Below the pieces are notes generated by a model, which was not told the DNA's origin, searched no databases, and saw only the letters and a program-made list of their open reading frames with translations. Of a DNA stretch of 64,000 bases, positions 1 through 64,000 are shown piece after piece. How positions within the stretch are numbered: position 1 is the first letter of the stretch; every line of letters begins with the position of its first letter. This DNA comes from Acidobacteriota bacterium. GTDB lineage: Bacteria; Acidobacteriota; Terriglobia; Terriglobales; Acidobacteriaceae. The position numbers and the translations under genes were made by a program. The stretch is from contig JAFDVW010000019.1 in the NCBI GenBank assembly GCA_018268755.1, positions 274,348 through 338,347 of the forward strand, read 5' to 3'.

Positions 1-2
1 TG

Positions 3-719
3 ACCGGTATCTACACAGCACTGGGAACGCTGGTTCCTCTCGTAATGCTCACCCCTGACCTGGTGTGGACGCAGAACGGCTTGCTCATCATTGCCGGCAA
101 CGTTGTCACGATCATCGGCGTGGTACTTTGCGCGGTAGCAGGCGATGTTCGCAACAGAAAGATACAGCAAGGCGAAGCAGAAACACAATTGGGCATCAAG
201 TTTTCCTTTCCTGTCGCGCTGACAATTTGCGTTCTCGCCGGAGTGCTCTCAGCGATGTTGAATTTTGCCTTCGCCTTCGGTTCTCCCATGATCGATGCCG
301 CCCGACAACTGGGCTATTCCAAAGACGACGGTGCGAATGTCTTGTGGCTGCTTGCGATCCTCGCCGGCGGCACCCTGAATGTGGGTTACTGCTTTTATCT
401 TTTTCAACGCAACAGAAATTGGTCGATGTTATGGCGCAACACCGCTCCCTGGGACTGGTTTCACGCCGCTATGATGGCACTGCTCTGGACTGCATCTCTT
501 TTCGTGTACGGCTGGGGCGCTAATGACCTTGGCAGGCTCGGTCCCGCTCTTGGATGGTCGTTGTGGAACGCGTTTCTTATCATTACAACCTTCGCCTGCG
601 GTTGGCTTACCAATGAATGGAAAGGATCCCCCCGCAATGCTATCCGATTGCTAATGGGCGGAATTGCCCTCTTAATCGTAGCTACGGTCTTGTTGGGAAT
701 GGGTGGGGCGGGCGCCTAG
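3..719 (+). CDS. RhaT-family sugar:proton symporter, 5' end outside window
   Basis: Inner-membrane permease of the L-rhamnose:proton symporter (RhaT) family; the true substrate is not provable from sequence. The frame is open to the left edge, so the start lies outside. About 238 codons are visible against roughly 340 in E. coli RhaT, so about the first 100 residues are missing here. Hydrophobic segments alternate with short polar loops. The block around ICVLAGVLSAMLNFAFAFG matches the start of the family's second half, and the protein ends in a normal hydrophobic tail followed by TAG. A second, shorter RhaT-like segment follows in the same frame directly after the stop. The neighbouring minus-strand carbohydrate locus suggests a role in sugar uptake. 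Confidence 0.8.
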   Translation, partial: TGIYTALGTLVPLVMLTPDLVWTQNGLLIIAGNVVTIIGVVLCAVAGDVRNRKIQQGEAETQLGIKFSFPVALTICVLAGVLSAMLNFAFAFGSPMIDAARQLGYSKDDGANVLWLLAILAGGTLNVGYCFYLFQRNRNWSMLWRNTAPWDWFHAAMMALLWTASLFVYGWGANDLGRLGPALGWSLWNAFLIITTFACGWLTNEWKGSPRNAIRLLMGGIALLIVATVLLGMGGAGA

Positions 720-1346
720 TTTGGCTCGGGGGACTTCCTGAATCTGGCGCCGATCAACAAGGTAATCATATTGCTGGTTATGATCGGGGTTTTCGCCGGC
801 ATTCTTTCGGCGGGTTTGAATTTTAGCTTTGCCTTCGGACAAGATGTTGCGGTTGCGGCACAGGCGGCTGGGGCATCGGCAACGAGCGCCACCTACCCGA
901 TCTGGGCCCTGGCTATGCTGGGCGGAATGATCCCTAACCTTGGCTACCCCATTTTCCTCTGCTTTCGCAATCGGGCCTGGGGAGTGTTTCGCGCCGCCCC
1001 ACTTCGCGATCTCGCATTTAGCCTTTCTCTGGGCATTCTTTTCATGGGCTCCACTTCCCTTTATGGACTGGGCGCCGTGCGTCTAGGCCTGCTGGGAACT
1101 TCGGTTGGCTGGGGAATCATGCAGATCATGCAGATTGTAGTGGGAAATATCTCCGGCTTTTTGACCGGAGAGTGGAAACACGCGGACGGGAAAACCGTGC
1201 GCTCGATGACGGCGGGGATCGCACTTCTGGCGCTGGCGTCGGTTGTCATGGCCTACGGTAACTATGTGCAGGAGCCGCAACCCGCCTCTCCCCTTGTCAA
1301 GGCACGGACAAGCCAGAGCAGGACAAGCCAGGTCATTACTAATTGA
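720..1346 (+). pseudogene. N-terminally truncated second RhaT-family copy
   Basis: The frame continues without interruption from the stop codon of the preceding RhaT gene and encodes only the C-terminal half of the family, beginning near VIILLVMIGVFAGILSAGLN, which aligns by eye with ICVLAGVLSAMLNFAFAFG upstream. The first usable start is TTG at 771, with AAGG about eight bases before it; there is no ATG ahead of the conserved block. RhaT needs about ten membrane segments, and about five remain, so it is unlikely to transport alone. Tandem duplication followed by deletion is the simplest history. It could still be made as a half-transporter. The last 25 residues are polar and not family-like. 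Confidence 0.6.
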
Positions 1347-1476
1347 CGCGGCTGACTGGGGGCACCCATTCCGGCTGCCCGCAAGAAAATGAATGACGGC
1401 GATGAGAAACTATCAACCACTTACAACCCGCGGGAGACATCCCTAAACTGTGGTAAGAGTTAGACTTACAAACTCC

Positions 1477-1520
1477 GAAAAAGGCTGGCGTCGGGGGTTC
1501 AACTCCCTCCCTGGCCACCA
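1477..1520 (+). other. 3' fragment of a tRNA-Phe-like gene (attachment-site remnant)
   Basis: The sequence ends as a tRNA does: five-base T stem 1493-1497, T loop TTCAACT, matching 3' stem 1505-1509 with one G-T pair, acceptor strand CCTGGCC, discriminator A and an encoded CCA at 1518-1520. Going 5', GAAAA GGCTG GCGTC resembles the anticodon loop, stem and variable loop of bacterial tRNA-Phe(GAA), after which similarity stops. No GGCCAGG acceptor 5' strand or D arm lies at the expected distance. Identity that begins in the anticodon loop and runs to CCA is typical of tyrosine-recombinase attachment sites. By polarity, any element would lie to the left of 1477. Confidence 0.55.
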
Positions 1521-1639
1521 TCCTTACTAAAGCCTAAAGACCTACGCAAAAAAGCGAAACCCGCTCAGCCGAAATCCCAGGGGCGTGACGTTCGTATGCC
1601 CCTGCCTTGCTCGTAGGCCCTTTCCTTTGTTGTGATGAG

Positions 1640-3850
1640 TTATGGACTGACTTGCAGACGGTACGCCGTTCTCGACCGCAACTCGACGGTGACCGACGAT
1701 GCGCCCGGCGTAAGACGCACTGGAATTGACCTGGCCGGAGCCTCAACCTCGGTAAGCAGCAGTCTCTTCTGCAACCACGCGCTCGGGATGTGCACTTCTG
1801 CTGTCCGGCTCTTCACCGAATAGAGCACGATCTCGCTATCTCCACGGGGAATGGCGCGATAGTCATCGTCCACGGTCGTAACTCCACCGTCTATGACCGT
1901 CCAGTGCTCCTGGGATGAAACCTTTGAAACCGTGCCATCGGCAAATCTCCCCACATAGGTGGGCTGGGGCAAATCCTGCTTTGCTCCATTTCTGGCGACC
2001 GGCATCTGGCCCGGCTCTTCTCCAAGCCACACCAGGCGCTTGTTGGTGAGGTAGCCTTGCGTCAGGACGCCGAGATAATACATGTCACGGAGTTGGTCGT
2101 CGGTTGGGGGATCCCAGCGAATATGGAGGTCGAATTTCGGCTCATGGTGCTCCAGCGGGCGCGCCACAAAATCATGATTGGGCGCCCACCCCAGGACCTG
2201 CCCTACTCCGGAAGCCTTTCCGCCGCCGTAGATTTTCCCATGGGTCATCAGAATGTGGAATGGATCGGTCCGCACGAAGAGATGATAGGTGGAGTCCAGG
2301 ACTCCATAAAGACCATCCACCGGGCCTTCCGACGATATCGCAATGCCGTGCTGGTGGAACCAGTCCACAATCCGGACTGAACTCACGACTTCGTCGACGA
2401 TTCCGATATTCTCGTCCGGCCCAAAGCTAATGCTGTACGGCCGGAAAGTATCCAGTTGGATCGAGTTGGTCTTGGGCAACAGCTGCAACATGGCCCCGAC
2501 ACGCTCTTGGAAAAAGCCGGACTCCAGGTCCTTGGTATGAGAGATGCGGTAAACCTGTGGGCCCCCGGTGTAGTAGATGCTCCAGGGATAGGGCTTGCCA
2601 TTCCGTCCATCCGCCAGCACGGCAATACTGCGCTCAAAGCCGGGAGTGTTGGCATTGGAATCATCGATATTGATGTGGTAACTGATGGTGGTGTTGTACT
2701 TCCCTACTTCTCGGACCAGCCATTGCAGCTTGGTCAGGCCTCCCAACGCTTCATTGACTCGGTCGAAGTAGGGCCAACCAGAATCCATGCCCCGGTTCTG
2801 CCATCCGGTCAGTGCGGCAACCTGTTTGGCGTTGCCGGTGATGATTGAGATCCTCTTGATGAGCTGCAGCGTCTCCTCAAAAGTTGTGGAAGGCTGGACG
2901 CCCGGCTGATCGATCCAGTCATTCATGACTTTGTAGGAGAAAGTAGTAAAGGGATCGAAGACAGGGCTGGGGTCCCGCAACAGATCGTGCTGCCAGAGCG
3001 CGGCCTCCATCCAGTCGACGCGGCCATCGCCGTTGACATCGCGCGTCAGCAGGGCAATGCGGGCCTGGAGGAGCGGCTGCACCACTCCGCGCAAACGGTA
3101 GTAGTAGGTGCCGAGCCAAAACGCGAAATCGGTGGCCCGGGCATCGTAACCGAGAAACTGACTGCGGATCTTCCAGTACGGGATATTCGTTGCCAGAGTC
3201 GCAGTGATACCATCGGCGCTCGCCGAAACCCAGTTTCCAAGCACCGGATATAGCTCGCCATCTTCCTCTCCGATGGCGGAACTAAAAAATGGCCTGGGCT
3301 GATCGTAGCCGGCCATGTACTCCTTGTCCTTCCATGAGCGCCTTGAATACTCGCTGCGGTACATGCTGGAGGTCGGATTACTCGCCGTGATCCTGACAAG
3401 TTCCTGGTCGGGGAAGTTTAAGGTGACAAGCTTGAATTCGCCCTGCTCCTCTACCGAAGTCAGCTGCAATGACAGCTCATCAGGCAACACCTCGAAGCGC
3501 AACCCAAGGCGCAGACGCAAAGGCGTAATTGTCATCACATAGTCGACTTTCGTTTCATCGGATACACAGGCGACCACGTAGTCCCCGGCACTGAATATCC
3601 TGTCATTGAGTTCGATGAGCGCCGGACTGTCCGGGCGGGCTCCGAGAAGCCGGCCACGCCCTTGGACTTCATAGGACAGCACGCGAGGAAAGCGTGAGTC
3701 GAGGGTGACTTTCAGTTTTCCTCGATGGATTTCGACCGGGGCCGCTCCCCGCACCGTCTCGGGCGGACCCGCGAAAACAGGCGCGGACGCCCCCACCCAC
3801 AGCAGCACAGCACAAAACACCCAGAATCCGGACTTCATGGAAATTGGCAT
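1640..3850 (-). CDS. secreted GH101-like glycoside hydrolase
   Basis: Probable extracytoplasmic glycosidase related to the endo-alpha-N-acetylgalactosaminidase (GH101) core. From the ATG at 3850 (AAGGAA six bases upstream) it starts with a signal peptide of pattern MPISMKSGFWVFCAVLLW ending near APVFA. The middle holds the barrel-like part: NRGMDSGWPYFDRVNEALGG, a strand with SYHIN, a strand ending QLDTF (candidate catalytic Asp) and AISSEGP (candidate Glu). An EF-hand-like DVNGDGRVD suggests bound calcium. The C-terminus is beta-rich. It lies 31 bases downstream of the GH63-like gene and is probably co-transcribed with it. GH101 membership is by pattern only; another GH-clan barrel is possible. 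The frame also extends upstream to 3925, but that has a poorer ribosome site. Confidence 0.7.
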   Translation of the reverse strand: MPISMKSGFWVFCAVLLWVGASAPVFAGPPETVRGAAPVEIHRGKLKVTLDSRFPRVLSYEVQGRGRLLGARPDSPALIELNDRIFSAGDYVVACVSDETKVDYVMTITPLRLRLGLRFEVLPDELSLQLTSVEEQGEFKLVTLNFPDQELVRITASNPTSSMYRSEYSRRSWKDKEYMAGYDQPRPFFSSAIGEEDGELYPVLGNWVSASADGITATLATNIPYWKIRSQFLGYDARATDFAFWLGTYYYRLRGVVQPLLQARIALLTRDVNGDGRVDWMEAALWQHDLLRDPSPVFDPFTTFSYKVMNDWIDQPGVQPSTTFEETLQLIKRISIITGNAKQVAALTGWQNRGMDSGWPYFDRVNEALGGLTKLQWLVREVGKYNTTISYHINIDDSNANTPGFERSIAVLADGRNGKPYPWSIYYTGGPQVYRISHTKDLESGFFQERVGAMLQLLPKTNSIQLDTFRPYSISFGPDENIGIVDEVVSSVRIVDWFHQHGIAISSEGPVDGLYGVLDSTYHLFVRTDPFHILMTHGKIYGGGKASGVGQVLGWAPNHDFVARPLEHHEPKFDLHIRWDPPTDDQLRDMYYLGVLTQGYLTNKRLVWLGEEPGQMPVARNGAKQDLPQPTYVGRFADGTVSKVSSQEHWTVIDGGVTTVDDDYRAIPRGDSEIVLYSVKSRTAEVHIPSAWLQKRLLLTEVEAPARSIPVRLTPGASSVTVELRSRTAYRLQVSP

Positions 3851-3881
3851 GGAAGTTTCCTTGCTCGGCATTGCCCGTAAA

Positions 3882-5978
3882 TTATGGTTCTCCGGCTTCT
3901 TTGTACCGCTCCAGGGCGATCTCAATCAGCACGGCTGCCGACCATCCGTAGTCGGGGGAAGAACTGGAGTGTGCGTAAAGTCCACGCGTCTCGTGACCGG
4001 ACTGACCAGAGCGGGTCATTTCTCCCATTTGCTCAATTAGCTTGGGATCTCCCGGATAGTTTTCCTGAATCCACGGGGAACTCTGAAACACCTTCATCAC
4101 ACGATCGGCGAGAGAATCGGCTTCGGTCTTGTAGCCATACCGCCACAAGGTTTCGATCATCCAGTAATTGATGTGGGGCCATATACGCCCACGCCAATAG
4201 CCCATAGGATTAAATCCGGGATTATCGAACGAGAGGCTGGGAATGGGCATGTCGCTTCGATAAAACTCGGCGGGATTGAGCAGGTGGCCTTCAATGATGC
4301 GCTTTACCTCCTGCGCCGGCAGGGGCACTCCAGCCCACAAAGGCAAGAACAGGTTCGGACTCTTGACGCCGCTGAACTTCTCTTTTGTCCCTTCTTTCAC
4401 GTCGTAAAACATGGCGTCCTGGGGAAAATACATCACATCGACCATCAGCTTTCCCAGCTTGTCCCGCCGCTTTTCCCACTCCCGGCTTTCCGCAGCCAGC
4501 CCGAGTTCTTTTGCGGCCAGAGCCAGATAATTCATCTCATTAAAGAGGAAGGCATTAAGGTCAGGAGACTCCACCCCTTTCAGCGGCGGCGTGGACATAC
4601 CATACATGATTGGTTTTCCCGAGAACGCGGGGTCCCAACGGGCATCGTTGTCGGCAATTTCGCCGGTATTGGACCACATGGCAAGCCCGCGCGCACTGCT
4701 GTGATACTTGCACCAATAGTTGACGTAGGCCCGCATTCCGGGATAGGTCCTGGCCAGCCAGGCCCGGTCGTGGCTTTTGCCATATATCTTCCAGGCCGCC
4801 CAGGTCAGGATGGGAGCCTGGCCTTCCCCCGCACGATGGGTGTCAGCCAAAGTGAAGGGCAGACTCCCGCGCGGAGTCGCGTTGCGCAGGAAGGCCTCGA
4901 CGGTCTCCTGTGAAAGTTCGGGGTCGAACTCACGCGCGCCCAGAGCGCTGATCATCGAATCCCAGAAGTAGGGGATGGCGAGCCCCTGCTTGGTGGTGTA
5001 GGGGATGCGATTTCCCTCAAAATACCCCCCTTCCCCATAGACAAAGAGACTGTTCAAAGTGGTAATGGCATGGGCATAGAGGCGCTGATGTGCTGCATCG
5101 CTATAACGGCGCGGCAAAGGCGGGGCCGAGGAAATTAATTTTTCGATTCTTGCCGTCTCCACCGCGGGGGTCCAGCCCGTCGCTATCAATGCAGAGGCTG
5201 TGTTGAACCCGTCCTGTGCGATACCACGATTCTTGCCCAAGCCCATGGCAAGGGTGAACTTCGCGGTGGAACGTGGAGCGATGCTCACCGTCTTCGGTGT
5301 TAAGTCGGAAATGCAGGTGAGTTCAAGGGGAGTTCCTTCAATCATGCCGGCCACGAATTGCGAAACTCCGTAGACATTGCGTCCGTGCTCGCGATGTTGA
5401 AAGAGCGTCGTCCATGATCCCTCAGGCGCGCCCTCAATACCGGTGATCAATCCGATGGGGAAAGCACCTTCCCAGTCAGGCGCGACGCCTTTGCCGGGGT
5501 AATCAAAAGTGAGATGAAAATTACGAGAGGCAGGTCCAGGGTTTGCGAAGACAAATTCCACGGCGAGGGTATTACGCAGAGGGTAGGCAACCGACACGGT
5601 GAGCGTGACGTCATCGACGGAATCGACTTCCACAACCTTATCCGGCCGGAAATTTCGAGACACTAGCTTGACGTCAAGGGGCCGGTCATTCTCCGCCACT
5701 TGCCAGCGCAGCAAGGAATCCGAAATGGACGAGCCCCACCAACCGATGAATGTGGTCAGTTGCTGGATCCCGGGCTTTTCTGGAGCCGGCCAGTTGATGG
5801 CAATGTCGGAATATCGGTCGCTCCAGGCGGCGGCCGGGATCGTGTAGGGTGTCAGATTATCGAGGTTGACAGGCTCTCCCCTGGGGTCCACAGCAGACCC
5901 GGGAATACAGAACGCGCCAACGACCAGGCAAAACAATAAGATTGCCGGTTTGCGCCTGCTTTGCCACAGACCAGACAT
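3882..5978 (-). CDS. secreted GH63/trehalase-like (alpha/alpha)6 glycosidase
   Basis: Likely inverting exo-glycosidase with an (alpha/alpha)6 barrel of the GH63/GH37 type. The ATG at 5978 is preceded by AAGGAG nine bases upstream and gives a signal peptide with hydrophobic core AILLFCLVVGAFCIPGSA. A beta-sandwich N-domain (about residues 40-280) is followed by the barrel: YFWDSMISALGA with its conserved Asp, GSLPFTLADTHRAGEGQAP, and WRGRIWPHINYW near the end, then DYGWSAAVL. The length (698 aa) is normal for bacterial GH63-like enzymes. The frame extends 86 codons further upstream, but that part crosses the palindromic operator at 6081-6100 and lacks protein-like character. It probably heads a two-gene unit with the GH101-like gene. 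The exact sugar is not predictable. Confidence 0.8.
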   Translation of the reverse strand: MSGLWQSRRKPAILLFCLVVGAFCIPGSAVDPRGEPVNLDNLTPYTIPAAAWSDRYSDIAINWPAPEKPGIQQLTTFIGWWGSSISDSLLRWQVAENDRPLDVKLVSRNFRPDKVVEVDSVDDVTLTVSVAYPLRNTLAVEFVFANPGPASRNFHLTFDYPGKGVAPDWEGAFPIGLITGIEGAPEGSWTTLFQHREHGRNVYGVSQFVAGMIEGTPLELTCISDLTPKTVSIAPRSTAKFTLAMGLGKNRGIAQDGFNTASALIATGWTPAVETARIEKLISSAPPLPRRYSDAAHQRLYAHAITTLNSLFVYGEGGYFEGNRIPYTTKQGLAIPYFWDSMISALGAREFDPELSQETVEAFLRNATPRGSLPFTLADTHRAGEGQAPILTWAAWKIYGKSHDRAWLARTYPGMRAYVNYWCKYHSSARGLAMWSNTGEIADNDARWDPAFSGKPIMYGMSTPPLKGVESPDLNAFLFNEMNYLALAAKELGLAAESREWEKRRDKLGKLMVDVMYFPQDAMFYDVKEGTKEKFSGVKSPNLFLPLWAGVPLPAQEVKRIIEGHLLNPAEFYRSDMPIPSLSFDNPGFNPMGYWRGRIWPHINYWMIETLWRYGYKTEADSLADRVMKVFQSSPWIQENYPGDPKLIEQMGEMTRSGQSGHETRGLYAHSSSSPDYGWSAAVLIEIALERYKEAGEP

Positions 5979-6080
5979 GGGTCTGTTCTCCTTTTCAGTT
6001 GAACCGTTGCCGGATGCCGGCCTCAACCTGGGACCATCCACCTGGTAAAGCAGCCGCAGTCTAGTTTCTGTAATCTTTCT

Positions 6081-6100
6081 TGTCAACATCAATGTTGACA
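6081..6100. promoter_or_regulatory. perfect 9-2-9 palindrome, probable GntR operator
   Basis: TGTCAACAT CA ATGTTGACA is a perfect inverted repeat about 100 bases upstream of the GH63-like start, where a promoter would lie. The same half-site ATGTTGACA recurs at 12919-12927, overlapping the start codon of the GntR-family regulator at the head of this locus. Palindromes of this size with a short spacer suit a dimeric HutC-type repressor. Assignment to that regulator is inference. Confidence 0.65.
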
Positions 6101-6149
6101 CAACCCTTGAAAAGAGCCGGGTTTCCCGCATGTTCCCACCAGTATCGTG

Positions 6150-6400
6150 ATCTGATCCCGGCGCAGACCACGCGCTTTCACGTGATTGCGCCCGACTATC
6201 CGCGGATTCGGCAACGGTGACATGCCCGATCCGCAAGCTTCGCCTACACCTGCGACAAGCGGTCCGAGGTGATGGAGGCTTTCCTCAAGGACCGCGGTTT
6301 TGATCGTTGCGGCCTGTTCGTGCAAGACTCGGCGGTCCGGTGGGTTTTCGCATCGTCACGACCGCCTGGGAGTATTTCCAATGGAAGTGCCGCCTCTGCG
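6150..6400 (+). pseudogene. frameshifted remnant of an alpha/beta hydrolase gene
   Basis: Read in shifting plus-strand frames, this stretch gives consecutive pieces of one alpha/beta-hydrolase: TTRFHVIAPDYP (frame 1), then GFGNGDMPDPQ (shifted), then FAYT-DK-SEVMEAFLKDRG and FDRCGLFVQD (back in frame 1), then GGPVGFRIVT (shifted again). The order and spacing match haloalkane-dehalogenase-like or epoxide-hydrolase-like proteins, with QD..GG at the nucleophile-Asp position. At least two frameshifts and a stop interrupt it, and neither the N-terminus nor the cap and C-terminal parts are visible. It sits between the GH63-like and HEAT-repeat genes on the opposite strand, so it is a decayed resident or an insertion scar. 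Confidence 0.65.
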
Positions 6401-6462
6401 CGACCGCAGCGGGCGGCATCCTCCGGCCTGTCGGCCAGATAGTCGTTTGTTTCACGATGGTC

Positions 6463-7242
6463 TTAATAGGTGGCCGGGGATTGGCCGTTGATTTTGTCGA
6501 TGGCTTCCTGGGCAGCGGACCTGGCGCGAATGGATGTGAGGGTCTGGGTAAGAGCCGGCAGAGCAGATCTGGCGTCCGGTCCCATATTTCCCAGGGCGGC
6601 CGCCACGCTGCGTAAGACAAAGGGCGGTTCATTTTCAACCTTCAGTCTTTGCGCCAGGGCTCCGACCGCAATCCGTCCGGCCGGCCCTACTCTTCCCAAT
6701 GCGTCCGCGGCAGGGGCGCGGACATAATCCATCGGATCGTTCAATGCGCTCATGAGGGCGGGGACCGCACTCCTGGCCGCTTCACCAGCATTGCGCAGGG
6801 CCACCGCTGCCTCGCTTCGCACCTTGGGCTCGGGATCGGACAGGGCCTGCGCCAAAGCCTGCACGGCCGTGCCCTGGATGGCTTTTCCGGCCTGGCCAAG
6901 GGCCCAGGCAGCGGCGATTCGCACCTCTACATCGCTATCCCGTAATCCCTCCACCAGTTCGGGAAGCGACGATGCGGCTTGTGCTCCGAAGTTGCCGATG
7001 GCACGCAGGGTTTCTGCTTTTTGCCCCGGATCGCGCAGTTGCTGCATATAAAAGCGCAAGGGCCGTCCACGATATACCGCAGGGCCGGTCCTCTCTGCGG
7101 AAACGGCCGGCCGTTCGGTGCCCATTTCAGCCTGGATGGGCGCCGAGAGTGTGGATGAAGAGACGAGAGGTGGCCCCGCCGAAATCCTCTGCCCGGGAAA
7201 TACACTTACCATGAAGATCAGCGCGGTCTCGATGCGCACCAT
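6463..7242 (-). CDS. secreted HEAT-repeat protein
   Basis: Predicted exported HEAT/PBS-lyase-type repeat protein, likely a protein-protein scaffold; no enzyme motif is seen. The ATG at 7242 has AGGAGA five bases upstream and gives a short hydrophobic signal (VRIETALIFMVSVFPG). From about residue 75, helical repeats follow in tandem with the pattern (D)P-x2-VR-x2-AA-x-AL-x2-G, for example DSDVEVRIAAAWALGQAG, DPEPKVRSEAAVALRNAG and DPMDYVRAPAADALGRVG. It lies 61 bases downstream of the DUF2961-like gene in the same direction and is probably part of the same transcript. HEAT proteins often accompany carbohydrate-active loci in this phylum, but their role there is not defined. Confidence 0.8.
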   Translation of the reverse strand: MVRIETALIFMVSVFPGQRISAGPPLVSSSTLSAPIQAEMGTERPAVSAERTGPAVYRGRPLRFYMQQLRDPGQKAETLRAIGNFGAQAASSLPELVEGLRDSDVEVRIAAAWALGQAGKAIQGTAVQALAQALSDPEPKVRSEAAVALRNAGEAARSAVPALMSALNDPMDYVRAPAADALGRVGPAGRIAVGALAQRLKVENEPPFVLRSVAAALGNMGPDARSALPALTQTLTSIRARSAAQEAIDKINGQSPATY

Positions 7243-7303
7243 GATTCTCCTCGCATTTGCATAGGTCGAATGCTTGCCGGCATTTTTTCCGCCGTCTGCT
7301 CGG

Positions 7304-8128
7304 CTAGTCGGTTTTCTCCAGCACTCTTTCCAGCACAACGTCATTGATGCCGAAGTTGTATCCCAGAGAGCGCGGGTCCTTGCCCACACAGATGAAGCTC
7401 AGCAAATGCCGCCCCTTGCTGAGTGTGACCATGCCCAAGGCGCGGTCCCGCGCGACATAAACTTCCGGCAGATAGTTGTAAAAGATATCGGGACCGGGAA
7501 AAGGGACCTCTGAAGTGGCCGCCTGCCGGGGATCAAGATTCATGGCCTCTCCATCCATCGTCGCTTTGTAATCGCCATAATCCGGAGCTTGGGCAATGAG
7601 TCCGATCAGTTCGTATTGCCCGTCTTCCGCAATATCGATGGGAATGTCGATGCGCGCCCCGGCGCCCTCCGCCTCCAGAAACAGCAGGTCTTTGGCCCAA
7701 TCCACTTCCTTTTGGACGGAAGCTTTGCCCTTCTCCGTGGTCACATCCTTCAGAAAGTTTGTCACCCCCAGTTGGGTCGCATTTCCAAACGGAAGGCGTT
7801 CTTGCCCGTAAGGCGGTTCCGGCAGGTCCTGGTTGATCCCCTGCTGATACCAGAAAGCCACACTGGAAAAGAAATCGGCTCGCTCTTCAAATGACGACTT
7901 TACGGTGCCGTCGGGGCGATGATGGCCCATTCCTACTTCCTGGATACCGTACGGGAACAGGTATTCCGCCACATGTTCCGCTATCCGCGCGGCGTTCCCG
8001 TTCCCATCCTGGTTTCGGAATTGGGCGATCACATTGGGGTGATTGGAGCCGCCATGATGGTTCGAGAGCGCTTGGAATCCTCCCAGACCTTCTGATTTGG
8101 GCCAGCATACGGGCTCCCGTAACTCACG
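7304..8128 (-). CDS. 5'-truncated DUF2961 (GH172-like) protein
   Basis: The product matches only the C-terminal part of DUF2961/GH172-type proteins. The segment FFSSVAFWYQ followed by an L-P-x-PPYG motif is typical of the end of that domain, and a trailing beta-sandwich (about residues 150-270) ends in NDVVLER. GH172 members act on rare furanosides such as alpha-arabinofuranose or fructofuranose. The frame stays open upstream to a TGA at 8129-8131 and reads protein-like (GLGGFQALSNHHGGSNHPN), but has no ATG; GTG at 8032 is the first standard start and has no ribosome site. The catalytic N-terminal part is missing, so this is probably a gene broken by deletion directly behind the NPCBM gene. 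Confidence 0.55.
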   Translation of the reverse strand, partial: RELREPVCWPKSEGLGGFQALSNHHGGSNHPNVIAQFRNQDGNGNAARIAEHVAEYLFPYGIQEVGMGHHRPDGTVKSSFEERADFFSSVAFWYQQGINQDLPEPPYGQERLPFGNATQLGVTNFLKDVTTEKGKASVQKEVDWAKDLLFLEAEGAGARIDIPIDIAEDGQYELIGLIAQAPDYGDYKATMDGEAMNLDPRQAATSEVPFPGPDIFYNYLPEVYVARDRALGMVTLSKGRHLLSFICVGKDPRSLGYNFGINDVVLERVLEKTD

Positions 8129-8133
8129 TCACT

Positions 8134-10635
8134 TCATCCCGATCTCTTTGCCAGCCGCAGCATCGCGCAACCACGCTTCAGGGGCACATCAAATATAGAA
8201 AACCCCTCTTTCTCTGTGGCTGCGATCGTCATTTCCGAGGTCCCACCGGGATGAAGCAGACTTGCCGCTTCATGCCTGCCGCGCAACGCAATCTTCGCCG
8301 ATGTCTCCTGTCCGGCCAGGCCGACAAACACCACGTAGTGGCCGGGAGTTTCAAACATGTTGGCCTTGGCCGCCCCTTCTTTCACCGCAATCGCACCGGG
8401 ATGCAGGAGCCAGGTACGTCCCTTCAGTTGATTGAACATGGCTCCATAATCCAGGTAAAGGCGCTCGCTTTCTGCACTGGGCACCGCGCTATGATCATTT
8501 CCCGGATACGGGACCATCAGGAAGGCCCCCATGTACAGATGCCGTTGAAAGTATTCTTCCGCATTCGATCCGAAGGGATCCTCGTCGGAGGTCCAACAGA
8601 TTAGCGGCTTGCGCAAGGCCAGAAACGAGCTGGTGTTGAGGTTGTAAGGAAAATATCCATGCTCATCCCATACGCCGTCCATGTGCCGCATCAGCTCCAG
8701 GCGGCGATCCATGTCGTTGGCAAAAATCACCTTGCCGGCGTCGTGAAACACCGGCCCTATCACTTCCATCAAGGCTATCCATGAACGGCGCAAAAGGCGG
8801 CACGGCCCATCGATCCAGGTCACACCGTCGTCCGCGTTGGGGTTGTAGCGAGTGAGCCAATCCATGCGATCGATAGCAATGCCCGAGGACGCGGGAAGCT
8901 TTTCCACATGGCGTTTTGCCTGGTCGATCAGAAAGTCTCGATAAGCCGGATCGCCACAATCCATGATCACTCCCTTACCCCACGTCCATATCGGGTCGGG
9001 AGTTTTTAGCACCGCATTTTCCAGGCTTCCGTGCAAAACGCGGTTGCAGTCTTTCCAAATATCGGGGTCGTGCTCCGGCGACGGTGCCGGCGCAGGATAA
9101 GAAATGTGGGCGCCGAATTCCGTAACATTGAAGTAGTTCAAGACGTGGAAGCCTTGGGCACGCATGGCGACGGAATAGTCATTCATGTGGCGGATCGAAG
9201 TCTGGCCATAGCGCCCTTCATCTTTCGTTTCGTCAAAAACCCCTTCCCCGCCTCCGGCAAAGCGGTTCCATTTTTCGTCATCCTTCACAGGCGGCAGAAA
9301 CATGCCCATGTAGGGAAAATCGAGGCTTGCCTTCCAGTTCACCGTGAAACCCATGGCGGCCAGTTTCCTGGCATCGATCGGGCCTTCCCATCCGGAGTAC
9401 GCGCCGGCGCCGCCGACCTGATGGGCAAGCTCACATGGCGGCTCAAAATATTGCGGGTAGCGCTCGACGATGGCATTCAACCCGGCACGGACATCGGGTT
9501 CATGGACCACAATGTCCATGTGAAACTTGACCTCGCTCCCTTGACCTCCCAGGCGGTGGAAGGCGCGCGAGAAGCAAATCTCTCCTTCCTGGCTGGTGGA
9601 GATTTGCAGGTCGAGCAAGACATCATTCGGCGATTGAATGAAGGTCACTCCAACTCCGTTCTCCACATCGAGAACGGTCGCCATGGGCAATGACAAACCG
9701 CCTTCCCGGTTGAAGAAGGCGCCGTATTCATAGGTCTTATCTTCAAAGGGTCGCGGCTCGAGCGGGTCCTGCCACTTGGAACCGTGCCCCCAGGACAACC
9801 ACACCTGGGCGCGGGCCGGGTTTGGCCATTTGAATCGCGTATCGATGGGCGCTATCCAGGTCCGGTGTGAGCGCGAGCTACACTCCGAATCCCATGTCAG
9901 ACCGCCGGGAGCGCTCTTGAAATGGGCATCGACCTTCACCGAAGCGGCCGGGTCTGGCTGAATGTAAGGGCCGATCTCAAAGAGCCCCGCAAGGTTGATG
10001 CGCTTCCCGTTCGCCAGTTGAAATCCCGAGAGCGAAGTGCCGCCGGCGGTAAACACGAGGTCTCCACTGCGCACCTGCGGTAACGGTTTGGCGCCAGATG
10101 AGGGCCGGGGAGCACGTTGGCGAGGGTTGGATACCAGTTCAGCTTCGGCCCAGTCCACGTGTTCTGCGTAGGCGCCCACGTAGCCTACGACGAGCCTGAG
10201 CACGTTGACGTTGGTCACATCAATATCCACCCGAGCCGCCGGCATCTGGGCGTTCATGGCGCCGCTATCGAACAGCTTGGTGCCATCGGCGAACACTTGA
10301 AAGCGGGCGGTTGCAGCCTTTGATTTCGAAGGCGCGACGTCCACGCCCACCCAGGCGCGAAATCTCGAGTAGCGGCCTGCGATGAGATAGACCAAATCGC
10401 TGCGCGCATGAGTGCTGACTCCATGCTGAAAAGTCCGGTCGCCAATCTGGAGGGCCTTGCCCGCGACACTCTGATCGAATTGCAGAGTGCCCCAACCCTG
10501 ATTCGCCAAACGGGGACGGAGAGAACTCAAACGAACGATTTCCTGTTCCTGTCTGGTTTCTGCGGCCGGCACTCTCGAGGCCGCCGCGACCAGGGCTGAG
10601 ATTGCCGTAGAGGTGAGAAATGACCGACGGTTCAT
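8134..10635 (-). CDS. Tat-exported NPCBM-domain glycoside hydrolase
   Basis: Large secreted carbohydrate-active enzyme. The ATG at 10635 follows GAAGG at six bases and overlaps the aldolase stop as ATGA, so translation is probably coupled. The N-terminus NRRSFLTSTAISALVAAASR is a twin-arginine signal. Residues about 35-170 form an NPCBM/CBM51-type galactose-binding module (TFQHGVSTHARSDLVYLI, FQVFADGTKLFDSG). The rest looks like a beta-domain plus TIM barrel, with GKGVIMDCGDPAYRDFLIDQ and the strand end IAIDRMDWL carrying the likely catalytic Asp, as in GH27/GH36/GH31-clan enzymes. An alpha-galactosidase-like activity is plausible but not proven. Confidence 0.75.
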   Translation of the reverse strand: MNRRSFLTSTAISALVAAASRVPAAETRQEQEIVRLSSLRPRLANQGWGTLQFDQSVAGKALQIGDRTFQHGVSTHARSDLVYLIAGRYSRFRAWVGVDVAPSKSKAATARFQVFADGTKLFDSGAMNAQMPAARVDIDVTNVNVLRLVVGYVGAYAEHVDWAEAELVSNPRQRAPRPSSGAKPLPQVRSGDLVFTAGGTSLSGFQLANGKRINLAGLFEIGPYIQPDPAASVKVDAHFKSAPGGLTWDSECSSRSHRTWIAPIDTRFKWPNPARAQVWLSWGHGSKWQDPLEPRPFEDKTYEYGAFFNREGGLSLPMATVLDVENGVGVTFIQSPNDVLLDLQISTSQEGEICFSRAFHRLGGQGSEVKFHMDIVVHEPDVRAGLNAIVERYPQYFEPPCELAHQVGGAGAYSGWEGPIDARKLAAMGFTVNWKASLDFPYMGMFLPPVKDDEKWNRFAGGGEGVFDETKDEGRYGQTSIRHMNDYSVAMRAQGFHVLNYFNVTEFGAHISYPAPAPSPEHDPDIWKDCNRVLHGSLENAVLKTPDPIWTWGKGVIMDCGDPAYRDFLIDQAKRHVEKLPASSGIAIDRMDWLTRYNPNADDGVTWIDGPCRLLRRSWIALMEVIGPVFHDAGKVIFANDMDRRLELMRHMDGVWDEHGYFPYNLNTSSFLALRKPLICWTSDEDPFGSNAEEYFQRHLYMGAFLMVPYPGNDHSAVPSAESERLYLDYGAMFNQLKGRTWLLHPGAIAVKEGAAKANMFETPGHYVVFVGLAGQETSAKIALRGRHEAASLLHPGGTSEMTIAATEKEGFSIFDVPLKRGCAMLRLAKRSG

Positions 10636-11333
10636 GGGTGGCCTTCGCAATTTGCGTTTTTCATCTGTTCAGAGACATGGCTTTGCGAAGCCAGGTCCCT
10701 TCCAACACTTGCGGCCAGGCTGACCGCGCCCTGCGCGAGTTCCGTAATCCCCTTCCAATCGCCCGCAAGTACCTTTTCCCGGTGGACTATCCACGAACCG
10801 CCCACTGCAGCCACCAGGGGATTGGCGAGATAGTCCGTCAGGTTATGAGGCCCTATGCCGCCGAAAGGTATCACACGCAGAGCGGTATGAGCGTAGGGGC
10901 CGGCGACCGCTCGCAGGAACTTAACCCCGCCCGCCGCTTCCGCGGGAAAGAACTTGACGGTTTCGCACCCTAGTTCCAGCGCCCGCTCCATCTCGCCCGG
11001 CGTCGCAACCCCGGGGATGAACACGAGACCCAAGTTCTGGGCCGCCTTCACCACCGTCGGATTGAAGCCCGGACTCACTCCAAATTGCGCGCCCGCGGCC
11101 AGGGCTTCTTCGATCTGAGCACAGGTCAATAGCGTGCCTGCCCCAACCTGCATGTCCGGAACATGGGCGCGAATTCTTTCAATTGACGCGGCAGCACCGC
11201 GGCTGCGAAATACTACCTCCATGACATCCAGGCCACCTTCGCACAGAGCGCGGGCCACGGGCACCGCAAGGTCTGCTGAGGGAAGGGTGGCCGCAGCCAG
11301 AATGCGCCGTGCCTTGATCCTATCCATGCTCAT
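10632..11333 (-). CDS. eda: KDPG/KDPGal-type aldolase
   Basis: Class I aldolase of the 2-keto-3-deoxy-6-phosphogluconate (Entner-Doudoroff) or phosphogalactonate type, splitting the substrate to pyruvate and glyceraldehyde 3-phosphate. Family marks are MEVVFRSRGAAASIERI (Glu region), VGAGTLLT, FGVSPGFNP, the Schiff-base Lys in VKFFPAEAAGGVKFL, and the phosphate loop PFGGI. The usual loop is PTGGI or PVGGI, so Phe here is unusual. The start at 11333 has GGAG seven bases upstream; MSMDRIK overlaps the end of the creatininase gene, and the aldolase stop overlaps the next start. It links the surrounding hydrolases to uronate or deoxy-sugar-acid breakdown. Whether it prefers KDPG or KDPGal is open. 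Confidence 0.88.
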   Translation of the reverse strand: MSMDRIKARRILAAATLPSADLAVPVARALCEGGLDVMEVVFRSRGAAASIERIRAHVPDMQVGAGTLLTCAQIEEALAAGAQFGVSPGFNPTVVKAAQNLGLVFIPGVATPGEMERALELGCETVKFFPAEAAGGVKFLRAVAGPYAHTALRVIPFGGIGPHNLTDYLANPLVAAVGGSWIVHREKVLAGDWKGITELAQGAVSLAASVGRDLASQSHVSEQMKNANCEGHP

Positions 11334-12024
11334 CGTGGCGCTCCGCCGCGATGATTTTCCGCACTTTGTCGGCCAAAACCTGGGCGATTTCCTCGCGCAC
11401 TCTGTCACCCGCGTCCCGGCTGGCCAGGCTGGGGCGTCCATTGACGCCGCCCGACTTCGGGTCCAATTGAAAGCGCGACCGAATGCGATACCAGGGCTTG
11501 TTGATCTGGGAATCCCGCACCAGTCCCATCTTTGCGGGAAGACCAAGCGCCAAAGCGATCTCCGTCTCAACTTTGTCGGCGTGATGGACCTTATAATCCA
11601 GATCGCTCCAGTAGTTCCAGTACACCGCCCGCAAGCCGGGATAATTATTCCAGACCCGATGCAGGCCCATCTCTACCGGCATCTGGTTGGCGCCATGGCC
11701 GCTAAGAAAAATCTGGCGGGTGAATCCGTGAAAACAGAACATCTCCGAAAGATCGGTGATGATATGGCTGAGGGTGTCGGCGGTGAGACCGATGGTGCCG
11801 GGATACTCGCGCATTTCATCGGCGAAACCGTAGGCCAGCACGGGCGCCAGGATAGCCCCCGTTTCCTGGGCGGCCCGGCGGGCAAAATATTCGGCACATG
11901 CGATGTCCACGCTCAGCGGGAGGTGCGGGCCGTGGGCCTCGACCAGGCCGAGCGGAATGAGCACCGGCAAGCGCTTGTCCGCGACCGCAATCTCTTCACT
12001 CGTGGAGGTCAGCCACTCGATCAT
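11320..12024 (-). CDS. creatininase-family metal-dependent amidohydrolase
   Basis: Cytoplasmic enzyme of the creatininase / MftE / FAPy-deformylase superfamily, which opens cyclic amides or cleaves amide bonds with two metal ions. The metal-site motifs are present: PLGLVEAHGPHLPLSVD (E-x-HG-x-HLP-x2-D), SGHGANQ (family NGHGGN) and HADKVETEIAL (Glu ligand). The length of 234 aa is typical. The ATG at 12024 follows GAGGA by about ten bases. The gene overlaps the aldolase by 14 bases. In sugar loci such enzymes may process lactams, but no substrate can be named. It is transcribed directly after the GntR regulator. Confidence 0.82.
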   Translation of the reverse strand: MIEWLTSTSEEIAVADKRLPVLIPLGLVEAHGPHLPLSVDIACAEYFARRAAQETGAILAPVLAYGFADEMREYPGTIGLTADTLSHIITDLSEMFCFHGFTRQIFLSGHGANQMPVEMGLHRVWNNYPGLRAVYWNYWSDLDYKVHHADKVETEIALALGLPAKMGLVRDSQINKPWYRIRSRFQLDPKSGGVNGRPSLASRDAGDRVREEIAQVLADKVRKIIAAERHDEHG

Positions 12025-12122
12025 TGCCAGATAGTCCTCATGGGCGATTGCCTTTCGCGAGTGATTATAACAACATGATGATCTGAGCGCCAGATGGGCT
12101 GGCCCGCGAAACGCGGAAATTT

Positions 12123-12920
12123 TCAGGAGCGCGAACGCAAAGAGGGGAAGGAAGAGGGCAAGCGCGCCCGGCCGCGCAAGCTGACCTGATATTGATAGCG
12201 GTCTCCCCGCGAGATGACTACGGATTTCTCCAGCGGCGTGCCATCGGCAAGATAACTTATCCGGTTTACACACAGGACCGGGGTCCGGGCGGGGACCTTA
12301 AGGCGTTTCGCTTCTTCCCTCGTGGGCAGGCGGGTTTCGACCTTATCGACCGCCAAATCCGGCACCAGGCGATACACCTGGTGGAGCAAGTCGTACAGCG
12401 ACTCCCCCTTCACGAACTTCCGCGCCAGATCTGGGACCAGAGCAGCCGGCAAGTAGTTCGTCATGAGCGACACGGGCTCGCCATTGGCAAGCCGCAAGCG
12501 CATGACCATGGAGAGGGGGTCGCCCCGGCTGATGTGTAGTTCCTTGGCCAAAGCCGGCGAAGCCTCCACTTCTTGAATTTGCCGGTCCGTGGTTTGCGCT
12601 GTGAAGCCCAGCATTCGGAGCTGTTCCGTCCAACTGGTCACCGCATTCAGCTCGTGGGTAAGCTTGGGACCCTGGACAAATGTGCCCTTCCCTTGTTTCC
12701 GTACCAGGAGGCCTTCCTGAACCAGATCGTCGATCGCTCTGCGGATGGTAATTCGACTCACGCCAAAATTTCGTTCCAGCTCAATTTCCGGCAGGATGGC
12801 GCTGCCCGGCGTCATCTGCATCGTCTCATTGCGCAGCCGTTCGCGAATCTGCGCATAAAGAGAGACACCACCTTCCCGCGTCAGTGATCTTGATTGCACT
12901 GGAACCGGCTTACTAGTCAT
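12123..12920 (-). CDS. GntR-family (HutC-type) transcriptional regulator
   Basis: DNA-binding repressor or activator with an N-terminal winged helix (about 20-88: LYAQIRERLRN, ILPEIELERNFGVSRITIRR, LVRKQGKGTFV) and a C-terminal UTRA effector domain (about 105-250), which binds a small ligand in HutC relatives. It is the first gene of the minus-strand catabolic locus and presumably responds to a breakdown product of the polysaccharide. The start codon lies inside TGTCAACATG (minus strand), sharing nine bases with half of the palindrome at 6081-6100, which suggests autoregulation. No Shine-Dalgarno is evident; a TATCCT box lies only about 13 bases upstream, so a leaderless or near-leaderless transcript is possible. 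Confidence 0.9.
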   Translation of the reverse strand: MTSKPVPVQSRSLTREGGVSLYAQIRERLRNETMQMTPGSAILPEIELERNFGVSRITIRRAIDDLVQEGLLVRKQGKGTFVQGPKLTHELNAVTSWTEQLRMLGFTAQTTDRQIQEVEASPALAKELHISRGDPLSMVMRLRLANGEPVSLMTNYLPAALVPDLARKFVKGESLYDLLHQVYRLVPDLAVDKVETRLPTREEAKRLKVPARTPVLCVNRISYLADGTPLEKSVVISRGDRYQYQVSLRGRARLPSSFPSLRSRS

Positions 12921-12927
12921 GTTGACA
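12919..12927. promoter_or_regulatory. operator half-site overlapping the GntR start codon
   Basis: ATGTTGACA is identical to one arm of the perfect palindrome at 6081-6100 and covers the start codon of the GntR gene. The second arm is not conserved here. This placement would allow the regulator to repress its own expression. Confidence 0.5.
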
Positions 12928-13264
12928 TAAGGATAACACGCGGGATTTTTGGGTCGCGCGTCCTGTAATTTTCACCCGAGCGGGCCAGCGATTTCTTCAA
13001 AACGGACCCACTTTCGAACTGGCCTTTCACTCTTACCGCCACCGCCCAACAGGTCGCTCTCAGGTGAATCCTGTTGGAAAAAAGCTATGGCTGAGATGGG
13101 GCCACGTCCTGCATCGGTCCTTCGACACCCAGGCTGGAATTTCGCGCCGTGGCTTACGGTATCCGTTTTGAGCAATTACCCGCCCCTCCCGATAGCACAA
13201 GACGCCCTGCACTGTTCTTCTAGGAATGCAGCCAACTATTTCATTCGGGCAAAGGACCTAGCTT
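12928..13264. other. intergenic gap with an 8-bp inverted repeat
   Basis: About 340 bases between the divergent GntR and outer-membrane-protein genes. No convincing gene is seen. CCAACAGG at 13046-13053 and CCTGTTGG at 13070-13077 form a perfect 8-bp inverted repeat with a 16-base loop, followed by an A run on the plus strand, so it is not a plus-strand terminator. AAGGA at 13254-13258 is the ribosome site of the next gene. Confidence 0.45.
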
Positions 13265-13849
13265 ATGCGTCGACCGATCATTCTCTCTGCACTTTTTCTG
13301 TTCTTCTTTCTCATTTTTCCCAAGCCCAGTCCGGCGCAGCGCCTGGAACTGAACGGAGGCTATGCCCATGCCACTGGTGATTTGGGACTGGATGGTTTTC
13401 ATGTCGGCGCGGCCTGGTGGTTTACGCCCCGAGTCACCATGGCCGCGGATTTCGACGGCTTGTTCGACACGTCTAAAGTAGGGGTTTTCGACCTGTCGAG
13501 CGTAGGGACCGTGTCGGTAAAAAGCAATATGCAGAACTACCTGATTGGCCCGCGCATCTTCTTCCCTCGCGTGGGGAAACGCTACCCGCGCTTGGTGCCG
13601 TTTGGCGAGCTGCAGTTTGGCGCCACCCATCTCCACAGCACGATCCACCAGGTCAATCTGCCGGATGAATCGGCGGCCGACAGCGCTTTCACCTGGATGG
13701 TAGGAGGGGGCGCCGACTACCTTTTGCAGCAACACTGGGCGGCCCGCGTCAATCTGGACCTGGTGCGCACGCATTTGGCGGAGCAGGGGCAAAGCCGCTT
13801 TCGCTTTGGAGTGGGGATTGTCTACACCTTTGGCAGCCGCAACCCATAA
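13265..13849 (+). CDS. outer-membrane beta-barrel protein (OmpA/OmpW-like fold)
   Basis: Small outer-membrane protein. It has a signal peptide (LSALFLFFFLIFPKPSPAQ), then about eight amphipathic strands alternating with turns: LELNGGYAHATGD, FHVGAAWWFTPRVTMAADFD, YLIGPRIFFP, PFGELQFGATHL, WMVGGGADYLL, AARVNLDLV, RFRFGVGIVYTFG. The 194-residue length and aromatic girdles fit an eight-stranded barrel. The last strand ends in YTF with a short tail rather than a terminal Phe. AAGGA lies eight bases before the ATG. Function (porin, adhesion or stability) is unknown. A hairpin follows the stop. Confidence 0.75.
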   Translation: MRRPIILSALFLFFFLIFPKPSPAQRLELNGGYAHATGDLGLDGFHVGAAWWFTPRVTMAADFDGLFDTSKVGVFDLSSVGTVSVKSNMQNYLIGPRIFFPRVGKRYPRLVPFGELQFGATHLHSTIHQVNLPDESAADSAFTWMVGGGADYLLQQHWAARVNLDLVRTHLAEQGQSRFRFGVGIVYTFGSRNP

Positions 13850-13864
13850 CCTTCCAACCGCTTC

Positions 13865-13882
13865 GGGCACCTAAGGGTGCCC
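13865..13882 (+). terminator. hairpin after the OMP gene
   Basis: GGGCACC TAAG GGTGCCC is a perfect 7-bp stem with a 4-base loop, 15 bases after the stop codon. No T run follows, so it may be a weak terminator or an mRNA 3' stabiliser. Confidence 0.4.
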
Positions 13883-13916
13883 AGCAAGGAAAACACTAAG
13901 AAAAAGGAGTTCAGCC

Positions 13917-14345
13917 ATGAAAGCGCTTCTTCTCATGACTATGCTTGCTTTTTGTCTGCAGAGCGGAATTTCTCAAGCCGCATTCGGCCAAAACGGCGAC
14001 TCCGGCAAATCGCAGAAGTCGACCCATGAACTCAGCCCAGAGAGCCGTAAGACCCGGATGAATGGCTGTCTGGAAAAGCAGGATGGCGGTTTCATCCTCA
14101 CAGATTCCATGGGGATCAAATTCAAACTGAGCGGAAACGCTTCCCTGCTGAGCAAGAACGCTGGACATCAGGTCGAGGTACTGGGCGAGGTGGCCAGACC
14201 GAACGCCGAGTCGAGCGACTCTCCTCTGAGCACGGATTCCTCCACCGGGACGCAGGGCACGGGGAGCGCCACCAAGCAAGGCGTGGTGCAGACATTTCGC
14301 GTCGCCAAGGTAATGAAGACGGCAGATGCCTGTTCCAGCAAATGA
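13917..14345 (+). CDS. small secreted protein, DUF5818-like, paralogue A
   Basis: Exported protein of unknown function. It has a signal peptide (ALLLMTMLAFCLQSG-ISQAAFG) and then a compact beta domain: MNGCLEKQDGGFILTDSMG, IKFKLSGN, LLSKNAGHQVEVLGEV, and a closing strand VQTFRVAKVMKTADAC. The pattern GCL...F.LT...G...L...S...L..h.GH.V.V.G.V...KV...C matches the gene at 16451-16825, so the two are paralogues with one or two conserved Cys. An OB-like fold is plausible. Family naming is from memory of similar acidobacterial proteins and is tentative. A perfect hairpin follows two bases after the stop. Confidence 0.65.
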   Translation: MKALLLMTMLAFCLQSGISQAAFGQNGDSGKSQKSTHELSPESRKTRMNGCLEKQDGGFILTDSMGIKFKLSGNASLLSKNAGHQVEVLGEVARPNAESSDSPLSTDSSTGTQGTGSATKQGVVQTFRVAKVMKTADACSSK

Positions 14346-14346
14346 C

Positions 14347-14369
14347 TTGGCCGGCAAAATTCCGGCCAA
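14347..14369 (+). terminator. transcription terminator-like hairpin
   Basis: TTGGCCGG CAAAATT CCGGCCAA is a perfect 8-bp GC-rich stem with a 7-base loop immediately after the stop of the secreted-protein gene. There is no T tract, as is common in this type of genome. Confidence 0.55.
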
Positions 14370-14887
14370 TCAAACAACGGGGGAAAACGTCATGACCCCG
14401 GCAGCGCTAGTCAGCCACCGGACTCGCGGGGCTTGTCGGTATGAGAAGTTGTGTTGGCATTGCCTTCCGCGCTCTCGTTGCCTTTGCCGGAATCCAGTGG
14501 GACCACCTTGCGATGCTGATGGATGGCCTCTTCGCCATCCTCTCGCTGCTCTATGATTCGTTGGCTGGTTTCTTTGATCGTGCGTTCCATGCTGGTTCGA
14601 TGGACATATGCCCCGGCCAGTTGGGGAAAATCTTCTCCCCAAGTTGTTCTGCCGCCGCTCCCGCACACACTACCGTGGGCCACAGGTAAACATGAGAGTC
14701 CGTTGGCGGCTTAGGCATTACTGGACCTCGAATTCAGGTGAACTCCCGATTGTTGACGTTCCGCGCGGCCTTTACTTTGAGCTTGCCACGGTTCGGTCTC
14801 TGCCGCGCTCCAGGCGGGAGAAACTCAACCGCAAAATCTACGGGGACAAGAAAACCCCAACTCGTCGGCGGATGCCAAGGAGGAAAG
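14370..14887. other. intergenic stretch, no clear gene except a weak minus-strand candidate
   Basis: About 520 bases before the DUF892 gene. Several overlapping open frames exist on both strands, none with a signal peptide or a recognisable motif. AGGA at 14880-14883 is the ribosome site of the next gene. The only frame with protein-like hydrophilic composition is on the minus strand (14411-14590, listed separately). Confidence 0.4.
14411..14590 (-). CDS. possible small hydrophilic protein
   Basis: A 59-residue candidate beginning MERTIKETSQRII with a charged helical N-half and a Ser/Thr/Asn-rich tail. It has no membrane segment and no known domain. The composition resembles small stress-associated proteins of this phylum, and it lies among such genes (DUF892, DUF2934). 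The ribosome site is weak, and the frame also extends to GTG at 14683. It may be an accidental frame. Confidence 0.3.
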   Translation of the reverse strand: MERTIKETSQRIIEQREDGEEAIHQHRKVVPLDSGKGNESAEGNANTTSHTDKPRESGG

Positions 14888-15484
14888 ATGCCGGAAAACA
14901 AGACGCTGCATGATGCATTCATTGAGGAACTGCGAGACGCCTACGACGCCGAGAAGCAACTCACCAAAGCTCTACCCAAGCTGGCCAAGAAGGCCGCTTC
15001 GGAGGAGTTGAAATCGGCCTTCGAAAGCCATCTCAAGGAAACCGAAAACCAGGTCGCTCGATTAGAGGAAGTATTCGAGAGTATCGGGACCAAGGCAAGC
15101 GGGAAGCACTGTGATGGGATGGCCGGCATCATCGAAGAAAATAAGTCCATGATGGAGGAAGACTTCGATGAACCGACCCTGGACGCATGCCTGGTCGCGG
15201 GGGCACAGCGCGTGGAGCATTATGAAATTGCGGCATATGGAAGCCTTATTGCCTGGGCCAAGGCCATGGGACACGATACCGCGGTGGAGTTGCTCAACCA
15301 AACTCTCGAAGAAGAAAAAGCTGCAGATGAAAAGCTTACGTCAATTGCCGAAGATGGCCTCAATGCGGAGGCGGCTGAGTTGGCCCATCCGGACACCGCC
15401 GGCGAGGAAGACGCACAAGCAAGAAAGCCGGTAAGCAGCCAGAAGAAGCAAACCGGAAAAGCCCGAGTGGCAAGCCGGTCCTAG
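14888..15484 (+). CDS. DUF892 (YciE/YciF-type) ferritin-like protein
   Basis: Cytoplasmic four-helix-bundle protein of the YciE/YciF (DUF892) family, linked in enterobacteria to stress responses and resembling diiron ferritin-like folds. Core features: TLHDAFIEELRDAYDAEKQL at the N-terminus with the E-x2-D-x2-DAE pattern, HLKETENQVARLEEVF, a second helix pair with QRVEHYEIAAYGSLIAWA and LLNQTLEEEKAADEKL. Glu and His residues spaced for a dinuclear metal site are present. The last 40 residues are a Lys/Ser/Gln-rich tail not usual for the family. AGGA lies five bases upstream of the ATG at 14888; the longer frame from 14738 lacks family character. Confidence 0.9.
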   Translation: MPENKTLHDAFIEELRDAYDAEKQLTKALPKLAKKAASEELKSAFESHLKETENQVARLEEVFESIGTKASGKHCDGMAGIIEENKSMMEEDFDEPTLDACLVAGAQRVEHYEIAAYGSLIAWAKAMGHDTAVELLNQTLEEEKAADEKLTSIAEDGLNAEAAELAHPDTAGEEDAQARKPVSSQKKQTGKARVASRS

Positions 15485-15555
15485 GATCGACGGGCGATCC
15501 CGCGAAACAGGGCGGGGTCGCCTGCTCGCACACCTACGGGAGGACACGGGAGCGT

Positions 15556-15780
15556 ATGGAATTCAAAAGGATCCACAAAACGGAACGCGCCTATGTTCCC
15601 CGGCTCGACACATGGAGCCGGGTCGCGGTCATCGCCATGGTAGTGATCGCCGCTATCGTGGCTGCCAGCTGGTACTCGTGTCGCGGCCGAAAAGATCAAC
15701 AGCCACCGTCTCAGGTGCCGGTCAGTCATCGCCAGAACAAGTCATATCCTAACAATTCATTCATCGATCTAAATTCTTGA
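15556..15780 (+). CDS. small single-pass membrane protein
   Basis: A 74-residue protein with one clear transmembrane helix (VAVIAMVVIAAIVAASWY, about residues 23-40), a basic N-terminal segment and a polar C-terminal tail, predicted N-in. A GGGAG ribosome site precedes the ATG. It lies 71 bases after the DUF892 gene in the same direction. No family is recognised. Confidence 0.55.
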   Translation: MEFKRIHKTERAYVPRLDTWSRVAVIAMVVIAAIVAASWYSCRGRKDQQPPSQVPVSHRQNKSYPNNSFIDLNS

Positions 15781-15941
15781 CTCTATTCTTGCCTCAGGGC
15801 TTGTCTGTTGTGGAATTCTCTACGGTCGCCGGCCCAGCGACCGCAATCAAGCCGCAGTAAAAGCTGTGGACTAAAGAAAACCAGGCTGCGTCCGCACACA
15901 CTCGGGCGTGAAACGGCGGAGACTCCCAGGGGTGAGCAGAT

Positions 15942-16199
15942 TTAGCGATTGGAAAGAAGCTCCACTTCCGCTTCCAGCCAGTCCTTGTCGGCACGGCCTT
16001 CGCGGCGGCCATGCTGCTCATAAAGCTGATACGCCCGCTCGCGAATGCGGTCATGGAGCGAGCGGTCCAGCTGCTGGCTCAGCACAGCCTCGCTCAGTCT
16101 CCCCATATTGCTGGTTTGGGGTATGTTCTTTCTTTGCTCCCGCTCGACGGCCAAGGCCCCTCCATCGCGCGGCCCTTCGGTATTCGCTGATTTTGGCAT
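15942..16199 (-). CDS. DUF2934 family small protein
   Basis: Short cytoplasmic protein (85 aa) with the DUF2934 signature IRERAYQLYEQHGRREGR followed by DKDWLEAEVEL near the C-terminus. DUF2934 domains are common in Acidobacteriota and Proteobacteria and occur beside stress genes; their function is unknown. The N-terminal half is low-complexity and charged. The ATG at 16199 has GGAG eight bases upstream. It is convergent with the small membrane protein gene. Confidence 0.82.
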   Translation of the reverse strand: MPKSANTEGPRDGGALAVEREQRKNIPQTSNMGRLSEAVLSQQLDRSLHDRIRERAYQLYEQHGRREGRADKDWLEAEVELLSNR

Positions 16200-16450
16200 T
16201 TGCGTTCTCCCTGATTCCCGTGGCGTCACCATCTATTCGTAGTAGACGTGGAGGTGACGACGTCGGCAATACGGTCCGCGCTGTAATTCGCAGTAGCTCC
16301 TTCCTCTACAGCTGCCCCAGTATGCAGGGTCCCTGTGGGTCCGTCCTCCACGCCTCCCTGCAAGACGAAGGGAACGATCTACAACCATGGTGCGAAAGGT
16401 GTCCATCGAAGTTGCAGCGGAACCGGACCGTTTCGCTCGAAGGAGAACAT

Positions 16451-16825
16451 ATGAAGACCCTAGGTTTGTGTTTGCTTCTGATGTGTGCGGTTTCCCTGTG
16501 GGCCAGCCCGCAGAATGATTCCTCCAAGGGCAAGTCTGCCAATCGAATGATTACCGGCTGCCTCACCCAAGGGGACGACGCCGATCACTTTGTCTTGACC
16601 TCTAAAAAAGGAAACATCTGGGAGGTAAGCAGCGACTCCGTAGGACTGACACCGCATGTCGGACACACCGTGACCGTAACCGGGGCAGTCGAGCATTCGA
16701 CCATGCACAACTTGAAGGAAGACGCCAAAGATGCCGCCCAGGACACCGGGCTCAAGAAGGAAAACGTAGAGCGGGGCCAGTTGAAAGTGACCAGCCTGAA
16801 AATGGTCAGTGACTCTTGCAAATAG
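16451..16825 (+). CDS. small secreted protein, DUF5818-like, paralogue B
   Basis: A 124-residue exported protein with signal peptide TLGLCLLLMCAVSLWAS followed by MITGCLTQGDDADHFVLTSK, a G-x-IWEVSS strand, LTPHVGHTVTVTGAV and a closing strand LKVTSLKMVSDSC. The order of elements and the GCL and GH-x-V-x-V-x-G-x-V motifs match the gene at 13917-14345, with an insertion of about 20 helical residues before the last strand. AGGAG precedes the ATG by six bases. The frame is open well upstream (to 15908), but that part is antisense to the DUF2934 gene and not protein-like. The role is unknown; ligand binding in the periplasm is conceivable. Confidence 0.68.
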   Translation: MKTLGLCLLLMCAVSLWASPQNDSSKGKSANRMITGCLTQGDDADHFVLTSKKGNIWEVSSDSVGLTPHVGHTVTVTGAVEHSTMHNLKEDAKDAAQDTGLKKENVERGQLKVTSLKMVSDSCK

Positions 16826-16899
16826 ATCCACTGGTTCTAAGAGGTGAGAGGCGTCCCTTTCACCTCTAGAGTTCCGACCCAGGAAAGGAGCATGCGCCA

Positions 16900-17163
16900 A
16901 TGGCCAGACTTCCCGATTGCAAAGCCCAAGCCGATGAACCGGACACACACCCGGCCGAAGTCGGACCGGGCAGCGCCGGCCAGGACGGCGAGCTCGCTGG
17001 ACTCTCCGAAGTCGAAGACATGGACAGCGAGAGCGGGGAAGAGTCAGAGGACGCCAACCAGAGCTGGGAAGCGGCAGCCCTGGAAGGCGCCGAAGATGCG
17101 GCCTCCGAAAGGCCGGTCCATACTCACCTGGAATATGGACCGCACGACGATTTTCCCAAGTGA
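16900..17163 (+). CDS. small highly acidic hypothetical protein
   Basis: 87 residues with a very high Asp/Glu content in the centre (EVEDMDSESGEESED) and few hydrophobics, so probably intrinsically disordered. AAGGAG lies ten bases before the ATG. It follows the secreted-protein gene by 74 bases in the same direction. No family is recognised. Confidence 0.5.
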   Translation: MARLPDCKAQADEPDTHPAEVGPGSAGQDGELAGLSEVEDMDSESGEESEDANQSWEAAALEGAEDAASERPVHTHLEYGPHDDFPK

Positions 17164-17205
17164 AGCCAAAGATCATCCGTGGATGGCCCCGGTCCGGAGA
17201 ATCCT

Positions 17206-17859
17206 TCAGGACTGGGGCTGCCGCACCAGATGATTGCGTACGGCATACATCACCAACTGGCTGACGGAATGGAAGTTCAGCTTGCGCATAATATTGGAGC
17301 GATGGGTTTCCGCCGTCTTCAGGCTGATGCCGAGTAAAGCCGAAATCTCCTTACTGGTCTTCCCTTCCACGACATATTGAACGATCTCAAGTTCGCGGGG
17401 AGTGAGGCGATTGTGCGTGGGATGGCCGGTCTGGACGGTCCCTCTCCCGGTCCAGTCGGTAGTGCCCGACTGCCAGGCGTGGTAGGTCCGTCCTCTCTGG
17501 ATGGAGTCAATGGCGCCTTTAAGATCGCGAGCTGCGTCGGATTTTCGCACGAACCCGCTGGCCCCGGCTTTGAGCAGCTCCCGGAAAATATGCTCTGATT
17601 CTTCAATCGTGAGGATCAGTACCTTTGTGGAGGAGAGCTGTTCCACAATTTTCCTGGTCGCCTCCAAGCCATTCATGCGCGGCATGCGCACGTCCAGAAT
17701 CGCCAGATCGGGCTTCAGCTTGAGCGCTTTGTCCAGCGCATCGGCTCCGTCGACGGCTTCGCCACAAATTTCCCACTCCGGATTTCCCTGGAGGAGGTTC
17801 CGCAGACCATGGCGAACAATTTCATGGTCATCAGCGATTAGAATGCGAAACATTTTCAT
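17206..17859 (-). CDS. NarL/FixJ-type response regulator (first copy)
   Basis: Two-component response regulator: receiver domain (about 1-120) with acidic pair DD at 10-11, phospho-acceptor Asp56 in AILDVRMP, Thr in LILTIEES and the conserved Lys in FVRKSDAARDL, then a LuxR-type helix-turn-helix (about 150-210) with LTPRELEIVQYVVEGKTSKE and KTAETHRSNIMRKL. It is a close paralogue of the regulator at 47858-48532. There is no kinase gene beside it; the HisKA_3 kinases at 49378 and 59951 are candidates. It is divergent from the exopolysaccharide-type genes that begin at 18297 and may act on the CTAGGG repeats in the shared gap. Confidence 0.93.
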   Translation of the reverse strand: MKMFRILIADDHEIVRHGLRNLLQGNPEWEICGEAVDGADALDKALKLKPDLAILDVRMPRMNGLEATRKIVEQLSSTKVLILTIEESEHIFRELLKAGASGFVRKSDAARDLKGAIDSIQRGRTYHAWQSGTTDWTGRGTVQTGHPTHNRLTPRELEIVQYVVEGKTSKEISALLGISLKTAETHRSNIMRKLNFHSVSQLVMYAVRNHLVRQPQS

Positions 17860-18296
17860 ACGGTTTTTTCCTCATTGCGAGGCTGGGTTCCGGCGGGACG
17901 GGGCCCTCGAACTTGTTCCAGCTCGGACGCTTTGGGTAAGCGGACGGTTGCATGGTGCTTCACAGGATGTGGAATTAAGTTGAATGATTTTTCACCGCAC
18001 CCTGTTCGCCCTGCTTGCAGCCCGTAAAGCGGGGCGGCTAGGGTCATATCTCTAGGGGGTCTACAGCAGGCTCCGGATAGACCACTCGCTCATAACCTGC
18101 GATGCTCTTTCATGTTTGTCTACGAACGCCCTGAGACGGAGCGCTTCCCTGCCGGGGAAATCACCCAAGTGAGCGCAATGAATCGGCAGGCGCGTTCTCA
18201 GCGGAACACGGAGCCCGCCTCAGTTCCTGGTTCGCCGCCTGGCACGTCCCTTCGCTTGCGCCATCGTCATGCCCTTTCCCAGGAGATCCGAAGCTG
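17860..18296. promoter_or_regulatory. divergent promoter region with CTAGGG direct repeats
   Basis: A 437-base gap between the response regulator and the nucleotidyltransferase-like gene, with no convincing coding frame. CTAGGG occurs at 18038-18043 and again as CTAGGGGG at 18052-18059, 14 bases apart in the same orientation. Related CCCTnnAGGG palindromes occur in other promoter gaps of the region at 21083, 24551, 34751 and 34825. Confidence 0.4.
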
Positions 18297-19319
18297 ATGT
18301 TTTCGACGGTTGGCGCCATCCTGTTGATCGATGCTCCGCCCTTGCCGGAAGCCATGGCTGGGGCCGGCTGCCGCGCATCCAGCCGGCCTCACCAATTTGT
18401 TCTGGGAAGCCCTTCCGCGTGCCTGGAGATTCTGGGCGCCTCGCTGGTGCAGCGTACTTTGCAAAATCTCCAAGCCGCCGGCATCGGCCATGTGGCGGTG
18501 CTTTGCCGGAAAGAAGCGGCACTCCCGATACGCGAAGCCATTGCGGAGTCGGCGGAAACCCCTCCCACTCTTTTGTCGGCGGATACGGGGGATGATTTTT
18601 GGCTCATGATGGAACGCGCCCAACAGGAAATGCGGGCGAAGCATGTGGAGTGGCTATTTGTCGTAAATTTGGACACCTATACGGAGTTTGAACCGGAGCC
18701 AGCCATCCGCCACTCGCTGCGCCACGGAAGCGGGCCTGTCCAAATCATCGACCGTAAAGGGCCGTTAGGCATCTGGCTGCGCAATTTGACGCGGGAAGCC
18801 CCCCGCCCCGGGACGGTACTGGAATGGCTTGTCCTGGAGGGCTACAGTAATCGCCTGACCACCATGAGTGATCTGCGGCGCTTTGTCATGGATATGTTTC
18901 ATTTCCGCTGCGCCAGCCGTCCTGGGGGCGAGCCGCGAAAACCTGGGGTGTGGATCGACCGAGGGGCCCGGGTCCATCGCCGGGCGCGAATCGTAGCGCC
19001 CGCCTATATCGGGAAAAATACAACTATTTGTGCGGAGACGGTCATTACCCGCTCGAGCAGCATCGAGCGGGACTGCGTAGTGGATTATGGCTCCGTAGTG
19101 GAAGATTCTTGTCTCCTCCCGGGCACTTATGTAGGTCCGGAACTCGATGTGGCCAGTTCCATCGTCGACAGAAATCGCATCCTCCATTTGCAACATAATG
19201 CAACTTTGGAAGTCCACGACAGCATGCTGGTAGGCGCCGCTCGTTCCCGATTTCGCCCGGACTTGGGGCGGCCCGGAGGCCAGCCTGCAGAATCCCAACA
19301 TCGGAAATCGTCTCGTTGA
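18297..19319 (+). CDS. nucleotidyltransferase-like protein with hexapeptide repeats
   Basis: Resembles sugar-1-phosphate nucleotidyltransferases (GlmU/ManC-like): an N-terminal Rossmann-like part (about 1-200) and a C-terminal left-handed beta-helix (about 215-300; VWIDRGARVHRRARIVAPAY, IGKNTTICAETVITRSSSIE, DCVVDYGSVVEDSCLLPGTY). The usual nucleotide loop G-x-G-T-R-L is absent: the start reads GAILLIDAPPLPEAMAG. The enzyme core is therefore degenerate, and the protein may be a scaffold or regulator. AGGAG lies about 11 bases upstream. The stop is followed at 36 bases by the STAS gene start. The context is the left end of the polysaccharide region. Confidence 0.7.
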   Translation: MFSTVGAILLIDAPPLPEAMAGAGCRASSRPHQFVLGSPSACLEILGASLVQRTLQNLQAAGIGHVAVLCRKEAALPIREAIAESAETPPTLLSADTGDDFWLMMERAQQEMRAKHVEWLFVVNLDTYTEFEPEPAIRHSLRHGSGPVQIIDRKGPLGIWLRNLTREAPRPGTVLEWLVLEGYSNRLTTMSDLRRFVMDMFHFRCASRPGGEPRKPGVWIDRGARVHRRARIVAPAYIGKNTTICAETVITRSSSIERDCVVDYGSVVEDSCLLPGTYVGPELDVASSIVDRNRILHLQHNATLEVHDSMLVGAARSRFRPDLGRPGGQPAESQHRKSSR

Positions 19320-19354
19320 CATCTCAATGGCAGAACGATGAGGTAGACGGCCCT

Positions 19355-19771
19355 ATGAAAACCAATCGCTCCACCCTGGTGGTAAAGCTCCCTGAGAAGC
19401 TCAGTCAGCTGGAAGCGCGAGTATTCTGCCGCGAACTCCGTCCGATTCTGACCGCCGACCGGCCGCGCCTGGTCTTTGATCTTTCCGAATTGCGAGAGAT
19501 CGATAGTGCGGGCGTGGATGTACTGGTCGATTCGCTGGAAAGAGTTGTGCAGAATGACGGAGATTTGAAGCTGGCAGCTTTAACACCGCAAGCAGCCGTG
19601 ATCTTGCAGCTTACCCGCGTGGATCGCCTGTTTGAGATCTATGGAACCACCGCCCAGGCGGTGGAGAGCTTTCATGGATTTCCCATTCACAGTGCATTGG
19701 ACAATCCGGAATCCTGGCATGCCTCATCGTTCTCCGCCGGCCAGGTGCACTCGGACCAGCTGGCGGGATGA
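19355..19771 (+). CDS. STAS-domain anti-sigma-factor antagonist-like protein
   Basis: Single STAS domain (about residues 5-105) with the strand-helix motif VFDLSELREIDSAGVDVLVD; the Ser in DSAG is at the position phosphorylated in SpoIIAA-type antagonists. A roughly 30-residue C-terminal extension is not part of the domain. The ATG at 19355 is chosen over a TTG at 19316 that overlaps the previous stop. No anti-sigma kinase or phosphatase is next to it. Placed second in a polysaccharide cluster, it probably regulates synthesis by partner switching; this is inference. Confidence 0.82.
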   Translation: MKTNRSTLVVKLPEKLSQLEARVFCRELRPILTADRPRLVFDLSELREIDSAGVDVLVDSLERVVQNDGDLKLAALTPQAAVILQLTRVDRLFEIYGTTAQAVESFHGFPIHSALDNPESWHASSFSAGQVHSDQLAG

Positions 19772-19803
19772 CACTCAAGCGAAGGGACGGTTGACCTGGT
19801 GCT

Positions 19804-20355
19804 ATGAACACAGCCACGCACTGCAAAACTTCAAACGGATTTCGTCAATTAGTCGGGACGTCGTTGGCAATGGTGATGTGTTTGGCGCCGTGTTCGGTAA
19901 CCGCGCAAACTCCTGCTCCGCAGACTCTGACTGCCCAGACCAAGACGGCCCCGGTACCGGTCCAGCAATCTCCGGGACAAAATGCGCCCGCGCAACCCGA
20001 GGCCCCTGCCACGCCCCTCCCGGCAGAACAGCCGGCGGCAGCGCCCGAGTCCTCACCTGCTCCCCTTCAGCCACGTAGCGAGGAATTGCCCAACAGTCCG
20101 GGAGCCGCGCAGGTTCCCCAGCCAGTCCCTCCCCCAGTGGGCACGGCCGCCGCGGAAGGCCAGGAAGTTAGCGGCGTGTTGGCATCCAAACCCGCCGGCT
20201 TCGCCATTGCTCCGGCCCGGACTCGCCAGCCGCGTTCCTGGCTGATAAAAATCGGAGCCATCGTGGGCGCGGGAGTCGCGGTAGGAACGGTCATGGCCCT
20301 GAGCGCGGGCAGTCCCAGCCGGCCGCCTAACAGTGCTGCGTCGCGAGGCCGCTGA
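19804..20355 (+). CDS. proline/alanine-rich exported protein with C-terminal membrane helix
   Basis: N-terminal signal sequence (SLAMVMCLAPCSVTAQ), then about 100 residues rich in Pro, Ala and Gln (likely extended or wall-spanning), then a hydrophobic segment IKIGAIVGAGVAVGTVMAL near the C-terminus and a short basic tail. The ELPNSPGAAQ motif resembles linker motifs seen in exported acidobacterial proteins. The gene lies between the STAS and thymidylate-kinase-like genes with short gaps, so it is probably in the same operon. No enzymatic domain is seen. Confidence 0.6.
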   Translation: MNTATHCKTSNGFRQLVGTSLAMVMCLAPCSVTAQTPAPQTLTAQTKTAPVPVQQSPGQNAPAQPEAPATPLPAEQPAAAPESSPAPLQPRSEELPNSPGAAQVPQPVPPPVGTAAAEGQEVSGVLASKPAGFAIAPARTRQPRSWLIKIGAIVGAGVAVGTVMALSAGSPSRPPNSAASRGR

Positions 20356-20369
20356 GGAGTCTTCCTGAG

Positions 20370-21062
20370 ATGCGCCACAGACGGCCAATCATCGTCAGTT
20401 TTTCCGGGATTGATGGCGCGGGCAAAAGCACGCAGATCGACTTACTGCTCAGCCGTCTGCAGCAAGCTGGGTGGAGCGTGTCTCTCCTCACATTCTGGGA
20501 CCAGATTGCAACGCTTTCCACTTTTCGGGAATCGCTTAGCCACGCGATCTTCCAAGGAGACCCGGGGACGGGCACGCAGGAAAAGCCCATCACGCGCAAA
20601 GACAAGAACGTCACCGCCTGGCCGGTGCTGCTCCTGCGCTTGGGCTGCTATGTTCTGGATGCTCTCTCTCTGACGTGGAGAGTTTTCCGTCTGCGACGGG
20701 GTGGGAAAGACATTGTCGTCTTTGACCGCTACATCTACGATGAGCTGGCAAACCTTCCCCTGGAACGGCCGGAATTCCAGTGGTATGCGCGCATCCTGGC
20801 AAGAGTTGCCGCGCGCCCCGATATCAGTCTCGTGGTGGACGCCGATCCCCACGCGGCCCGCAGCCGTAAGCCGGAATATCCTCTGGAGTTCGTGGAACGC
20901 AACCGGAACACCTATCTTCGCCTGGCGGAGTTAATCGAGCAGATGAAAGTCATTGCACCCAACCCGATCCCGGAAGTACATGAAGCGATCTGGGAAGAGT
21001 GTATGAAAAGAATTTCTCATAGCGCTCCCAATTACCTGCGGACGCCGGCGCGTATTTATTAA
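20370..21062 (+). CDS. thymidylate-kinase-like P-loop protein
   Basis: P-loop kinase of the dTMP kinase family: Walker A FSGIDGAGKSTQIDLLLSRL at the N-terminus, the DR motif in IVVFDRYIYDEL, and a basic lid-like region (SRKPEYPLEFVERN). At 230 aa it is slightly longer than housekeeping Tmk (about 210), with an insertion around residues 50-95 containing hydrophobic stretches. Tmk-like proteins in exopolysaccharide loci have been noted and probably have another acceptor. It is 14 bases after the Pro-rich gene. A palindrome follows at 21083. Whether it phosphorylates dTMP is uncertain. Confidence 0.75.
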   Translation: MRHRRPIIVSFSGIDGAGKSTQIDLLLSRLQQAGWSVSLLTFWDQIATLSTFRESLSHAIFQGDPGTGTQEKPITRKDKNVTAWPVLLLRLGCYVLDALSLTWRVFRLRRGGKDIVVFDRYIYDELANLPLERPEFQWYARILARVAARPDISLVVDADPHAARSRKPEYPLEFVERNRNTYLRLAELIEQMKVIAPNPIPEVHEAIWEECMKRISHSAPNYLRTPARIY

Positions 21063-21082
21063 AGTTCGACCCCACATGGGTC

Positions 21083-21110
21083 CCCCTAGGGGCAGCCTAC
21101 AGGCTGTAGT
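21083..21110. promoter_or_regulatory. CCCCTAGGGG palindrome followed by a short hairpin
   Basis: CCCCTAGGGG (21083-21092) is a perfect 10-base palindrome in the gap before the glycosyltransferase gene. The next bases, CAGCC TACA GGCTG, form a 5-bp hairpin with no T tract. The palindrome belongs to the CCCTnnAGGG group found in other gaps of this region. It could be an operator for the glycosyltransferase gene or part of a terminator. Confidence 0.4.
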
Positions 21111-21184
21111 GGACACATTCGTGCCCAACTCCTCTTCCCGTTCCCTCATCGTATTCCCATTGTTCCTGGAGGCCCAAGAAGCCC

Positions 21185-22741
21185 ATGAAGATTTGCCTGA
21201 TCACCGCATTTCCTCCCAGCCGGGGCGGACTCAGCGAATACGGATATCACATTGCCCAGGAGTTAAAACAAGATCCCATGCTGAGTCTGACCGTCCTGGC
21301 GGATGTGGTGCCGGGAGTCGCGGAGAAAGAGGAAGATGATGCGGTCATCCGCTGCTGGGAGTTCAACAACCGCAAGAGCATCGGCAATATTCTGCGCATG
21401 ATCCGCCAGATCGATCCGGACGTGGTCTGGTTCAATCTCCTGTTTACAACATTCGGCCACGATCCGGTAGCGGCCTTACGCGGCATGATCTTGCCTCTAC
21501 AGGCGCGGCTGGCCGGCCACTATACCCATGTCACGTTGCACCATCTGATGGACTTCATCGATCTGGAGAACAGTGGCATTCGCTTTCCCGCTCTGTATCG
21601 CATCGGGGGGAGGCTGGCGACCAAGATTTTGCTGCGCTCCAATTCCCTCTCCGTACTCATGCCGGCCTATCGCAGCTTACTGCAGAAGAAATATGGCGGA
21701 GACAATGTGCACTTTCGCACCCATGGGATTTTGGCCAAGAGCCCGGAATACCCGGACTTCGCGCGGCGCGGGAGTTCGACGCAGAACATTCTGACCTTCG
21801 GCAAGTGGGGCACCTATAAGCGTCTAGAGCCCATGATCGAAGCCTTTCAGTCCATTGCGGACCGCCACCCTAAGACCAAGCTGATCATAGCCGGCGGCGA
21901 CCATCCCAGGACGCCCGGCTATGTCGCGTCCCTGGCCCGTAAATATGAGGGCCCGCGCATCGAGTTCACCGGCTACGTGCCGGAAGAGAGAATTGCCGAT
22001 CTCTTTCGCAATGCCTCGCTGGCCGTGCTGCCCTATTCCTCGGCGACTGGCGCCAGCGGTGTGGCCCACCTGGCTTGTGCCTACGGGGTGCCCATTCTAT
22101 CTTCCGATGTTCCCGATTTCGCGCACATGGCGGCGGAAGAAGATATGTCCATTGCGTTCTATCGAACCGGCGATACGCGCGACCTGGCCGACCAGCTGGA
22201 ACGTCTGCTGCAGTCACCCGAGCGCTTGCGGCATATGGCGTTGCAGAATTTCTCGGCGGCCCTGCGTATGAGCATGCCGCGCGTCATCGATGACTATTTA
22301 CGCCTATTTCATTTTGCCCGGCAGACGCGTGGCTTGCGCCCTATACGCCGCTTGCGCCGCTTGCCGCGGTGGATCTCTCGCTCCTTTGTGGGCAGGCTTC
22401 TGCTGCGCTGGTGGAAGCGCAATCATCGGGCGCAATTCTTTCCCGGCACACGCGGCCAGCGTTCATTGAATCTGGAGAGTGATCTGCGTGCTGACCTGCT
22501 TGCCGCCGGAAGTGGCGATCACGCTCAAAACGTAGTCCTGGCCGCCAGCGAGATGGGACGGGGCCCCATTCCCGCACGCGCTAAAAAGAATGGCCGCACC
22601 CACCAGCACAGCCAGCCGCAAGGCACGGCGCAACCCCATCCTCTGTATTGGGGAGAGAGTGAGAAATGCGCCGAAAGCAACCGCGAACCAGCTCGCATAG
22701 AGGGGCCCCTGGCCTCCCCGTTCGCGGAGCCCACTGACTGA
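21185..22741 (+). CDS. GT4-type glycosyltransferase with unusual antisense-overlapping C-terminus
   Basis: GT-B glycosyltransferase, probably transferring a sugar from a nucleotide-sugar in polysaccharide assembly. The N-domain opens with ICLITAFPPSRGGLSEYGYH (acceptor side, G-G loop). The C-domain has ILTFGKWGTYKRLEPMIEAF, LIIAGGDHPRTPGY and YVPEERIADLFRNASLAVLP, with the donor-site region ATGASGVAHLACAYGVPIL. Normal GT4 sequence ends near residue 425. About 90 further residues, rich in Gln, Arg and Pro, run 279 bases into the 3' end of the convergent GH71/GH99-like gene and do not look folded, so the original stop was probably lost. The start at 21185 fits the family N-terminus. Confidence 0.8.
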   Translation: MKICLITAFPPSRGGLSEYGYHIAQELKQDPMLSLTVLADVVPGVAEKEEDDAVIRCWEFNNRKSIGNILRMIRQIDPDVVWFNLLFTTFGHDPVAALRGMILPLQARLAGHYTHVTLHHLMDFIDLENSGIRFPALYRIGGRLATKILLRSNSLSVLMPAYRSLLQKKYGGDNVHFRTHGILAKSPEYPDFARRGSSTQNILTFGKWGTYKRLEPMIEAFQSIADRHPKTKLIIAGGDHPRTPGYVASLARKYEGPRIEFTGYVPEERIADLFRNASLAVLPYSSATGASGVAHLACAYGVPILSSDVPDFAHMAAEEDMSIAFYRTGDTRDLADQLERLLQSPERLRHMALQNFSAALRMSMPRVIDDYLRLFHFARQTRGLRPIRRLRRLPRWISRSFVGRLLLRWWKRNHRAQFFPGTRGQRSLNLESDLRADLLAAGSGDHAQNVVLAASEMGRGPIPARAKKNGRTHQHSQPQGTAQPHPLYWGESEKCAESNREPARIEGPLASPFAEPTD

Positions 22742-24262
22742 CGGGGCAAAAGAAATCGACAGCTTCGCACTGGGCTTGGACTGCCGGCCCGCAGGTTTGA
22801 GCGTGGGCGGAGAAAACTTACACTGGATCTCCGCGGGAGGGTCGGCGCAGGAGAGGGTGACGGGAGAATCCCAGGTTCCAGAGGTAAGGCTTACCACCGC
22901 TTCCGCCACATGTCCCGAAGCAATCTTAAGAGAAGCCGGGGTAGCATGGAGCTGGAAGGCCTGGGGATCGCCGGTGTTGCCGGGGCACTGGGGCGTGTAA
23001 GATGCCGGGCCTGAGAGTTGATTGCGCAAACTGGGCTTGCCTATCGCCTGCACGAAGAATTGGTGGGTAGCGGGGACCAGCGAATAGCTACACAGATTCA
23101 ACGAATTCTCCCCGACGGTCATTTCGCTGAGCAGCATCAGGTTGTCGCCATCCTGTGTGACGTACACCTTATAGTGATCGACGGTGTTTTCCTTGCCGCT
23201 GAGCTTCCAGCTTAGCTGGCTTCCTGAAATGGCGGCGCTGACGGAAACGCAATTGTCGATGCCCGACTCAATTTCGGTTCCTTCTTCATAGTCGTTCCAC
23301 GTAACCAATTGGAGAGCATCCAATTGCCGGGTGGAGTTATAGATCGCGTTGATTTTGTCAAAGGTGTTTAGCCAGGTTTGCCCACACTTCTGGTCCATAT
23401 GGCGGCCCTTGCCCCAGCTGGCCAGAGAGTCATTGAATCCCTTATAGGCGGCGCCAATGGTGTGCAAGTGAGGGTGCGCTTCGCCGGTCTGATAGAAGCT
23501 GGTGAGATAGTTGGCGCCCGCGTCGGCAGTGGAGGGCATGACCCAGGCATAGCTCCCCGCGCTGAGTTCGTGGCTAAAGCCGCTGTTGTTCTGAAAGATA
23601 TAGGCCGGCGAGGAAGCTAAGGACTTGCCCAGCGACCGCCAATCCACCACATAGGAAAGATCGATATCGAAGTTGGTGATCACGGGATTGCCATTGATTC
23701 TTAAATACGCGGGCGAGCTGGTGTAGGTCTGCTCCACGTATTGCAATTGCCGCGCCAGGGACTCTTCCGGCGTGCAGGACTTACATCCCGCCCACTTCAT
23801 GGCGCCGGTATCCACCATGATGGCGAAGCTGAAGCCGGGATGAGCTTCCGCTTCGTTCATCACCAGCCGGGCGGCCTGATCACTGTCGCTATTCGGGCCG
23901 TACCAATCCACTATGACGCCATCAATGCCGCGGCTGACCATGTCCTGCAACTGGCGCCGGATTTGTGCGCCGTCGTTCGAACGATAGCCCACGTCCATAT
24001 GGTTCTTACCGCCAAACCACAACATGAGATGAGCGTACAGTTTGGTGCGCGCTCCCGGATACAACAAGGAATGGATGTCTTCCTTGCTGATGTTGCCCGC
24101 GGCAGCGTTACCGTTTTTCTGCCCGGAAAAGCTGGAAGAGGCGCTGGTGTTGTTGGATTTCAAGGCGCGCAGAGTGGTGGTAGGGCGAATGGTCAAGGGC
24201 CCCGCCATAGCTGCGGCGAGTCCCAGGAACAGGACACTGACTGCCAGGACAAAACGATGCAT
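22463..24262 (-). CDS. secreted GH71/GH99-like protein with beta and membrane C-terminal part
   Basis: Exported TIM-barrel protein like GH71 (alpha-1,3-glucanase) and GH99 (endo-mannosidase). A signal peptide follows the ATG at 24262 (HRFVLAVSVLFLGLAAAMAG; GGGGAG just upstream). The barrel (about 60-350) shows LYAHLMLWFGGKNHMDVGYR, GIDGVIVDWYGP and the final WNDYEEGTEIESGIDNC. The same motifs occur in the gene at 39145-40095. A fibronectin-like segment (about 360-450) and an Ig-like segment follow, then a hydrophobic stretch (ALRLAVLVGAAILFSACG) and a short tail. The last 279 bases are antisense to the glycosyltransferase frame. It may trim or modify the polymer made by the locus. Confidence 0.75.
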   Translation of the reverse strand: MHRFVLAVSVLFLGLAAAMAGPLTIRPTTTLRALKSNNTSASSSFSGQKNGNAAAGNISKEDIHSLLYPGARTKLYAHLMLWFGGKNHMDVGYRSNDGAQIRRQLQDMVSRGIDGVIVDWYGPNSDSDQAARLVMNEAEAHPGFSFAIMVDTGAMKWAGCKSCTPEESLARQLQYVEQTYTSSPAYLRINGNPVITNFDIDLSYVVDWRSLGKSLASSPAYIFQNNSGFSHELSAGSYAWVMPSTADAGANYLTSFYQTGEAHPHLHTIGAAYKGFNDSLASWGKGRHMDQKCGQTWLNTFDKINAIYNSTRQLDALQLVTWNDYEEGTEIESGIDNCVSVSAAISGSQLSWKLSGKENTVDHYKVYVTQDGDNLMLLSEMTVGENSLNLCSYSLVPATHQFFVQAIGKPSLRNQLSGPASYTPQCPGNTGDPQAFQLHATPASLKIASGHVAEAVVSLTSGTWDSPVTLSCADPPAEIQCKFSPPTLKPAGRQSKPSAKLSISFAPSVSGLRERGGQGPLYASWFAVAFGAFLTLSPIQRMGLRRALRLAVLVGAAILFSACGNGAPSHLAGGQDYVLSVIATSGGKQVSTQITLQIQ

Positions 24263-24671
24263 AGACTCCCCGCCTGCGGTGCGCTGGCACCAATCCGGTT
24301 GGAGAGATCCAGAGGACATCGCGCGGCCACGCAAGCAATGACGCCTGCGCCGCCTGCGCGGCCTCCGGACCTATGCTCTGAGCTCTTTCCCCGGAGGAAA
24401 AGGCTGAGGCATACACACGCGCCGGGAGGGGGGAGAAATCGGGAGCGTGTCCGGATCTCAGAATGCGAATACAGTGAATTGTGAGGGAAAGATACTGGGG
24501 ACTCCGTAGGTAGGTCAACGTATCAAGAGGTCATCTTCGTAGTACGAAAGCCCTAAGGGTACCGGAATGTATATAGGGAAAAACCCCTAGCCCTCCCGCG
24601 TCAAATTGTGCCAAACATTTTTCTCGAATTACCCATCTGAGGGAACACTAACGAGAGGTGAAGAGCGGGAA
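24263..24671. promoter_or_regulatory. divergent promoter gap with two CCCTnnAGGG-type elements
   Basis: A 409-base gap between the divergent GH71/99-like and phosphoesterase genes. CCCTAAGGG lies at 24551-24559, and TAGGG at 24574-24578 pairs with CCCTA at 24585-24589 across AAAAAC. These are about 80-120 bases ahead of the phosphoesterase start. No other gene is seen in the gap. Confidence 0.4.
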
Positions 24672-26015
24672 ATGCGAATTACCAAGCCATTCTTTTCTCT
24701 GTCCTTAGCGGCGACGCTAGCAACTTTGGTGGGATGTCAGGGATTGCAACCCGGCGGAAATGGCGGCGGCCCGAACCCTCCGGCGAACCTGCAATCCATT
24801 CAGCATATTGTCATCATGCTGCAGGAGAACCGCTCCTTCGACAGCTATTTTGGGATGCTGCCCGACTACTGGCAGGCCAATGGCTTTCCCGCGCAGACCT
24901 TCGACGGCTTGCCGGCCAACGCATCCAACCCCAGTTTCGATGGGACAACGACGATCCCCTCCTTTCGTCTGAAGACGATGTGTTTTTCCGATGCCAGCCC
25001 GGCCTGGAACGAGAGCCATGTAGATTGGAACCGGAATGACCCAACTTCTACCACGCCGCTGATGGATGGCTACGCTTTCAATGCGGCAAAATACGCGCGC
25101 AACAACGGAGACCACGATACCGAAGGACGGCGCGCCATGGGCTACTACACCGGCGACGATCTGAACTACTACTATTTCATGGCTTCCAACTTCGCCACCT
25201 CGGACCGATGGTTTTCGCCAGTCATGAGCCGGACTCCACCCAATCGCCAGTATTTGCTGGCAGCTACCTCGGCCGGACACGTCTATCCCACGGCGGGTCC
25301 CCTGTCGAACAAAACTATTTTTGAGGCGCTGGAAAATGCCGGGGTTTCCTGGCTGGTCTATGAGACGGACAACAACAGTTCTTATTTCCGCGGCTTTCAG
25401 CCGTTTGCCGACCAGCACTCCTCCAAGATCGTTCCCGCCACGCAATTTGCCGCGGATGTGCAGAATGGCACTCTGCCGCAGGTGGCGCTGATCGAAAGCG
25501 GCTATCGCTCAGGGCAGGACGAACACCCCAACAACAATGTGCAGGCGGGCGCCACGTATGTTTCCAGCTTCATCAACGCGCTCATGAACAGTCCAGCATG
25601 GAAGGATTCGGTGTTCATTCTGACCTACGATGAAGGAGGTGGCACGTATGATCACGTTCCTCCCCAGCCGGCTGTGCCACCCGACGATATTCCGCCCTCA
25701 GATCTGCAACCGGGAGATATTTGCAGCAGCGGTGGGCCCAACTGCGGCTTCAATTACACCGGCTTCCGCGTGCCGCTGATCGTCGTATCTCCCTTTAGCA
25801 AGAAGAACTACGTTTCGCACACGGTCGCGGACTACACCGCGATCCTCAAGTTCATCGAGACCCGCTTCAATCTTCCGGCGCTCACACGGCGGGATGCCGC
25901 GCAAATGGATATGACCGAGTTCTTTGATTTCGACCATACCCCCTGGGCCACTCCCCCGATCCCGCCGGCCCAGCTCAGCAACGGCGTATGTGACTTCGAT
26001 CAGCTGCAATACTGA
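24672..26015 (+). CDS. lipoprotein phosphoesterase (phospholipase C / AcpA-type)
   Basis: Member of the bacterial phosphoesterase family that contains non-specific phospholipase C and acid phosphatase AcpA. It hydrolyses phosphate esters outside the cytoplasm. The lipoprotein signal runs to Cys in ATLATLVGC. Catalytic-region motifs are IVIMLQENRSFDSYFG (metal Glu/Asn and nucleophile region), MSRTPPNRQYLLAATSAGH, YDEGGGTYDHVPPP-like, and FRVPLIVVSPFSKKNYVSH. The length of 447 aa is typical. The ATG at 24672 gives the signal sequence; an upstream frame from 24606 lacks one. The gene is monocistronic, with a gap of about 130 bases on the right to a convergent gene. Confidence 0.85.
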   Translation: MRITKPFFSLSLAATLATLVGCQGLQPGGNGGGPNPPANLQSIQHIVIMLQENRSFDSYFGMLPDYWQANGFPAQTFDGLPANASNPSFDGTTTIPSFRLKTMCFSDASPAWNESHVDWNRNDPTSTTPLMDGYAFNAAKYARNNGDHDTEGRRAMGYYTGDDLNYYYFMASNFATSDRWFSPVMSRTPPNRQYLLAATSAGHVYPTAGPLSNKTIFEALENAGVSWLVYETDNNSSYFRGFQPFADQHSSKIVPATQFAADVQNGTLPQVALIESGYRSGQDEHPNNNVQAGATYVSSFINALMNSPAWKDSVFILTYDEGGGTYDHVPPQPAVPPDDIPPSDLQPGDICSSGGPNCGFNYTGFRVPLIVVSPFSKKNYVSHTVADYTAILKFIETRFNLPALTRRDAAQMDMTEFFDFDHTPWATPPIPPAQLSNGVCDFDQLQY

Positions 26016-26143
26016 CGAACGGATCCACTTGCGGGGGGAAGCATGGCGCAGGAAAGATCTCACAGAACCGGCGGGAACGGGAAGCAAGGAAGGCCAGCGC
26101 CTCTAAACCGTACGGTAGAAGGCAGGAAGAAACCGTGGCTCGT

Positions 26144-27028
26144 CTACTCGCGGGAAGCTAACACCTGGATGGCCCGAGTGTTGTAGCGGGAACCGTCAAA
26201 CACGGCGTTGACCGAAATCATGCTATCCAGTTGTAGATCACCGGCGATTTGCACGGCAGCGGGATCAAAATACACATCGTAGGTTTTCTTGTCCCGCGGA
26301 TCCGCCAGACTGACTAATCCCTGGTGGAGGTCGAGAAAAATCACCCGTCCGGCAAAGGTAAAGACGGCGCCAGGCGCCGCCAGTACGGTGATCTTCCGGG
26401 CCCCGGCGGCGCCGGTGGGCGTGGGGCGAAATTGCAGCGTGACCAGAGTGCCCGGCTGCAGCAGGTTGGTCGAGACTTCCTGCCCATCGCGCATCACCTG
26501 AGTGGCAGGCAGAATGCTGACTTTGAACGGTTGCGAGGAAAGCGCATCGGTCAGAGTCAACTCGCTCTTCGCCAAGTCAAAGCTTACGATCTGGCCATGG
26601 GATTCTCCCGGAACGGGCTGCGCCACCAGGCGAAGGGTCTGGACGAAGATGCTGTTGCCATCGGCGACCGTGTCGGCATAAATCTTGTCGCCCACGCGAA
26701 GTTCGCGCGCCGATATCTTCTTGCCCTCGCGCAAAAACCGGGTGCGCCCGTCGAACAACGCCTGCAGCGGCTTGCCGCCAAAAGGCTGGATGGTCAACTC
26801 ATCACGCACCCAGTCCAGGTTCCTGACCACGCCACCCACGAGAGTGGGCTTCCCTTCCGGCAAAGGAGGCAATTCCGGAAGAAGGTCATTGGCTTCTTCA
26901 ATTTTGGCCGAGGAATTCCGGGATTCGGGCTCTTTCTGCGCGACCGGAGCCAGGGCGGGCGCCGCTGGGGACGAGGCTTGCGCCCATGCCACTCCTCCAA
27001 ACAATACCGTGACCAGGATTCGGCGCAA
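26144..27028 (-). CDS. exported beta-rich protein of unknown function (DUF5666-like)
   Basis: 294 residues with a signal peptide (RILVTVLFGGVAWAQA), a Pro/Ala/Glu-rich linker, then three or four similar beta units: VVRNLDWVRDELTIQPFGGK with DGRTRFLREGKKISARELRV, IVSFDLAKSELTLTDALSSQ with ATQVMRDGQEV, and VIFLDLHQGLVSLADPRDKK. The repeat G-x-V-x3-D-x5-L-T-x2-D plus a T-x-hydrophobic-R-x-G element resembles DUF5666-type repeats. It is divergent from the TPR gene at 27182. The role is unknown; an envelope scaffold is possible. Confidence 0.6.
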   Translation of the reverse strand: MRRILVTVLFGGVAWAQASSPAAPALAPVAQKEPESRNSSAKIEEANDLLPELPPLPEGKPTLVGGVVRNLDWVRDELTIQPFGGKPLQALFDGRTRFLREGKKISARELRVGDKIYADTVADGNSIFVQTLRLVAQPVPGESHGQIVSFDLAKSELTLTDALSSQPFKVSILPATQVMRDGQEVSTNLLQPGTLVTLQFRPTPTGAAGARKITVLAAPGAVFTFAGRVIFLDLHQGLVSLADPRDKKTYDVYFDPAAVQIAGDLQLDSMISVNAVFDGSRYNTRAIQVLASRE

Positions 27029-27181
27029 ACTTAGACTCCTTTTCTCCCAAGGCTCAATTTTGGATGGTGCGGACTGCCCAAGCGTTGGGGGAAAGTTTGG
27101 CTTTTGTTACCTTGCCGGGCTATTCCACGACAACAGTTCCCTCCCCAGGCGCTGTCTAAGAGGGATGAGGTCGCAAAGCGA

Positions 27182-28408
27182 GTGACGGCACTGCACAGCG
27201 GAATTCTACGGCGAACGATATTGGCTTGCATTATGGCTTCCGTCTCTACCTGCCTCTATGCCGGCGACCTGCGCATTCCTCTGCCCTCGCGGAACCGGAC
27301 CACCCCGGTCCAGGAATTGAATCGTAAGGGAGTAGAGGCGGTGCGCAAGAACCAGCTCCAGAAGGCCAAGCAGCTGTTTTACCGCGCCTACCTTTTCGAT
27401 CCGGACGACCCTTTTACCCTCAACAACCTCGGATATGTAGCCGAGCTCGAGGGCGAAGTAGAACGAGCCTACCGCTTCTATGAGCTGGCGGGACGGGGGT
27501 CCTCCGATGCGCTGGTCGATCAGGCCAATGTGAAAGCCATGGAAGGACGGACCGTGGCCGAGGTCACGGGCAGCGTTTCGAGCAAGGATGTCGATGTGAA
27601 CTGGGCCAATCTGAGGGCCATCCGGCTGCTCTCCCAGGGGCGGGCTTCCGAGGCCGAACGGCTGCTGCAGCAGGCCCTTGCCCGCGATCCCAGGAACGCA
27701 TTTACGATCAATAATTATGCCGTCGCCCGCGAGATGGAAGGCGACTACGCGGAAGCGGTGAAATACTACGATGCCGCCGCCCAGAGTGGATCGCAGGAAC
27801 CGGTGGTGGTAACGCTCAACAGCGCATACCGCGGCAAGCCGCTCAGCGCCATGGCCGCGGAGAGCGCCGGCCGCCTGCGCGAGCGCATGCAAAAAGAGCA
27901 GAGTGTGGCGATTCAGGTCGGGCTCTTGAATCTGCGCGGTGTGGCCGCGTTGAACCGCAATACGCGCGCCGAAGCCCGGAAGTACTTTGAGCAGGCTTAT
28001 AAGCTCAATCCCACTGATTCTTTCACCCTCAACAATCGTGGTTATCTCGCCGAGATGGACGGCGACCGGGAAAGCGCGCTCTTTTTCTACGAGAAAGCGC
28101 GTCAGGCCGCGCAAGCCAATGCCCGGGTGGGATACGCCACGCAACAATCCGCCGAAGGCAAAAAGCTGGTGGAAGTGGCCGACGAGAATCGCGGAAAAAT
28201 GGATCAGGAAATGGCCCGCACCGTCGAGAGAAGGCGGGAGGAGGGCGGACCGATTGAGCTCAGGCTGCGCAACCACCAGATTGCGCCTCCTCCGCAGCTG
28301 GAAGAAGAACCCCAGGCGGAGCCCCCGGCGCTGGGCCCACCGCAGCCACCGGTGCCGGAGTTGGCGCCGCGGCCAGCGGAGCAGCCACCCCCGACACCAC
28401 AACCGTAA
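27182..28408 (+). CDS. exported TPR-repeat protein with proline-rich tail
   Basis: Tetratricopeptide protein, probably periplasmic, a scaffold for envelope assembly. The GTG at 27182 gives a full signal peptide (GILRRTILACIMASVSTCLYA); an ATG at 27233 would delete it. TPR-like pairs: AVRKNQLQKAKQLFYRAYLF-DPDDPFTLNNLGYVAELEGE, SEAERLLQQALARDPRNAFT-INNYAVAREMEGDY, and ARKYFEQAYKLNPTDSFTLN-NRGYLAEMDGD. The unit is repeated three times with about 90-residue spacers. The last 60 residues are mostly Pro, Glu and Gln. It is convergent with the flippase gene 82 bases away. Confidence 0.72.
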   Translation: MTALHSGILRRTILACIMASVSTCLYAGDLRIPLPSRNRTTPVQELNRKGVEAVRKNQLQKAKQLFYRAYLFDPDDPFTLNNLGYVAELEGEVERAYRFYELAGRGSSDALVDQANVKAMEGRTVAEVTGSVSSKDVDVNWANLRAIRLLSQGRASEAERLLQQALARDPRNAFTINNYAVAREMEGDYAEAVKYYDAAAQSGSQEPVVVTLNSAYRGKPLSAMAAESAGRLRERMQKEQSVAIQVGLLNLRGVAALNRNTRAEARKYFEQAYKLNPTDSFTLNNRGYLAEMDGDRESALFFYEKARQAAQANARVGYATQQSAEGKKLVEVADENRGKMDQEMARTVERRREEGGPIELRLRNHQIAPPPQLEEEPQAEPPALGPPQPPVPELAPRPAEQPPPTPQP

Positions 28409-28489
28409 GATTGGGGACCGCGATCCCTAGTCGGATACCTGTGGGGAATCGTACGTGTCCTGGCCATTGCCCGGCCCGATCCGATGTGT

Positions 28490-30520
28490 CTAAGGCTCAG
28501 TTTGCAACAGCCTGCCGATATCCGTCTCCGGGTCGTACGAAACATGGCGGACCAGGTTCTTGGCATAGCGCCACAGAGTGATCAGGTTGGTCTCATACCA
28601 GCAGCATTCCCGCATGCGCGGGGAGAAGCCGCACAGAAAGCGGAATCCGGTCAAAGGCCCGCCCGGGGACGCCAGCAGGGCGGAAGCGATGCGATGATTG
28701 CCATCGAGAATAGTCAGCAGGCTGCTGTCACTGGTCCCGATAAATAAGATCGAGCGATTGAGGTTGGTTTCCCGGCTGAGACGTTGCAGCTTTTCGAAGA
28801 ACTCATCCTCCGGCTGGCGGGGGAGTTCGGCGCGGATCTTTTTGACAATATCGTTGAGAAAAAAGCTGCCCTGCGAAATCTTTCGCCACTGGGCGCGGGG
28901 GAAGACGCGCACCCGCGACAAGTCCAGCGGCGTGATCTCCACTTCATACCACCGCGTATCGTTGGGCAGCTCCCGCCACATGGCGCCGCGCCGAATGAAG
29001 AGCAGGGCCCGCCGCAGGGCATTCTCCTCCGGGTCATGCAAATCGGGGTGGCTGACCAGAGATTCGATGCGCTGGCGGTAGGCATCGAATTCAGCGTGAT
29101 GAAACTCATTCTTGAGGAATTCCGCGATCACTTCTTCTTCGCTCACCGGACGCAGGCGGCGGATAGTGGCGTAGGACTCCGCCTCGGCCGGCAGGGAGGA
29201 GGCGCTATTGAAAAGGACGGGGATCGCGACGATGACCAGCAAGGCCGACATCAACATCAACTGCACCAGGATCATTTGCTGCAAGCTGTCGTGGTAGAGG
29301 TAAATTCCCAGCACCAGGGCGCCCCCGAAAGCCAGCTGCACCAGGCTGGTGTGGGCGATCTTCCGCGACATTTCGTAGGCAATCATGACCGCGCTCAAGG
29401 AGTAAATACCGGTGGTCAAGGCATATAGGACGAGCAACGACTGGACCGAACCGTAGGCCGAGATCTGGAATTGCACGCCGAAGGCTGTGTTCCAAAAAAA
29501 GTCCGGCACCATCCACACGCCAAAGATGAGCACGGTCAAAATGCCGGTCACCAGGAGCAGCGAACTGATCAACAGCGAGTTTCCCTGCCTGCCCTTCCCC
29601 TCCAAAGAGGCCGACATGGGGAACATGGCATTCACCACCGACCAGGCGCACATGTTCACCAGCCGCCCGACCAGCGCGATGGCCGCATACAGTCCCGCCT
29701 CGCGGGGAGGGAAAAAGTGCTTGGCCAGCACAATGTCGAAATTGTTGATCACCACCTGTCCCACGAAAAAGATACTGGCCTGCAGGGATTCGCGAAACGA
29801 AGTCGCGATGGCGCGGGTCCCGGGTGTGAGTTTGAGGCCGGGGGTGGCGACAAAGTAAGCCGCGATGACGCCGGCCACGCCGGCGAAGACCGCTCCCGGC
29901 ACCTGCCATCCGGCATAGATCAGGGCCCAGCCGCCTCCCAGGCGGACGATGCCTTCTAATAGGAGATTGAAGCCGAATTTGCGAAAGGCATATGCGCCCT
30001 GGATCGCGCCGCGCCGCACTCCCAGGGGGATATAGAAAGCCGTCCCCAACGCCAGGATCAACACCAGATTGGCGCTGGGCAGGTTCAGATAGGCCGCGAT
30101 TTCCCGTCTTCCCAGCACGATCAGCAGGGCCATGATCAGGCCCAAGCGCCAGGCCTTGCGGTGCAGGCCCCAGTACACGACCGCCTTGTCGGAATGTGCC
30201 GCGTGGTTGGCCACCAGCTTGGCGCAGACCACTTGAAACGACAAGGTGATGGCCGAGATCAGCGTGAGCAAGGTGTAGACCGCCGTGGCGTGGCTGAAGC
30301 CCACCGGCCCCAACATGCGGGCCACGACCAGGTTGTAGAGCAGGTTCATGACCCCGGTCAAAGTGGAGGCGGTGAGCAGGACCAGGCTTCCGCTCAGCAA
30401 GCGGGAACGCAGGGCGGCGGAGGGCGCAGCCGCCATGACCACGGACTGCACGTCGGAAGAGGCTTGTCTGGCGCTGCTACTCATTCCCTTTTTGCGTTTC
30501 TGCAATGGACCCAGACTCAT
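28490..30520 (-). CDS. Wzx-like flippase fused to a ParB-like C-terminal domain
   Basis: Residues about 40-445 form a 12-segment MOP-superfamily transporter (SGSLVLLTASTLTGVMNLLY, NLVVARMLGPVGFSHATAVY), the family that flips lipid-linked sugar units. A soluble domain of about 230 residues follows, with strand DLSRVRVFPRAQWRKISQG and the motif ILDGNHRIASALLASP, as in ParB/sulfiredoxin-fold proteins (D-G-x-H-R-x2-A), then CGFSPRMRECCWYETNL. Standalone Wzx proteins are about 450-500 aa. The fused part could sense or phosphorylate a ligand and gate export; this is speculation. Start choice is uncertain (ATG 30520 or 30484; no good ribosome site). It lies 28 bases after the exporter gene and is probably co-transcribed. 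Confidence 0.75.
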   Translation of the reverse strand: MSLGPLQKRKKGMSSSARQASSDVQSVVMAAAPSAALRSRLLSGSLVLLTASTLTGVMNLLYNLVVARMLGPVGFSHATAVYTLLTLISAITLSFQVVCAKLVANHAAHSDKAVVYWGLHRKAWRLGLIMALLIVLGRREIAAYLNLPSANLVLILALGTAFYIPLGVRRGAIQGAYAFRKFGFNLLLEGIVRLGGGWALIYAGWQVPGAVFAGVAGVIAAYFVATPGLKLTPGTRAIATSFRESLQASIFFVGQVVINNFDIVLAKHFFPPREAGLYAAIALVGRLVNMCAWSVVNAMFPMSASLEGKGRQGNSLLISSLLLVTGILTVLIFGVWMVPDFFWNTAFGVQFQISAYGSVQSLLVLYALTTGIYSLSAVMIAYEMSRKIAHTSLVQLAFGGALVLGIYLYHDSLQQMILVQLMLMSALLVIVAIPVLFNSASSLPAEAESYATIRRLRPVSEEEVIAEFLKNEFHHAEFDAYRQRIESLVSHPDLHDPEENALRRALLFIRRGAMWRELPNDTRWYEVEITPLDLSRVRVFPRAQWRKISQGSFFLNDIVKKIRAELPRQPEDEFFEKLQRLSRETNLNRSILFIGTSDSSLLTILDGNHRIASALLASPGGPLTGFRFLCGFSPRMRECCWYETNLITLWRYAKNLVRHVSYDPETDIGRLLQTEP

Positions 30521-30548
30521 AGGGATTTTCAAGACAGGGATTCGCTTT

Positions 30549-33500
30549 CTAAAACAAGTTCAAGCGCACCACCGGAAGAAACGCCGTGCGGTTGCTCCCG
30601 GAGAAGTTGTAAAAGGTCTGCTGCTGCAGCCCGAAAGAAAAGCGCATGGGGTAGGCCACGGACGCGCTCTCGCCACCACTTTGCACATTGCGGTGAACGG
30701 GACGTACATAAGAAACCAGAAATTCGCTCAGAGTATTGTCGTAGGCGTGGAATCCCTGCCCGCGCGATAATGCGAAGGAACCCTGCACACTCCAGCGCAG
30801 GCTGGGCCGGTACTCAAAGCGGACTGCCGGCCGCATCGCCTGGGCGATGGCGAAGTTGTCGCCATCCACACGCCATGATCGGAGATATTCTCCCAGGACT
30901 GCCAGGGTGAAGCGTTTGCCCAGATGCCGCTGCACGCCGACGTAGGACGAAGTGGTGTAATACTCGCGAATAGCCGGGCGAAACAGCAGATCCCGGGCCG
31001 AATATCCCACGATCAAAGCCGTGTTTCCCCAGGGCCGGCCCACGGTGAATTCCAGGCTTCCCGAGAGGTCGCGGGAGTGCAGCCCCTGCTCCACAAACGG
31101 ACCGGTCTCGCGGCTGGCGTTGGCCTGCACGGTCACCCAATTGAACAACGGCGTCGAGGAAACATAGAGGAACTGGCGGAAGAGGTTCTGGTCCATGTCG
31201 CGCGAAGATACGGTATCGCGGCGGACTGTGAACTGAAGTCCGCCATGAAACAGGAACGCGCTGGAGCCTACGCGCAGCACCGGATCGATTCCGCCATTCA
31301 AAATGGTGTCGAAGGTATGGCGCTCTTCAATCGAGTTGATACTGGGCAGCGAGATCCGCCCCGAAGTCATGCTCTCCCCGACGAACCCCGAGATCACGGG
31401 CCAATGGTTGAGGTGGACCCGGTAGGGAGCGGCCCCCATACTCTGGAAAGAGTGCCGCGGCGTGGGCAGCTGCGCCGGGTCCGTCACCCGCAACATGCGT
31501 GCATCGAGGGTGTAGACGTTGATGTCCTCGAGCTGCGGAGAAAAGGTGGCTTGGGAGGATAGGCTGAAGGTCGGGGTGATTTGCCGCCCCTCTTGCTCCG
31601 CCATTTCATATTGCGCACGGGCCAGATCGTCCTCATCCTCGCGGCTGGCCAGCGTGCTGGCCTGGGCGAAGGCGGAAAGCGCGCGCAAGGTGTCCTGACG
31701 CTGGCGATACACGGCGGCCGAAGTCATCAAGTAGTCGTAATCGCCCTGATATTCGGGAGACTTTTCCAGGCCGGCGAGCGCAGCCTCGGCCTGGCGTGTA
31801 TTTCCCTGGGCAAGATAAGTGTTGGCCAGACCCAAGGCCACCGATCGCTCGTCTGCCCCTGCCCGGCGGGCCTTATCAAAATAGGTTTCCGCCAGATCGA
31901 AATCATGCATGGCGAGAAACAGATTGGCCGCCTGCAGAAAATCAGCGGAGGTGACGGGAGCGGCTTCGCCGGTGCGGGCGTCAGCGAAGGCCAGCGCGAT
32001 TTGGCGTCGGGCATCGTCCCATTGCTGGTCACGCACAAAAATCTCTCCGATGGCCAGCCGTGTGCCCACGCTGTTCTGGGTTTCGAGGGCGCGGGAGAAG
32101 CGATTCATGGCGGCGTCACGGTCCCCCATCGTCAGGAGGGCGTGGCCGGTCATCATGAAAATATCGGCGCGGCCGCCGGCGCGGGCCTCGGCCAACTGAA
32201 TATTTCGCATCGCCTCCGCGGGTTGAGCGAGCCTGGCGTAGTTTTGCGCCAGCGCCGCGTAAATCCCTGGGTCTTGGGGCGTCAGTTTCAGCCCTTCGTT
32301 ATAAGCAGCGATCGAATCCTGGTAGCGGCGTAGATGGTAAAGCGTTTCCGCCAAGGCCAGTTGAGTGGTGAGATCGTCAGGTACTTCTTTGAGCGCGACG
32401 CGATACTCCTTCTCGGCGGCCTGAAAGTTCTGCTCCTGGCGATAGCCTTCGGCGCGGGCCAGATGCCAGGCGCGATTGTCTCCCAGAGATTTTTGCGCTA
32501 AATTCAGTTCCGCCAAGGCGGAGCGGGAACGGCGCAGCTGCAGGTAGGCGTAGGCCAGCCCCAGATGGGCCTCGGCAGAATCTTTCTGCAGCCGCAAGGC
32601 AGTCCGGAAATCTTCGGCCGCCCGGGCCGGCTCTCGCAGGGTGTTCAGCACGTATCCGCGGTTCACGTAGCCGGTGGCCATGCTGGGATCGCGCTCGATG
32701 GCGCGAGTGAAATCCGTCAGGGCCTCTTGCTGCCGGCCATTGCGGGTATGCACATAGCCTGCGATCAACGCCAGATCCCGATTATTGGGCAGCAAGGCAT
32801 CGTACTTGTTGGCCACCTCCAGCGCTTCCTGATATCGGCCCAGATAGTACAGGTCATAAGCCAGGTAGACCGGCGCTTGCCGGTCACGGGGCAGCTTCTC
32901 CAGCACTTTGGCCCCCAGATCGGCCGCCTCCTGATACTGCTGCTTCCAGGTTAGATAACGCTGGCGTTCCCGCATGACCGCGGGATTATCATTCATGACG
33001 CCGTGGGAACGATCGAGCCAGGCTTTCGCCAGGCCGAGATCATGGGCCTCGAGCGCAGCGTTGGTTGCGCCGGCAATGACGAGAGGATTCTTAGGATCCA
33101 GCGGGTAGGCGGCGGCATAGCTCGCCTCCGCTTGGGCGTAATTTCGTTCCGCCGAATAAAGATCGCCCAAGGCCAGGTGGGAGGCAGGGTCCTGCGGATA
33201 CAGCTTGGCCGCCCGCTGAAAATATTGTTCCGCCGCCTTTGCATCTCCCATGTCGCGCATGAGAAAACCGAGCGAGGTAAGGGCCGCACGATGATTGGGG
33301 TCTTTCTGCAACACTGTCTCAAAGGTGCGGCGCGCCGCTTCCTTCTGCCCCAGCTTCCACTGCAGCGTGGCATAGTTCGCAAGCGAGTTCATGTCGCCGG
33401 GAGCCAGCGCCAAGGCTTCTTCCAGGTCTTTATGAGCGGCTTGCAGGTCTCCGGACTGGGTTTCCACGGCGGCGCGCAGGCGCAAGTACTCTGGCTTCTG

Positions 33501-34697
33501 AGAAATCGGCACCTGGATTTCCCTTAACTCCCCGGCCGCCAGTGCCAGCTGCTGTTTCGCTTTGTCTTGCTCTCCCTGCTGCTGTTGCAATTCATAGAGA
33601 TGGAGCCGCATCTGCAAGCGGTAGAGCGGACCTTCGGGAGGATTTTTGGGAAGGTTCTGCAGGGCCAGTTCGTATTCGCGTTCGGCATCGGAAATACGTT
33701 CTTCCACAATCGCGATTTGCGCCGAAGTGGCATGCAGGCGATAGTGGTTGCTATCCAGCGAGCGCGCCCGTTCCAGAAAATTGCGAGCGGCATCCATCTG
33801 GCCCAGGTTCGCCATGGCCTGAGCGGCGCTGAGTTGCAGGGCAATATTCCCCTTACTCGCTTTGGCGGCGGCGGCATAGGTATCGGCGGCCCGTGGTTTA
33901 TCTCCGGAAAGTTCATAAGTGTAGGCCAGTTCCGCCAGGACATCGGGCGTCTTGGCCGGGACCGCCCGCAGAGCGGCGATGGCCTCGTTGTAATGTCCGG
34001 CTTCCCGGTACTGGCCCGCAATCGCACGCAGAACATCGGGGTCCTGGGGAGCGCGGTTGCGAGCTCGGTTGAGAAAGCTGCGCGCCTCCTCCGGCTGGTG
34101 AAGATAGAGATAGGCACGGGCGATGAGTAGTTCGGTATGGGCAGAAGCCCGAAGCGATTCGGCCCGCCGCAACAATTCGAGGGCGCGAGCGGGATCGGAG
34201 TCAAGGAAAAGCTCGCCAGCCAGGGCGAGGCTGTCGGCGTCCTGCGGATTCGCCTGAATAACTTTGTTCAGTAGACCGCGCGCTTCCGCATCACGCCCCA
34301 GCTTGATGTAAGTCTGCGCCAATCCTCCCAGCCCTCGTATCGAAGAAGGACGGAGATGCAATCCTTGCTGATAGGCGTCGACCGAAACCTGATAGCGATT
34401 GGCGAGGCGGGCGGCGTATCCCAGCAGAAACCAAAGTTCCGGATCCTGGGGGGCTGCCTTGGTGGCTTGCTCGGCGTGCGAAGCGGCCGCCGCGTAATCA
34501 TTCTGCGCCAGAGCGTCCTGGGCGGCGCGGACCTGGCGGGCCACTGCAATGCCGGCTCCCCAGGCAAAGTCGGGGGAGGCCCCCTGCTGGGGCCTGGGGG
34601 ACTTCCCCTGGCCACCGACATCGAAGGTCTGCGCCGCCGCCAGACTCGTCAGCACCGTGATGGTCAAAACTCTGGCTTTCCAAGCCGCCGCTCTCAC
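30549..34697 (-). CDS. giant TPR protein with C-terminal outer-membrane barrel (BcsC/PgaA-like exporter)
   Basis: 1382 residues: signal peptide (ARVLTITVLTSLAAAQ), then roughly 20-25 TPR repeats through about residue 1000 (for example AASHAEQATKAAPQDPELWF and EAALWF-type helices of 34-residue period), then a domain of alternating aromatic strands ending FLPVVRLNLF, with the terminal Phe typical of outer-membrane barrels. This is the plan of polysaccharide exporters such as cellulose BcsC and PNAG PgaA: TPRs bind the synthase in the periplasm and the barrel is the exit pore. It starts at GTG 34697, divergent from the GT-C operon, with the flippase directly downstream. The barrel is not clearly of the BcsC family, so the polymer is unknown. 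Confidence 0.78.
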   Translation of the reverse strand: MRAAAWKARVLTITVLTSLAAAQTFDVGGQGKSPRPQQGASPDFAWGAGIAVARQVRAAQDALAQNDYAAAASHAEQATKAAPQDPELWFLLGYAARLANRYQVSVDAYQQGLHLRPSSIRGLGGLAQTYIKLGRDAEARGLLNKVIQANPQDADSLALAGELFLDSDPARALELLRRAESLRASAHTELLIARAYLYLHQPEEARSFLNRARNRAPQDPDVLRAIAGQYREAGHYNEAIAALRAVPAKTPDVLAELAYTYELSGDKPRAADTYAAAAKASKGNIALQLSAAQAMANLGQMDAARNFLERARSLDSNHYRLHATSAQIAIVEERISDAEREYELALQNLPKNPPEGPLYRLQMRLHLYELQQQQGEQDKAKQQLALAAGELREIQVPISQKPEYLRLRAAVETQSGDLQAAHKDLEEALALAPGDMNSLANYATLQWKLGQKEAARRTFETVLQKDPNHRAALTSLGFLMRDMGDAKAAEQYFQRAAKLYPQDPASHLALGDLYSAERNYAQAEASYAAAYPLDPKNPLVIAGATNAALEAHDLGLAKAWLDRSHGVMNDNPAVMRERQRYLTWKQQYQEAADLGAKVLEKLPRDRQAPVYLAYDLYYLGRYQEALEVANKYDALLPNNRDLALIAGYVHTRNGRQQEALTDFTRAIERDPSMATGYVNRGYVLNTLREPARAAEDFRTALRLQKDSAEAHLGLAYAYLQLRRSRSALAELNLAQKSLGDNRAWHLARAEGYRQEQNFQAAEKEYRVALKEVPDDLTTQLALAETLYHLRRYQDSIAAYNEGLKLTPQDPGIYAALAQNYARLAQPAEAMRNIQLAEARAGGRADIFMMTGHALLTMGDRDAAMNRFSRALETQNSVGTRLAIGEIFVRDQQWDDARRQIALAFADARTGEAAPVTSADFLQAANLFLAMHDFDLAETYFDKARRAGADERSVALGLANTYLAQGNTRQAEAALAGLEKSPEYQGDYDYLMTSAAVYRQRQDTLRALSAFAQASTLASREDEDDLARAQYEMAEQEGRQITPTFSLSSQATFSPQLEDINVYTLDARMLRVTDPAQLPTPRHSFQSMGAAPYRVHLNHWPVISGFVGESMTSGRISLPSINSIEERHTFDTILNGGIDPVLRVGSSAFLFHGGLQFTVRRDTVSSRDMDQNLFRQFLYVSSTPLFNWVTVQANASRETGPFVEQGLHSRDLSGSLEFTVGRPWGNTALIVGYSARDLLFRPAIREYYTTSSYVGVQRHLGKRFTLAVLGEYLRSWRVDGDNFAIAQAMRPAVRFEYRPSLRWSVQGSFALSRGQGFHAYDNTLSEFLVSYVRPVHRNVQSGGESASVAYPMRFSFGLQQQTFYNFSGSNRTAFLPVVRLNLF

Positions 34698-34874
34698 CGC
34701 GCCCCCGTTGCCATATCAGTCCACATTTCAAGCACTCGCGTTCCACACTTCCCTGTAGGGGGATTCAGATGCAGGTAGACCCGTACGGGGCTGTTAGGAA
34801 AAAAGATTGCGCATTCCCCACCAACCCTTAGGGATTCCTCTGCAATCGAAGTCCACTAAACGAGGGAGGACGTT
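34698..34874. promoter_or_regulatory. divergent promoter gap with two CCCTnnAGGG elements
   Basis: CCCTGTAGGG (34751-34760) and CCCTTAGGG (34825-34833) lie 74 bases apart between the exporter gene (minus) and the GT-C operon (plus). Both are of the palindromic type seen at 21083 and 24551. GGGAGGA precedes the GTG at 34875. Confidence 0.45.
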
Positions 34875-36623
34875 GTGACGCAAAGCGGCCCAAGCTATCG
34901 ATCGGTTTCCCTTCAGTCCATCCTGCTGATTACTTTGGCGATCCACGGGCCACTGCTTTTGATGCAACTGCCGGCAAATTCCTACGATGCCAATGTGCAC
35001 ATGTTTTTCGCCTCGCATTACTCTCATCATTGGTTCGATCCCTGGAATGAGAAGTGGTTTGCCGGTTTCTCCCAGACCACCTATCCTCCGCTGACCCATC
35101 AGTGGATCGCGATGTTTTCCCACGTGGTATCGCTCGAAACCGCTTATATGCTGGTGCAATTGCTGGCGGTAGTTTTGCTCCCGGTGGGCGTCTATCGCTT
35201 CAGCAAGATTTGGGTGGAGGAACGGACTGCGAGTTATGCCGCGCTGGGCTCGGTCTTTGTGGGCTCTCTGGCGTTTCTGGTTTACCAGGCTGGACAGTTG
35301 GCGACGGTGACATCGACGGCCCTGTTTCTCAATGCCCTGCCCTATTTTTATGAGTGGCTGGTGCAGGGACGCCTGCGGTCCTTTTGCAAAGGCTTGGCCG
35401 TGAGTCTGGCGGCCGCCTCCGCCCACCACGTGACCTTGATTTTCGGCGCCGTATTGTTTGCGATCCCCGTGGTGTGGCGCGCCTGCATCGAAGTCGAAGA
35501 GCACTTTCCTGAAGTGTCTCGCGGCCAGGTGCTGCGACGGGCCGCTGGATTCGGCGTGCTGGCCGGTGGAGGAATCGCCCTGGTCCTGCTGCCCTATTGG
35601 CTGGCGATTCTTCAGCATCCCATTCGGCAGATGCCCATTCCGCATGACAGCCGGACCAACTACCTGCTCAATTTGACGACGGGCATGAATTACTTTGTAG
35701 TGCCTTATGGGGCATTGATTCTGGCCCTGCCTTTCCTGGTGCCAGCGGCGGCCAGGATACGAAGCCTGCGTCCCTTGCTTTTCGGATTCTGGCTGACCTT
35801 TCTTCTGTCCCTGGGGGGGACGACTCCCCTGCCGCGCTGGCTGTTGGGGCGAGCCTACGAGGTTTTGACCTTCGAGCGCTTTACCTTGTGGGCCTGCATG
35901 ATGGCCATGCCGTTGGTGGCGCTGTTGGCAGTCACTCTGCTGGACCGCTTTCAGAACTTGGCCGCTACCGGCTTGTCGCTGGCGGCGATTGGCAGCCTGG
36001 CATTGGCCTTGGCATGGCTGAACTGGAATCCTTATCGTCCACCCTCTGCCCTCGATGTGAAGCCGGTCGTGGACTTTCTTAACCGGGACGGTCACGACGG
36101 ATACCGCTATCTGACGCTGGGCTTCGGCAATTCCCTGGGCCGAGTGGGGGCTTATAGCAACGCCGGCAGTGTGGACGGGGACTACAATTCGGCCCGCCTG
36201 CTTCCGGAGATGACCGAGTTTGGATCGGCCCAGCTCACCAATTCGAAGTTCTACGGCAGCGCCGGGATGCAGTCTCTGCGGGCCATGCTGAAACACGCCA
36301 ATCGTTACGGATTGAAATTCATCTTCGTACACGACTCTTATTACGAGCCGCTGCTCACATTTACCGGCTGGCAAAGAATCGAAACCTACGGCAATGGCCA
36401 GATCAGCACGTGGACCAAGAACGATGTGCCGCCCGCGCATAAGATCGCGTCCGACGCGGTACCTCCACCCTGGCAGGGGCTATGGTGGGGCATTTTGCCG
36501 ATCGGCAGCAGCTTTCTAGCGATCCTCTTGCTGGTGCTGCTACCCCAACGCGATCCGGCCGACGAGGAATTGCCCGTGTTGGCCACTCGCCGGGAACACT
36601 ACGCTGCGGAAGGATCGCGATGA
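34875..36623 (+). CDS. GT-C-like polytopic membrane protein (6-PTPS-related type)
   Basis: 582 residues with about ten to twelve transmembrane segments and a periplasmic C-terminal domain of about 170 residues. Early features are NSYDANVHMFFASHYSHHW and WFAGFSQTTYPPLTHQ, a region rich in Asp and His between the first two membrane helices, as in GT-C glycosyltransferases that use lipid-linked donors. It resembles membrane proteins annotated as 6-pyruvoyl-tetrahydropterin-synthase-related. GTG 34875 has GGGAGGA five bases upstream. It overlaps the next gene by four bases (ATGA). It could be the polymerase or a polymer-modifying transferase of the locus; there is no close Wzy signature. Confidence 0.68.
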   Translation: MTQSGPSYRSVSLQSILLITLAIHGPLLLMQLPANSYDANVHMFFASHYSHHWFDPWNEKWFAGFSQTTYPPLTHQWIAMFSHVVSLETAYMLVQLLAVVLLPVGVYRFSKIWVEERTASYAALGSVFVGSLAFLVYQAGQLATVTSTALFLNALPYFYEWLVQGRLRSFCKGLAVSLAAASAHHVTLIFGAVLFAIPVVWRACIEVEEHFPEVSRGQVLRRAAGFGVLAGGGIALVLLPYWLAILQHPIRQMPIPHDSRTNYLLNLTTGMNYFVVPYGALILALPFLVPAAARIRSLRPLLFGFWLTFLLSLGGTTPLPRWLLGRAYEVLTFERFTLWACMMAMPLVALLAVTLLDRFQNLAATGLSLAAIGSLALALAWLNWNPYRPPSALDVKPVVDFLNRDGHDGYRYLTLGFGNSLGRVGAYSNAGSVDGDYNSARLLPEMTEFGSAQLTNSKFYGSAGMQSLRAMLKHANRYGLKFIFVHDSYYEPLLTFTGWQRIETYGNGQISTWTKNDVPPAHKIASDAVPPPWQGLWWGILPIGSSFLAILLLVLLPQRDPADEELPVLATRREHYAAEGSR

Positions 36624-37750
36624 GACTCTGGATATCACTTCTCTTGCTAGGAGTCACCGCTGCTCTTATCGTGGCGGGCCTGGGACAACCGGGAGTGTTG
36701 TGGGGACAGAATCGCGAAAGCCGGGACGCCGTTGACGCCGCCGGCGCGGGCGCGCCGCAAGCGGCCATTGCCAGCCTGCTGCGCAACGTGCAACGCCATG
36801 ACTGGGACGGCGCCTATGCTCAGGTGGCTGGCTCCAGCAACGTGGACCAAGCGTCCTTCATCCGCGATCTTTCCGGCACGCACGGGGCGCTGCGCACATT
36901 TTCCGGATTGACCGGCTGGGACCTCAATCCCCTGCGGGCCACGGATTCTGATGCCGAGGTCCGCGCCACAATGCACTGGGCCACCCCCGTAGGCGCGCTC
37001 GACGATGCGCGAGACCTAAAAGTGGTCCGCGAGGGCAATGCCTGGAAGGTGGTTTGGCCGCAACCCCACTTTCCTGATCCGCCTCCACAAGTCATTCCCC
37101 TCACCTTTATGCGCTGGGACCTGGTGACGGGCGGCTCCGGGGATGAGTGGGGCAACCGCAATGTTGATGGACCTCGCGTGCGCATCGTCTCCATGAATGC
37201 CGTGAGCTACGAGGGAGGTTCGGTGGTAATAGGAGAGGCCATCAACGAGGACTCCATTCCCGCTTTTGTCAACGTCAACGCTACTCTGGTCGGGCCAGAC
37301 GGCCAAGTTTTGGGAAACGAAAGCAGCTTTGACAAGGTGCTGCACGTCCTGCTGCCCAAACAAGTGACGCCTTACCGGATCGACTTCCCCGAGGTGGAAC
37401 TCGCCAAGATCAAGAGTGTGCAAATGGATGTGAAGACCAGCCTGATTGGCGCGGCAGCCGACCCGGTGATTGAAGTCTCCAATCAGGCCATCGGGGACGA
37501 CGGGGCTGGGGCCAAAGCCCTGCAAGGCCAGTTGCTCAACCAGAGCGGCCAGGTGGTGAACATTCCGCACATCATTGCCACCTTCTATGACGATGGGGGC
37601 CGGGTGATTTGGGTGGCGGACGGATACATCGATCGCGCCCTGCTACCGCAATCGCCGGAGCCCTTCCGTGTGCGAGTTCCGGAGCGAATCGCCAACAACG
37701 CGCGCAACTATCGCGTGGTGGTCAACCAGTACAGCCTGGGAGGATCGTAG
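36620..37750 (+). CDS. membrane-anchored or secreted NTF2-like/beta-rich protein
   Basis: 376 residues with an N-terminal hydrophobic segment (LWISLLLLGVTAALIVAGLG). Residues 55-165 resemble a DUF4878/NTF2-like domain (AAIASLLRNVQRHDWDGAYA with later VREGNAWKVVW). The rest (about 190-376) has two beta-sandwich units of FxLYD type (VRIVSMNAVSYEGGSVVIGE; DFPEVELAKIKSVQMDVKTS). The start overlaps the GT-C gene as ATGA, and the next gene begins two bases after the stop, so translation is coupled. It is probably an accessory periplasmic partner of the membrane glycosyltransferase. Confidence 0.62.
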   Translation: MRLWISLLLLGVTAALIVAGLGQPGVLWGQNRESRDAVDAAGAGAPQAAIASLLRNVQRHDWDGAYAQVAGSSNVDQASFIRDLSGTHGALRTFSGLTGWDLNPLRATDSDAEVRATMHWATPVGALDDARDLKVVREGNAWKVVWPQPHFPDPPPQVIPLTFMRWDLVTGGSGDEWGNRNVDGPRVRIVSMNAVSYEGGSVVIGEAINEDSIPAFVNVNATLVGPDGQVLGNESSFDKVLHVLLPKQVTPYRIDFPEVELAKIKSVQMDVKTSLIGAAADPVIEVSNQAIGDDGAGAKALQGQLLNQSGQVVNIPHIIATFYDDGGRVIWVADGYIDRALLPQSPEPFRVRVPERIANNARNYRVVVNQYSLGGS

Positions 37751-37751
37751 A

Positions 37752-38618
37752 ATGCACCGCTCCCCATTGCTGGCCACGTTGACCGCTATCGCTCTGGCGG
37801 CGTTGTGCTCCGGCCAACAAACCGGGCTGGGGATTTCTCCAACTGTCATCGCCGGCGCCGAAATTTCGATTCCCGCGCCCGGCACCGGCGAGGCCACGTT
37901 TTATCTGGCATCGGCGGCCCACGTGGCAAAGCGAAAGCTCTCCCTGGGGCAGCCGATTCGCCTGAGTGGGCAGGACCTTAGCATCGCGGGACGTTATGTC
38001 GCCATACTCTGTGCGGGCTCGTGCCGGAGCCAGGCTTTCTTCGTCACCCCCGCAGCTCCGGCGAGCTTGAGTTTTGTCGTCCATCCTTCGCGGGCATGGA
38101 TAGGGCGCGAGGGGGCCATCAGCGGCGTGGCTTTGCCCTTCGACAAGTTTCATAACCTGGTCCAGGACCCGGTCAACGTGGATTTCAGCATCGTCGCGGG
38201 AGGAAGCAAGCTGTATTCGGCGTCGGCCCCGAGCCGCAGGGGAATCGCCTGGTTTCGGGCCGCCTCCGGTTCCAAGGCCGGGGCAGCGCAATTGACGGCT
38301 TCTGCCGGAACGGTCAGCGCGCGGCGCGCCCTGCAACTCGTCGCCTCCGATCCCTGCCGCCTGCAGATTCGCGCCACGCCCGCCCCGAAGGGCGTAGCAG
38401 TCGAAACCGAGCCCATTCATGATTGTTCCGGAAATGCCATACCGGACGGCACCATCGTGACCTTCACGGCCAACGGCGCGGACGGCATCAGCACGGTGGA
38501 TGCTCCCGTGAAGCACGGAGTGGCTCGCGCACTGCTGGCTTCGTCAGGAAATGTCGTCATCACCGCGGCCTCCGGAGTAGTGATGGGGAATGAATTGCGG
38601 ATGAGTGTGAAACCATGA
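37752..38618 (+). CDS. secreted Ig-like (invasin-type) protein
   Basis: 288 residues with signal peptide LATLTAIALAALCSGQQ and about two Ig-like domains, the second of invasin/BIG type (PCRLQIRATPAPKGVAVETE, GNAIPDGTIVTFTANG, VVITAASGV). No catalytic motif is present. It starts two bases after the previous stop and overlaps the next gene by four (ATGA), so it belongs to the six-gene operon. It may act as an adhesin or spacer that binds the polymer. Confidence 0.6.
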   Translation: MHRSPLLATLTAIALAALCSGQQTGLGISPTVIAGAEISIPAPGTGEATFYLASAAHVAKRKLSLGQPIRLSGQDLSIAGRYVAILCAGSCRSQAFFVTPAAPASLSFVVHPSRAWIGREGAISGVALPFDKFHNLVQDPVNVDFSIVAGGSKLYSASAPSRRGIAWFRAASGSKAGAAQLTASAGTVSARRALQLVASDPCRLQIRATPAPKGVAVETEPIHDCSGNAIPDGTIVTFTANGADGISTVDAPVKHGVARALLASSGNVVITAASGVVMGNELRMSVKP

Positions 38619-39133
38619 ACGTCCTAGACTGGCTGCGGAGATGGACCGTTCCGGCCCTGGCGATGTGCTGCCTGCTCGGCAGTGCCGCTGCGCAGGAGAC
38701 TCCGGCGGTAAAGTTTGTTTCTACAGCCGCGGGCCCCCGCCCCATGGAAGAACAAACCGCGCGCAGTGTGGTGCGCGACTATGGGGAAGCCTGGCGGGCT
38801 TTGGCGGAGGCCTCGAAGCAGAGCCGGCCCGATCTTCTGGGCCCGTATTTTGTGGGAGCGGCCCGTGAATCCTTGTCGCAAGGACTTAAAAACCAGCAAA
38901 AAAATGGCATGCGCACCCGCTACCTGAACCAGGCCCACAGCCTGGAAGCGCTCTTCTACGCACCGGAAGGCGACATCCTGCAGTTGCAGGACACAGCCGA
39001 CTATCAGTTTCGTGTGTTGAGCGATGACCAAGTCGTGCACGACGAACATATCGTCGTGCGCTATATCGTTCTGATGACGCCGGGCGCCGACCGCTGGGTG
39101 GTCCGGCAAATACAGGCAGTACCTGCCCAGTGA
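38615..39133 (+). CDS. exported NTF2/IMS-like small protein
   Basis: 172 residues with signal peptide (WTVPALAMCCLLGSAAAQ), then an alpha-beta domain: VVRDYGEAWRALAEASKQ, LLGPYFVGAARESLSQGL, a segment with LEALFYAPEGDILQLQDTAD, and a final strand WVVRQIQAVPA. The pattern of two helices then a curved sheet resembles NTF2 or Tim44/IMS-type folds. The start overlaps the previous stop as ATGA; its own stop overlaps or lies just before the next start. An accessory periplasmic role is likely, with the substrate unknown. Confidence 0.6.
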   Translation: MNVLDWLRRWTVPALAMCCLLGSAAAQETPAVKFVSTAAGPRPMEEQTARSVVRDYGEAWRALAEASKQSRPDLLGPYFVGAARESLSQGLKNQQKNGMRTRYLNQAHSLEALFYAPEGDILQLQDTADYQFRVLSDDQVVHDEHIVVRYIVLMTPGADRWVVRQIQAVPAQ

Positions 39134-39144
39134 GGAAACCAACC

Positions 39145-40095
39145 GTGCGTGCGCGTTTTATCAAACTTCTGGTCGGATTCACCATCGTATCGATCGCCGT
39201 ATGGGCGGCCCAAAGCGCTGATCTTGCGACCCTGCTACGCAAGCACGAACGTTCGGGGCCGGCCCCCAAGATCCTGGCCGCCTACATGCCATGGTTTGGT
39301 GACAAGAGCCATATCGATGTGGGTTATTCCAGCCAGGACAAGCAGGTGCTGCGGCGGCAGATTGACGAAGCGGTCCAAATGGGGATAGCAGGGTTCGTGG
39401 TCGATTGGAACGGATCTCGTCATGCCTACACCGACCAGAGTTTTGCCCTCATGCAGCAGATAGCCAGTGAAAAGCACTTCCAGGTGGCCCTGCTGTTTAA
39501 CGAAAGCAATGATCCGGAGGGCAGCACCGACGACACCATCGAGCAATTTGACCGGGCCAACACGGCCTATTTTGGTCCCGAGGCCCGCTATCGCGACAGC
39601 TATCTGACCTATGACGGGCGTCCCGTCATCTTTATCTTTCCCAAAAGCGGGCGCACGGACTGGAATCGTGTCCGCCAGCATGTCAAAGGCTGGGCCAAGG
39701 AACCCATCCTTCTCTATAAGGACGATTCTTCCCAATATGCCTCCGCCTTCGATGGCTTTTACGTGTGGGTCCATCCCGGGCCGAAAGGGTGGAAATCGGA
39801 CGGCAGCGACTGGGGCAAAGAACATCTGCAGGACTTTTATAGAAAGATGAAGGACAAGTATCCGGACAAGATCGCCGTAGCGGGCGCATGGCCCGGATTC
39901 GACGACGCCAGGGCCAAGTGGGGCTTGAACCGGCGCATGGGTTCGCGCTGTGGCAAAACCCTCGATGAAACCATCCAGATGGGCCAGGAATTTTCTGGGC
40001 CCAACCCCGTTCCCTTCCTCATCATCGAAACCTGGAATGACTACGAAGAAGGGACCGCCGTGGAACGCAGTCCTATGAACGATTGCAAGAACTAG
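39145..40095 (+). CDS. GH71/GH99-like TIM-barrel protein (second copy)
   Basis: Exported TIM-barrel of about 315 residues. The N-terminus carries a signal or anchor (FIKLLVGFTIVSIAVWAAQS), then ILAAYMPWFGDKSHIDVGY, GIAGFVVDWNGSRHAYTDQS and the C-terminal IETWNDYEEGTAVERSPMND. These match the barrel at 22463-24262 (MLWFGGKNHMDVGY, VIVDWYG, WNDYEEGT), so the two are paralogues; this one lacks the Ig and membrane tail. GTG 39145 follows GAGGAAACCAACC; GTG 39130, overlapping the prior stop, is the alternative. The enzyme probably cleaves or transfers within the polymer. GH71 versus GH99 membership is not resolved. Confidence 0.72.
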   Translation: MRARFIKLLVGFTIVSIAVWAAQSADLATLLRKHERSGPAPKILAAYMPWFGDKSHIDVGYSSQDKQVLRRQIDEAVQMGIAGFVVDWNGSRHAYTDQSFALMQQIASEKHFQVALLFNESNDPEGSTDDTIEQFDRANTAYFGPEARYRDSYLTYDGRPVIFIFPKSGRTDWNRVRQHVKGWAKEPILLYKDDSSQYASAFDGFYVWVHPGPKGWKSDGSDWGKEHLQDFYRKMKDKYPDKIAVAGAWPGFDDARAKWGLNRRMGSRCGKTLDETIQMGQEFSGPNPVPFLIIETWNDYEEGTAVERSPMNDCKN

Positions 40096-40119
40096 GCAAC
40101 TTCCGATTTGAGGACCTCT

Positions 40120-41172
40120 ATGTCGTCAGCCACCCCGGAACATATCGCATTCCTGTCTCAGCTCCTGTTCTCCTCCGATAGTTCCGCTCTGCTACCGGTA
40201 GCGGACATGAAATCATGCGCCCAGCTCGCCAACAAGCACCATGTCGTGGTGCGGGCATTGAGCGCGTTGCCCAAGACGCGGGCCGCAGAGAACCTCTGCC
40301 TGATGGAATGGGCCGCCGAGGTCGTCGCGGCCGAGCAGAAACGCATTTCGAATGCGCTGGTGTTTCTAAGTGAAATTTGCGGCGAATTCGCCGCCCAGGG
40401 ATGCGACGTCACGGTCATCAAATCCCTCGATCACTGGCCGGACCTGGGCAGCGACCTCGATCTTTACAGCAATGCCTCGCCCAGAGAAGTGCAGCACATT
40501 TTCACCCATCGCTTTCACGCGAGGGTGGCCCCGCGCAGTTGGGGCGACCGGCTTGCCGGGAAGTGGAACTTTGTCATTCCGGGATTGCCCGAACTGGTGG
40601 AAGTCCATGTGGGACGACTCGGGCAAACCGGCGAGCACGTCGACTGGGCCGACGCGCTCCCGGAACGCGCCGTCATGGTCGAGCGCGGCGGACACCGCTT
40701 CAGCGTTCCGGCGCCCGAGCATCGCCTTATGATCTCGACGCTCCAGCGCATGTACCGGCACTTCTATTTCCGCTTGTGCGACATGCTGGATTCCGCCCGC
40801 ATGGTCGAGAGGGACACCATGGACTACGGATTCCTGGAAGATACCAGCCAGGCCGGTGGCATTTGGAAAGGCGTCGCCACCTATCTACAGATCGTTTCCG
40901 ACTATGCGGCGCGCTATCGCGGGTGGCCGCTCTCCCTCCCCCGCCGGGTGACGGAGACGGCATGCTTCGGAGGAGAGAAGCTCACGGTGGGCAAGGACTT
41001 CCTGCGCGTGCCCATTTTCATGGAGTCGGTGGCGCTTTATGCTTCCGAACTTACGACCCTGGCCCGGCAGGGAGAAGTTCCGGAAACGCTGCGGCTGAGC
41101 CTGCTGCCCCCCCTGGCGGCCGCCGCCACGCTGGGACTGAAAATGACAGGAAGCGATAAAGGCATTTGGTAG
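40120..41172 (+). CDS. nucleotidyltransferase-family protein (NTP_transf_5-like)
   Basis: 350-residue cytoplasmic protein with a polymerase-beta-type nucleotidyltransferase motif: VIKSLDHWPDLGSDLDLY, where the DLD pair would bind metal, plus a third acidic site in LVEVHVGRL. Helical parts flank it. Such proteins recur in capsule and exopolysaccharide loci with unknown acceptor. The ATG at 40120 has GAGGA six bases upstream and is preferred to the TTG at 40108. It is the last gene of the operon and is followed by a strong terminator at 41194. Confidence 0.72.
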   Translation: MSSATPEHIAFLSQLLFSSDSSALLPVADMKSCAQLANKHHVVVRALSALPKTRAAENLCLMEWAAEVVAAEQKRISNALVFLSEICGEFAAQGCDVTVIKSLDHWPDLGSDLDLYSNASPREVQHIFTHRFHARVAPRSWGDRLAGKWNFVIPGLPELVEVHVGRLGQTGEHVDWADALPERAVMVERGGHRFSVPAPEHRLMISTLQRMYRHFYFRLCDMLDSARMVERDTMDYGFLEDTSQAGGIWKGVATYLQIVSDYAARYRGWPLSLPRRVTETACFGGEKLTVGKDFLRVPIFMESVALYASELTTLARQGEVPETLRLSLLPPLAAAATLGLKMTGSDKGIW

Positions 41173-41193
41173 CTCGAGAAAGTCCAGCATGAA

Positions 41194-41220
41194 AAAGGGA
41201 GCGACCTTGTCGCTCCCTTT
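41194..41220. terminator. bidirectional rho-independent terminator
   Basis: AAAGGGAGCGAC CTT GTCGCTCCCTTT is a perfect 12-bp stem with a 3-base loop, with an A run on the left and TATATTT on the right. It lies between the nucleotidyltransferase gene and the convergent lectin-like gene and can end both transcripts. Confidence 0.9.
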
Positions 41221-41244
41221 ATATTTCCGGATTTAAGTTCCAAT

Positions 41245-42267
41245 TCAATAGTAGGTGATATGGAACTGGTCCAAATAGACGCTGTAATCCTTCTGCACTT
41301 TGTTGCCGTCCATCTGATAGTTGACCACGATGCCGTGCCAGTTGCTCTTGATCGACTTGTTGTACCAATTCAGGTTGGTGGTGACTCCGTTTAAAGTGAC
41401 CGACTTATAAAGCAGCTGGTCGTCCGCAGTGCGTTGAAAACGCCAGACGAGGTGGTTCCACTGTTTATTGACGGCATTACACTTGATGCCGGTATCGACC
41501 CACCGGGCGTTCGGGTTGTCCCAAATGGCCCATTGCAGGTTGGCTTCGGTACGGCACATGGTGCCGAACAAGAAGCCTCGTCCGCCGACATATTGCCCTA
41601 AATCAAATTCCAATGCGTGGCCGGCGCCCAAATTATCGGAGTAGAAATAGACGTCGTATACGAAATTCTTGATGCCACTACTGATCGACTCGTTGCCGTC
41701 CAGCATATTTTGGGTCGTGCCGTCTCCGATGAGATGGTTGACCCACAGAGCGTCCGAGTATGGAAGCGTGCCCCCCAGGTCGAAACGGGTGGAGGTCCCG
41801 CTCAAACGGGGAGAAGTGATTCCCTGTTTCATGCCCCATTCCACCAGCGGCCGGCAGTCGGTGCAGATGTCATAAATCGGGGGGAGCTCGCCATAGCCAA
41901 GCCAGCCCTTGGCTTCTTCGATGTTGTAAAAGGTCTTGGATGTCACTTTGAGGGAGACTTTGACCTTGGCGGCGTTTCCGCAATGGTCCCAGGATTGGAC
42001 AACCGTATTGTTGTGGGCGCCGGCCGCCAGATAGACGTTCGTATCCATGCGGGAGCCGTTGACCACTGTGAGCAACTGATTATTGTCGTAAATACCCATG
42101 GCCGCTACGCCTTTTGAGCAACTGGATGAGGCTGTGGCCACGAAACGGACGGGGTTTTGCACCGAGGCCCCGCTTCCGGGGCTGCTCACACTGACACCGC
42201 CAAATGCGTATGCGCCCGAGAAGGCGAATAGCACGGCAACAACAACACGGTAGACACACTTCTGCAT
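41245..42267 (-). CDS. secreted Ig-like/lectin-like protein
   Basis: 340 residues with signal peptide (CVYRVVVAVLFAFSGAYAFG), an N-terminal Ig-like unit (VSVSSPGSGASVQNPVRFVA, with paired Cys at about 53 and 99), then a jelly-roll or concanavalin-like domain of about 220 residues (GIKNFVYDVYFYSDNLGAGH, EFDLGQYVGGRGFLFGTMC, LVWRFQRTADDQLLYKSVTL). No catalytic residues are evident; binding of carbohydrate is the likely role. GGAG precedes the ATG at 42267 by seven bases. The gene ends 24 bases from the shared terminator. Confidence 0.68.
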   Translation of the reverse strand: MQKCVYRVVVAVLFAFSGAYAFGGVSVSSPGSGASVQNPVRFVATASSSCSKGVAAMGIYDNNQLLTVVNGSRMDTNVYLAAGAHNNTVVQSWDHCGNAAKVKVSLKVTSKTFYNIEEAKGWLGYGELPPIYDICTDCRPLVEWGMKQGITSPRLSGTSTRFDLGGTLPYSDALWVNHLIGDGTTQNMLDGNESISSGIKNFVYDVYFYSDNLGAGHALEFDLGQYVGGRGFLFGTMCRTEANLQWAIWDNPNARWVDTGIKCNAVNKQWNHLVWRFQRTADDQLLYKSVTLNGVTTNLNWYNKSIKSNWHGIVVNYQMDGNKVQKDYSVYLDQFHITYY

Positions 42268-42482
42268 CAAATTCTCCAAATCTACATGGGGTTGGGCTCA
42301 AGGTGGCGCAAATGAACGCAGCTTGTTCCTTGATGGCTGCGATTCTACGAACCGGGCCCATCAGGAACAACAAAATTGAAGCGCTCCCCTTAGATCAGAA
42401 GTACATAGAACTACGGAGATCAGGAAATGGACAGTGGCCGAAAGTGTGCCCTAAGGCAGCAGGATTCCAGATGCTGGACGGC

Positions 42483-42764
42483 CTAGGCTACCTTGGCTTT
42501 AGCGATCTTTTGGGATAGCAGCCTTTTGGCCCGCTGCAGTTCGGCTTTGCGGGTAGCACTGAGATTTTGTCCGGCGCGATTGATGTAGTAATTCAGCATT
42601 CGCATTCCGGAAGCGAGCCCCTTCGGAGAAACCCGTTTCGACGCCAGCGTTCTGGCGATGAGCGCAGCCTTTTTAGTAAACAGTCCCGCCGGGGGCTTGG
42701 TGGAGTCGGTTTTGACTCCAGCGACCCATCTCTTTTTCGCTTTTTTCGTTTTCTTTTTCGCCAT
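42483..42764 (-). CDS. DUF3175 small basic protein
   Basis: 93 residues matching DUF3175: a Lys-rich start (MAKKKTKKAKKRWVAGVK), TDSTKPPAGLFTKKAALIAR, SPKGLASGMRMLNYYINRAG and a final basic helix. The strongly basic composition suggests nucleic-acid or nucleoid association, but no function is established. The ATG at 42764 is chosen because family members start at MAKKK-type sequence; the frame continues upstream to 42800. It lies alone, in the gap before the amine oxidase. Confidence 0.82.
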   Translation of the reverse strand: MAKKKTKKAKKRWVAGVKTDSTKPPAGLFTKKAALIARTLASKRVSPKGLASGMRMLNYYINRAGQNLSATRKAELQRAKRLLSQKIAKAKVA

Positions 42765-42985
42765 GCCGGCCCCGCCTCGGGTGGGGAAACGCTTCCGCAC
42801 CCGTTCTGGTTCTTGGCTACGCCTACATCCTTCTTGTCGCAGGGGATATGGATGCCATTTGCCGGGCTAGGGATGGAAACCTGTTATTCCGAAAACGAAA
42901 GTGGAGATATTGCCCCACCCTTTCCCTTCCGCTGACATCGAAACCCGAGTTTCGCTGCCGAGGCACGCCGGTGGAGAGGCGAGGT

Positions 42986-44332
42986 ATGTCCAGATCGTTC
43001 GACATTGCGGTGATCGGGGCCGGGGCAGCAGGACTGGCCGCCTGCCAGGAACTGACGGAAGCGGGCTTGTCGGTGATTCTGCTTGAGGCAAGAAACCGCG
43101 TCGGGGGCAGGATCTTCACCGAGCAGGACCACACCACCGGTCTTCCTATCGAAATGGGAGCGGAATTCATCCATGGCCGTCCGCGGGAGATCCGGGAGCT
43201 GTTCCGGGAGAAGCCGGACAGCATTTATGAAGCAGTAGGCGACACCTGGTGCGCGCAGGACGGGCGACTCTCGCGTTGCCGATTTTTTGAAGACGTGCAG
43301 CGGCTATTGCAGAACATGGAGAGCAATGGCGCGGACGAACCTTTCCTGGAGTTTCTGGACCGCCAATTTCCCGAGAACGGGGCTTCCCCTCAGCAACTGG
43401 AATTGCGCAGACGGGCGCTCGCCTACGTGAGCGGCTTCCATGCCGCCGATCCGGCCAAAGTAGGCGTGCAGTGGCTGGTCAAGGAGCAAAGGGCCGAGGA
43501 CGCGATGGAAGGCGACCGCACTTTTCGGCTGCGTGGGGGCTACCGCGAATTGATCGAGATTTTCGCCCAGCGGCTGGATCGGGCCCGCGCAGTGGTGGCC
43601 ACCGACACGGTGGTGAGCTCCGTGCGCTGGAAAGCCGGAGAAGTACAGATCGCCGCTTTTCGGTTGGGAGAATCCTTGCTCTTCGACGCCCGGGCCGTGG
43701 TCATCACCCTGCCGCTGGGAGTGCTGCAATCGCCCGACGGCATCGGCACGGTGCGCTTCGCGCCGGAACTGCCGGACGAGAAAAAGTGGGCCTTCGGCAA
43801 GCTGGAGATGGGAATGGCCCGTCGTATCACGCTGGTCTTTGCTCAGCGCTTCTGGGAGGGCCTTCCAGGGACCGCAGGCCTGGGGAAAATGCGCTTTCTC
43901 TTGTCTCCCGGGGCCCTCTTCCCGACATGGTGGACCCTGCATCCCCAGCCGGGTCCCATTCTCACGGGATGGGCCCCCTGGCAGAGCGCACAGGAGCTGG
44001 CCGGCCATTCCAGCAGCGAAGTGGCGCAACGGGCGGTCGAGACCCTTTCTCGCCTGTTGCAGGTCTCTGAAGAAAAGCTGGCCGCGAACCTTCGCCAAGC
44101 CTATTCCTACGATTGGCAAAGCGATCCGTTCTCGCGCGGGGCCTACAGCTATGGAGCGGTGGACGCGAGACCGGCAATTGAAGAGCTGGCCCGCCCCGTG
44201 GAAAGCACTCTGTTTTTTGCCGGCGAGGCCGTCGATACCAGCGGAAACAACGGAACGGTGCAGGGTGCGATCGCCAGCGGCCAGTCGGCGGCACAACAGG
44301 TTCTGGCCGTTCTGCAGGGAGCAGCACGCTAA
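42986..44332 (+). CDS. flavin-dependent amine oxidase (MAO family)
   Basis: FAD enzyme oxidising primary or secondary amines to imines with O2. The dinucleotide fold is at the N-terminus (IAVIGAGAAGLAACQEL, then a Glu of ILLEARNRVGGRIFTE). The conserved substrate-side start is GLPIEMGAEFIHG, and the FAD-binding C-terminal motif is LFFAGEAVDTSGNNGTVQGA. At 448 aa it is typical of the family. The ATG at 42986 is preceded by GGAGAGGCGAGG. The sequence resembles polyamine oxidases more than bacterial tyramine oxidases, but the substrate is not certain. Upstream codons from 42848 are not conserved. Confidence 0.85.
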   Translation: MSRSFDIAVIGAGAAGLAACQELTEAGLSVILLEARNRVGGRIFTEQDHTTGLPIEMGAEFIHGRPREIRELFREKPDSIYEAVGDTWCAQDGRLSRCRFFEDVQRLLQNMESNGADEPFLEFLDRQFPENGASPQQLELRRRALAYVSGFHAADPAKVGVQWLVKEQRAEDAMEGDRTFRLRGGYRELIEIFAQRLDRARAVVATDTVVSSVRWKAGEVQIAAFRLGESLLFDARAVVITLPLGVLQSPDGIGTVRFAPELPDEKKWAFGKLEMGMARRITLVFAQRFWEGLPGTAGLGKMRFLLSPGALFPTWWTLHPQPGPILTGWAPWQSAQELAGHSSSEVAQRAVETLSRLLQVSEEKLAANLRQAYSYDWQSDPFSRGAYSYGAVDARPAIEELARPVESTLFFAGEAVDTSGNNGTVQGAIASGQSAAQQVLAVLQGAAR

Positions 44333-44368
44333 CACGACGTCGAACAAATTCAATTCATCGGATACCAG

Positions 44369-46099
44369 ATGGCAAGTTTTTTCCAGAAAGTTCGCTCTCT
44401 CCCGTTTACGACGCCCCTCATTTTGCTTGGCACCATTGCGGCCTTGAGTTGTGGCGGCGGAAGCTCGCACGCCGATCCGGGAGGCAACGGCGGGGGCAAT
44501 CCTCCGCCTGCAGCAAGTTTCTCTGGGGTCCTCATGTGGAAGGGGGACACCACAGCCAAGGGCCTTTATTCGCAGGAGACCAGCCTGACGCCCAGCAACG
44601 TGCGCAGCGAATCATTTGGGAAACTTGGCGAGTTTCAGGCCGATGGGCTGCTGATGGCCCAGCCCTTGTATGTGCGCAATGTCGATATGGGCACCGCAGG
44701 CACCCATAACCTCATCATTCTCGCCACCGAGCACGACAGTATTTATGCCCTGGACGCAGACCAGGTTTCGGCGGGTCCGCTGTGGGAGCGGCATTATCTC
44801 GCCAATGGCGTCACCCCTCTGGCGGACGACTTCGGCGGGCGGACCACCCTGGGGGGAGAAGTCGGGATCACCGGGACCCCGCTGATCGATTCTGCTACCG
44901 GGGCCCTCTATTTTGTGACCACCCTTTCCCGCAACGGCACGGCGGAACAGTGGCTACGCGCCATCGACATTCGCAACGGGAACGACTTTGGTCCCGGCAG
45001 TGTGCAGGTGCAGGCCAGCGTGCCCGGCGACGGGGTGGGGAGCGCGAATGGACAGATTGCCTTCGACCCTTCGGTGCAAAATCAGCGCGCCGGTCTGACT
45101 AAGGTTGCAGGGACCCTGTTGGTCGCCTGGGGCTCATTTTCCGACTACGGAAAATATCACGGCTGGCTCATGGCCTACGATCCCGCCACGCTGCAACAAA
45201 AGGCGGTATTCAATCCGACGACCCAGTACCAAGCGAATGATCCCGTCAACGGCCCGTCAGACCATGGCGGCGGCGGCGCGTTCTGGCAAGGTGGAGCGGC
45301 CCCGGCGATCGATGGCAACGGCAATATCTATCTGACTTCGGCCGACGGAAGCTTCAATGCTGACCAGGGCGGCGCCAATTATGGCGATACCCTGCTCAAG
45401 CTGCGGCTGAACGGCAGCAGCTTCCAGATCGTCGACTGGTTCACCCCCTTCAACCAGGCCTGCATTGATGAAGCGGACCTGGAAATCGGCTCCGGCGGGG
45501 TGGCTTTGCTGCCCACGGATTTTACGAACGGGACCAAAATGGCGGCCTCCATCAGCAAGGAAGGCCGCTTCTTTCTGGTGAATACCGACACCCTGGGCCA
45601 ATACAACGCTTCGGCGGACGACCAGATCCCGCAGGAGTTCATGATCGGCGAACACTCCTGCACGACCCAGATCGCCGATGCCGCCGAAGGCCCCGACTGG
45701 AACCGGCTTTATGGAAACGTCTCTTACTGGAATGGGTTTATCTATGCCCAGGCTTCGACTTTGCCCCTGAAACAGTATCGCTTTGAAAATGGGCTACTCA
45801 ATCCCACGCCCTTGGCCCAGTCTCCCAGCGCATCCGGGCTACGGGGCGGCAACACGGTGGTCTCGGCCAACGGGAACCAAAATGGGATTGTGTGGGCTTA
45901 CGAAAAAACCACGCAGGGGCGGGCAGTCTTACACGCCTATGACGCCACCATGGTTTCCACGGAGTTGTGGAACAGCAATATGAACGCACAACGAGACCAG
46001 ATGGGGACGGGCATTGGTTTCGCAACGCCCGTGGTGGTCGACGGAAAAGTCCTGGCTACTTACGATAAGAGTGTGGCTGTGTACGGCCTGCTTCCCTAA
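44369..46099 (+). CDS. lipoprotein with PQQ-like beta-propeller
   Basis: 576 residues. The lipoprotein signal ends LILLGTIAALSC (lipobox ALS-C). A Gly/Pro/Asn-rich linker is followed by an eight-bladed propeller-like domain with repeated SIYALDADQVSAGPLWER, GSVQVQASVP, GWLMAYDPATLQQKAVFNP, AVYGLLP-type blades, and conserved Trp/Asp-Ala-x-T elements. The Y-x-L-D-A-D motifs resemble PQQ enzyme-like repeat proteins, but no PQQ/Ca ligand set is evident, so it may be a structural propeller. It is 36 bases after the amine oxidase and probably co-expressed. Confidence 0.72.
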   Translation: MASFFQKVRSLPFTTPLILLGTIAALSCGGGSSHADPGGNGGGNPPPAASFSGVLMWKGDTTAKGLYSQETSLTPSNVRSESFGKLGEFQADGLLMAQPLYVRNVDMGTAGTHNLIILATEHDSIYALDADQVSAGPLWERHYLANGVTPLADDFGGRTTLGGEVGITGTPLIDSATGALYFVTTLSRNGTAEQWLRAIDIRNGNDFGPGSVQVQASVPGDGVGSANGQIAFDPSVQNQRAGLTKVAGTLLVAWGSFSDYGKYHGWLMAYDPATLQQKAVFNPTTQYQANDPVNGPSDHGGGGAFWQGGAAPAIDGNGNIYLTSADGSFNADQGGANYGDTLLKLRLNGSSFQIVDWFTPFNQACIDEADLEIGSGGVALLPTDFTNGTKMAASISKEGRFFLVNTDTLGQYNASADDQIPQEFMIGEHSCTTQIADAAEGPDWNRLYGNVSYWNGFIYAQASTLPLKQYRFENGLLNPTPLAQSPSASGLRGGNTVVSANGNQNGIVWAYEKTTQGRAVLHAYDATMVSTELWNSNMNAQRDQMGTGIGFATPVVVDGKVLATYDKSVAVYGLLP

Positions 46100-46123
46100 G
46101 CAGGAGGACGAGCTTCTCAAACA

Positions 46124-47506
46124 TTAGTCATCCGTCATTTCCACCTGGACCGGAGGCAAGACCGGCAGGGGCGGATGCTGCGCGTCTCGCCAGAAGACAT
46201 CGAAACAGGCCTCCGCTTTGTCCTGCACTGGGGCCTGCCAGGTAGTGCCGTCCGCGTACTGAACCAGGCGAGGAAACAAGACCCAACCTAAGATCTTCTG
46301 CTCCAGGCCTGGCAGATAGCCCGGCATCTCAAAGGTCTCTTCCTGCCCCGGCGGGATCGGTTTGTCCCAGGTCCACTCATCCGCAAAAGGCCGTCGCCGG
46401 TACAGGGGAGGCATCAGGTGGTCATAGCTCGCGGTCAATTTGGTAATGGTTTTCGAGCTCGTATTTCGCACGGTGACGCGAAACTTGCCCGGCGTCTTCC
46501 AGAAATCGGCGCTCACAAATTTAACCGGGGCCTGACAAACGGGAAGCGGCTCATAGATGGTATAGATCGCCATCATGCCGGCTTCCATGTGATCGGAAAC
46601 ATGGCAGTGGTACATCCAGGAACCAGGGTTGTCGGCGACCATGTCCGCCACAGCCATAGTAGCGGGCAGCAGCTCGACCACGTCGGTATGGCGGCCCACG
46701 TAGTCGACCGTCTTGCCGTGCCAATGCGGCGTATGCAGGTCCTTCTCGTTGCCCATTCCCAGCAGGTACCAGCGCACGCGCTCGCCGCGTTTCATCAAAA
46801 GTCCCGGCAAATTGCCGAAGATGTAGCCATTGATGGAGTGAAAAAGGCCGGCATCCTTCCCTTTCAATTCGTCAAAGATCATGAACATGGTGACGAATTC
46901 GCGGTCCACATCTTTGGGACTTCCGTCCGGACGCGCTTTGCCTTTGGCGGTGATGACGATGGGACCCAGAAGGCCGGCATTGATTTCAACCGGGGCATCG
47001 GTGTGGGGATGGTACCACCAGACGAGGGAGCTGGGATCGTTCTTCCCCGGGCCGCTTCCCTCATCGGCAAACCAGTGATAGGTGAAGCGGCCGCCGGGCG
47101 GCACCTCGCCTCCCCGCCCGCTGGGAACATAATGCGCCCCCTCATTGGCCTTGTCATAGCGCAAGCCGTGGGGATGAATACTGTGTTCGGCATGCGTGCG
47201 ATTGAGAAATTCCACGATGATCTCGTCCCCTACCTCACCCCGGATCACCGGTCCCAGGATGCCCAGCCACTCCGGTTGCGGTTTCCGCACCGAAAAAGTG
47301 GCATCCGTGTATTCAATGAAGCGGCTCTTGTTCCAGCTGGTCTGGGTGACCCAGGGCAACGGAATGGGGCCGCCATGGGTTAGGTCCATGCCGCTGGGGG
47401 CATAGTCCCAGACGACATTTTCCGCCGCGATGTAGTAATGGCGGGTGGCGGCGGCCGCGGTTCCCGAAAACAGGGCCAGACAAAGCAGGCAGATGATCTT
47501 TTTCAT
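46124..47506 (-). CDS. multicopper oxidase (laccase-like), secreted
   Basis: 460 residues with signal peptide KIICLLCLALFSGTAAAA. Copper ligands: HSIHPHG (type 2/3) about residue 107, WWYHPHTD about 163, HTPHWHG about 255, and MYHCHVSDHMEAGM about 300, the combined type 1/3 site with axial Met. It oxidises substrates with reduction of O2 to water; candidates are Cu(I), Fe(II) or phenols. The cupredoxin domains resemble ceruloplasmin-like bacterial enzymes. GGGAGG precedes the ATG at 47506 by four bases. It is convergent with the propeller gene, with 24 bases between stops. The C-terminal domain of about 130 residues is less familiar. Confidence 0.88.
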   Translation of the reverse strand: MKKIICLLCLALFSGTAAAATRHYYIAAENVVWDYAPSGMDLTHGGPIPLPWVTQTSWNKSRFIEYTDATFSVRKPQPEWLGILGPVIRGEVGDEIIVEFLNRTHAEHSIHPHGLRYDKANEGAHYVPSGRGGEVPPGGRFTYHWFADEGSGPGKNDPSSLVWWYHPHTDAPVEINAGLLGPIVITAKGKARPDGSPKDVDREFVTMFMIFDELKGKDAGLFHSINGYIFGNLPGLLMKRGERVRWYLLGMGNEKDLHTPHWHGKTVDYVGRHTDVVELLPATMAVADMVADNPGSWMYHCHVSDHMEAGMMAIYTIYEPLPVCQAPVKFVSADFWKTPGKFRVTVRNTSSKTITKLTASYDHLMPPLYRRRPFADEWTWDKPIPPGQEETFEMPGYLPGLEQKILGWVLFPRLVQYADGTTWQAPVQDKAEACFDVFWRDAQHPPLPVLPPVQVEMTDD

Positions 47507-47857
47507 GGACCTCCCAAGTCTCGCCAGGCTCCAGGAGAGCAAACATGCATCATAGCAAGAACAAGAAGGGCCGCCTGCACGGCAGCTTCCCCATGCCGCC
47601 CCGCCCTATGGCAGCAAAAGGGACCAGCGTCGAGGTCCGCAAGTACAGGTTTTCCTGTAGGCGCGTCGATTCCCCGCAAGTCCTAAATGGGCAGGGGATT
47701 AGGGGCACGGAAGTCCTCTCCTCTGGGCGAAAAACTAAGGTAAGTACCGTATTGCGTCCAGGGGTCAAACACGGCATAAAAAAGAGGGCTATCTTTCGCG
47801 TTTCGAAGTCTTACACTTAACCTCCAATAAAACCCAGGGATCAGGTACGGAAATTCT
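47507..47857. promoter_or_regulatory. divergent gap with TACAGG-TTTT-CCTGTA inverted repeat
   Basis: A 351-base gap between the multicopper oxidase and the second response regulator. TACAGG TTTT CCTGTA at 47644-47659 is a perfect 6-bp inverted repeat with a 4-base centre, placed where a regulator of either gene might bind. No gene is seen in the gap. Confidence 0.4.
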
Positions 47858-48532
47858 ATGAGCAAGCTACGCATTTTGGTCGCTGACGATCATGAGATAG
47901 TTCGCCGCGGCATCGTGGCCCTTCTAAGCAACCGCAGCGATTGGGAAGTATGCGCGGAATGCAGCAATGGTACGCAAGCCGTGAAGCAAACGGAGGAACT
48001 GCGCCCTGACGTGGCGATTCTGGACGTGGGCATGCCCCTGCTGAATGGGCTGGAGGCCACGCGCCAAATTTTGCGGAACAGTCCTGACGTTCGCATTCTG
48101 GTTCTAACCGTCACGGACAGTGACCAAATGGCAGGAGCAGTCCTGGAGGCTGGTGCGCGCGGCTTCCTCTTGAAATCGGATGCGGCCCGCGACCTGGTCA
48201 CCGCGGTGGAAGCCCTGCAGAACCATCGCACTTATTTCACCGCGCGTGTGGCGGACATGGTCCTCTCCAATTATCGGGCCAGAAATGGGGCCCCCGAGAC
48301 GGTGGCGGAGCGGGTCCCCAGCCTGACTCCCCGGGAACGCGAGGTGGTGCAACTGGTGGCCGAAGGGAAGTCCACCAAGGAAGTGGCCACCCATCTCAAC
48401 CTGAGTGTAAAGACCGCGGAAACGCATCGCAGCAATATCATGCGCAAGCTCGGCATTCATTCCGTCAGCGAATTGGTCTTGTACGCCGTGCGGAACAATA
48501 TCGTCCAGGTGACGGGCAGCAATCCGATCTGA
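47858..48532 (+). CDS. NarL/FixJ-type response regulator (second copy)
   Basis: 224 residues: receiver (about 1-120) with DD at 10-11, phospho-acceptor Asp in AILDVGMP, Thr in VLTVTDSD and Lys in FLLKSDAARDL; LuxR HTH (about 155-215) with LTPREREVVQLVAEGKSTKE and KTAETHRSNIMRKL. It shares the DD-HEIVR start and HTH core with the regulator at 17206-17859 and is clearly paralogous. The nearest plus-strand signalling gene is the hybrid kinase at 49378. The ribosome site is weak (GGAAATTCT). The N-terminus LRILVADDHEIVRRG is intact. Confidence 0.93.
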   Translation: MSKLRILVADDHEIVRRGIVALLSNRSDWEVCAECSNGTQAVKQTEELRPDVAILDVGMPLLNGLEATRQILRNSPDVRILVLTVTDSDQMAGAVLEAGARGFLLKSDAARDLVTAVEALQNHRTYFTARVADMVLSNYRARNGAPETVAERVPSLTPREREVVQLVAEGKSTKEVATHLNLSVKTAETHRSNIMRKLGIHSVSELVLYAVRNNIVQVTGSNPI

Positions 48533-48585
48533 CGCCCTGATCCGGGACGCGGCCAGGCGCTCCGGGTTCTTGGCGTGCGAGGCCG

Positions 48586-48798
48586 CTAACTGGATTTTTT
48601 CTTGGGCACCTTCGCACCCTTTTTTCTGGCCTCGGAGAGGCCGATGGCAATCGCCTGTTTACGGCTTTTGACCTTTCCGCCTTTGCCGCCCGGGCCCGAA
48701 CTCAGCGTTCCTTTTTTCCGTCTTTTCATGGCGCTGGCCACTCGTTTGGCGGCCGCTTTTCCATATTTTCTACCACCCGATTTTTTACTCGTGGGCAT
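48586..48798 (-). CDS. DUF6496-like small basic protein
   Basis: 70 residues, strongly basic, with the KYGKAAAKRVASAMKRRKKG start and the VKSRKQAIAIGLSEARKKG core of the DUF6496-type family, followed by AKVPKKKS. Small nucleic-acid-binding or stress proteins of this kind are common in Acidobacteriota; their function is unproven. AAGGAGG lies seven bases before the ATG. It overlaps the end of the preceding minus-strand gene by 14 bases, so the two form a translation-coupled pair. Confidence 0.8.
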   Translation of the reverse strand: MPTSKKSGGRKYGKAAAKRVASAMKRRKKGTLSSGPGGKGGKVKSRKQAIAIGLSEARKKGAKVPKKKSS

Positions 48799-49036
48799 GT
48801 TTGATCCTCCTTGGCATGGCAGGGTTTAGGCCTGACAAAGACAAAGCGGTGGGAAGCTTCCAGAGGGAGCGCAAGGCCCGGGCGGCTTCGTCGGCGGGGT
48901 CTTGTTGGGGACGACGTTGAAAAATCGGGGTCTGCCGCTTCACATCTTCCGATTCGGCCTCCCCGGGCCCACTTGCCTCGCTCTTGAGCTTCAACAAAGC
49001 CGTCCTATAAAGACCCTGCAGTTGCGCTACGTCCAT
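48785..49036 (-). CDS. hypothetical small protein in operon with the DUF6496-like gene
   Basis: 83 residues starting MDVAQLQGLYRTALLKLK, with an amphipathic N-terminal helix, a charged middle and no membrane segment. GAGGAGA lies six bases before the ATG at 49036. The stop overlaps the DUF6496-like start. No domain is recognised. Confidence 0.5.
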   Translation of the reverse strand: MDVAQLQGLYRTALLKLKSEASGPGEAESEDVKRQTPIFQRRPQQDPADEAARALRSLWKLPTALSLSGLNPAMPRRIKHAHE

Positions 49037-49377
49037 GGTGATCTCCTCTTGGGGAAGTCCGAAGACGCCCCGGGCGCTTGATCTGGCCAACCCATATATC
49101 TAGCTATCTAGCTGCTGGATGCATCGTAAGCGCGACCGGAGACATGACCAATACCAGGCAATCCTGATAAGTCTCCGCGAAGTTGATGTAATTGCCCGGA
49201 AAGTCTTGTGGATCGCGGCCTGGAGGAAACGCTCCGCCCCGTCCGAACGTGCGGCCCGATCTACACAAAGTCCTGTATTCCCTTCCTTTGTACAGGTCAG
49301 GCATGCTGATTGAATGCTATGTAGTGTCTGCCCCTGTTCGCTGGGTGGGTAAGGAGATTTACCCACTTTCGCCTACG
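49037..49377. promoter_or_regulatory. gap upstream of the hybrid kinase
   Basis: About 340 bases between divergent genes. It contains a tandem TATCTAGC (49097-49112) and the hairpin at 49345-49366 described separately. No other gene is seen, although one frame is open from 49192. Confidence 0.35.
49345..49366 (+). promoter_or_regulatory. 8-bp hairpin presenting a GGAG loop
   Basis: GTGGGTAA GGAGAT TTACCCAC is a perfect 8-bp stem whose 6-base loop contains a Shine-Dalgarno-like GGAG. It ends 11 bases before the chosen kinase start at 49378. The loop could be exposed or hidden by temperature or a partner, affecting translation. The spacing from GGAG to the ATG is about 21 bases unless the stem folds and shortens it. 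Confidence 0.4.
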
Positions 49378-52300
49378 ATGAAGCATCCTTCCCCGCTGGA
49401 TGCGGACCAACGTGCCAATTGGGAGATGCACGAAGCGATGCCAAGGGTACAAGTTCTGATTGTGGATGACCACGAGCTGTTTCGCCAGGCGGCCCGTTCC
49501 TTCCTGGAATCTCATCCTACGGTTTTGGTTTGCGGCGAGGCCGGAGACGGCATGGAGGCGATCGAGAAAGTTCGCCAACTCCGCCCCGATGTCGTACTCA
49601 TGGACATCAACATGCCGCGCATGGGGGGATTGGAAGCCACCCGCTGCATTTTGCGCGAAGCCCCCGCTTGCCATGTAATTTTGGTCACGCAAAACGATGC
49701 CGCCATCGCTCGCGAGCAGGCCCGCACAGTAGGAGCCAGAGGCGCAGTCACTAAGTCCGATCTGGCGCGAGATCTGATTCCATCCATCAGCCAACTCTTT
49801 GTCCAGGACGAGCCCCACCCCGGGAAGGGGTACGGCGAGGAAGCTTTGCCAGCGGAGACTCCCCTGCCGGAAGGCACGCTGGGCAAGCTGGTCGACGGGT
49901 TCGCCTGGGAAGAGACCCCGCTGGGGCCCATGGGGAGTTGGCCGCAAAGCCTTAAGACTGTGGTCCGGACCATGCTGCGGTCCCGCTTTCCCATGTGGAT
50001 GAGTTGGGGATCGGAGCTGACCTTTCTCTACAACGACGCCTATGCCAAGATGACGCTCGGTAAGAAGCACCCCTGGGCCCTGGGCAAACCGTCGCACCTC
50101 GTCTGGGAGGAGATTTGGGGGGACATTGGCCCGCGCATCCGCCAGGTCCTGGCCACCGGGCAATCGACCTGGGACGATGCTCTGCTGTTATTTCTGGAAC
50201 GCAGCGGCTATCGCGAGGAAACTTATCACACCTTCTCCTATAGCCCCCTATCGGATGACAGCGGCAAAATTGCCGGACACCTGTGCGTGGTCACGGAAGA
50301 AACCGACCGGGTGATTGGCGAGCGGCGGCTGAGCACGCTGCGGTCACTCGCCGCGGAATTGAACAAAACCATCACGGAAGACGACGTTATTGGCTCCGTG
50401 GCCCGCGTTCTGGGAGAAAATCCGCAAGATCTGCCCTTCAGCCTTACCTATTTCTTTTCTGCAGACGGCCGCCAGGCCCGGCTGGGCGGCCTGAGCGGGC
50501 TGCCTGCAGGCCATCCCGCCGCACCAGAGACTCTCGACCTCTCCGATCCGCTACCAGTCTGGCCTCTTGCCGGACTGGCAGGCGGTAAGGACTCACAGCT
50601 GGTGGAAGAACTCAGTGCCCAGTTCTCTTCCATGCCTACAGGAGCCTGGGATATCTCCGCCTCGCGGGCCTTGCTGCTGCCCATTGCCAGCCAGACCCAG
50701 GGAAGCCCCGCCGGGGTCCTGATTAGCGGATTAAATCCTTATCGCCCCCTGGACGTGAGTTACACGGGCTTCCTGAATGTGGCGGCCGGGCAGATCGCCG
50801 CCAGCATTGCCAATGCGCGGGCTTACGAAGAGGAGAAGAAGCGGGCGGAAGCATTAGCCGAGATCGATCGGGCGAAAACGCTGTTTTTCGGCAATGTCAG
50901 CCATGAATTCCGGACCCCGCTCACTCTGATGCTGGGCCCGCTGGAAGATATGCTGGCCGAGGCGGACCAGCTTTCCCCTGCCCAGCAAAAGCGGTTGGAC
51001 ATCGCCCACCGGAATTCTTTGCGCCTGCTGAAGCTGGTGAATACCCTGCTCGACTTCTCGCGCATCGAAATGGGCCGTTTCGAGGCCAGCTATGAGGCGA
51101 CAGACCTCGCGCAATTGACCGCTGATCTCGCCGGCGTCTTTCGATCGGCAATCGAACGGGCGGGACTGAAATTCATCTTGCACTGTCATCCCCTCTCCCA
51201 GCCGGTCTATGTGGATCGCGAGTCCTGGGAGAAGATCGTTTTCAACCTGCTCTCGAATGCGCTGAAGTTCACCTTCCATGGGGAGATCGAAGTCTCCCTG
51301 GCCCCTGGGGGCCTGGGAGTCGAGCTGGTGGTCCGCGATACCGGGATCGGGATCCCGGAGAAAGACTTACCCAACCTCTTCGAGCGGTTCTATCGGGTCA
51401 AGAATGCGCAAGGCCGGACCTTCGAGGGCACTGGCATCGGACTCGCGCTCGTCCATGAATTGGCCCGGGTGCACGGGGGGGACGTCCGGGTGGAGAGCAG
51501 CCTGAGGCAAGGCAGCACGTTTCGTGTATCGCTTCCTTTCGGAAAGGACCACCTGCCGGCAGAACAGCTGGGCGCTGCCGGGAACGCGTCTCCAGCTCCT
51601 CTCAGGCCCGGAGCCTATGGAGAGGAGGTGTTCCTCGAATCCTGGCTGAATGAAAATTCCCGAAACGAAGTGTCCTCCGCCAATCCGGAAACGCTGGCGG
51701 CCACGAGTGGCCGGCCGCACATTCTGCTGGCGGACGACAACAGTGACATGCGCGAGTATCTGGGAAAACTGCTGGCGCCGATGGGCGAGGTGCGCACCGC
51801 GGCCGACGGAGAGGCCGCCCTGCGCTCGATTCAGGAACAGGCGCCGGACCTCGTCCTGAGCGACATCATGATGCCCCGGATGGACGGCTTCGAGCTGCTC
51901 CGGCGCTTGCGGGAAGATAAGCGGACCGCGGCCATTCCGGTCATCCTGCTCTCGGCGCGGGCGGGTGAAGAGTCGCGGGTGCAAGGGTTGGGCGCCGGGG
52001 CCGACGACTACCTGATCAAGCCGTTCGCGGCCCGCGAACTGCTGGCCCGGGTAAGGTCCCAGCTGAATATGGTGCAGCTGCGCCGGGAAGGGCTGGAGAT
52101 GGAACGCCGGCTGCGGGCCGAGGCCGAACTGGAGGGGGAGCGGCTCAAGGAATTATTTGCCCAGGCCCCGGTCGCCATCGCCGTGCTGGCGGGGCCAGAG
52201 CACCGTTTGCGTTTTGCCAACCAGGAATTCTGCCGAGCCACCGGCCAGCAGCCTGACCGGGAACTCGCGGGAAAACCCATCCGGGAGGCCCTGCGCGAGA

Positions 52301-54195
52301 TCGCGGACCAGGGAGTCTTCGAGCAGCTCGATGAGGTCTACCGGTCGGGCCTGCCTCACACCGGATATGAGGAGCGCATCACGATTAAGCGGGGACCCGC
52401 GGGCAGCCTGCAGGAGGTGTTCTCCAATTTCGTCTATCAACCTCTGCGCGATGCCGCCGGAATGGTCGAAGGAATCATGGTGGTCGCGGTCGACGTCACC
52501 GATAAAGTGCTGGCGCGCACGAAAGTGGAAAGCACGAACAACCTTCTGGCCTCGATTGTCGATTCCTCCGACGACGCCATTCTCAGCAAAGACCGTGATG
52601 GCATCATCACCAGCTGGAACAAAAGCGCCGAGCGGATGTTTGGATATCCCGCCCAGGAGGCCATCGGCCGGCACATCACTCTGATCGTTCCCGGGGAGCT
52701 GCGCTCCGAGGAAGAGGCCATCATCACCCAACTGCGCGCGGGCCAACCCATTGACCACCTGGAGACGGTCCGGCAGAGAAAAGATGGCAGTCATCTCGAG
52801 GTGGCATTGACCGTCTCGCCCATTCGGGATTCCTCCGGCCAGGTTTTTGGCGCCTCCACCGTGGTGCGCGACATTACGGAACGAAAGGCGCTGGAGCGGG
52901 CCCAGAGAGCGTTTGGGGAATTTACCGCGGACCTGAACCGGGTCCAGTCCATGGAAGACATTTATACCGCGGCGCTGAAGGGAATTTGCAGCGCCGTCCG
53001 CTGTGAGCGCGCATCCATTCTCCTTTGTGATGGCGAGGGTGTCATGCGCTTCGTGAGCTGGCGGGGTCTTTCCGACGAGTATCGCCAGGCGGTAGAGGGG
53101 CATTCGCCCTGGACACCCAACGACGGCGAGGTCCAGCCCATATGCATTTCCGACATCGACCAGGCGGAGCTTGATCCCACCCTGAAAAGCAAAATCAGGG
53201 CCGAGGGTATTCGCGCCTTGTGCTTCATTCCTGCGTTGGCAAACGGCAAGGTCATCGGCAAATTCATGACGTACTTTGCCGTGCCCCATGAATTCAGTTC
53301 TTTCGAAGTGGACTTTTGCAAAGCCATCGCTCGCCAGCTGGGCTATGTCATCGAGCGCGAGAAGTCGAGAGAATTGCTGCGCAGCAGCGAAGAGCGCTTT
53401 CGTCAGCTTTCCGAGACACTGGAGGCGCAGGTCCAGGCCCGCAGCCAGGAGCTGGAAATGCGCAGCGCCGAGCTGCTGCGACAGTCCATGCAGCTCCGCG
53501 ACCTGTCGTGGCGCTTACTCAAGAGCCAGGATGACGAGCGCCGCCATATCGCCCGCGAGTTGCACGACAGCGCCGGTCAAACCTTGACCGTGCTGGGCAT
53601 GAACGTGGAGCAGGTGCTCGCCAATGTCCCCCCGGGAGACCCAGGGTTGAGCGCCCGGCTGGAGAGCATTCGGGAGATGGTGCAGCAACTCCACCGCGAA
53701 ATAAGGACAACCTCGTACTTGCTGCATCCGCCGCTGCTCGATGAATGCGGCCTGCCTTCCGCGATCAGCTTCTATGTGGAGGGACTGGCGGCGCGCAGCG
53801 AGTTGAAAATTGAATTGGACATTGCCCAGGACGTCGGCCGCTTACCCCGCGACATGGAGCTGGCGGTGTTCCGCCTGGTGCAGGAGTGTTTGACCAATAT
53901 CCACAGGCATTCCGGCAGTAAGACCGCCCTCATCGCCATGCGGCGGGAGGGCCATCCCATCCAGCTGGACATCCGGGACCGGGGGCACGGCATGTCGCCC
54001 CAGCGCCTGGCGGAAATTCAATCGGGGCGCTCGGGAGTGGGGATCGGGGGGATGCGGGAGCGCCTGCGGCAATTCGAGGGCACTCTTAACATCACGTCTG
54101 ATGCTTCCGGCACGGTCATTTCCGCAGTCGTTCCCATACCGGAGAACGCTTCTTCCAACTTGCTCGATCCTGACTCTTTCTCGACCGCGATATAG
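49378..54195 (+). CDS. giant hybrid sensor kinase with two histidine-kinase modules
   Basis: About 1605 residues without a membrane segment. Order: receiver (about 22-140, Asp in VVLMDINMP), PAS (165-305), GAF (315-475), HisKA with NVSHEFRTPL (His near 509), HATPase_c (590-710; LLSNALKF, DTGIGI, GTGIGLAL), second receiver (780-895; VLSDIMMP), PAS (925-1050), PAS (1055-1170), GAF (1180-1320), coiled coil (1325-1385), HisKA_3 with RELHDSAGQTL (about 1394) and HATPase_c (1497-1590; DRGHGM, GIGGMRERL). The second module is of the NarX/DesK type and would serve NarL-type regulators such as the one at 47858. The start is uncertain: no good ribosome site; ATG 49378, 49426 or 49438. Confidence 0.9.
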   Translation: MKHPSPLDADQRANWEMHEAMPRVQVLIVDDHELFRQAARSFLESHPTVLVCGEAGDGMEAIEKVRQLRPDVVLMDINMPRMGGLEATRCILREAPACHVILVTQNDAAIAREQARTVGARGAVTKSDLARDLIPSISQLFVQDEPHPGKGYGEEALPAETPLPEGTLGKLVDGFAWEETPLGPMGSWPQSLKTVVRTMLRSRFPMWMSWGSELTFLYNDAYAKMTLGKKHPWALGKPSHLVWEEIWGDIGPRIRQVLATGQSTWDDALLLFLERSGYREETYHTFSYSPLSDDSGKIAGHLCVVTEETDRVIGERRLSTLRSLAAELNKTITEDDVIGSVARVLGENPQDLPFSLTYFFSADGRQARLGGLSGLPAGHPAAPETLDLSDPLPVWPLAGLAGGKDSQLVEELSAQFSSMPTGAWDISASRALLLPIASQTQGSPAGVLISGLNPYRPLDVSYTGFLNVAAGQIAASIANARAYEEEKKRAEALAEIDRAKTLFFGNVSHEFRTPLTLMLGPLEDMLAEADQLSPAQQKRLDIAHRNSLRLLKLVNTLLDFSRIEMGRFEASYEATDLAQLTADLAGVFRSAIERAGLKFILHCHPLSQPVYVDRESWEKIVFNLLSNALKFTFHGEIEVSLAPGGLGVELVVRDTGIGIPEKDLPNLFERFYRVKNAQGRTFEGTGIGLALVHELARVHGGDVRVESSLRQGSTFRVSLPFGKDHLPAEQLGAAGNASPAPLRPGAYGEEVFLESWLNENSRNEVSSANPETLAATSGRPHILLADDNSDMREYLGKLLAPMGEVRTAADGEAALRSIQEQAPDLVLSDIMMPRMDGFELLRRLREDKRTAAIPVILLSARAGEESRVQGLGAGADDYLIKPFAARELLARVRSQLNMVQLRREGLEMERRLRAEAELEGERLKELFAQAPVAIAVLAGPEHRLRFANQEFCRATGQQPDRELAGKPIREALREIADQGVFEQLDEVYRSGLPHTGYEERITIKRGPAGSLQEVFSNFVYQPLRDAAGMVEGIMVVAVDVTDKVLARTKVESTNNLLASIVDSSDDAILSKDRDGIITSWNKSAERMFGYPAQEAIGRHITLIVPGELRSEEEAIITQLRAGQPIDHLETVRQRKDGSHLEVALTVSPIRDSSGQVFGASTVVRDITERKALERAQRAFGEFTADLNRVQSMEDIYTAALKGICSAVRCERASILLCDGEGVMRFVSWRGLSDEYRQAVEGHSPWTPNDGEVQPICISDIDQAELDPTLKSKIRAEGIRALCFIPALANGKVIGKFMTYFAVPHEFSSFEVDFCKAIARQLGYVIEREKSRELLRSSEERFRQLSETLEAQVQARSQELEMRSAELLRQSMQLRDLSWRLLKSQDDERRHIARELHDSAGQTLTVLGMNVEQVLANVPPGDPGLSARLESIREMVQQLHREIRTTSYLLHPPLLDECGLPSAISFYVEGLAARSELKIELDIAQDVGRLPRDMELAVFRLVQECLTNIHRHSGSKTALIAMRREGHPIQLDIRDRGHGMSPQRLAEIQSGRSGVGIGGMRERLRQFEGTLNITSDASGTVISAVVPIPENASSNLLDPDSFSTAI

Positions 54196-54217
54196 GGATT
54201 CCGCGCTCCTTCCGGGA

Positions 54218-56668
54218 TTACAGCTTGAATCTGAATTTCAAACTTCCTGCAATCAAGCGGGGATATCCAAAATGGGTCCCTGAAAAAGGATTGCCCCAAT
54301 TGAAAGCGAAGTCGCGGTTGGCCACGTTCTGAATGTCCAGCTGGGCCCCTACGTTGAAGTGCTCGGTTTGCGCCAGATCCATTCCCCCCGACCAGCCAAA
54401 CACATACCAGGGTTTGACTCGTCCGGTATCGAAGTTGACCAGATTCGCTCCCGGCAAAGCGTGGAGTTCCTCGTCGTCCAGATCGGGAAGCTCCATCGGC
54501 ACGCCACTCTCGAAGCGGCCGTTAAATGTGGCCCACAATCCGTGGTAGCGAGACGCATAAGTCAGGGCAAAGGAGGCCGCATTGCGTTGGTCATGATCGG
54601 GAGTAAAACGGGTGCCGGGGCCGATCTCGATGAAATCGTCCTCCAGGAAAAGTCCGCCGTTGAGCGGGCCGATCTCGACAATATGATTGTTGGTGTAGGT
54701 GAAATAGGCGGAAAATCCCCTGCGGATGGGGACGTCGAGGCGAACATCCAGGCCTTGCGCCTCGGCCCGGGCCACGCTATTGGGAAAGATGATTGTGGTC
54801 CCCAGCAACACATTGGGATCATCGATATTGCGGAAGCGGCGCCACCAGTAGGCCGCGTTCAGACGCAGGGACTTGGGCAATTCCTGGGCAAAGCCCGCTT
54901 CCCACGAAGAGAGTTTTTCCGGGCGAATATCGGCCCCACCCCCGGAGTCGGCGAAGGGCGAGAGCTCGCGCGCCTGCTCGGAACTGGCGATCAGCAAGTT
55001 CTCAATCTGCGGCGGCATATAGAGGCGGTTGAAGGAACCGCGGATAGCAGTCCGGGTCTTGGGCAGGTAATAAACCGCACCAATCCGGGGGCTGACCTGA
55101 TGATCGGAGACCAGCAGATCGGAATGATCGAAGCGCACTCCCAAGCTAAGATTGAGGTTTCGGAAAGGGGAAAAATCGTCCTGCGCATAGACGGCCTGCG
55201 TTCCCCTGGAGGCGTGGCCGGCAAAGCGAAAGGGATCGTCGGGGGTAAACTCCATAGCGGGCTCGCTGATGCCCGCCTCTTCCGCGGCATCCGGGTCGGT
55301 GATGGCAAACCCGAAGGACTCGCGAATGGAAACGTGGGCCACTTCCAGCCCTGCCTTGATGCTGTGCCCGCCCGTCAAATGGGAGAGACTGGCGATGACC
55401 CCTTGCCGCGTCTGATGGCGATCCTGTTGGGCCGTGATGGGGGTGTCAAAGACACTGGGGTCCAGTCTCGAGCGGAAAAAATTGCGGAAGTAGGCCAGAT
55501 CGAGCAAGGTATTGGGTGAAAAAGTATGCTGCCAGGAAAGCGATTCGTAGTCGTGGCGAACTTCCTGGCGTTGCCGCTGCCCGGCTTCCTGCTGATCTTG
55601 GTTGTTGGGTACGCGGAAACCCGCGCCTTGCAGCGTGCCCGCCAGACGCAAGATGTCATTTTGTGAAGGATGCCAGTCGGCGCGCAGGTCGAGCGACACA
55701 TCACCACCCACGTTGTGGTAATTGCGCGGGTCGACGGGATCCAGAAAGCGGTCCGACTGGTGTCCGGAGCCGGCAAAGAACAAGCCCCATTTGTCGGTCC
55801 CGCCCCCCAGGGTGGTGGAAATGTCCCGCGAATCAAAACTTCCCCCTCCCAATCCCAAGGTGCCGTTCAGTGGGCTGCGAAACCCAGATTTGGGCTGGAT
55901 GAGCACCACCGCCCCGGAGCGATCGCCGAATTCCGCGGGGATATTTCCCGTGATGATGTCCATGGAAGTAATGGCATCGGTGTTGAAGGAGCCGGCAAAG
56001 AGCCCGTCCACGCGGTCCGGGGTGGGGACGCCGTCGACCACATATAGCGTCCCGTCATCGACGCCCCGAATATGCATCAAGCCATCGTTTTCGGTATTCC
56101 AGCCCGGAGTGGTGGAGACCAGGGCCTGCAATTGATCTCTGCGCACCACCGTGGGTGCCAGGCGGATGTAGCTTTCGTCGATGACGGTCTCGGTGCGGGG
56201 GGAATAGGCTTGTAAGAGGTCTGGACGCACCGTCACCTTGGTCCCTGCGGCGGTAACGGAAAGGCGGGCCGCCGCCTGGATCGTAATATTGGAACGAACG
56301 TAGACATCGCGGGCAAAGCCACTGAACCCGGGGGCGGAGATTTGCAATAGGTAGGCTCCGTAGGGAATATTGTCCAAACGGAACTGTCCTTGCGCGTCGC
56401 TGGCGGTTTCAAGCCGGCGTCCGGTAAGCCCATTTACCAGGGAAATCTGAGCCTGGGAGATTCTTGCTCCGCTGGGATCCGTGACCGTGCCGGCGATTCT
56501 GCCGATCTCGATTTGGGCCCATCCCGGGGCAGAGGACAGAATCCCAAAGATAAAGATAAGGACCAATCCTGGGGAAAGCGCGCGGAAAAGCTGCACAGTT
56601 GCCGGAGAAAGGCCTCGCCACGGGGTATCTTGCCACTTCGTCCTACGGGTTTCTACCGATGCCATCAT
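54218..56668 (-). CDS. TonB-dependent receptor with carboxypeptidase-regulatory domain
   Basis: Outer-membrane transporter energised by TonB. It has a signal peptide (PGLVLIFIFGILSSAPGWAQ), then a CarboxypepD-reg-like domain (GRIAGTVTDPSGARISQAQI...SDAQGQFRLDNIPYGAYLL), a plug (VDGVPTPDRVDGLFAG, IITGNIPAEFGDRSGAV) and a 22-strand barrel to the end (FKL terminal). At 816 aa it is typical. The ATG at 56668 follows GAGGGCACC by a short spacer; the frame reaches 56794. It is divergent from the ECF sigma gene by about 120 bases; such pairs often form a sensing circuit, but this receptor lacks an obvious N-terminal signalling domain. Confidence 0.88.
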   Translation of the reverse strand: MMASVETRRTKWQDTPWRGLSPATVQLFRALSPGLVLIFIFGILSSAPGWAQIEIGRIAGTVTDPSGARISQAQISLVNGLTGRRLETASDAQGQFRLDNIPYGAYLLQISAPGFSGFARDVYVRSNITIQAAARLSVTAAGTKVTVRPDLLQAYSPRTETVIDESYIRLAPTVVRRDQLQALVSTTPGWNTENDGLMHIRGVDDGTLYVVDGVPTPDRVDGLFAGSFNTDAITSMDIITGNIPAEFGDRSGAVVLIQPKSGFRSPLNGTLGLGGGSFDSRDISTTLGGGTDKWGLFFAGSGHQSDRFLDPVDPRNYHNVGGDVSLDLRADWHPSQNDILRLAGTLQGAGFRVPNNQDQQEAGQRQRQEVRHDYESLSWQHTFSPNTLLDLAYFRNFFRSRLDPSVFDTPITAQQDRHQTRQGVIASLSHLTGGHSIKAGLEVAHVSIRESFGFAITDPDAAEEAGISEPAMEFTPDDPFRFAGHASRGTQAVYAQDDFSPFRNLNLSLGVRFDHSDLLVSDHQVSPRIGAVYYLPKTRTAIRGSFNRLYMPPQIENLLIASSEQARELSPFADSGGGADIRPEKLSSWEAGFAQELPKSLRLNAAYWWRRFRNIDDPNVLLGTTIIFPNSVARAEAQGLDVRLDVPIRRGFSAYFTYTNNHIVEIGPLNGGLFLEDDFIEIGPGTRFTPDHDQRNAASFALTYASRYHGLWATFNGRFESGVPMELPDLDDEELHALPGANLVNFDTGRVKPWYVFGWSGGMDLAQTEHFNVGAQLDIQNVANRDFAFNWGNPFSGTHFGYPRLIAGSLKFRFKL

Positions 56669-56785
56669 GAATATGGTGCCCTCATCATGGATATTCCGCA
56701 TAGGGCTTTTTTGTTCAGGATAAAATCGTTCTGGGATAAAACTTCCTTCAAAGATTAGAAACAGCCAGAGGCCACGGCTCCATCC

Positions 56786-57358
56786 ATGTCTCAAGAAAGA
56801 GCAGATCGCGCTTTATTTTTCCCGCTGGCGGATCCCGCGGAGACAACGCCGCTGGTCTCCGCCACGGAAGCCGAAGTGGTCGGTCTTTTTGAGGAATTGC
56901 GCGATTCCCTGTTTCGCTACCTGCTTTCCTTCCGGCTCTTGCCACATGACTGCGAAGACCTGATTCAAGAGGTATTCCTCGCCCTGTTTACGCATCTTCA
57001 GCGGGGACGCTCGCGGGCCCACCTGCGGGCGTGGGTCTTCCGCGTGGCCCACAACCAGGGCCTGAAAAGACACTACCAAAATCGACGCCGCCAGCAGAAC
57101 CAGGTGGATTCCACCCATCTCGACGAACACGCCGATAGCGCCCTGAACGTCGAGGAACAAATGGTGCTGAACGAAAGGCAGTCTCGCCTGCTGTCAGCAT
57201 TCGAGGCGCTGCCGGAGCAAGATCGCTATTGTCTGCGCTTGCGCGCGGAAGGCTTGACCTATCGGGAAATCGCCGAAGTGCTGGGGGTTTCGCTGGGCAG
57301 TGTTGCCCAATATCTGAGCCGCTCCTTAGCACGCCTGGCACGCGCGGACAGGAGGTAG
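56786..57358 (+). CDS. ECF-type RNA polymerase sigma factor
   Basis: 190-residue sigma-70-like factor with region 2 (LFRYLLSFRLLPHDCEDLIQ, EVFLALFTHL, RAWVFRVAHNQGLKRHYQN) and region 4 (LPEQDRYCLRLRAEGLTYRE, IAEVLGVSLGSVAQYLSRS). It lacks a region-3 insert, as in ECF members. The following gene starts three bases after the stop and encodes the probable anti-sigma factor. A candidate target is its own promoter and perhaps the divergent TonB-dependent receptor. Confidence 0.93.
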   Translation: MSQERADRALFFPLADPAETTPLVSATEAEVVGLFEELRDSLFRYLLSFRLLPHDCEDLIQEVFLALFTHLQRGRSRAHLRAWVFRVAHNQGLKRHYQNRRRQQNQVDSTHLDEHADSALNVEEQMVLNERQSRLLSAFEALPEQDRYCLRLRAEGLTYREIAEVLGVSLGSVAQYLSRSLARLARADRR

Positions 57359-57361
57359 AAG

Positions 57362-58219
57362 ATGGATCCGGAACACGACCACATTGGCGATGAAGGGCTG
57401 CTGAGTTTCAGCGACGGCGAAACGCCGCCTCACCGCGTGGCCGCGGTCGAGGCCCACCTGGAGATCTGCGCCAGCTGCCGCACCCGGAAATCCACGATGG
57501 AGCGGACGCTGGCGGAGTTCCGGCAGATCCAGGACCAGCGCTTCAGCCCGCAGATTCCGCCTGGGCTCGGTCCGCGCAATCGGCTGAGACTTCGCCTTCA
57601 GGAAGCAGGCACTGCCCCGCAAGAACGGCTGCGCGCCTTGCCGGGAAAAGTTTGGGGACAGTGGGGCGTAGGCTTGGCTGCTTTGGCCTTGTTGCTGGTG
57701 GGCAGCGCGCTCTGGGTGGCACATAGTCCGCAGAGGCCGGAGGCGGTGGAAGCCCGGCTGAGCCCGCGAGCCGACCTGACTCCGGGCGCGGTACGGCCGG
57801 TTGCCCTGCGTGATATCTGCGGAGAAAGACCCAGCGATAAGAACCGCCCGGTTCCTGTGGCGGTGCAGCAACAAGTATTTCGCGAATACGGCATTCCCAA
57901 TGCCCGCCCCGAAGACTATGAAGTGGACTACCTGATTACTCCGGAGTTAGGAGGGGCCAGCGATATCCGGAATCTGTGGCCGCAACCCTTCGCCAGCGCC
58001 CCCTGGAGCGCCTATCGCAAAGATGATCTGGAAGACCGCTTGCACGAGCTGGTTTGCGCGGGCAGCCTGGACCTGGGAAGCGCACAACGCGAGATTGCCA
58101 CCGACTGGATTGCGGCCTACAAGAAATATGTAAAACCCGGCAAAGCCCTCGAACCGGCGCACGGCGTCTCCAGCCGACGCCTTGCCCTGCAGATAGCGAA
58201 CGCGGCCTGGATACACTGA
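57362..58219 (+). CDS. zinc-finger anti-sigma factor with membrane anchor
   Basis: 285 residues: N-terminal zf-HC2 domain with HLEICASC after HRVAAVEA (H-x3-C-x2-C), a single membrane helix (VGLAALALLLVGSALWVAH, about 102-120) and a periplasmic domain of about 160 residues (VPVAVQQQVFREYGI, DYLITPELGGASDIRNLWPQ). It begins three bases after the sigma gene, so they are co-translated. Release of sigma would need proteolysis or a conformational signal; the periplasmic part may be the sensor. No family is recognised for that part. Confidence 0.88.
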   Translation: MDPEHDHIGDEGLLSFSDGETPPHRVAAVEAHLEICASCRTRKSTMERTLAEFRQIQDQRFSPQIPPGLGPRNRLRLRLQEAGTAPQERLRALPGKVWGQWGVGLAALALLLVGSALWVAHSPQRPEAVEARLSPRADLTPGAVRPVALRDICGERPSDKNRPVPVAVQQQVFREYGIPNARPEDYEVDYLITPELGGASDIRNLWPQPFASAPWSAYRKDDLEDRLHELVCAGSLDLGSAQREIATDWIAAYKKYVKPGKALEPAHGVSSRRLALQIANAAWIH

Positions 58220-58265
58220 CTCAAGAGACGGCAAACGACTGGTCCTCACGAAAAGCCGGCACCCT

Positions 58266-58466
58266 CTAGCGAGGCGCCGCTCCAAAGTGGGCGACGTATT
58301 GCCGTGGGTAAAGGACCTCGGCCGCTCCACATTTGTCACAGACTTTCATAGGACAATGCCCGCGCGTCGCGGAACCATCCAAACGGTACCGGATGACCTC
58401 GCTGGTCAATCGCTTCCACGCGTGATCACACTGGTTCCCCTTCCAAAATTGCCACCACCGTGTCAT
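58266..58466 (-). CDS. small zinc-ribbon-like protein
   Basis: 66 residues with Cys/His positions CDH (about 13), HC (37-38) and KVCDKCGAAEVLYP (about 43), which could bind one zinc ion. There is no membrane segment. GAGG lies eight bases before the ATG at 58466. It is convergent with the anti-sigma gene. No named family; it may be a regulator or chaperone of unknown role. Confidence 0.5.
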   Translation of the reverse strand: MTRWWQFWKGNQCDHAWKRLTSEVIRYRLDGSATRGHCPMKVCDKCGAAEVLYPRQYVAHFGAAPR

Positions 58467-58685
58467 AGACTCGACCTCGCGATCCTCTGACTTGAGTGAC
58501 TCGAGCCGCGCGGCATTCCCTGGAGATACGACTTGCAGTGCCCCAGATCGATGCCGGTCGCGTGCTCGCTAGACAGATGCAAAGGAGAAAGCGGAGGGTT
58601 GGGGCAAATCGAGGGAGTCTCCGTGGACGGGTAGCACGGCGGAAGGCTGCCATCCGTTTACCGCATTGCGTGAGTCTAAAAAGGA

Positions 58686-59528
58686 GTGCGTTACACGCAA
58701 ACAAGCAAAGGGTTCCAGCAAACAAGCGGCAAGCACAAGAACGGAGGCAGTCACGCTCTAAGTTGCCTGCACATCGGGCGGGCCGCGAATCTGGCAGGGT
58801 GCGCAGCCGTCCTGGCCTGCGCCTTATTGCTGAGTGCGGGGCCCCTGGCAGGGCAAGCGGCGGAGCAGCCCCCGGCAAGCAGTCCGTCCTCCGTTCCCGA
58901 TCTCTCCCCGGAAAATGCCCTGAAAGCCACGGTAGACCTGCCGGACTCTCCTTCGGCCTATGTGCCTCTTTCTCCACGCCAGAAGTTCCATTTCTTTCTG
59001 CGCACGACCTACGAACCCTACACTTTTTTTTCTGCCGCTTTCGGCGCCACGCTGGCACAAGCGGAAGGCCAGTGGTATGGCTACGGAGGGGGCCTGCCGG
59101 GATGGGGAAAGCGCTTCGGCGCCAGCCTGGCCGATACTGAATCCCGGCGCTTTATCCAAAGCTTTCTGCTCTCCACGGCGCTGCACCAGGATCCTCGCTA
59201 CTTTCGCTCGAACCAAAAGAATGTGGTTCGCCGCGCCTGGTACGCCGCCACCCGCGTCTTCGTTACGAAAGCGGACACCGGTCAGAAGACCTTCAACTCT
59301 TCGGAAGTGTTGGGCGCATTGTTTACCAGCTCACTGCAGAATGCATACTATCCCGAGCGCGATCGCGGATTCAGCAATACCATGGACCGTTTTCTGGGAT
59401 CGCTGGGTTCGGATGCTTCCTCCAATCTGTTGCGAGAGTTTGGTCCTGACCTATGGAGACTGTTTCGCAAACACGCCCCGGAAAAAATCCAAAAGATCGA
59501 GCAGAAGATTCCCAAGCCCCCGGAATAG
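58686..59528 (+). CDS. exported helical protein conserved in acidobacteria, unknown function
   Basis: 280 residues with a long N-region, hydrophobic signal core (AAVLACALLLSAGPLAGQAA), a Pro/Ser linker, the DLPDSPSAYVPLSPRQKFHF segment and a helical domain with YEPYTFFSAAFGATLAQAEG, RFGASLADTESRRFIQSFLL and ALHQDPRYF. I recall this type of protein as common in Acidobacteriota, annotated only as hypothetical. The start is uncertain: GTG 58686 follows AAGGA directly and no ATG lies before the signal core. It may belong to the envelope. Confidence 0.58.
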   Translation: MRYTQTSKGFQQTSGKHKNGGSHALSCLHIGRAANLAGCAAVLACALLLSAGPLAGQAAEQPPASSPSSVPDLSPENALKATVDLPDSPSAYVPLSPRQKFHFFLRTTYEPYTFFSAAFGATLAQAEGQWYGYGGGLPGWGKRFGASLADTESRRFIQSFLLSTALHQDPRYFRSNQKNVVRRAWYAATRVFVTKADTGQKTFNSSEVLGALFTSSLQNAYYPERDRGFSNTMDRFLGSLGSDASSNLLREFGPDLWRLFRKHAPEKIQKIEQKIPKPPE

Positions 59529-59950
59529 TCCCAACCCCCTCCGGGCCGAGTTCGAAAATGAAGGCACTTCCAGGCCCAGCCGCAGGGTGGCGCCGGAACG
59601 AGCCTGGGCGGCTGGGAATGCTTCAGGGAAAACAACCGGTTGAAGACCATTCAGCATCTATCCCAGGCGCTGCGAAGTCCGGGCCGACGGCATCCCGCGC
59701 TGCTCATCTTCATGGACACCTTTTTCCCAAGCCTCGACTCCGCCGCTGTCCTCAAACCGGACACTTCCTGGTCCACCCGGCCGTTAGCGCGTGCACCCCG
59801 CTTGCGGGCAGCTTCCTGTCCTTCTGGAAGTACAGAGTAATGGGGACTAAGACTGCCGATTTTGCTGGAAATCCCTCACGGTCATTGCATAATGCTTGCT
59901 CTGGTATCTTTGCTTCCTACCAAACGAGTGAGCGACGCCGAGAACATTTC
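59529..59950. other. gap with no clear gene
   Basis: A 422-base stretch before the MASE1 kinase. One frame is open from 59453 through to the kinase, but it lacks signal, membrane or domain features and reads as low-quality Pro/Arg/Ala-rich sequence, so it is taken as upstream non-coding DNA. No palindrome of note is seen. Confidence 0.35.
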
Positions 59951-61885
59951 ATGATGGCGGGAGAGTTGGTACCCAACTCGGAAGCTCAGTACGGAGCGCC
60001 CGGCCGGGCGTCCGCGCCTCTCTACGTGGCGCGGGTGTTCCTGATTGCGGTCGCCTACCTGATCGTGGGGAAAATAGGCCTGGCTGTTCCCTTCACCAGC
60101 GGGAATGTCTCGCCGATTTGGCCCGCCGCGGGGCTCGGGGTCGGGGTGGTCGTGCTCTGGGGTCAGCCTGCGGGAGTCGGGGTCCTGCTGGGAGCATTCC
60201 TGATCAATTTCCTGAACGGCATGCCCTGGCCGGTGGCATTGGGCATAGCACTGGGCAACACCGGTTCGGCACTTCTGGGCGCGTTGCTGTGGCGGTCGGC
60301 CAGCCAGGGCAAATTCCTGCAGACGCCGGTACGCGGTGTGCTGGCACTCTTCTTTGCCGCCGCCGTGGGCCCCTTATTATCGGCCACGGTGGGGGCGAGC
60401 AGCCTTTATTTCGGCCACATCGCGGCTTGGCATGGATTTCGTTCTGCCTGGCAGGTGTGGTGGGCGGGCGACGCTGTCGGCATCCTGCTGGGGGCACCGT
60501 GTTTAGTTTTGCGGGGTCATCTCAAGCACATTCGAAACCGGGCTCTGGAGTACATCAGCCTGCTGCTGGCGCTGGTTGTGGCTGTGAGCTTGATTTTCCA
60601 CGGCGGGTTCGGCATCCACGATGACGTCCTGGCCTTTGTCGCGTTTCCCTTTCTGATTTGGGCGGCCATTCGCTTTCGCATCATGGGGGCCGTCTGCGCG
60701 TCGCTTCTGGTAGGCGGCATCGCCACCTGGTCGACCGCGCGCGGCCAAGGACCATTCGTCGAAGGCAACCCGGTGCACGACGTGGTTCTGTTGCAGGTAT
60801 TCGTGGTCCTGGTGGCCGCCACCACGATCCTGCTGGCGGCGGTGACCGAGGAAAGAGAACAAATCCGGGAGCGCCTGGCGGACCACGCGCAGCTATTGGA
60901 CCTGGCCAGCGACGCCATTCTGGTGCGCGGATTGGATGACACCATTTCCTATTGGAACCACGGCGCCGAGCGGCTCTACGGCTGGACCAGGAACGAGGTC
61001 CTGCACAAACCGGTGCAAGAGCTGCTGGGAACGCAGTATCCGCAATCGATTGCCGAGATCAAAGCTACGGTGTTGAGCAACCAGGACTGGAACGGCGAGC
61101 TTACCCACACTACCCGCGATGGGCGGCACATCAGCGTGGCCAGCCGCTGGTCTCTGTGGAGCGGCCAGGATGGGAAGCCCAAGGGATTCCTGCAGCTGAA
61201 TTCCGATATCACCGCACAACGGCGGACGGAACAGCAGTTGCGCGAGTTGACGGGACGGCTGTTGAAAGCTCAGGACGACGAACGACGGCGCATTGCGCGG
61301 GAATTGCACGACAGCGCAGGCCAGCTGCTGGCCGCGCTCAGCATGAATCTGGCCAGCCTGCAGCCTTTTCTGCCCCCCGGGCAAGCGGCCGACATATGCC
61401 AGGAGAGCGAGGGCCTGGTGCAGCAGTTAATGCGGGAGCTGCGCACACTCTCCCATCTCCTGCATCCGCCACTCCTCGACGAGGTGGGGCTCGCTTCCGC
61501 GGTGCAGTGGTTTGTGGAAGGCTTTGGGGAACGATCCCATATCCAGGTTGCGCTCGACCTTCCCGAGGAGCTGGAGCGCTTGCCCGCGGAGATCGAGACC
61601 GCCATTTTCCGCCTGATTCAAGAGGCCCTGACGAATATTCACCGGCATTCGGAGAGTCCCACGGCTACCGTGCGGATCGTCCGTAGCCCAGAGACCGTGC
61701 GAGTGGAAATAGCCGATGCGGGCAAGGGGTTCGCCCCGGAGTTATTGTCCACCAACCGGCTGAAGGCAGGGGTGGGAATCCAGGGCATGCGAGAGCGGAT
61801 ACGGCAATTGGGTGGGCAGTTTGAAGTTACGTCGGGAAACGCCGGAACTTTAATCGCCGCCAGCCTTCCCCTTTCTACGCAATAG
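59951..61885 (+). CDS. MASE1-PAS-HisKA_3 sensor histidine kinase
   Basis: 644 residues. Eight membrane segments (about 20-310) form a MASE1 sensor (VGKIGLAVPFTSGNVSPIWP and AAGLGVGVVVLWG). A PAS domain follows (about 330-430; DLASDAILVRGLDDTISYWN, GAERLYGWTRNEVLHKPVQE), then HisKA_3 with RRIARELHDSAGQLLAALSM and HATPase_c with EALTNIHRHSES, IADAGKGF and GVGIQGMRERI. It is of the NarX/DesK class, so it should phosphorylate NarL-type regulators; those at 17206 and 47858 are candidates. The ATG at 59951 is chosen because the sensor starts there. Confidence 0.9.
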   Translation: MMAGELVPNSEAQYGAPGRASAPLYVARVFLIAVAYLIVGKIGLAVPFTSGNVSPIWPAAGLGVGVVVLWGQPAGVGVLLGAFLINFLNGMPWPVALGIALGNTGSALLGALLWRSASQGKFLQTPVRGVLALFFAAAVGPLLSATVGASSLYFGHIAAWHGFRSAWQVWWAGDAVGILLGAPCLVLRGHLKHIRNRALEYISLLLALVVAVSLIFHGGFGIHDDVLAFVAFPFLIWAAIRFRIMGAVCASLLVGGIATWSTARGQGPFVEGNPVHDVVLLQVFVVLVAATTILLAAVTEEREQIRERLADHAQLLDLASDAILVRGLDDTISYWNHGAERLYGWTRNEVLHKPVQELLGTQYPQSIAEIKATVLSNQDWNGELTHTTRDGRHISVASRWSLWSGQDGKPKGFLQLNSDITAQRRTEQQLRELTGRLLKAQDDERRRIARELHDSAGQLLAALSMNLASLQPFLPPGQAADICQESEGLVQQLMRELRTLSHLLHPPLLDEVGLASAVQWFVEGFGERSHIQVALDLPEELERLPAEIETAIFRLIQEALTNIHRHSESPTATVRIVRSPETVRVEIADAGKGFAPELLSTNRLKAGVGIQGMRERIRQLGGQFEVTSGNAGTLIAASLPLSTQ

Positions 61886-62035
61886 AGCCGAGCCCGGGTT
61901 GCGATGGAAAAAGCACAAGCGGCGCCCCCCTTTGCTCTCCGACGAGGATACGAGGCTCGAAGACTGGAATTCAGGAGACAGGGGAAAATTTTAAGTGGAC
62001 TTCGTACAGAACTGCTATCGGTGGTAGTTGAAAGT
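61886..62035. other. chromosomal gap before the attachment remnant
   Basis: About 150 bases between the MASE1 kinase and the tRNA-Glu fragment. No gene, terminator or repeat is recognised. Confidence 0.35.
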
Positions 62036-62081
62036 TGGCGTCCCCGACGGGATTTGAACCCGTGTTACCGCCGTGAAAGGG
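62036..62081 (-). other. 3' half of tRNA-Glu(TTC), attachment-site remnant
   Basis: On the minus strand the sequence ends CGGGGACG CCA, with a perfect T arm ACGGG TTCAAAT CCCGT, variable loop, anticodon 3' stem GGCGG and loop CTTTCAC with anticodon TTC at 62075-62077. It agrees closely with the 3' half of bacterial tRNA-Glu. At 62082 the match breaks: the 5' stem would have to be CCGCC but reads CGCCC, and no D arm or acceptor 5' strand follows. The CCA end points left, so by the usual geometry chromosome lies to the left and integrated DNA to the right, with the intact tRNA-Glu expected further right. Confidence 0.75.
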
Positions 62082-62109
62082 GCGCTACAACTCGTAACTG
62101 ATTGAAACT

Positions 62110-62240
62110 GGACGGCACCGACAGCCCATTTTGGAGCCGTAAGGAACACTTTGGAACGTTATTGGACCCTATCGGACCCTGATTTATGTCACCACCTTCG
62201 TGCGGCGGGAATGCTATTGATTGACCCCGACTAGACCCCA
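62110..62240. repeat. helically phased GGANC array beside the att remnant
   Basis: Between 62133 and 62176 the motif GGA(N)C occurs five times with GGA at 62133, 62143, 62153, 62164 and 62174, a spacing of 10-11 bases or one helical turn. TTGGACCCT and TCGGACCCT are the last two. A further GACCCC pair at 62223 and 62234 is 11 bases apart. The array lies directly inside the tRNA-Glu fragment, as arm-type integrase or excisionase sites do. No protein is coded here. Confidence 0.55.
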
Positions 62241-62287
62241 ATTATGTTCTCGCTCTCCGTGCGGGAGCACTCATACGGGTTTGAATT

Positions 62288-63958
62288 TCAGTCAGTTTGC
62301 AGGGGAGTTGCTTCAGCGAGAGCCGTGGGTAAAACCTTTATTCGCTGCTGGGGCACCTCAGCGCCCCATCCATCCATAGCGCGACGATCGAAATATGATG
62401 TGATCAATCGCCCATCAGCTCCGAGTTCGCAGAGTTTTGGCTCGTCTTCAATCCTGAGAATTAACGGCACCATTTCGACCGTAAAACCGCCGGGAGTGCC
62501 CTTAGGTTTATAGTTGATTGGGAAGGCTTGGCGCGTCTCACTAATAAGGCCCAGGAGCAATCTGTCATACGTGTACTGTTTGTGATTGTGCTCCCCCCAT
62601 TTGATCATTTCGTCTATTTGGGCGTGATCGAACTGCCGAAGATCGGCAATTAGGTAGTCTGCCATCGTAAATCGATGACCGACGTCCTGTCCCAGGAATC
62701 TCAACCAATGATAATCACGCGGTTGTTCCAATATGTCAGCGAGGGTTAGCTCATAATAGTGGGACTCCACTAGCCAATTCTTAAAGAGCAGGTCGACGAT
62801 GTCCTGCTTTTGAAGCCTTGCGCTGATTTTTCGAAACGGCTCAATGGCTAATGCGTCAACCTTTTGAGTATAGGGCACCTCCATGCTCCAAGAGCTTTCG
62901 TGAAAGCGAATTCGTTCTAAATCGACAAGCTGCCAATAGCAAGTACCGCCTGTAAGGTCACAGAGCATCACGATGACGGGAATCGAGTAGTTGAGCCAGT
63001 AGCGCAGATGAGACATAGAGCCTCGATAGACAAAGCCACTTTTTGTGCGTTCCCGAAGATAACTTGGCCCAGCCTTGATCTGCACCGCAATAATTCTTCC
63101 GTGGCTTTTTCCTTCTTGCCGGATTTCGATTTCGCCGTCAATGCCTATATCTGATATCGGTTTTGAGCGAAATATATAGCTAAGGTCATTGGTAATCTTT
63201 AAACCCACTAAATGGACGCCTGCATTGGCAGTAATATCTGCATCAGTCGCATTGGGCCAAAAGGACCGACCGGCACTGTTCTCGGTCAGTGATTGGCTAT
63301 CCGTGCGCCTCGACGTTGTCGAGAAATCGGGTTTGGCCCTAACAATGCCTCTTTTCAATTCTTCCGGTGAAGGGGAGCCTGCGTTAATCGGACGGATCGG
63401 CTCATCCAGAAGAATGAAATCGGGAATGTCTGGTACGGGCACAGATTTCAGACATTCGGAGTTAGGTGAAGCGAGTTCTTGCCTCAACTCCATCAGTAAT
63501 CTGCCAAGCACATTCATGCCTATCAATTTGCCGTCTTCTGATCGTTTAGCACCCCAAAAATCGTCCTTTCGTGATTCCTCGACAATTGGTTTGTCGCCGG
63601 TAGAGCGCAGAATCTCTCCGAATCGCTGCCAGTTCTGAGCGAGTTTCACACGCAAACACCACTTCATGAGTTTCACTTTTATTACATCCCAATCTGGTCG
63701 CGTGTGCTCTCGTCGGTATTTCTTGCTCTTCATTTTCGCCGTCATCGCACTTCGTTCGGCTAAAACGATCTTCTGAATTTCAGGATTACGAGGAAACCGG
63801 CAAGCTTGATAAAGTGCCTCCGAAGACCAAATTGTCGTGTCATTTACAAACAGCGGAAAGCCTCCGGCCATGTTTGACAGTCCTCCGTGCTTCTCCGTTG
63901 TTACACGGAAGACGGCGCATTCCTGAGGCAAGTACGTTCGTTGTTGGCCGCTGTGCAT
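62288..63958 (-). CDS. NADAR-DUF4365 fusion protein, candidate defence effector
   Basis: 556 residues. The N-terminal part (about 15-165) matches the NADAR/YbiA-like domain: GLSNMAGGFPLFV, IWSSEALYQACRFP, TGDKPIVEESRKDDFWG and GMNVLGRLLMELRQE. NADAR domains hydrolyse ADP-ribose N-glycosidic links; some reverse guanine ADP-ribosylation in DarT-type toxin systems. After a Pro/Ser-rich linker (about 170-240), residues about 245-400 match DUF4365, with ISDIGIDGEIEIR and IIAVQIKAG carrying a PD-(D/E)XK-like D...E-x-(Q)IK pattern. The C-terminal 150 residues are helical and unassigned. Codon use is visibly more AT-rich than elsewhere in the window. The ATG at 63958 has no clear ribosome site. It sits inside the att-bordered segment. 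Confidence 0.78.
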   Translation of the reverse strand: MHSGQQRTYLPQECAVFRVTTEKHGGLSNMAGGFPLFVNDTTIWSSEALYQACRFPRNPEIQKIVLAERSAMTAKMKSKKYRREHTRPDWDVIKVKLMKWCLRVKLAQNWQRFGEILRSTGDKPIVEESRKDDFWGAKRSEDGKLIGMNVLGRLLMELRQELASPNSECLKSVPVPDIPDFILLDEPIRPINAGSPSPEELKRGIVRAKPDFSTTSRRTDSQSLTENSAGRSFWPNATDADITANAGVHLVGLKITNDLSYIFRSKPISDIGIDGEIEIRQEGKSHGRIIAVQIKAGPSYLRERTKSGFVYRGSMSHLRYWLNYSIPVIVMLCDLTGGTCYWQLVDLERIRFHESSWSMEVPYTQKVDALAIEPFRKISARLQKQDIVDLLFKNWLVESHYYELTLADILEQPRDYHWLRFLGQDVGHRFTMADYLIADLRQFDHAQIDEMIKWGEHNHKQYTYDRLLLGLISETRQAFPINYKPKGTPGGFTVEMVPLILRIEDEPKLCELGADGRLITSYFDRRAMDGWGAEVPQQRIKVLPTALAEATPLQTD

Positions 63959-64000
63959 CAATTTGTTTTACGCTCAAAAAGCGGAAACCAGGGGTCTCCG

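Follow-up and report, generated by a model that had tools for sequence, protein, structure and literature searches.

The two-kinase gene and its surroundings

The window considered here, a 64,000-nucleotide stretch of an acidobacterial contig, contains a gene encoding a hybrid histidine kinase, in which intact transmitters and receivers occur in a single polypeptide. The frame is open throughout from 49192 to 54195. Translation from the listed start, ATG 49378, gives 1605 residues without a stop, and the farthest possible 5' extension of the open reading frame is to TTG 49192. A product of 1585 residues is likelier, since the alignment with homologues begins at M21 (ATG 49438) and GGGAG is located 12 nucleotides upstream of that codon. 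The gene, its domains and a neighboring regulator gene are as follows.

47858-48532, + strand: NarL-type response regulator (REC and LuxR HTH), the likely partner in trans, probably transcribed separately (Pfam; conserved neighborhood)
49438-54195, + strand: hybrid histidine kinase, 1585 residues from the likely start and 1605 from ATG 49378, with a receiver-transmitter-receiver-transmitter layout
49453-49773, + strand: REC1, NarL/LuxR-class receiver with predicted phospho-acceptor D76 and no DNA-binding domain (Pfam; structure matches; receiver tree)
49873-50343, + strand: first PAS, which opens the cassette (PAS_4, E 1.6e-6; own HMM; AlphaFold model)
50395-50817, + strand: first GAF (weak in Pfam, E 0.15; own HMM, 164 bits; GAF-like topology; PAS-GAF fold matches)
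50872-51075, + strand: HisKA dimerization and phosphoacceptor domain, H509 in SHEFRTPL (Pfam; alignment)
51214-51540, + strand: HATPase of the first kinase, with intact N, G1 and G2 boxes (Pfam; alignment)
51721-52056, + strand: REC2, PhoB/PleD-like receiver with predicted phospho-acceptor D829 (Pfam; alignment)
52156-52506, + strand: second PAS (PAS_4, E 1.6e-12)
52546-52875, + strand: third PAS (Pfam)
52951-53346, + strand: second GAF (Pfam GAF, E 2.3e-12; the solved structure 3hcy matches residues 1191-1339)
53536-53736, + strand: HisKA_3 dimerization and phosphoacceptor domain, H1396 in RELHDSAGQ (Pfam; alignment)
53860-54138, + strand: HATPase of the second kinase, with intact N, G1 and G2 boxes (E 3e-10; alignment)

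The regulator and kinase genes are about 0.9 kb apart, and between them on the opposite strand is a small open reading frame (48586-48798, - strand) for a Lys/Gly-rich basic protein of 70 residues. Farther downstream, genes for an ECF-type sigma factor and then a zinc-finger (zf-HC2) protein, likely a sigma/anti-sigma pair (56786-58219, + strand), adjoin an oppositely oriented gene for a TonB-dependent receptor. These are followed by a MASE1-PAS-HisKA_3 membrane kinase (59453-61885, + strand), whose HisKA_3 core is the closest in the genome to that of the two-kinase protein, at 49% identity, and by an unusual-looking fusion of a NADAR domain with DUF4365 (62288-63961, - strand).

Pfam searches with the whole protein and with its segments bear out the two kinase classes and two receivers described in the initial annotation, in the order REC(NarL-type)-PAS-GAF-HisKA-ATPase-REC-PAS-PAS-GAF-HisKA_3-ATPase, the first GAF falling below Pfam thresholds. 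The whole-protein search returns Response_reg twice, HisKA (residues 499-566), HATPase (613-721), REC2 (782-893), PAS (1057-1166), GAF (1192-1323) and HisKA_3 (1387-1453), and the segment scans add REC1 (26-132), two PAS_4 domains (218-312 and 927-1043) and the second HATPase (1495-1587). The first core scores 55.4 bits against PF00512 (cut-off 26.9) and has the HATPase boxes; the second scores 57.8 bits against PF07730 (cut-off 24), with a matching HATPase and H, N and G boxes. Despite its Pfam E value, the first GAF assignment is supported by an AlphaFold model, in which this region is predicted to adopt a PAS-GAF layout (mean pLDDT 73, with a less certain GAF core), and by Foldseek, for which the best matches to the model are DosP and phytochrome PAS-GAF structures, at low whole-length TM-scores of 0.30-0.37. 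The solved structures nearest to REC1 include VraR and LuxR-family regulators, and these matches and the receiver tree place it in the NarL class, yet Pfam finds no HTH anywhere in the protein, so that REC1 does not amount to a NarL-type response regulator.

The active sites are strictly conserved. In an alignment of the window protein with six full-length homologues, the invariant residues are D30, D31, D76 and K126 in REC1; H509, N623/N627, D654xGxG and G686xG in the first kinase; D786, D787, D829 and K881 in REC2; and H1396, N1507, D1534xGxG and G1553xG in the second kinase. A seventh full-length homologue also has both kinase and both receiver active sites intact. The possibility that one of the modules lacks ATPase residues can thus be set aside, as the N and G boxes are intact in both cores.

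A small acidobacterial family built around a mobile cassette

Residues 166-900 form a PAS-GAF-HisKA-ATPase-REC cassette that occurs in several phyla and in haloarchaea. It is approximately 45-53% identical across Cyanobacteriota, Actinomycetota, Pseudomonadota, Deinococcota and haloarchaea, where it is plasmid-borne, and many Acidobacteriota also contain it. In relatives it lies close to the N-terminus, with a second HisKA core or a SpoIIE phosphatase after it; the proteins, annotated as "response regulator", "ATP-binding protein" or "SpoIIE family protein phosphatase", mostly share a second kinase core with the window protein, but they lack a NarL-type receiver at the N-terminus, and their C-terminal module is HisKA or SpoIIE. 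Among 58 cassette proteins examined, a second core follows the cassette in 51 (HisKA in 42, HisKA_3 in nine), three others (L012, L100 and L105) end in SpoIIE, and the remainder lack a second core or are cut. The statement that most hybrid kinases have one core therefore holds in general, with 53 two-transmitter proteins among 20,354 kinases (PMC3018481), but not for proteins with this cassette. In L100 and L105 a STAS-domain gene directly follows the cassette-SpoIIE gene, a link from two-component signalling to partner switching.

Searches for the full architecture detect 11 proteins, the window's included, that combine an N-terminal NarL-type REC with the cassette and HisKA_3. These come from about 530 acidobacterial genomes, an approximate figure because the class, family and phylum sets searched overlap. 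Seven proteins from the class and family searches (L136, L137, L168, L169, L170, L174 and L203) are full-length homologues whose signalling domains follow the same order; the closest, L169, is 64% identical over 1051 residues. The insert between REC2 and HisKA_3 varies from none in L136, a compact protein of 1177 residues, to several PAS/GAF domains, and in L203 the cassette PAS-GAF has been replaced. An apparent loss of the H-box and REC2 aspartate in L203 reflected a pattern stricter than needed, as THEFRTPL, ADIMMP and PKPF are all intact. The window protein looked like a unique chimera against 40 relatives and 199 phylum genomes, none of which had a full-length match, a view overturned by the family- and class-wide searches. 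It instead belongs to a small acidobacterial family, defined by REC1, the cassette and HisKA_3, that is apparently undescribed.

These homologues also settle whether two genes have been fused by a missed frameshift or an assembly artefact, which we consider exceedingly improbable. Of the remaining members, contig ends truncate L173 and L185, and L187 is in two parts in a draft assembly, the second part containing a run of Ns; the window gene, unbroken in frame, offers such an artefact no support, and seven full-length homologues in the same order, from other genomes and on unrelated contigs, exclude both a frameshift and chance.

The flanking parts of the protein have relatives of their own. 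REC1 (residues 20-140) and, at the C-terminus, the PAS, GAF and HisKA_3 domains have matches in REC-PAS-(GAF)-HisKA_3 kinases of Acidobacteriota such as L144 (Candidatus Acidiferrales, on the same contig as L015), L138 and two in L140, which form a sister group. Identities are approximately 45-49% for REC1, 57-60% for the best PAS and 50-54% for the HisKA_3 core, but these kinases lack the HisKA-REC2 cassette that is inserted in the window protein. Neither REC1 (p-AU 0.24) nor the first kinase with REC2 (p-AU 0.70) rejects a single origin for the proteins that carry the cassette, and the tree of the second kinase is too poorly resolved to show one. Since the cassette and the REC1-PAS-HisKA_3 parts each exist alone, the protein could be a simple gene fusion of two independent kinases that are not functionally coupled. 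This is quite improbable, given that several genera retain the fused arrangement and every active site in it, even as the intervening sensors turn over.

Receivers, regulators and the second kinase

The N-terminal receiver travels with HisKA_3. The second core is HisKA_3 in all eight readable proteins with REC1 and the cassette, and HisKA in 42 of the 43 cassette proteins that have a second core but not REC1. The one exception, L195, has an overlapping NarL-type HTH regulator at its 3' end, suggestive of an acceptor provided in trans. Fisher's test of REC1 against HisKA_3 gives p 1.4e-8, a value not to be taken at face value, as the association is phylogenetically clumped and comprises only two independent contrasts on starred branches, at most three, all agreeing. 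It may therefore be that the tie is one inherited fusion. The receiver tree separates the fused REC1 domains from the DNA-binding NarL regulators (91/87), the long-branched L195 regulator excepted. Two stand-alone NarL-like receivers without an HTH, located directly downstream of two-kinase genes (L136:6751-7116 and L203:6819-7175, both + strand), are nested among the fused REC1 domains rather than with the DNA-binding regulators. An HTH regulator is directly downstream of none of 12 HisKA_3 kinases with REC1, versus at least 10 of 27 without it (Fisher p 0.017, with short flanks at several loci). As REC1 is of NarL type and tracks HisKA_3, a point that the initial annotation, which recorded both receivers, had missed, it is a likely cis target of the second kinase.

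Alternatively, the kinase that charges REC1 could be an unrelated one. N-terminal receivers on kinases often serve as inputs, REC1 lies directly before PAS-GAF-HisKA, and the genome has several other HisKA_3 cores, so that an unlinked NarL-pathway kinase might phosphorylate REC1 to tune the first sensor unit, leaving the HisKA_3 core to act only in trans. We regard this as unlikely, because REC1 goes with HisKA_3 and not with the HisKA cassette, which is seen 47 times without it.

For a partner in trans, the initial annotation named two NarL-type regulators, at 17206 and 47858, and only the second has gained support. A counterpart 72% identical to it, its best match in that genome (G446, from another genus), is located directly upstream of the homologous kinase L137. 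This regulator-kinase pair is the only clear neighborhood common to the flanking sequences of the window and G446 loci, the other matches listed being shadow open reading frames of the kinase gene or domains of the kinase itself. In G491 a relative (52%) occurs about 6 kb from the kinase. In most kinase-bearing genomes, however, the 47858-type regulator is on another contig, and it is also found in genomes without a two-kinase protein, so that the link is only suggestive. The 17206 regulator shares just 50% identity with 47858, and the searches revealed no conserved adjacency for it. A closer paralogue of 47858, C36, has 65% identity.

Models for signalling through two kinases

Two-transmitter proteins are rare, and nearly all of the 53 recorded in a 2010 survey have receivers (PMC3018481); they are also known from myxobacteria (PMC4603909). 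A close comparison is with TodS/TodT, and also TmoS/TmoT, of Pseudomonas, in which the hybrid kinase has a transmitter-receiver-transmitter order and TodS uses a His-Asp-His-Asp relay (PMC4321377, PMC4861429). Pfam places two transmitters around a receiver in the window protein as well. Like TodS, it is soluble, its two kinase cores flank a central receiver and are each preceded by PAS sensors, and it probably acts on a response regulator in trans; at the level of layout, it differs from the published TodS in having an extra N-terminal NarL-type receiver, a HisKA_3 second core and more PAS/GAF domains. Its second core, with a DxxxQ motif in the H-box RELHDSAGQ, resembles the HisKA_3 kinases of the NarX/NarQ/UhpB class that are paired with NarL-type regulators, but it is located at the C-terminus of a hybrid, behind another kinase. 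Within the open-access literature, the scope of our search, no report was found of HisKA and HisKA_3 in one protein, or of their mix with class-matched receivers. A second core after the cassette is itself usual; the unusual part is the HisKA_3 second core together with the N-terminal NarL-type receiver.

The initial annotation proposed that HisKA charges the internal receiver and HisKA_3 charges NarL-type regulators, a scheme that, as far as sequence can indicate, fits the receiver classes and the genomic data. We would extend it to a cytoplasmic two-stage sensor, and infer the signals and each phosphotransfer and gating step. In the first stage, the mobile PAS-GAF-HisKA cassette would autophosphorylate at H509 and phosphorylate the adjacent REC2 at D829 in cis, presumably an ordinary hybrid-kinase step. 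REC2 would then allosterically gate the second stage by way of the coiled coil and sensors behind it, and the HisKA_3 kinase (H1396), adding its own PAS/GAF inputs, would phosphorylate NarL-class acceptors: D76 of REC1 in the same polypeptide and, in trans, a NarL-type regulator, most likely 47858. Because REC1 lacks a DNA-binding domain, the expected effect of phosphorylating it is feedback on the unit behind it or the draining of phosphate as a sink. This two-stage model, to which the NarL class of REC1 and the PhoB/PleD-like class of REC2 also lend support, seems to us evenly balanced between right and wrong.

Its main rival, less probable though far from negligible, is a linear phosphorelay of TodS type from H509 to D829 to H1396 to the 47858 regulator, with the second kinase acting mainly as a phosphotransfer domain. 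TodS, with the order PAS-HK-REC-PAS-HK, needs His190, Asp500 and His760 for signalling to TodT (PMC4321377; PMC4861429), and second transmitters replacing HPt domains have been argued to be common (PMC3018481); by analogy, a comparable layout that works as a relay (PMC4321377) may argue against gating. However, a relay would require a PhoB-like receiver to pass phosphate across classes to a HisKA_3 histidine, would leave REC1 unexplained, and sits uneasily with the fully conserved second ATPase core, although TodS too keeps autokinase activity. In addition, the same cassette drives SpoIIE outputs, where REC2 must gate allosterically because SpoIIE has no histidine to receive phosphate, and for this reason we weight gating above relay.

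The gating model could also be closed into a ring, in which HisKA charges REC2, which gates HisKA_3, and HisKA_3 charges REC1, which gates HisKA. We consider this rather unlikely, but if it were true, each receiver would lie directly before the sensor-kinase unit that it controls, providing feedback between two kinases whose different classes avoid crosstalk, with exchangeable sensors in between. More generally, cross-phosphorylation is normally a risk when one chain carries two kinases and two receivers, and two kinase classes, each with a class-matched receiver, would be a natural insulation device. The family would also be a convenient system in which to test how a receiver gates a second kinase, and the cassette, fused to HisKA, HisKA_3 or SpoIIE outputs, would provide a natural series for asking whether its receiver relays phosphate or acts allosterically.
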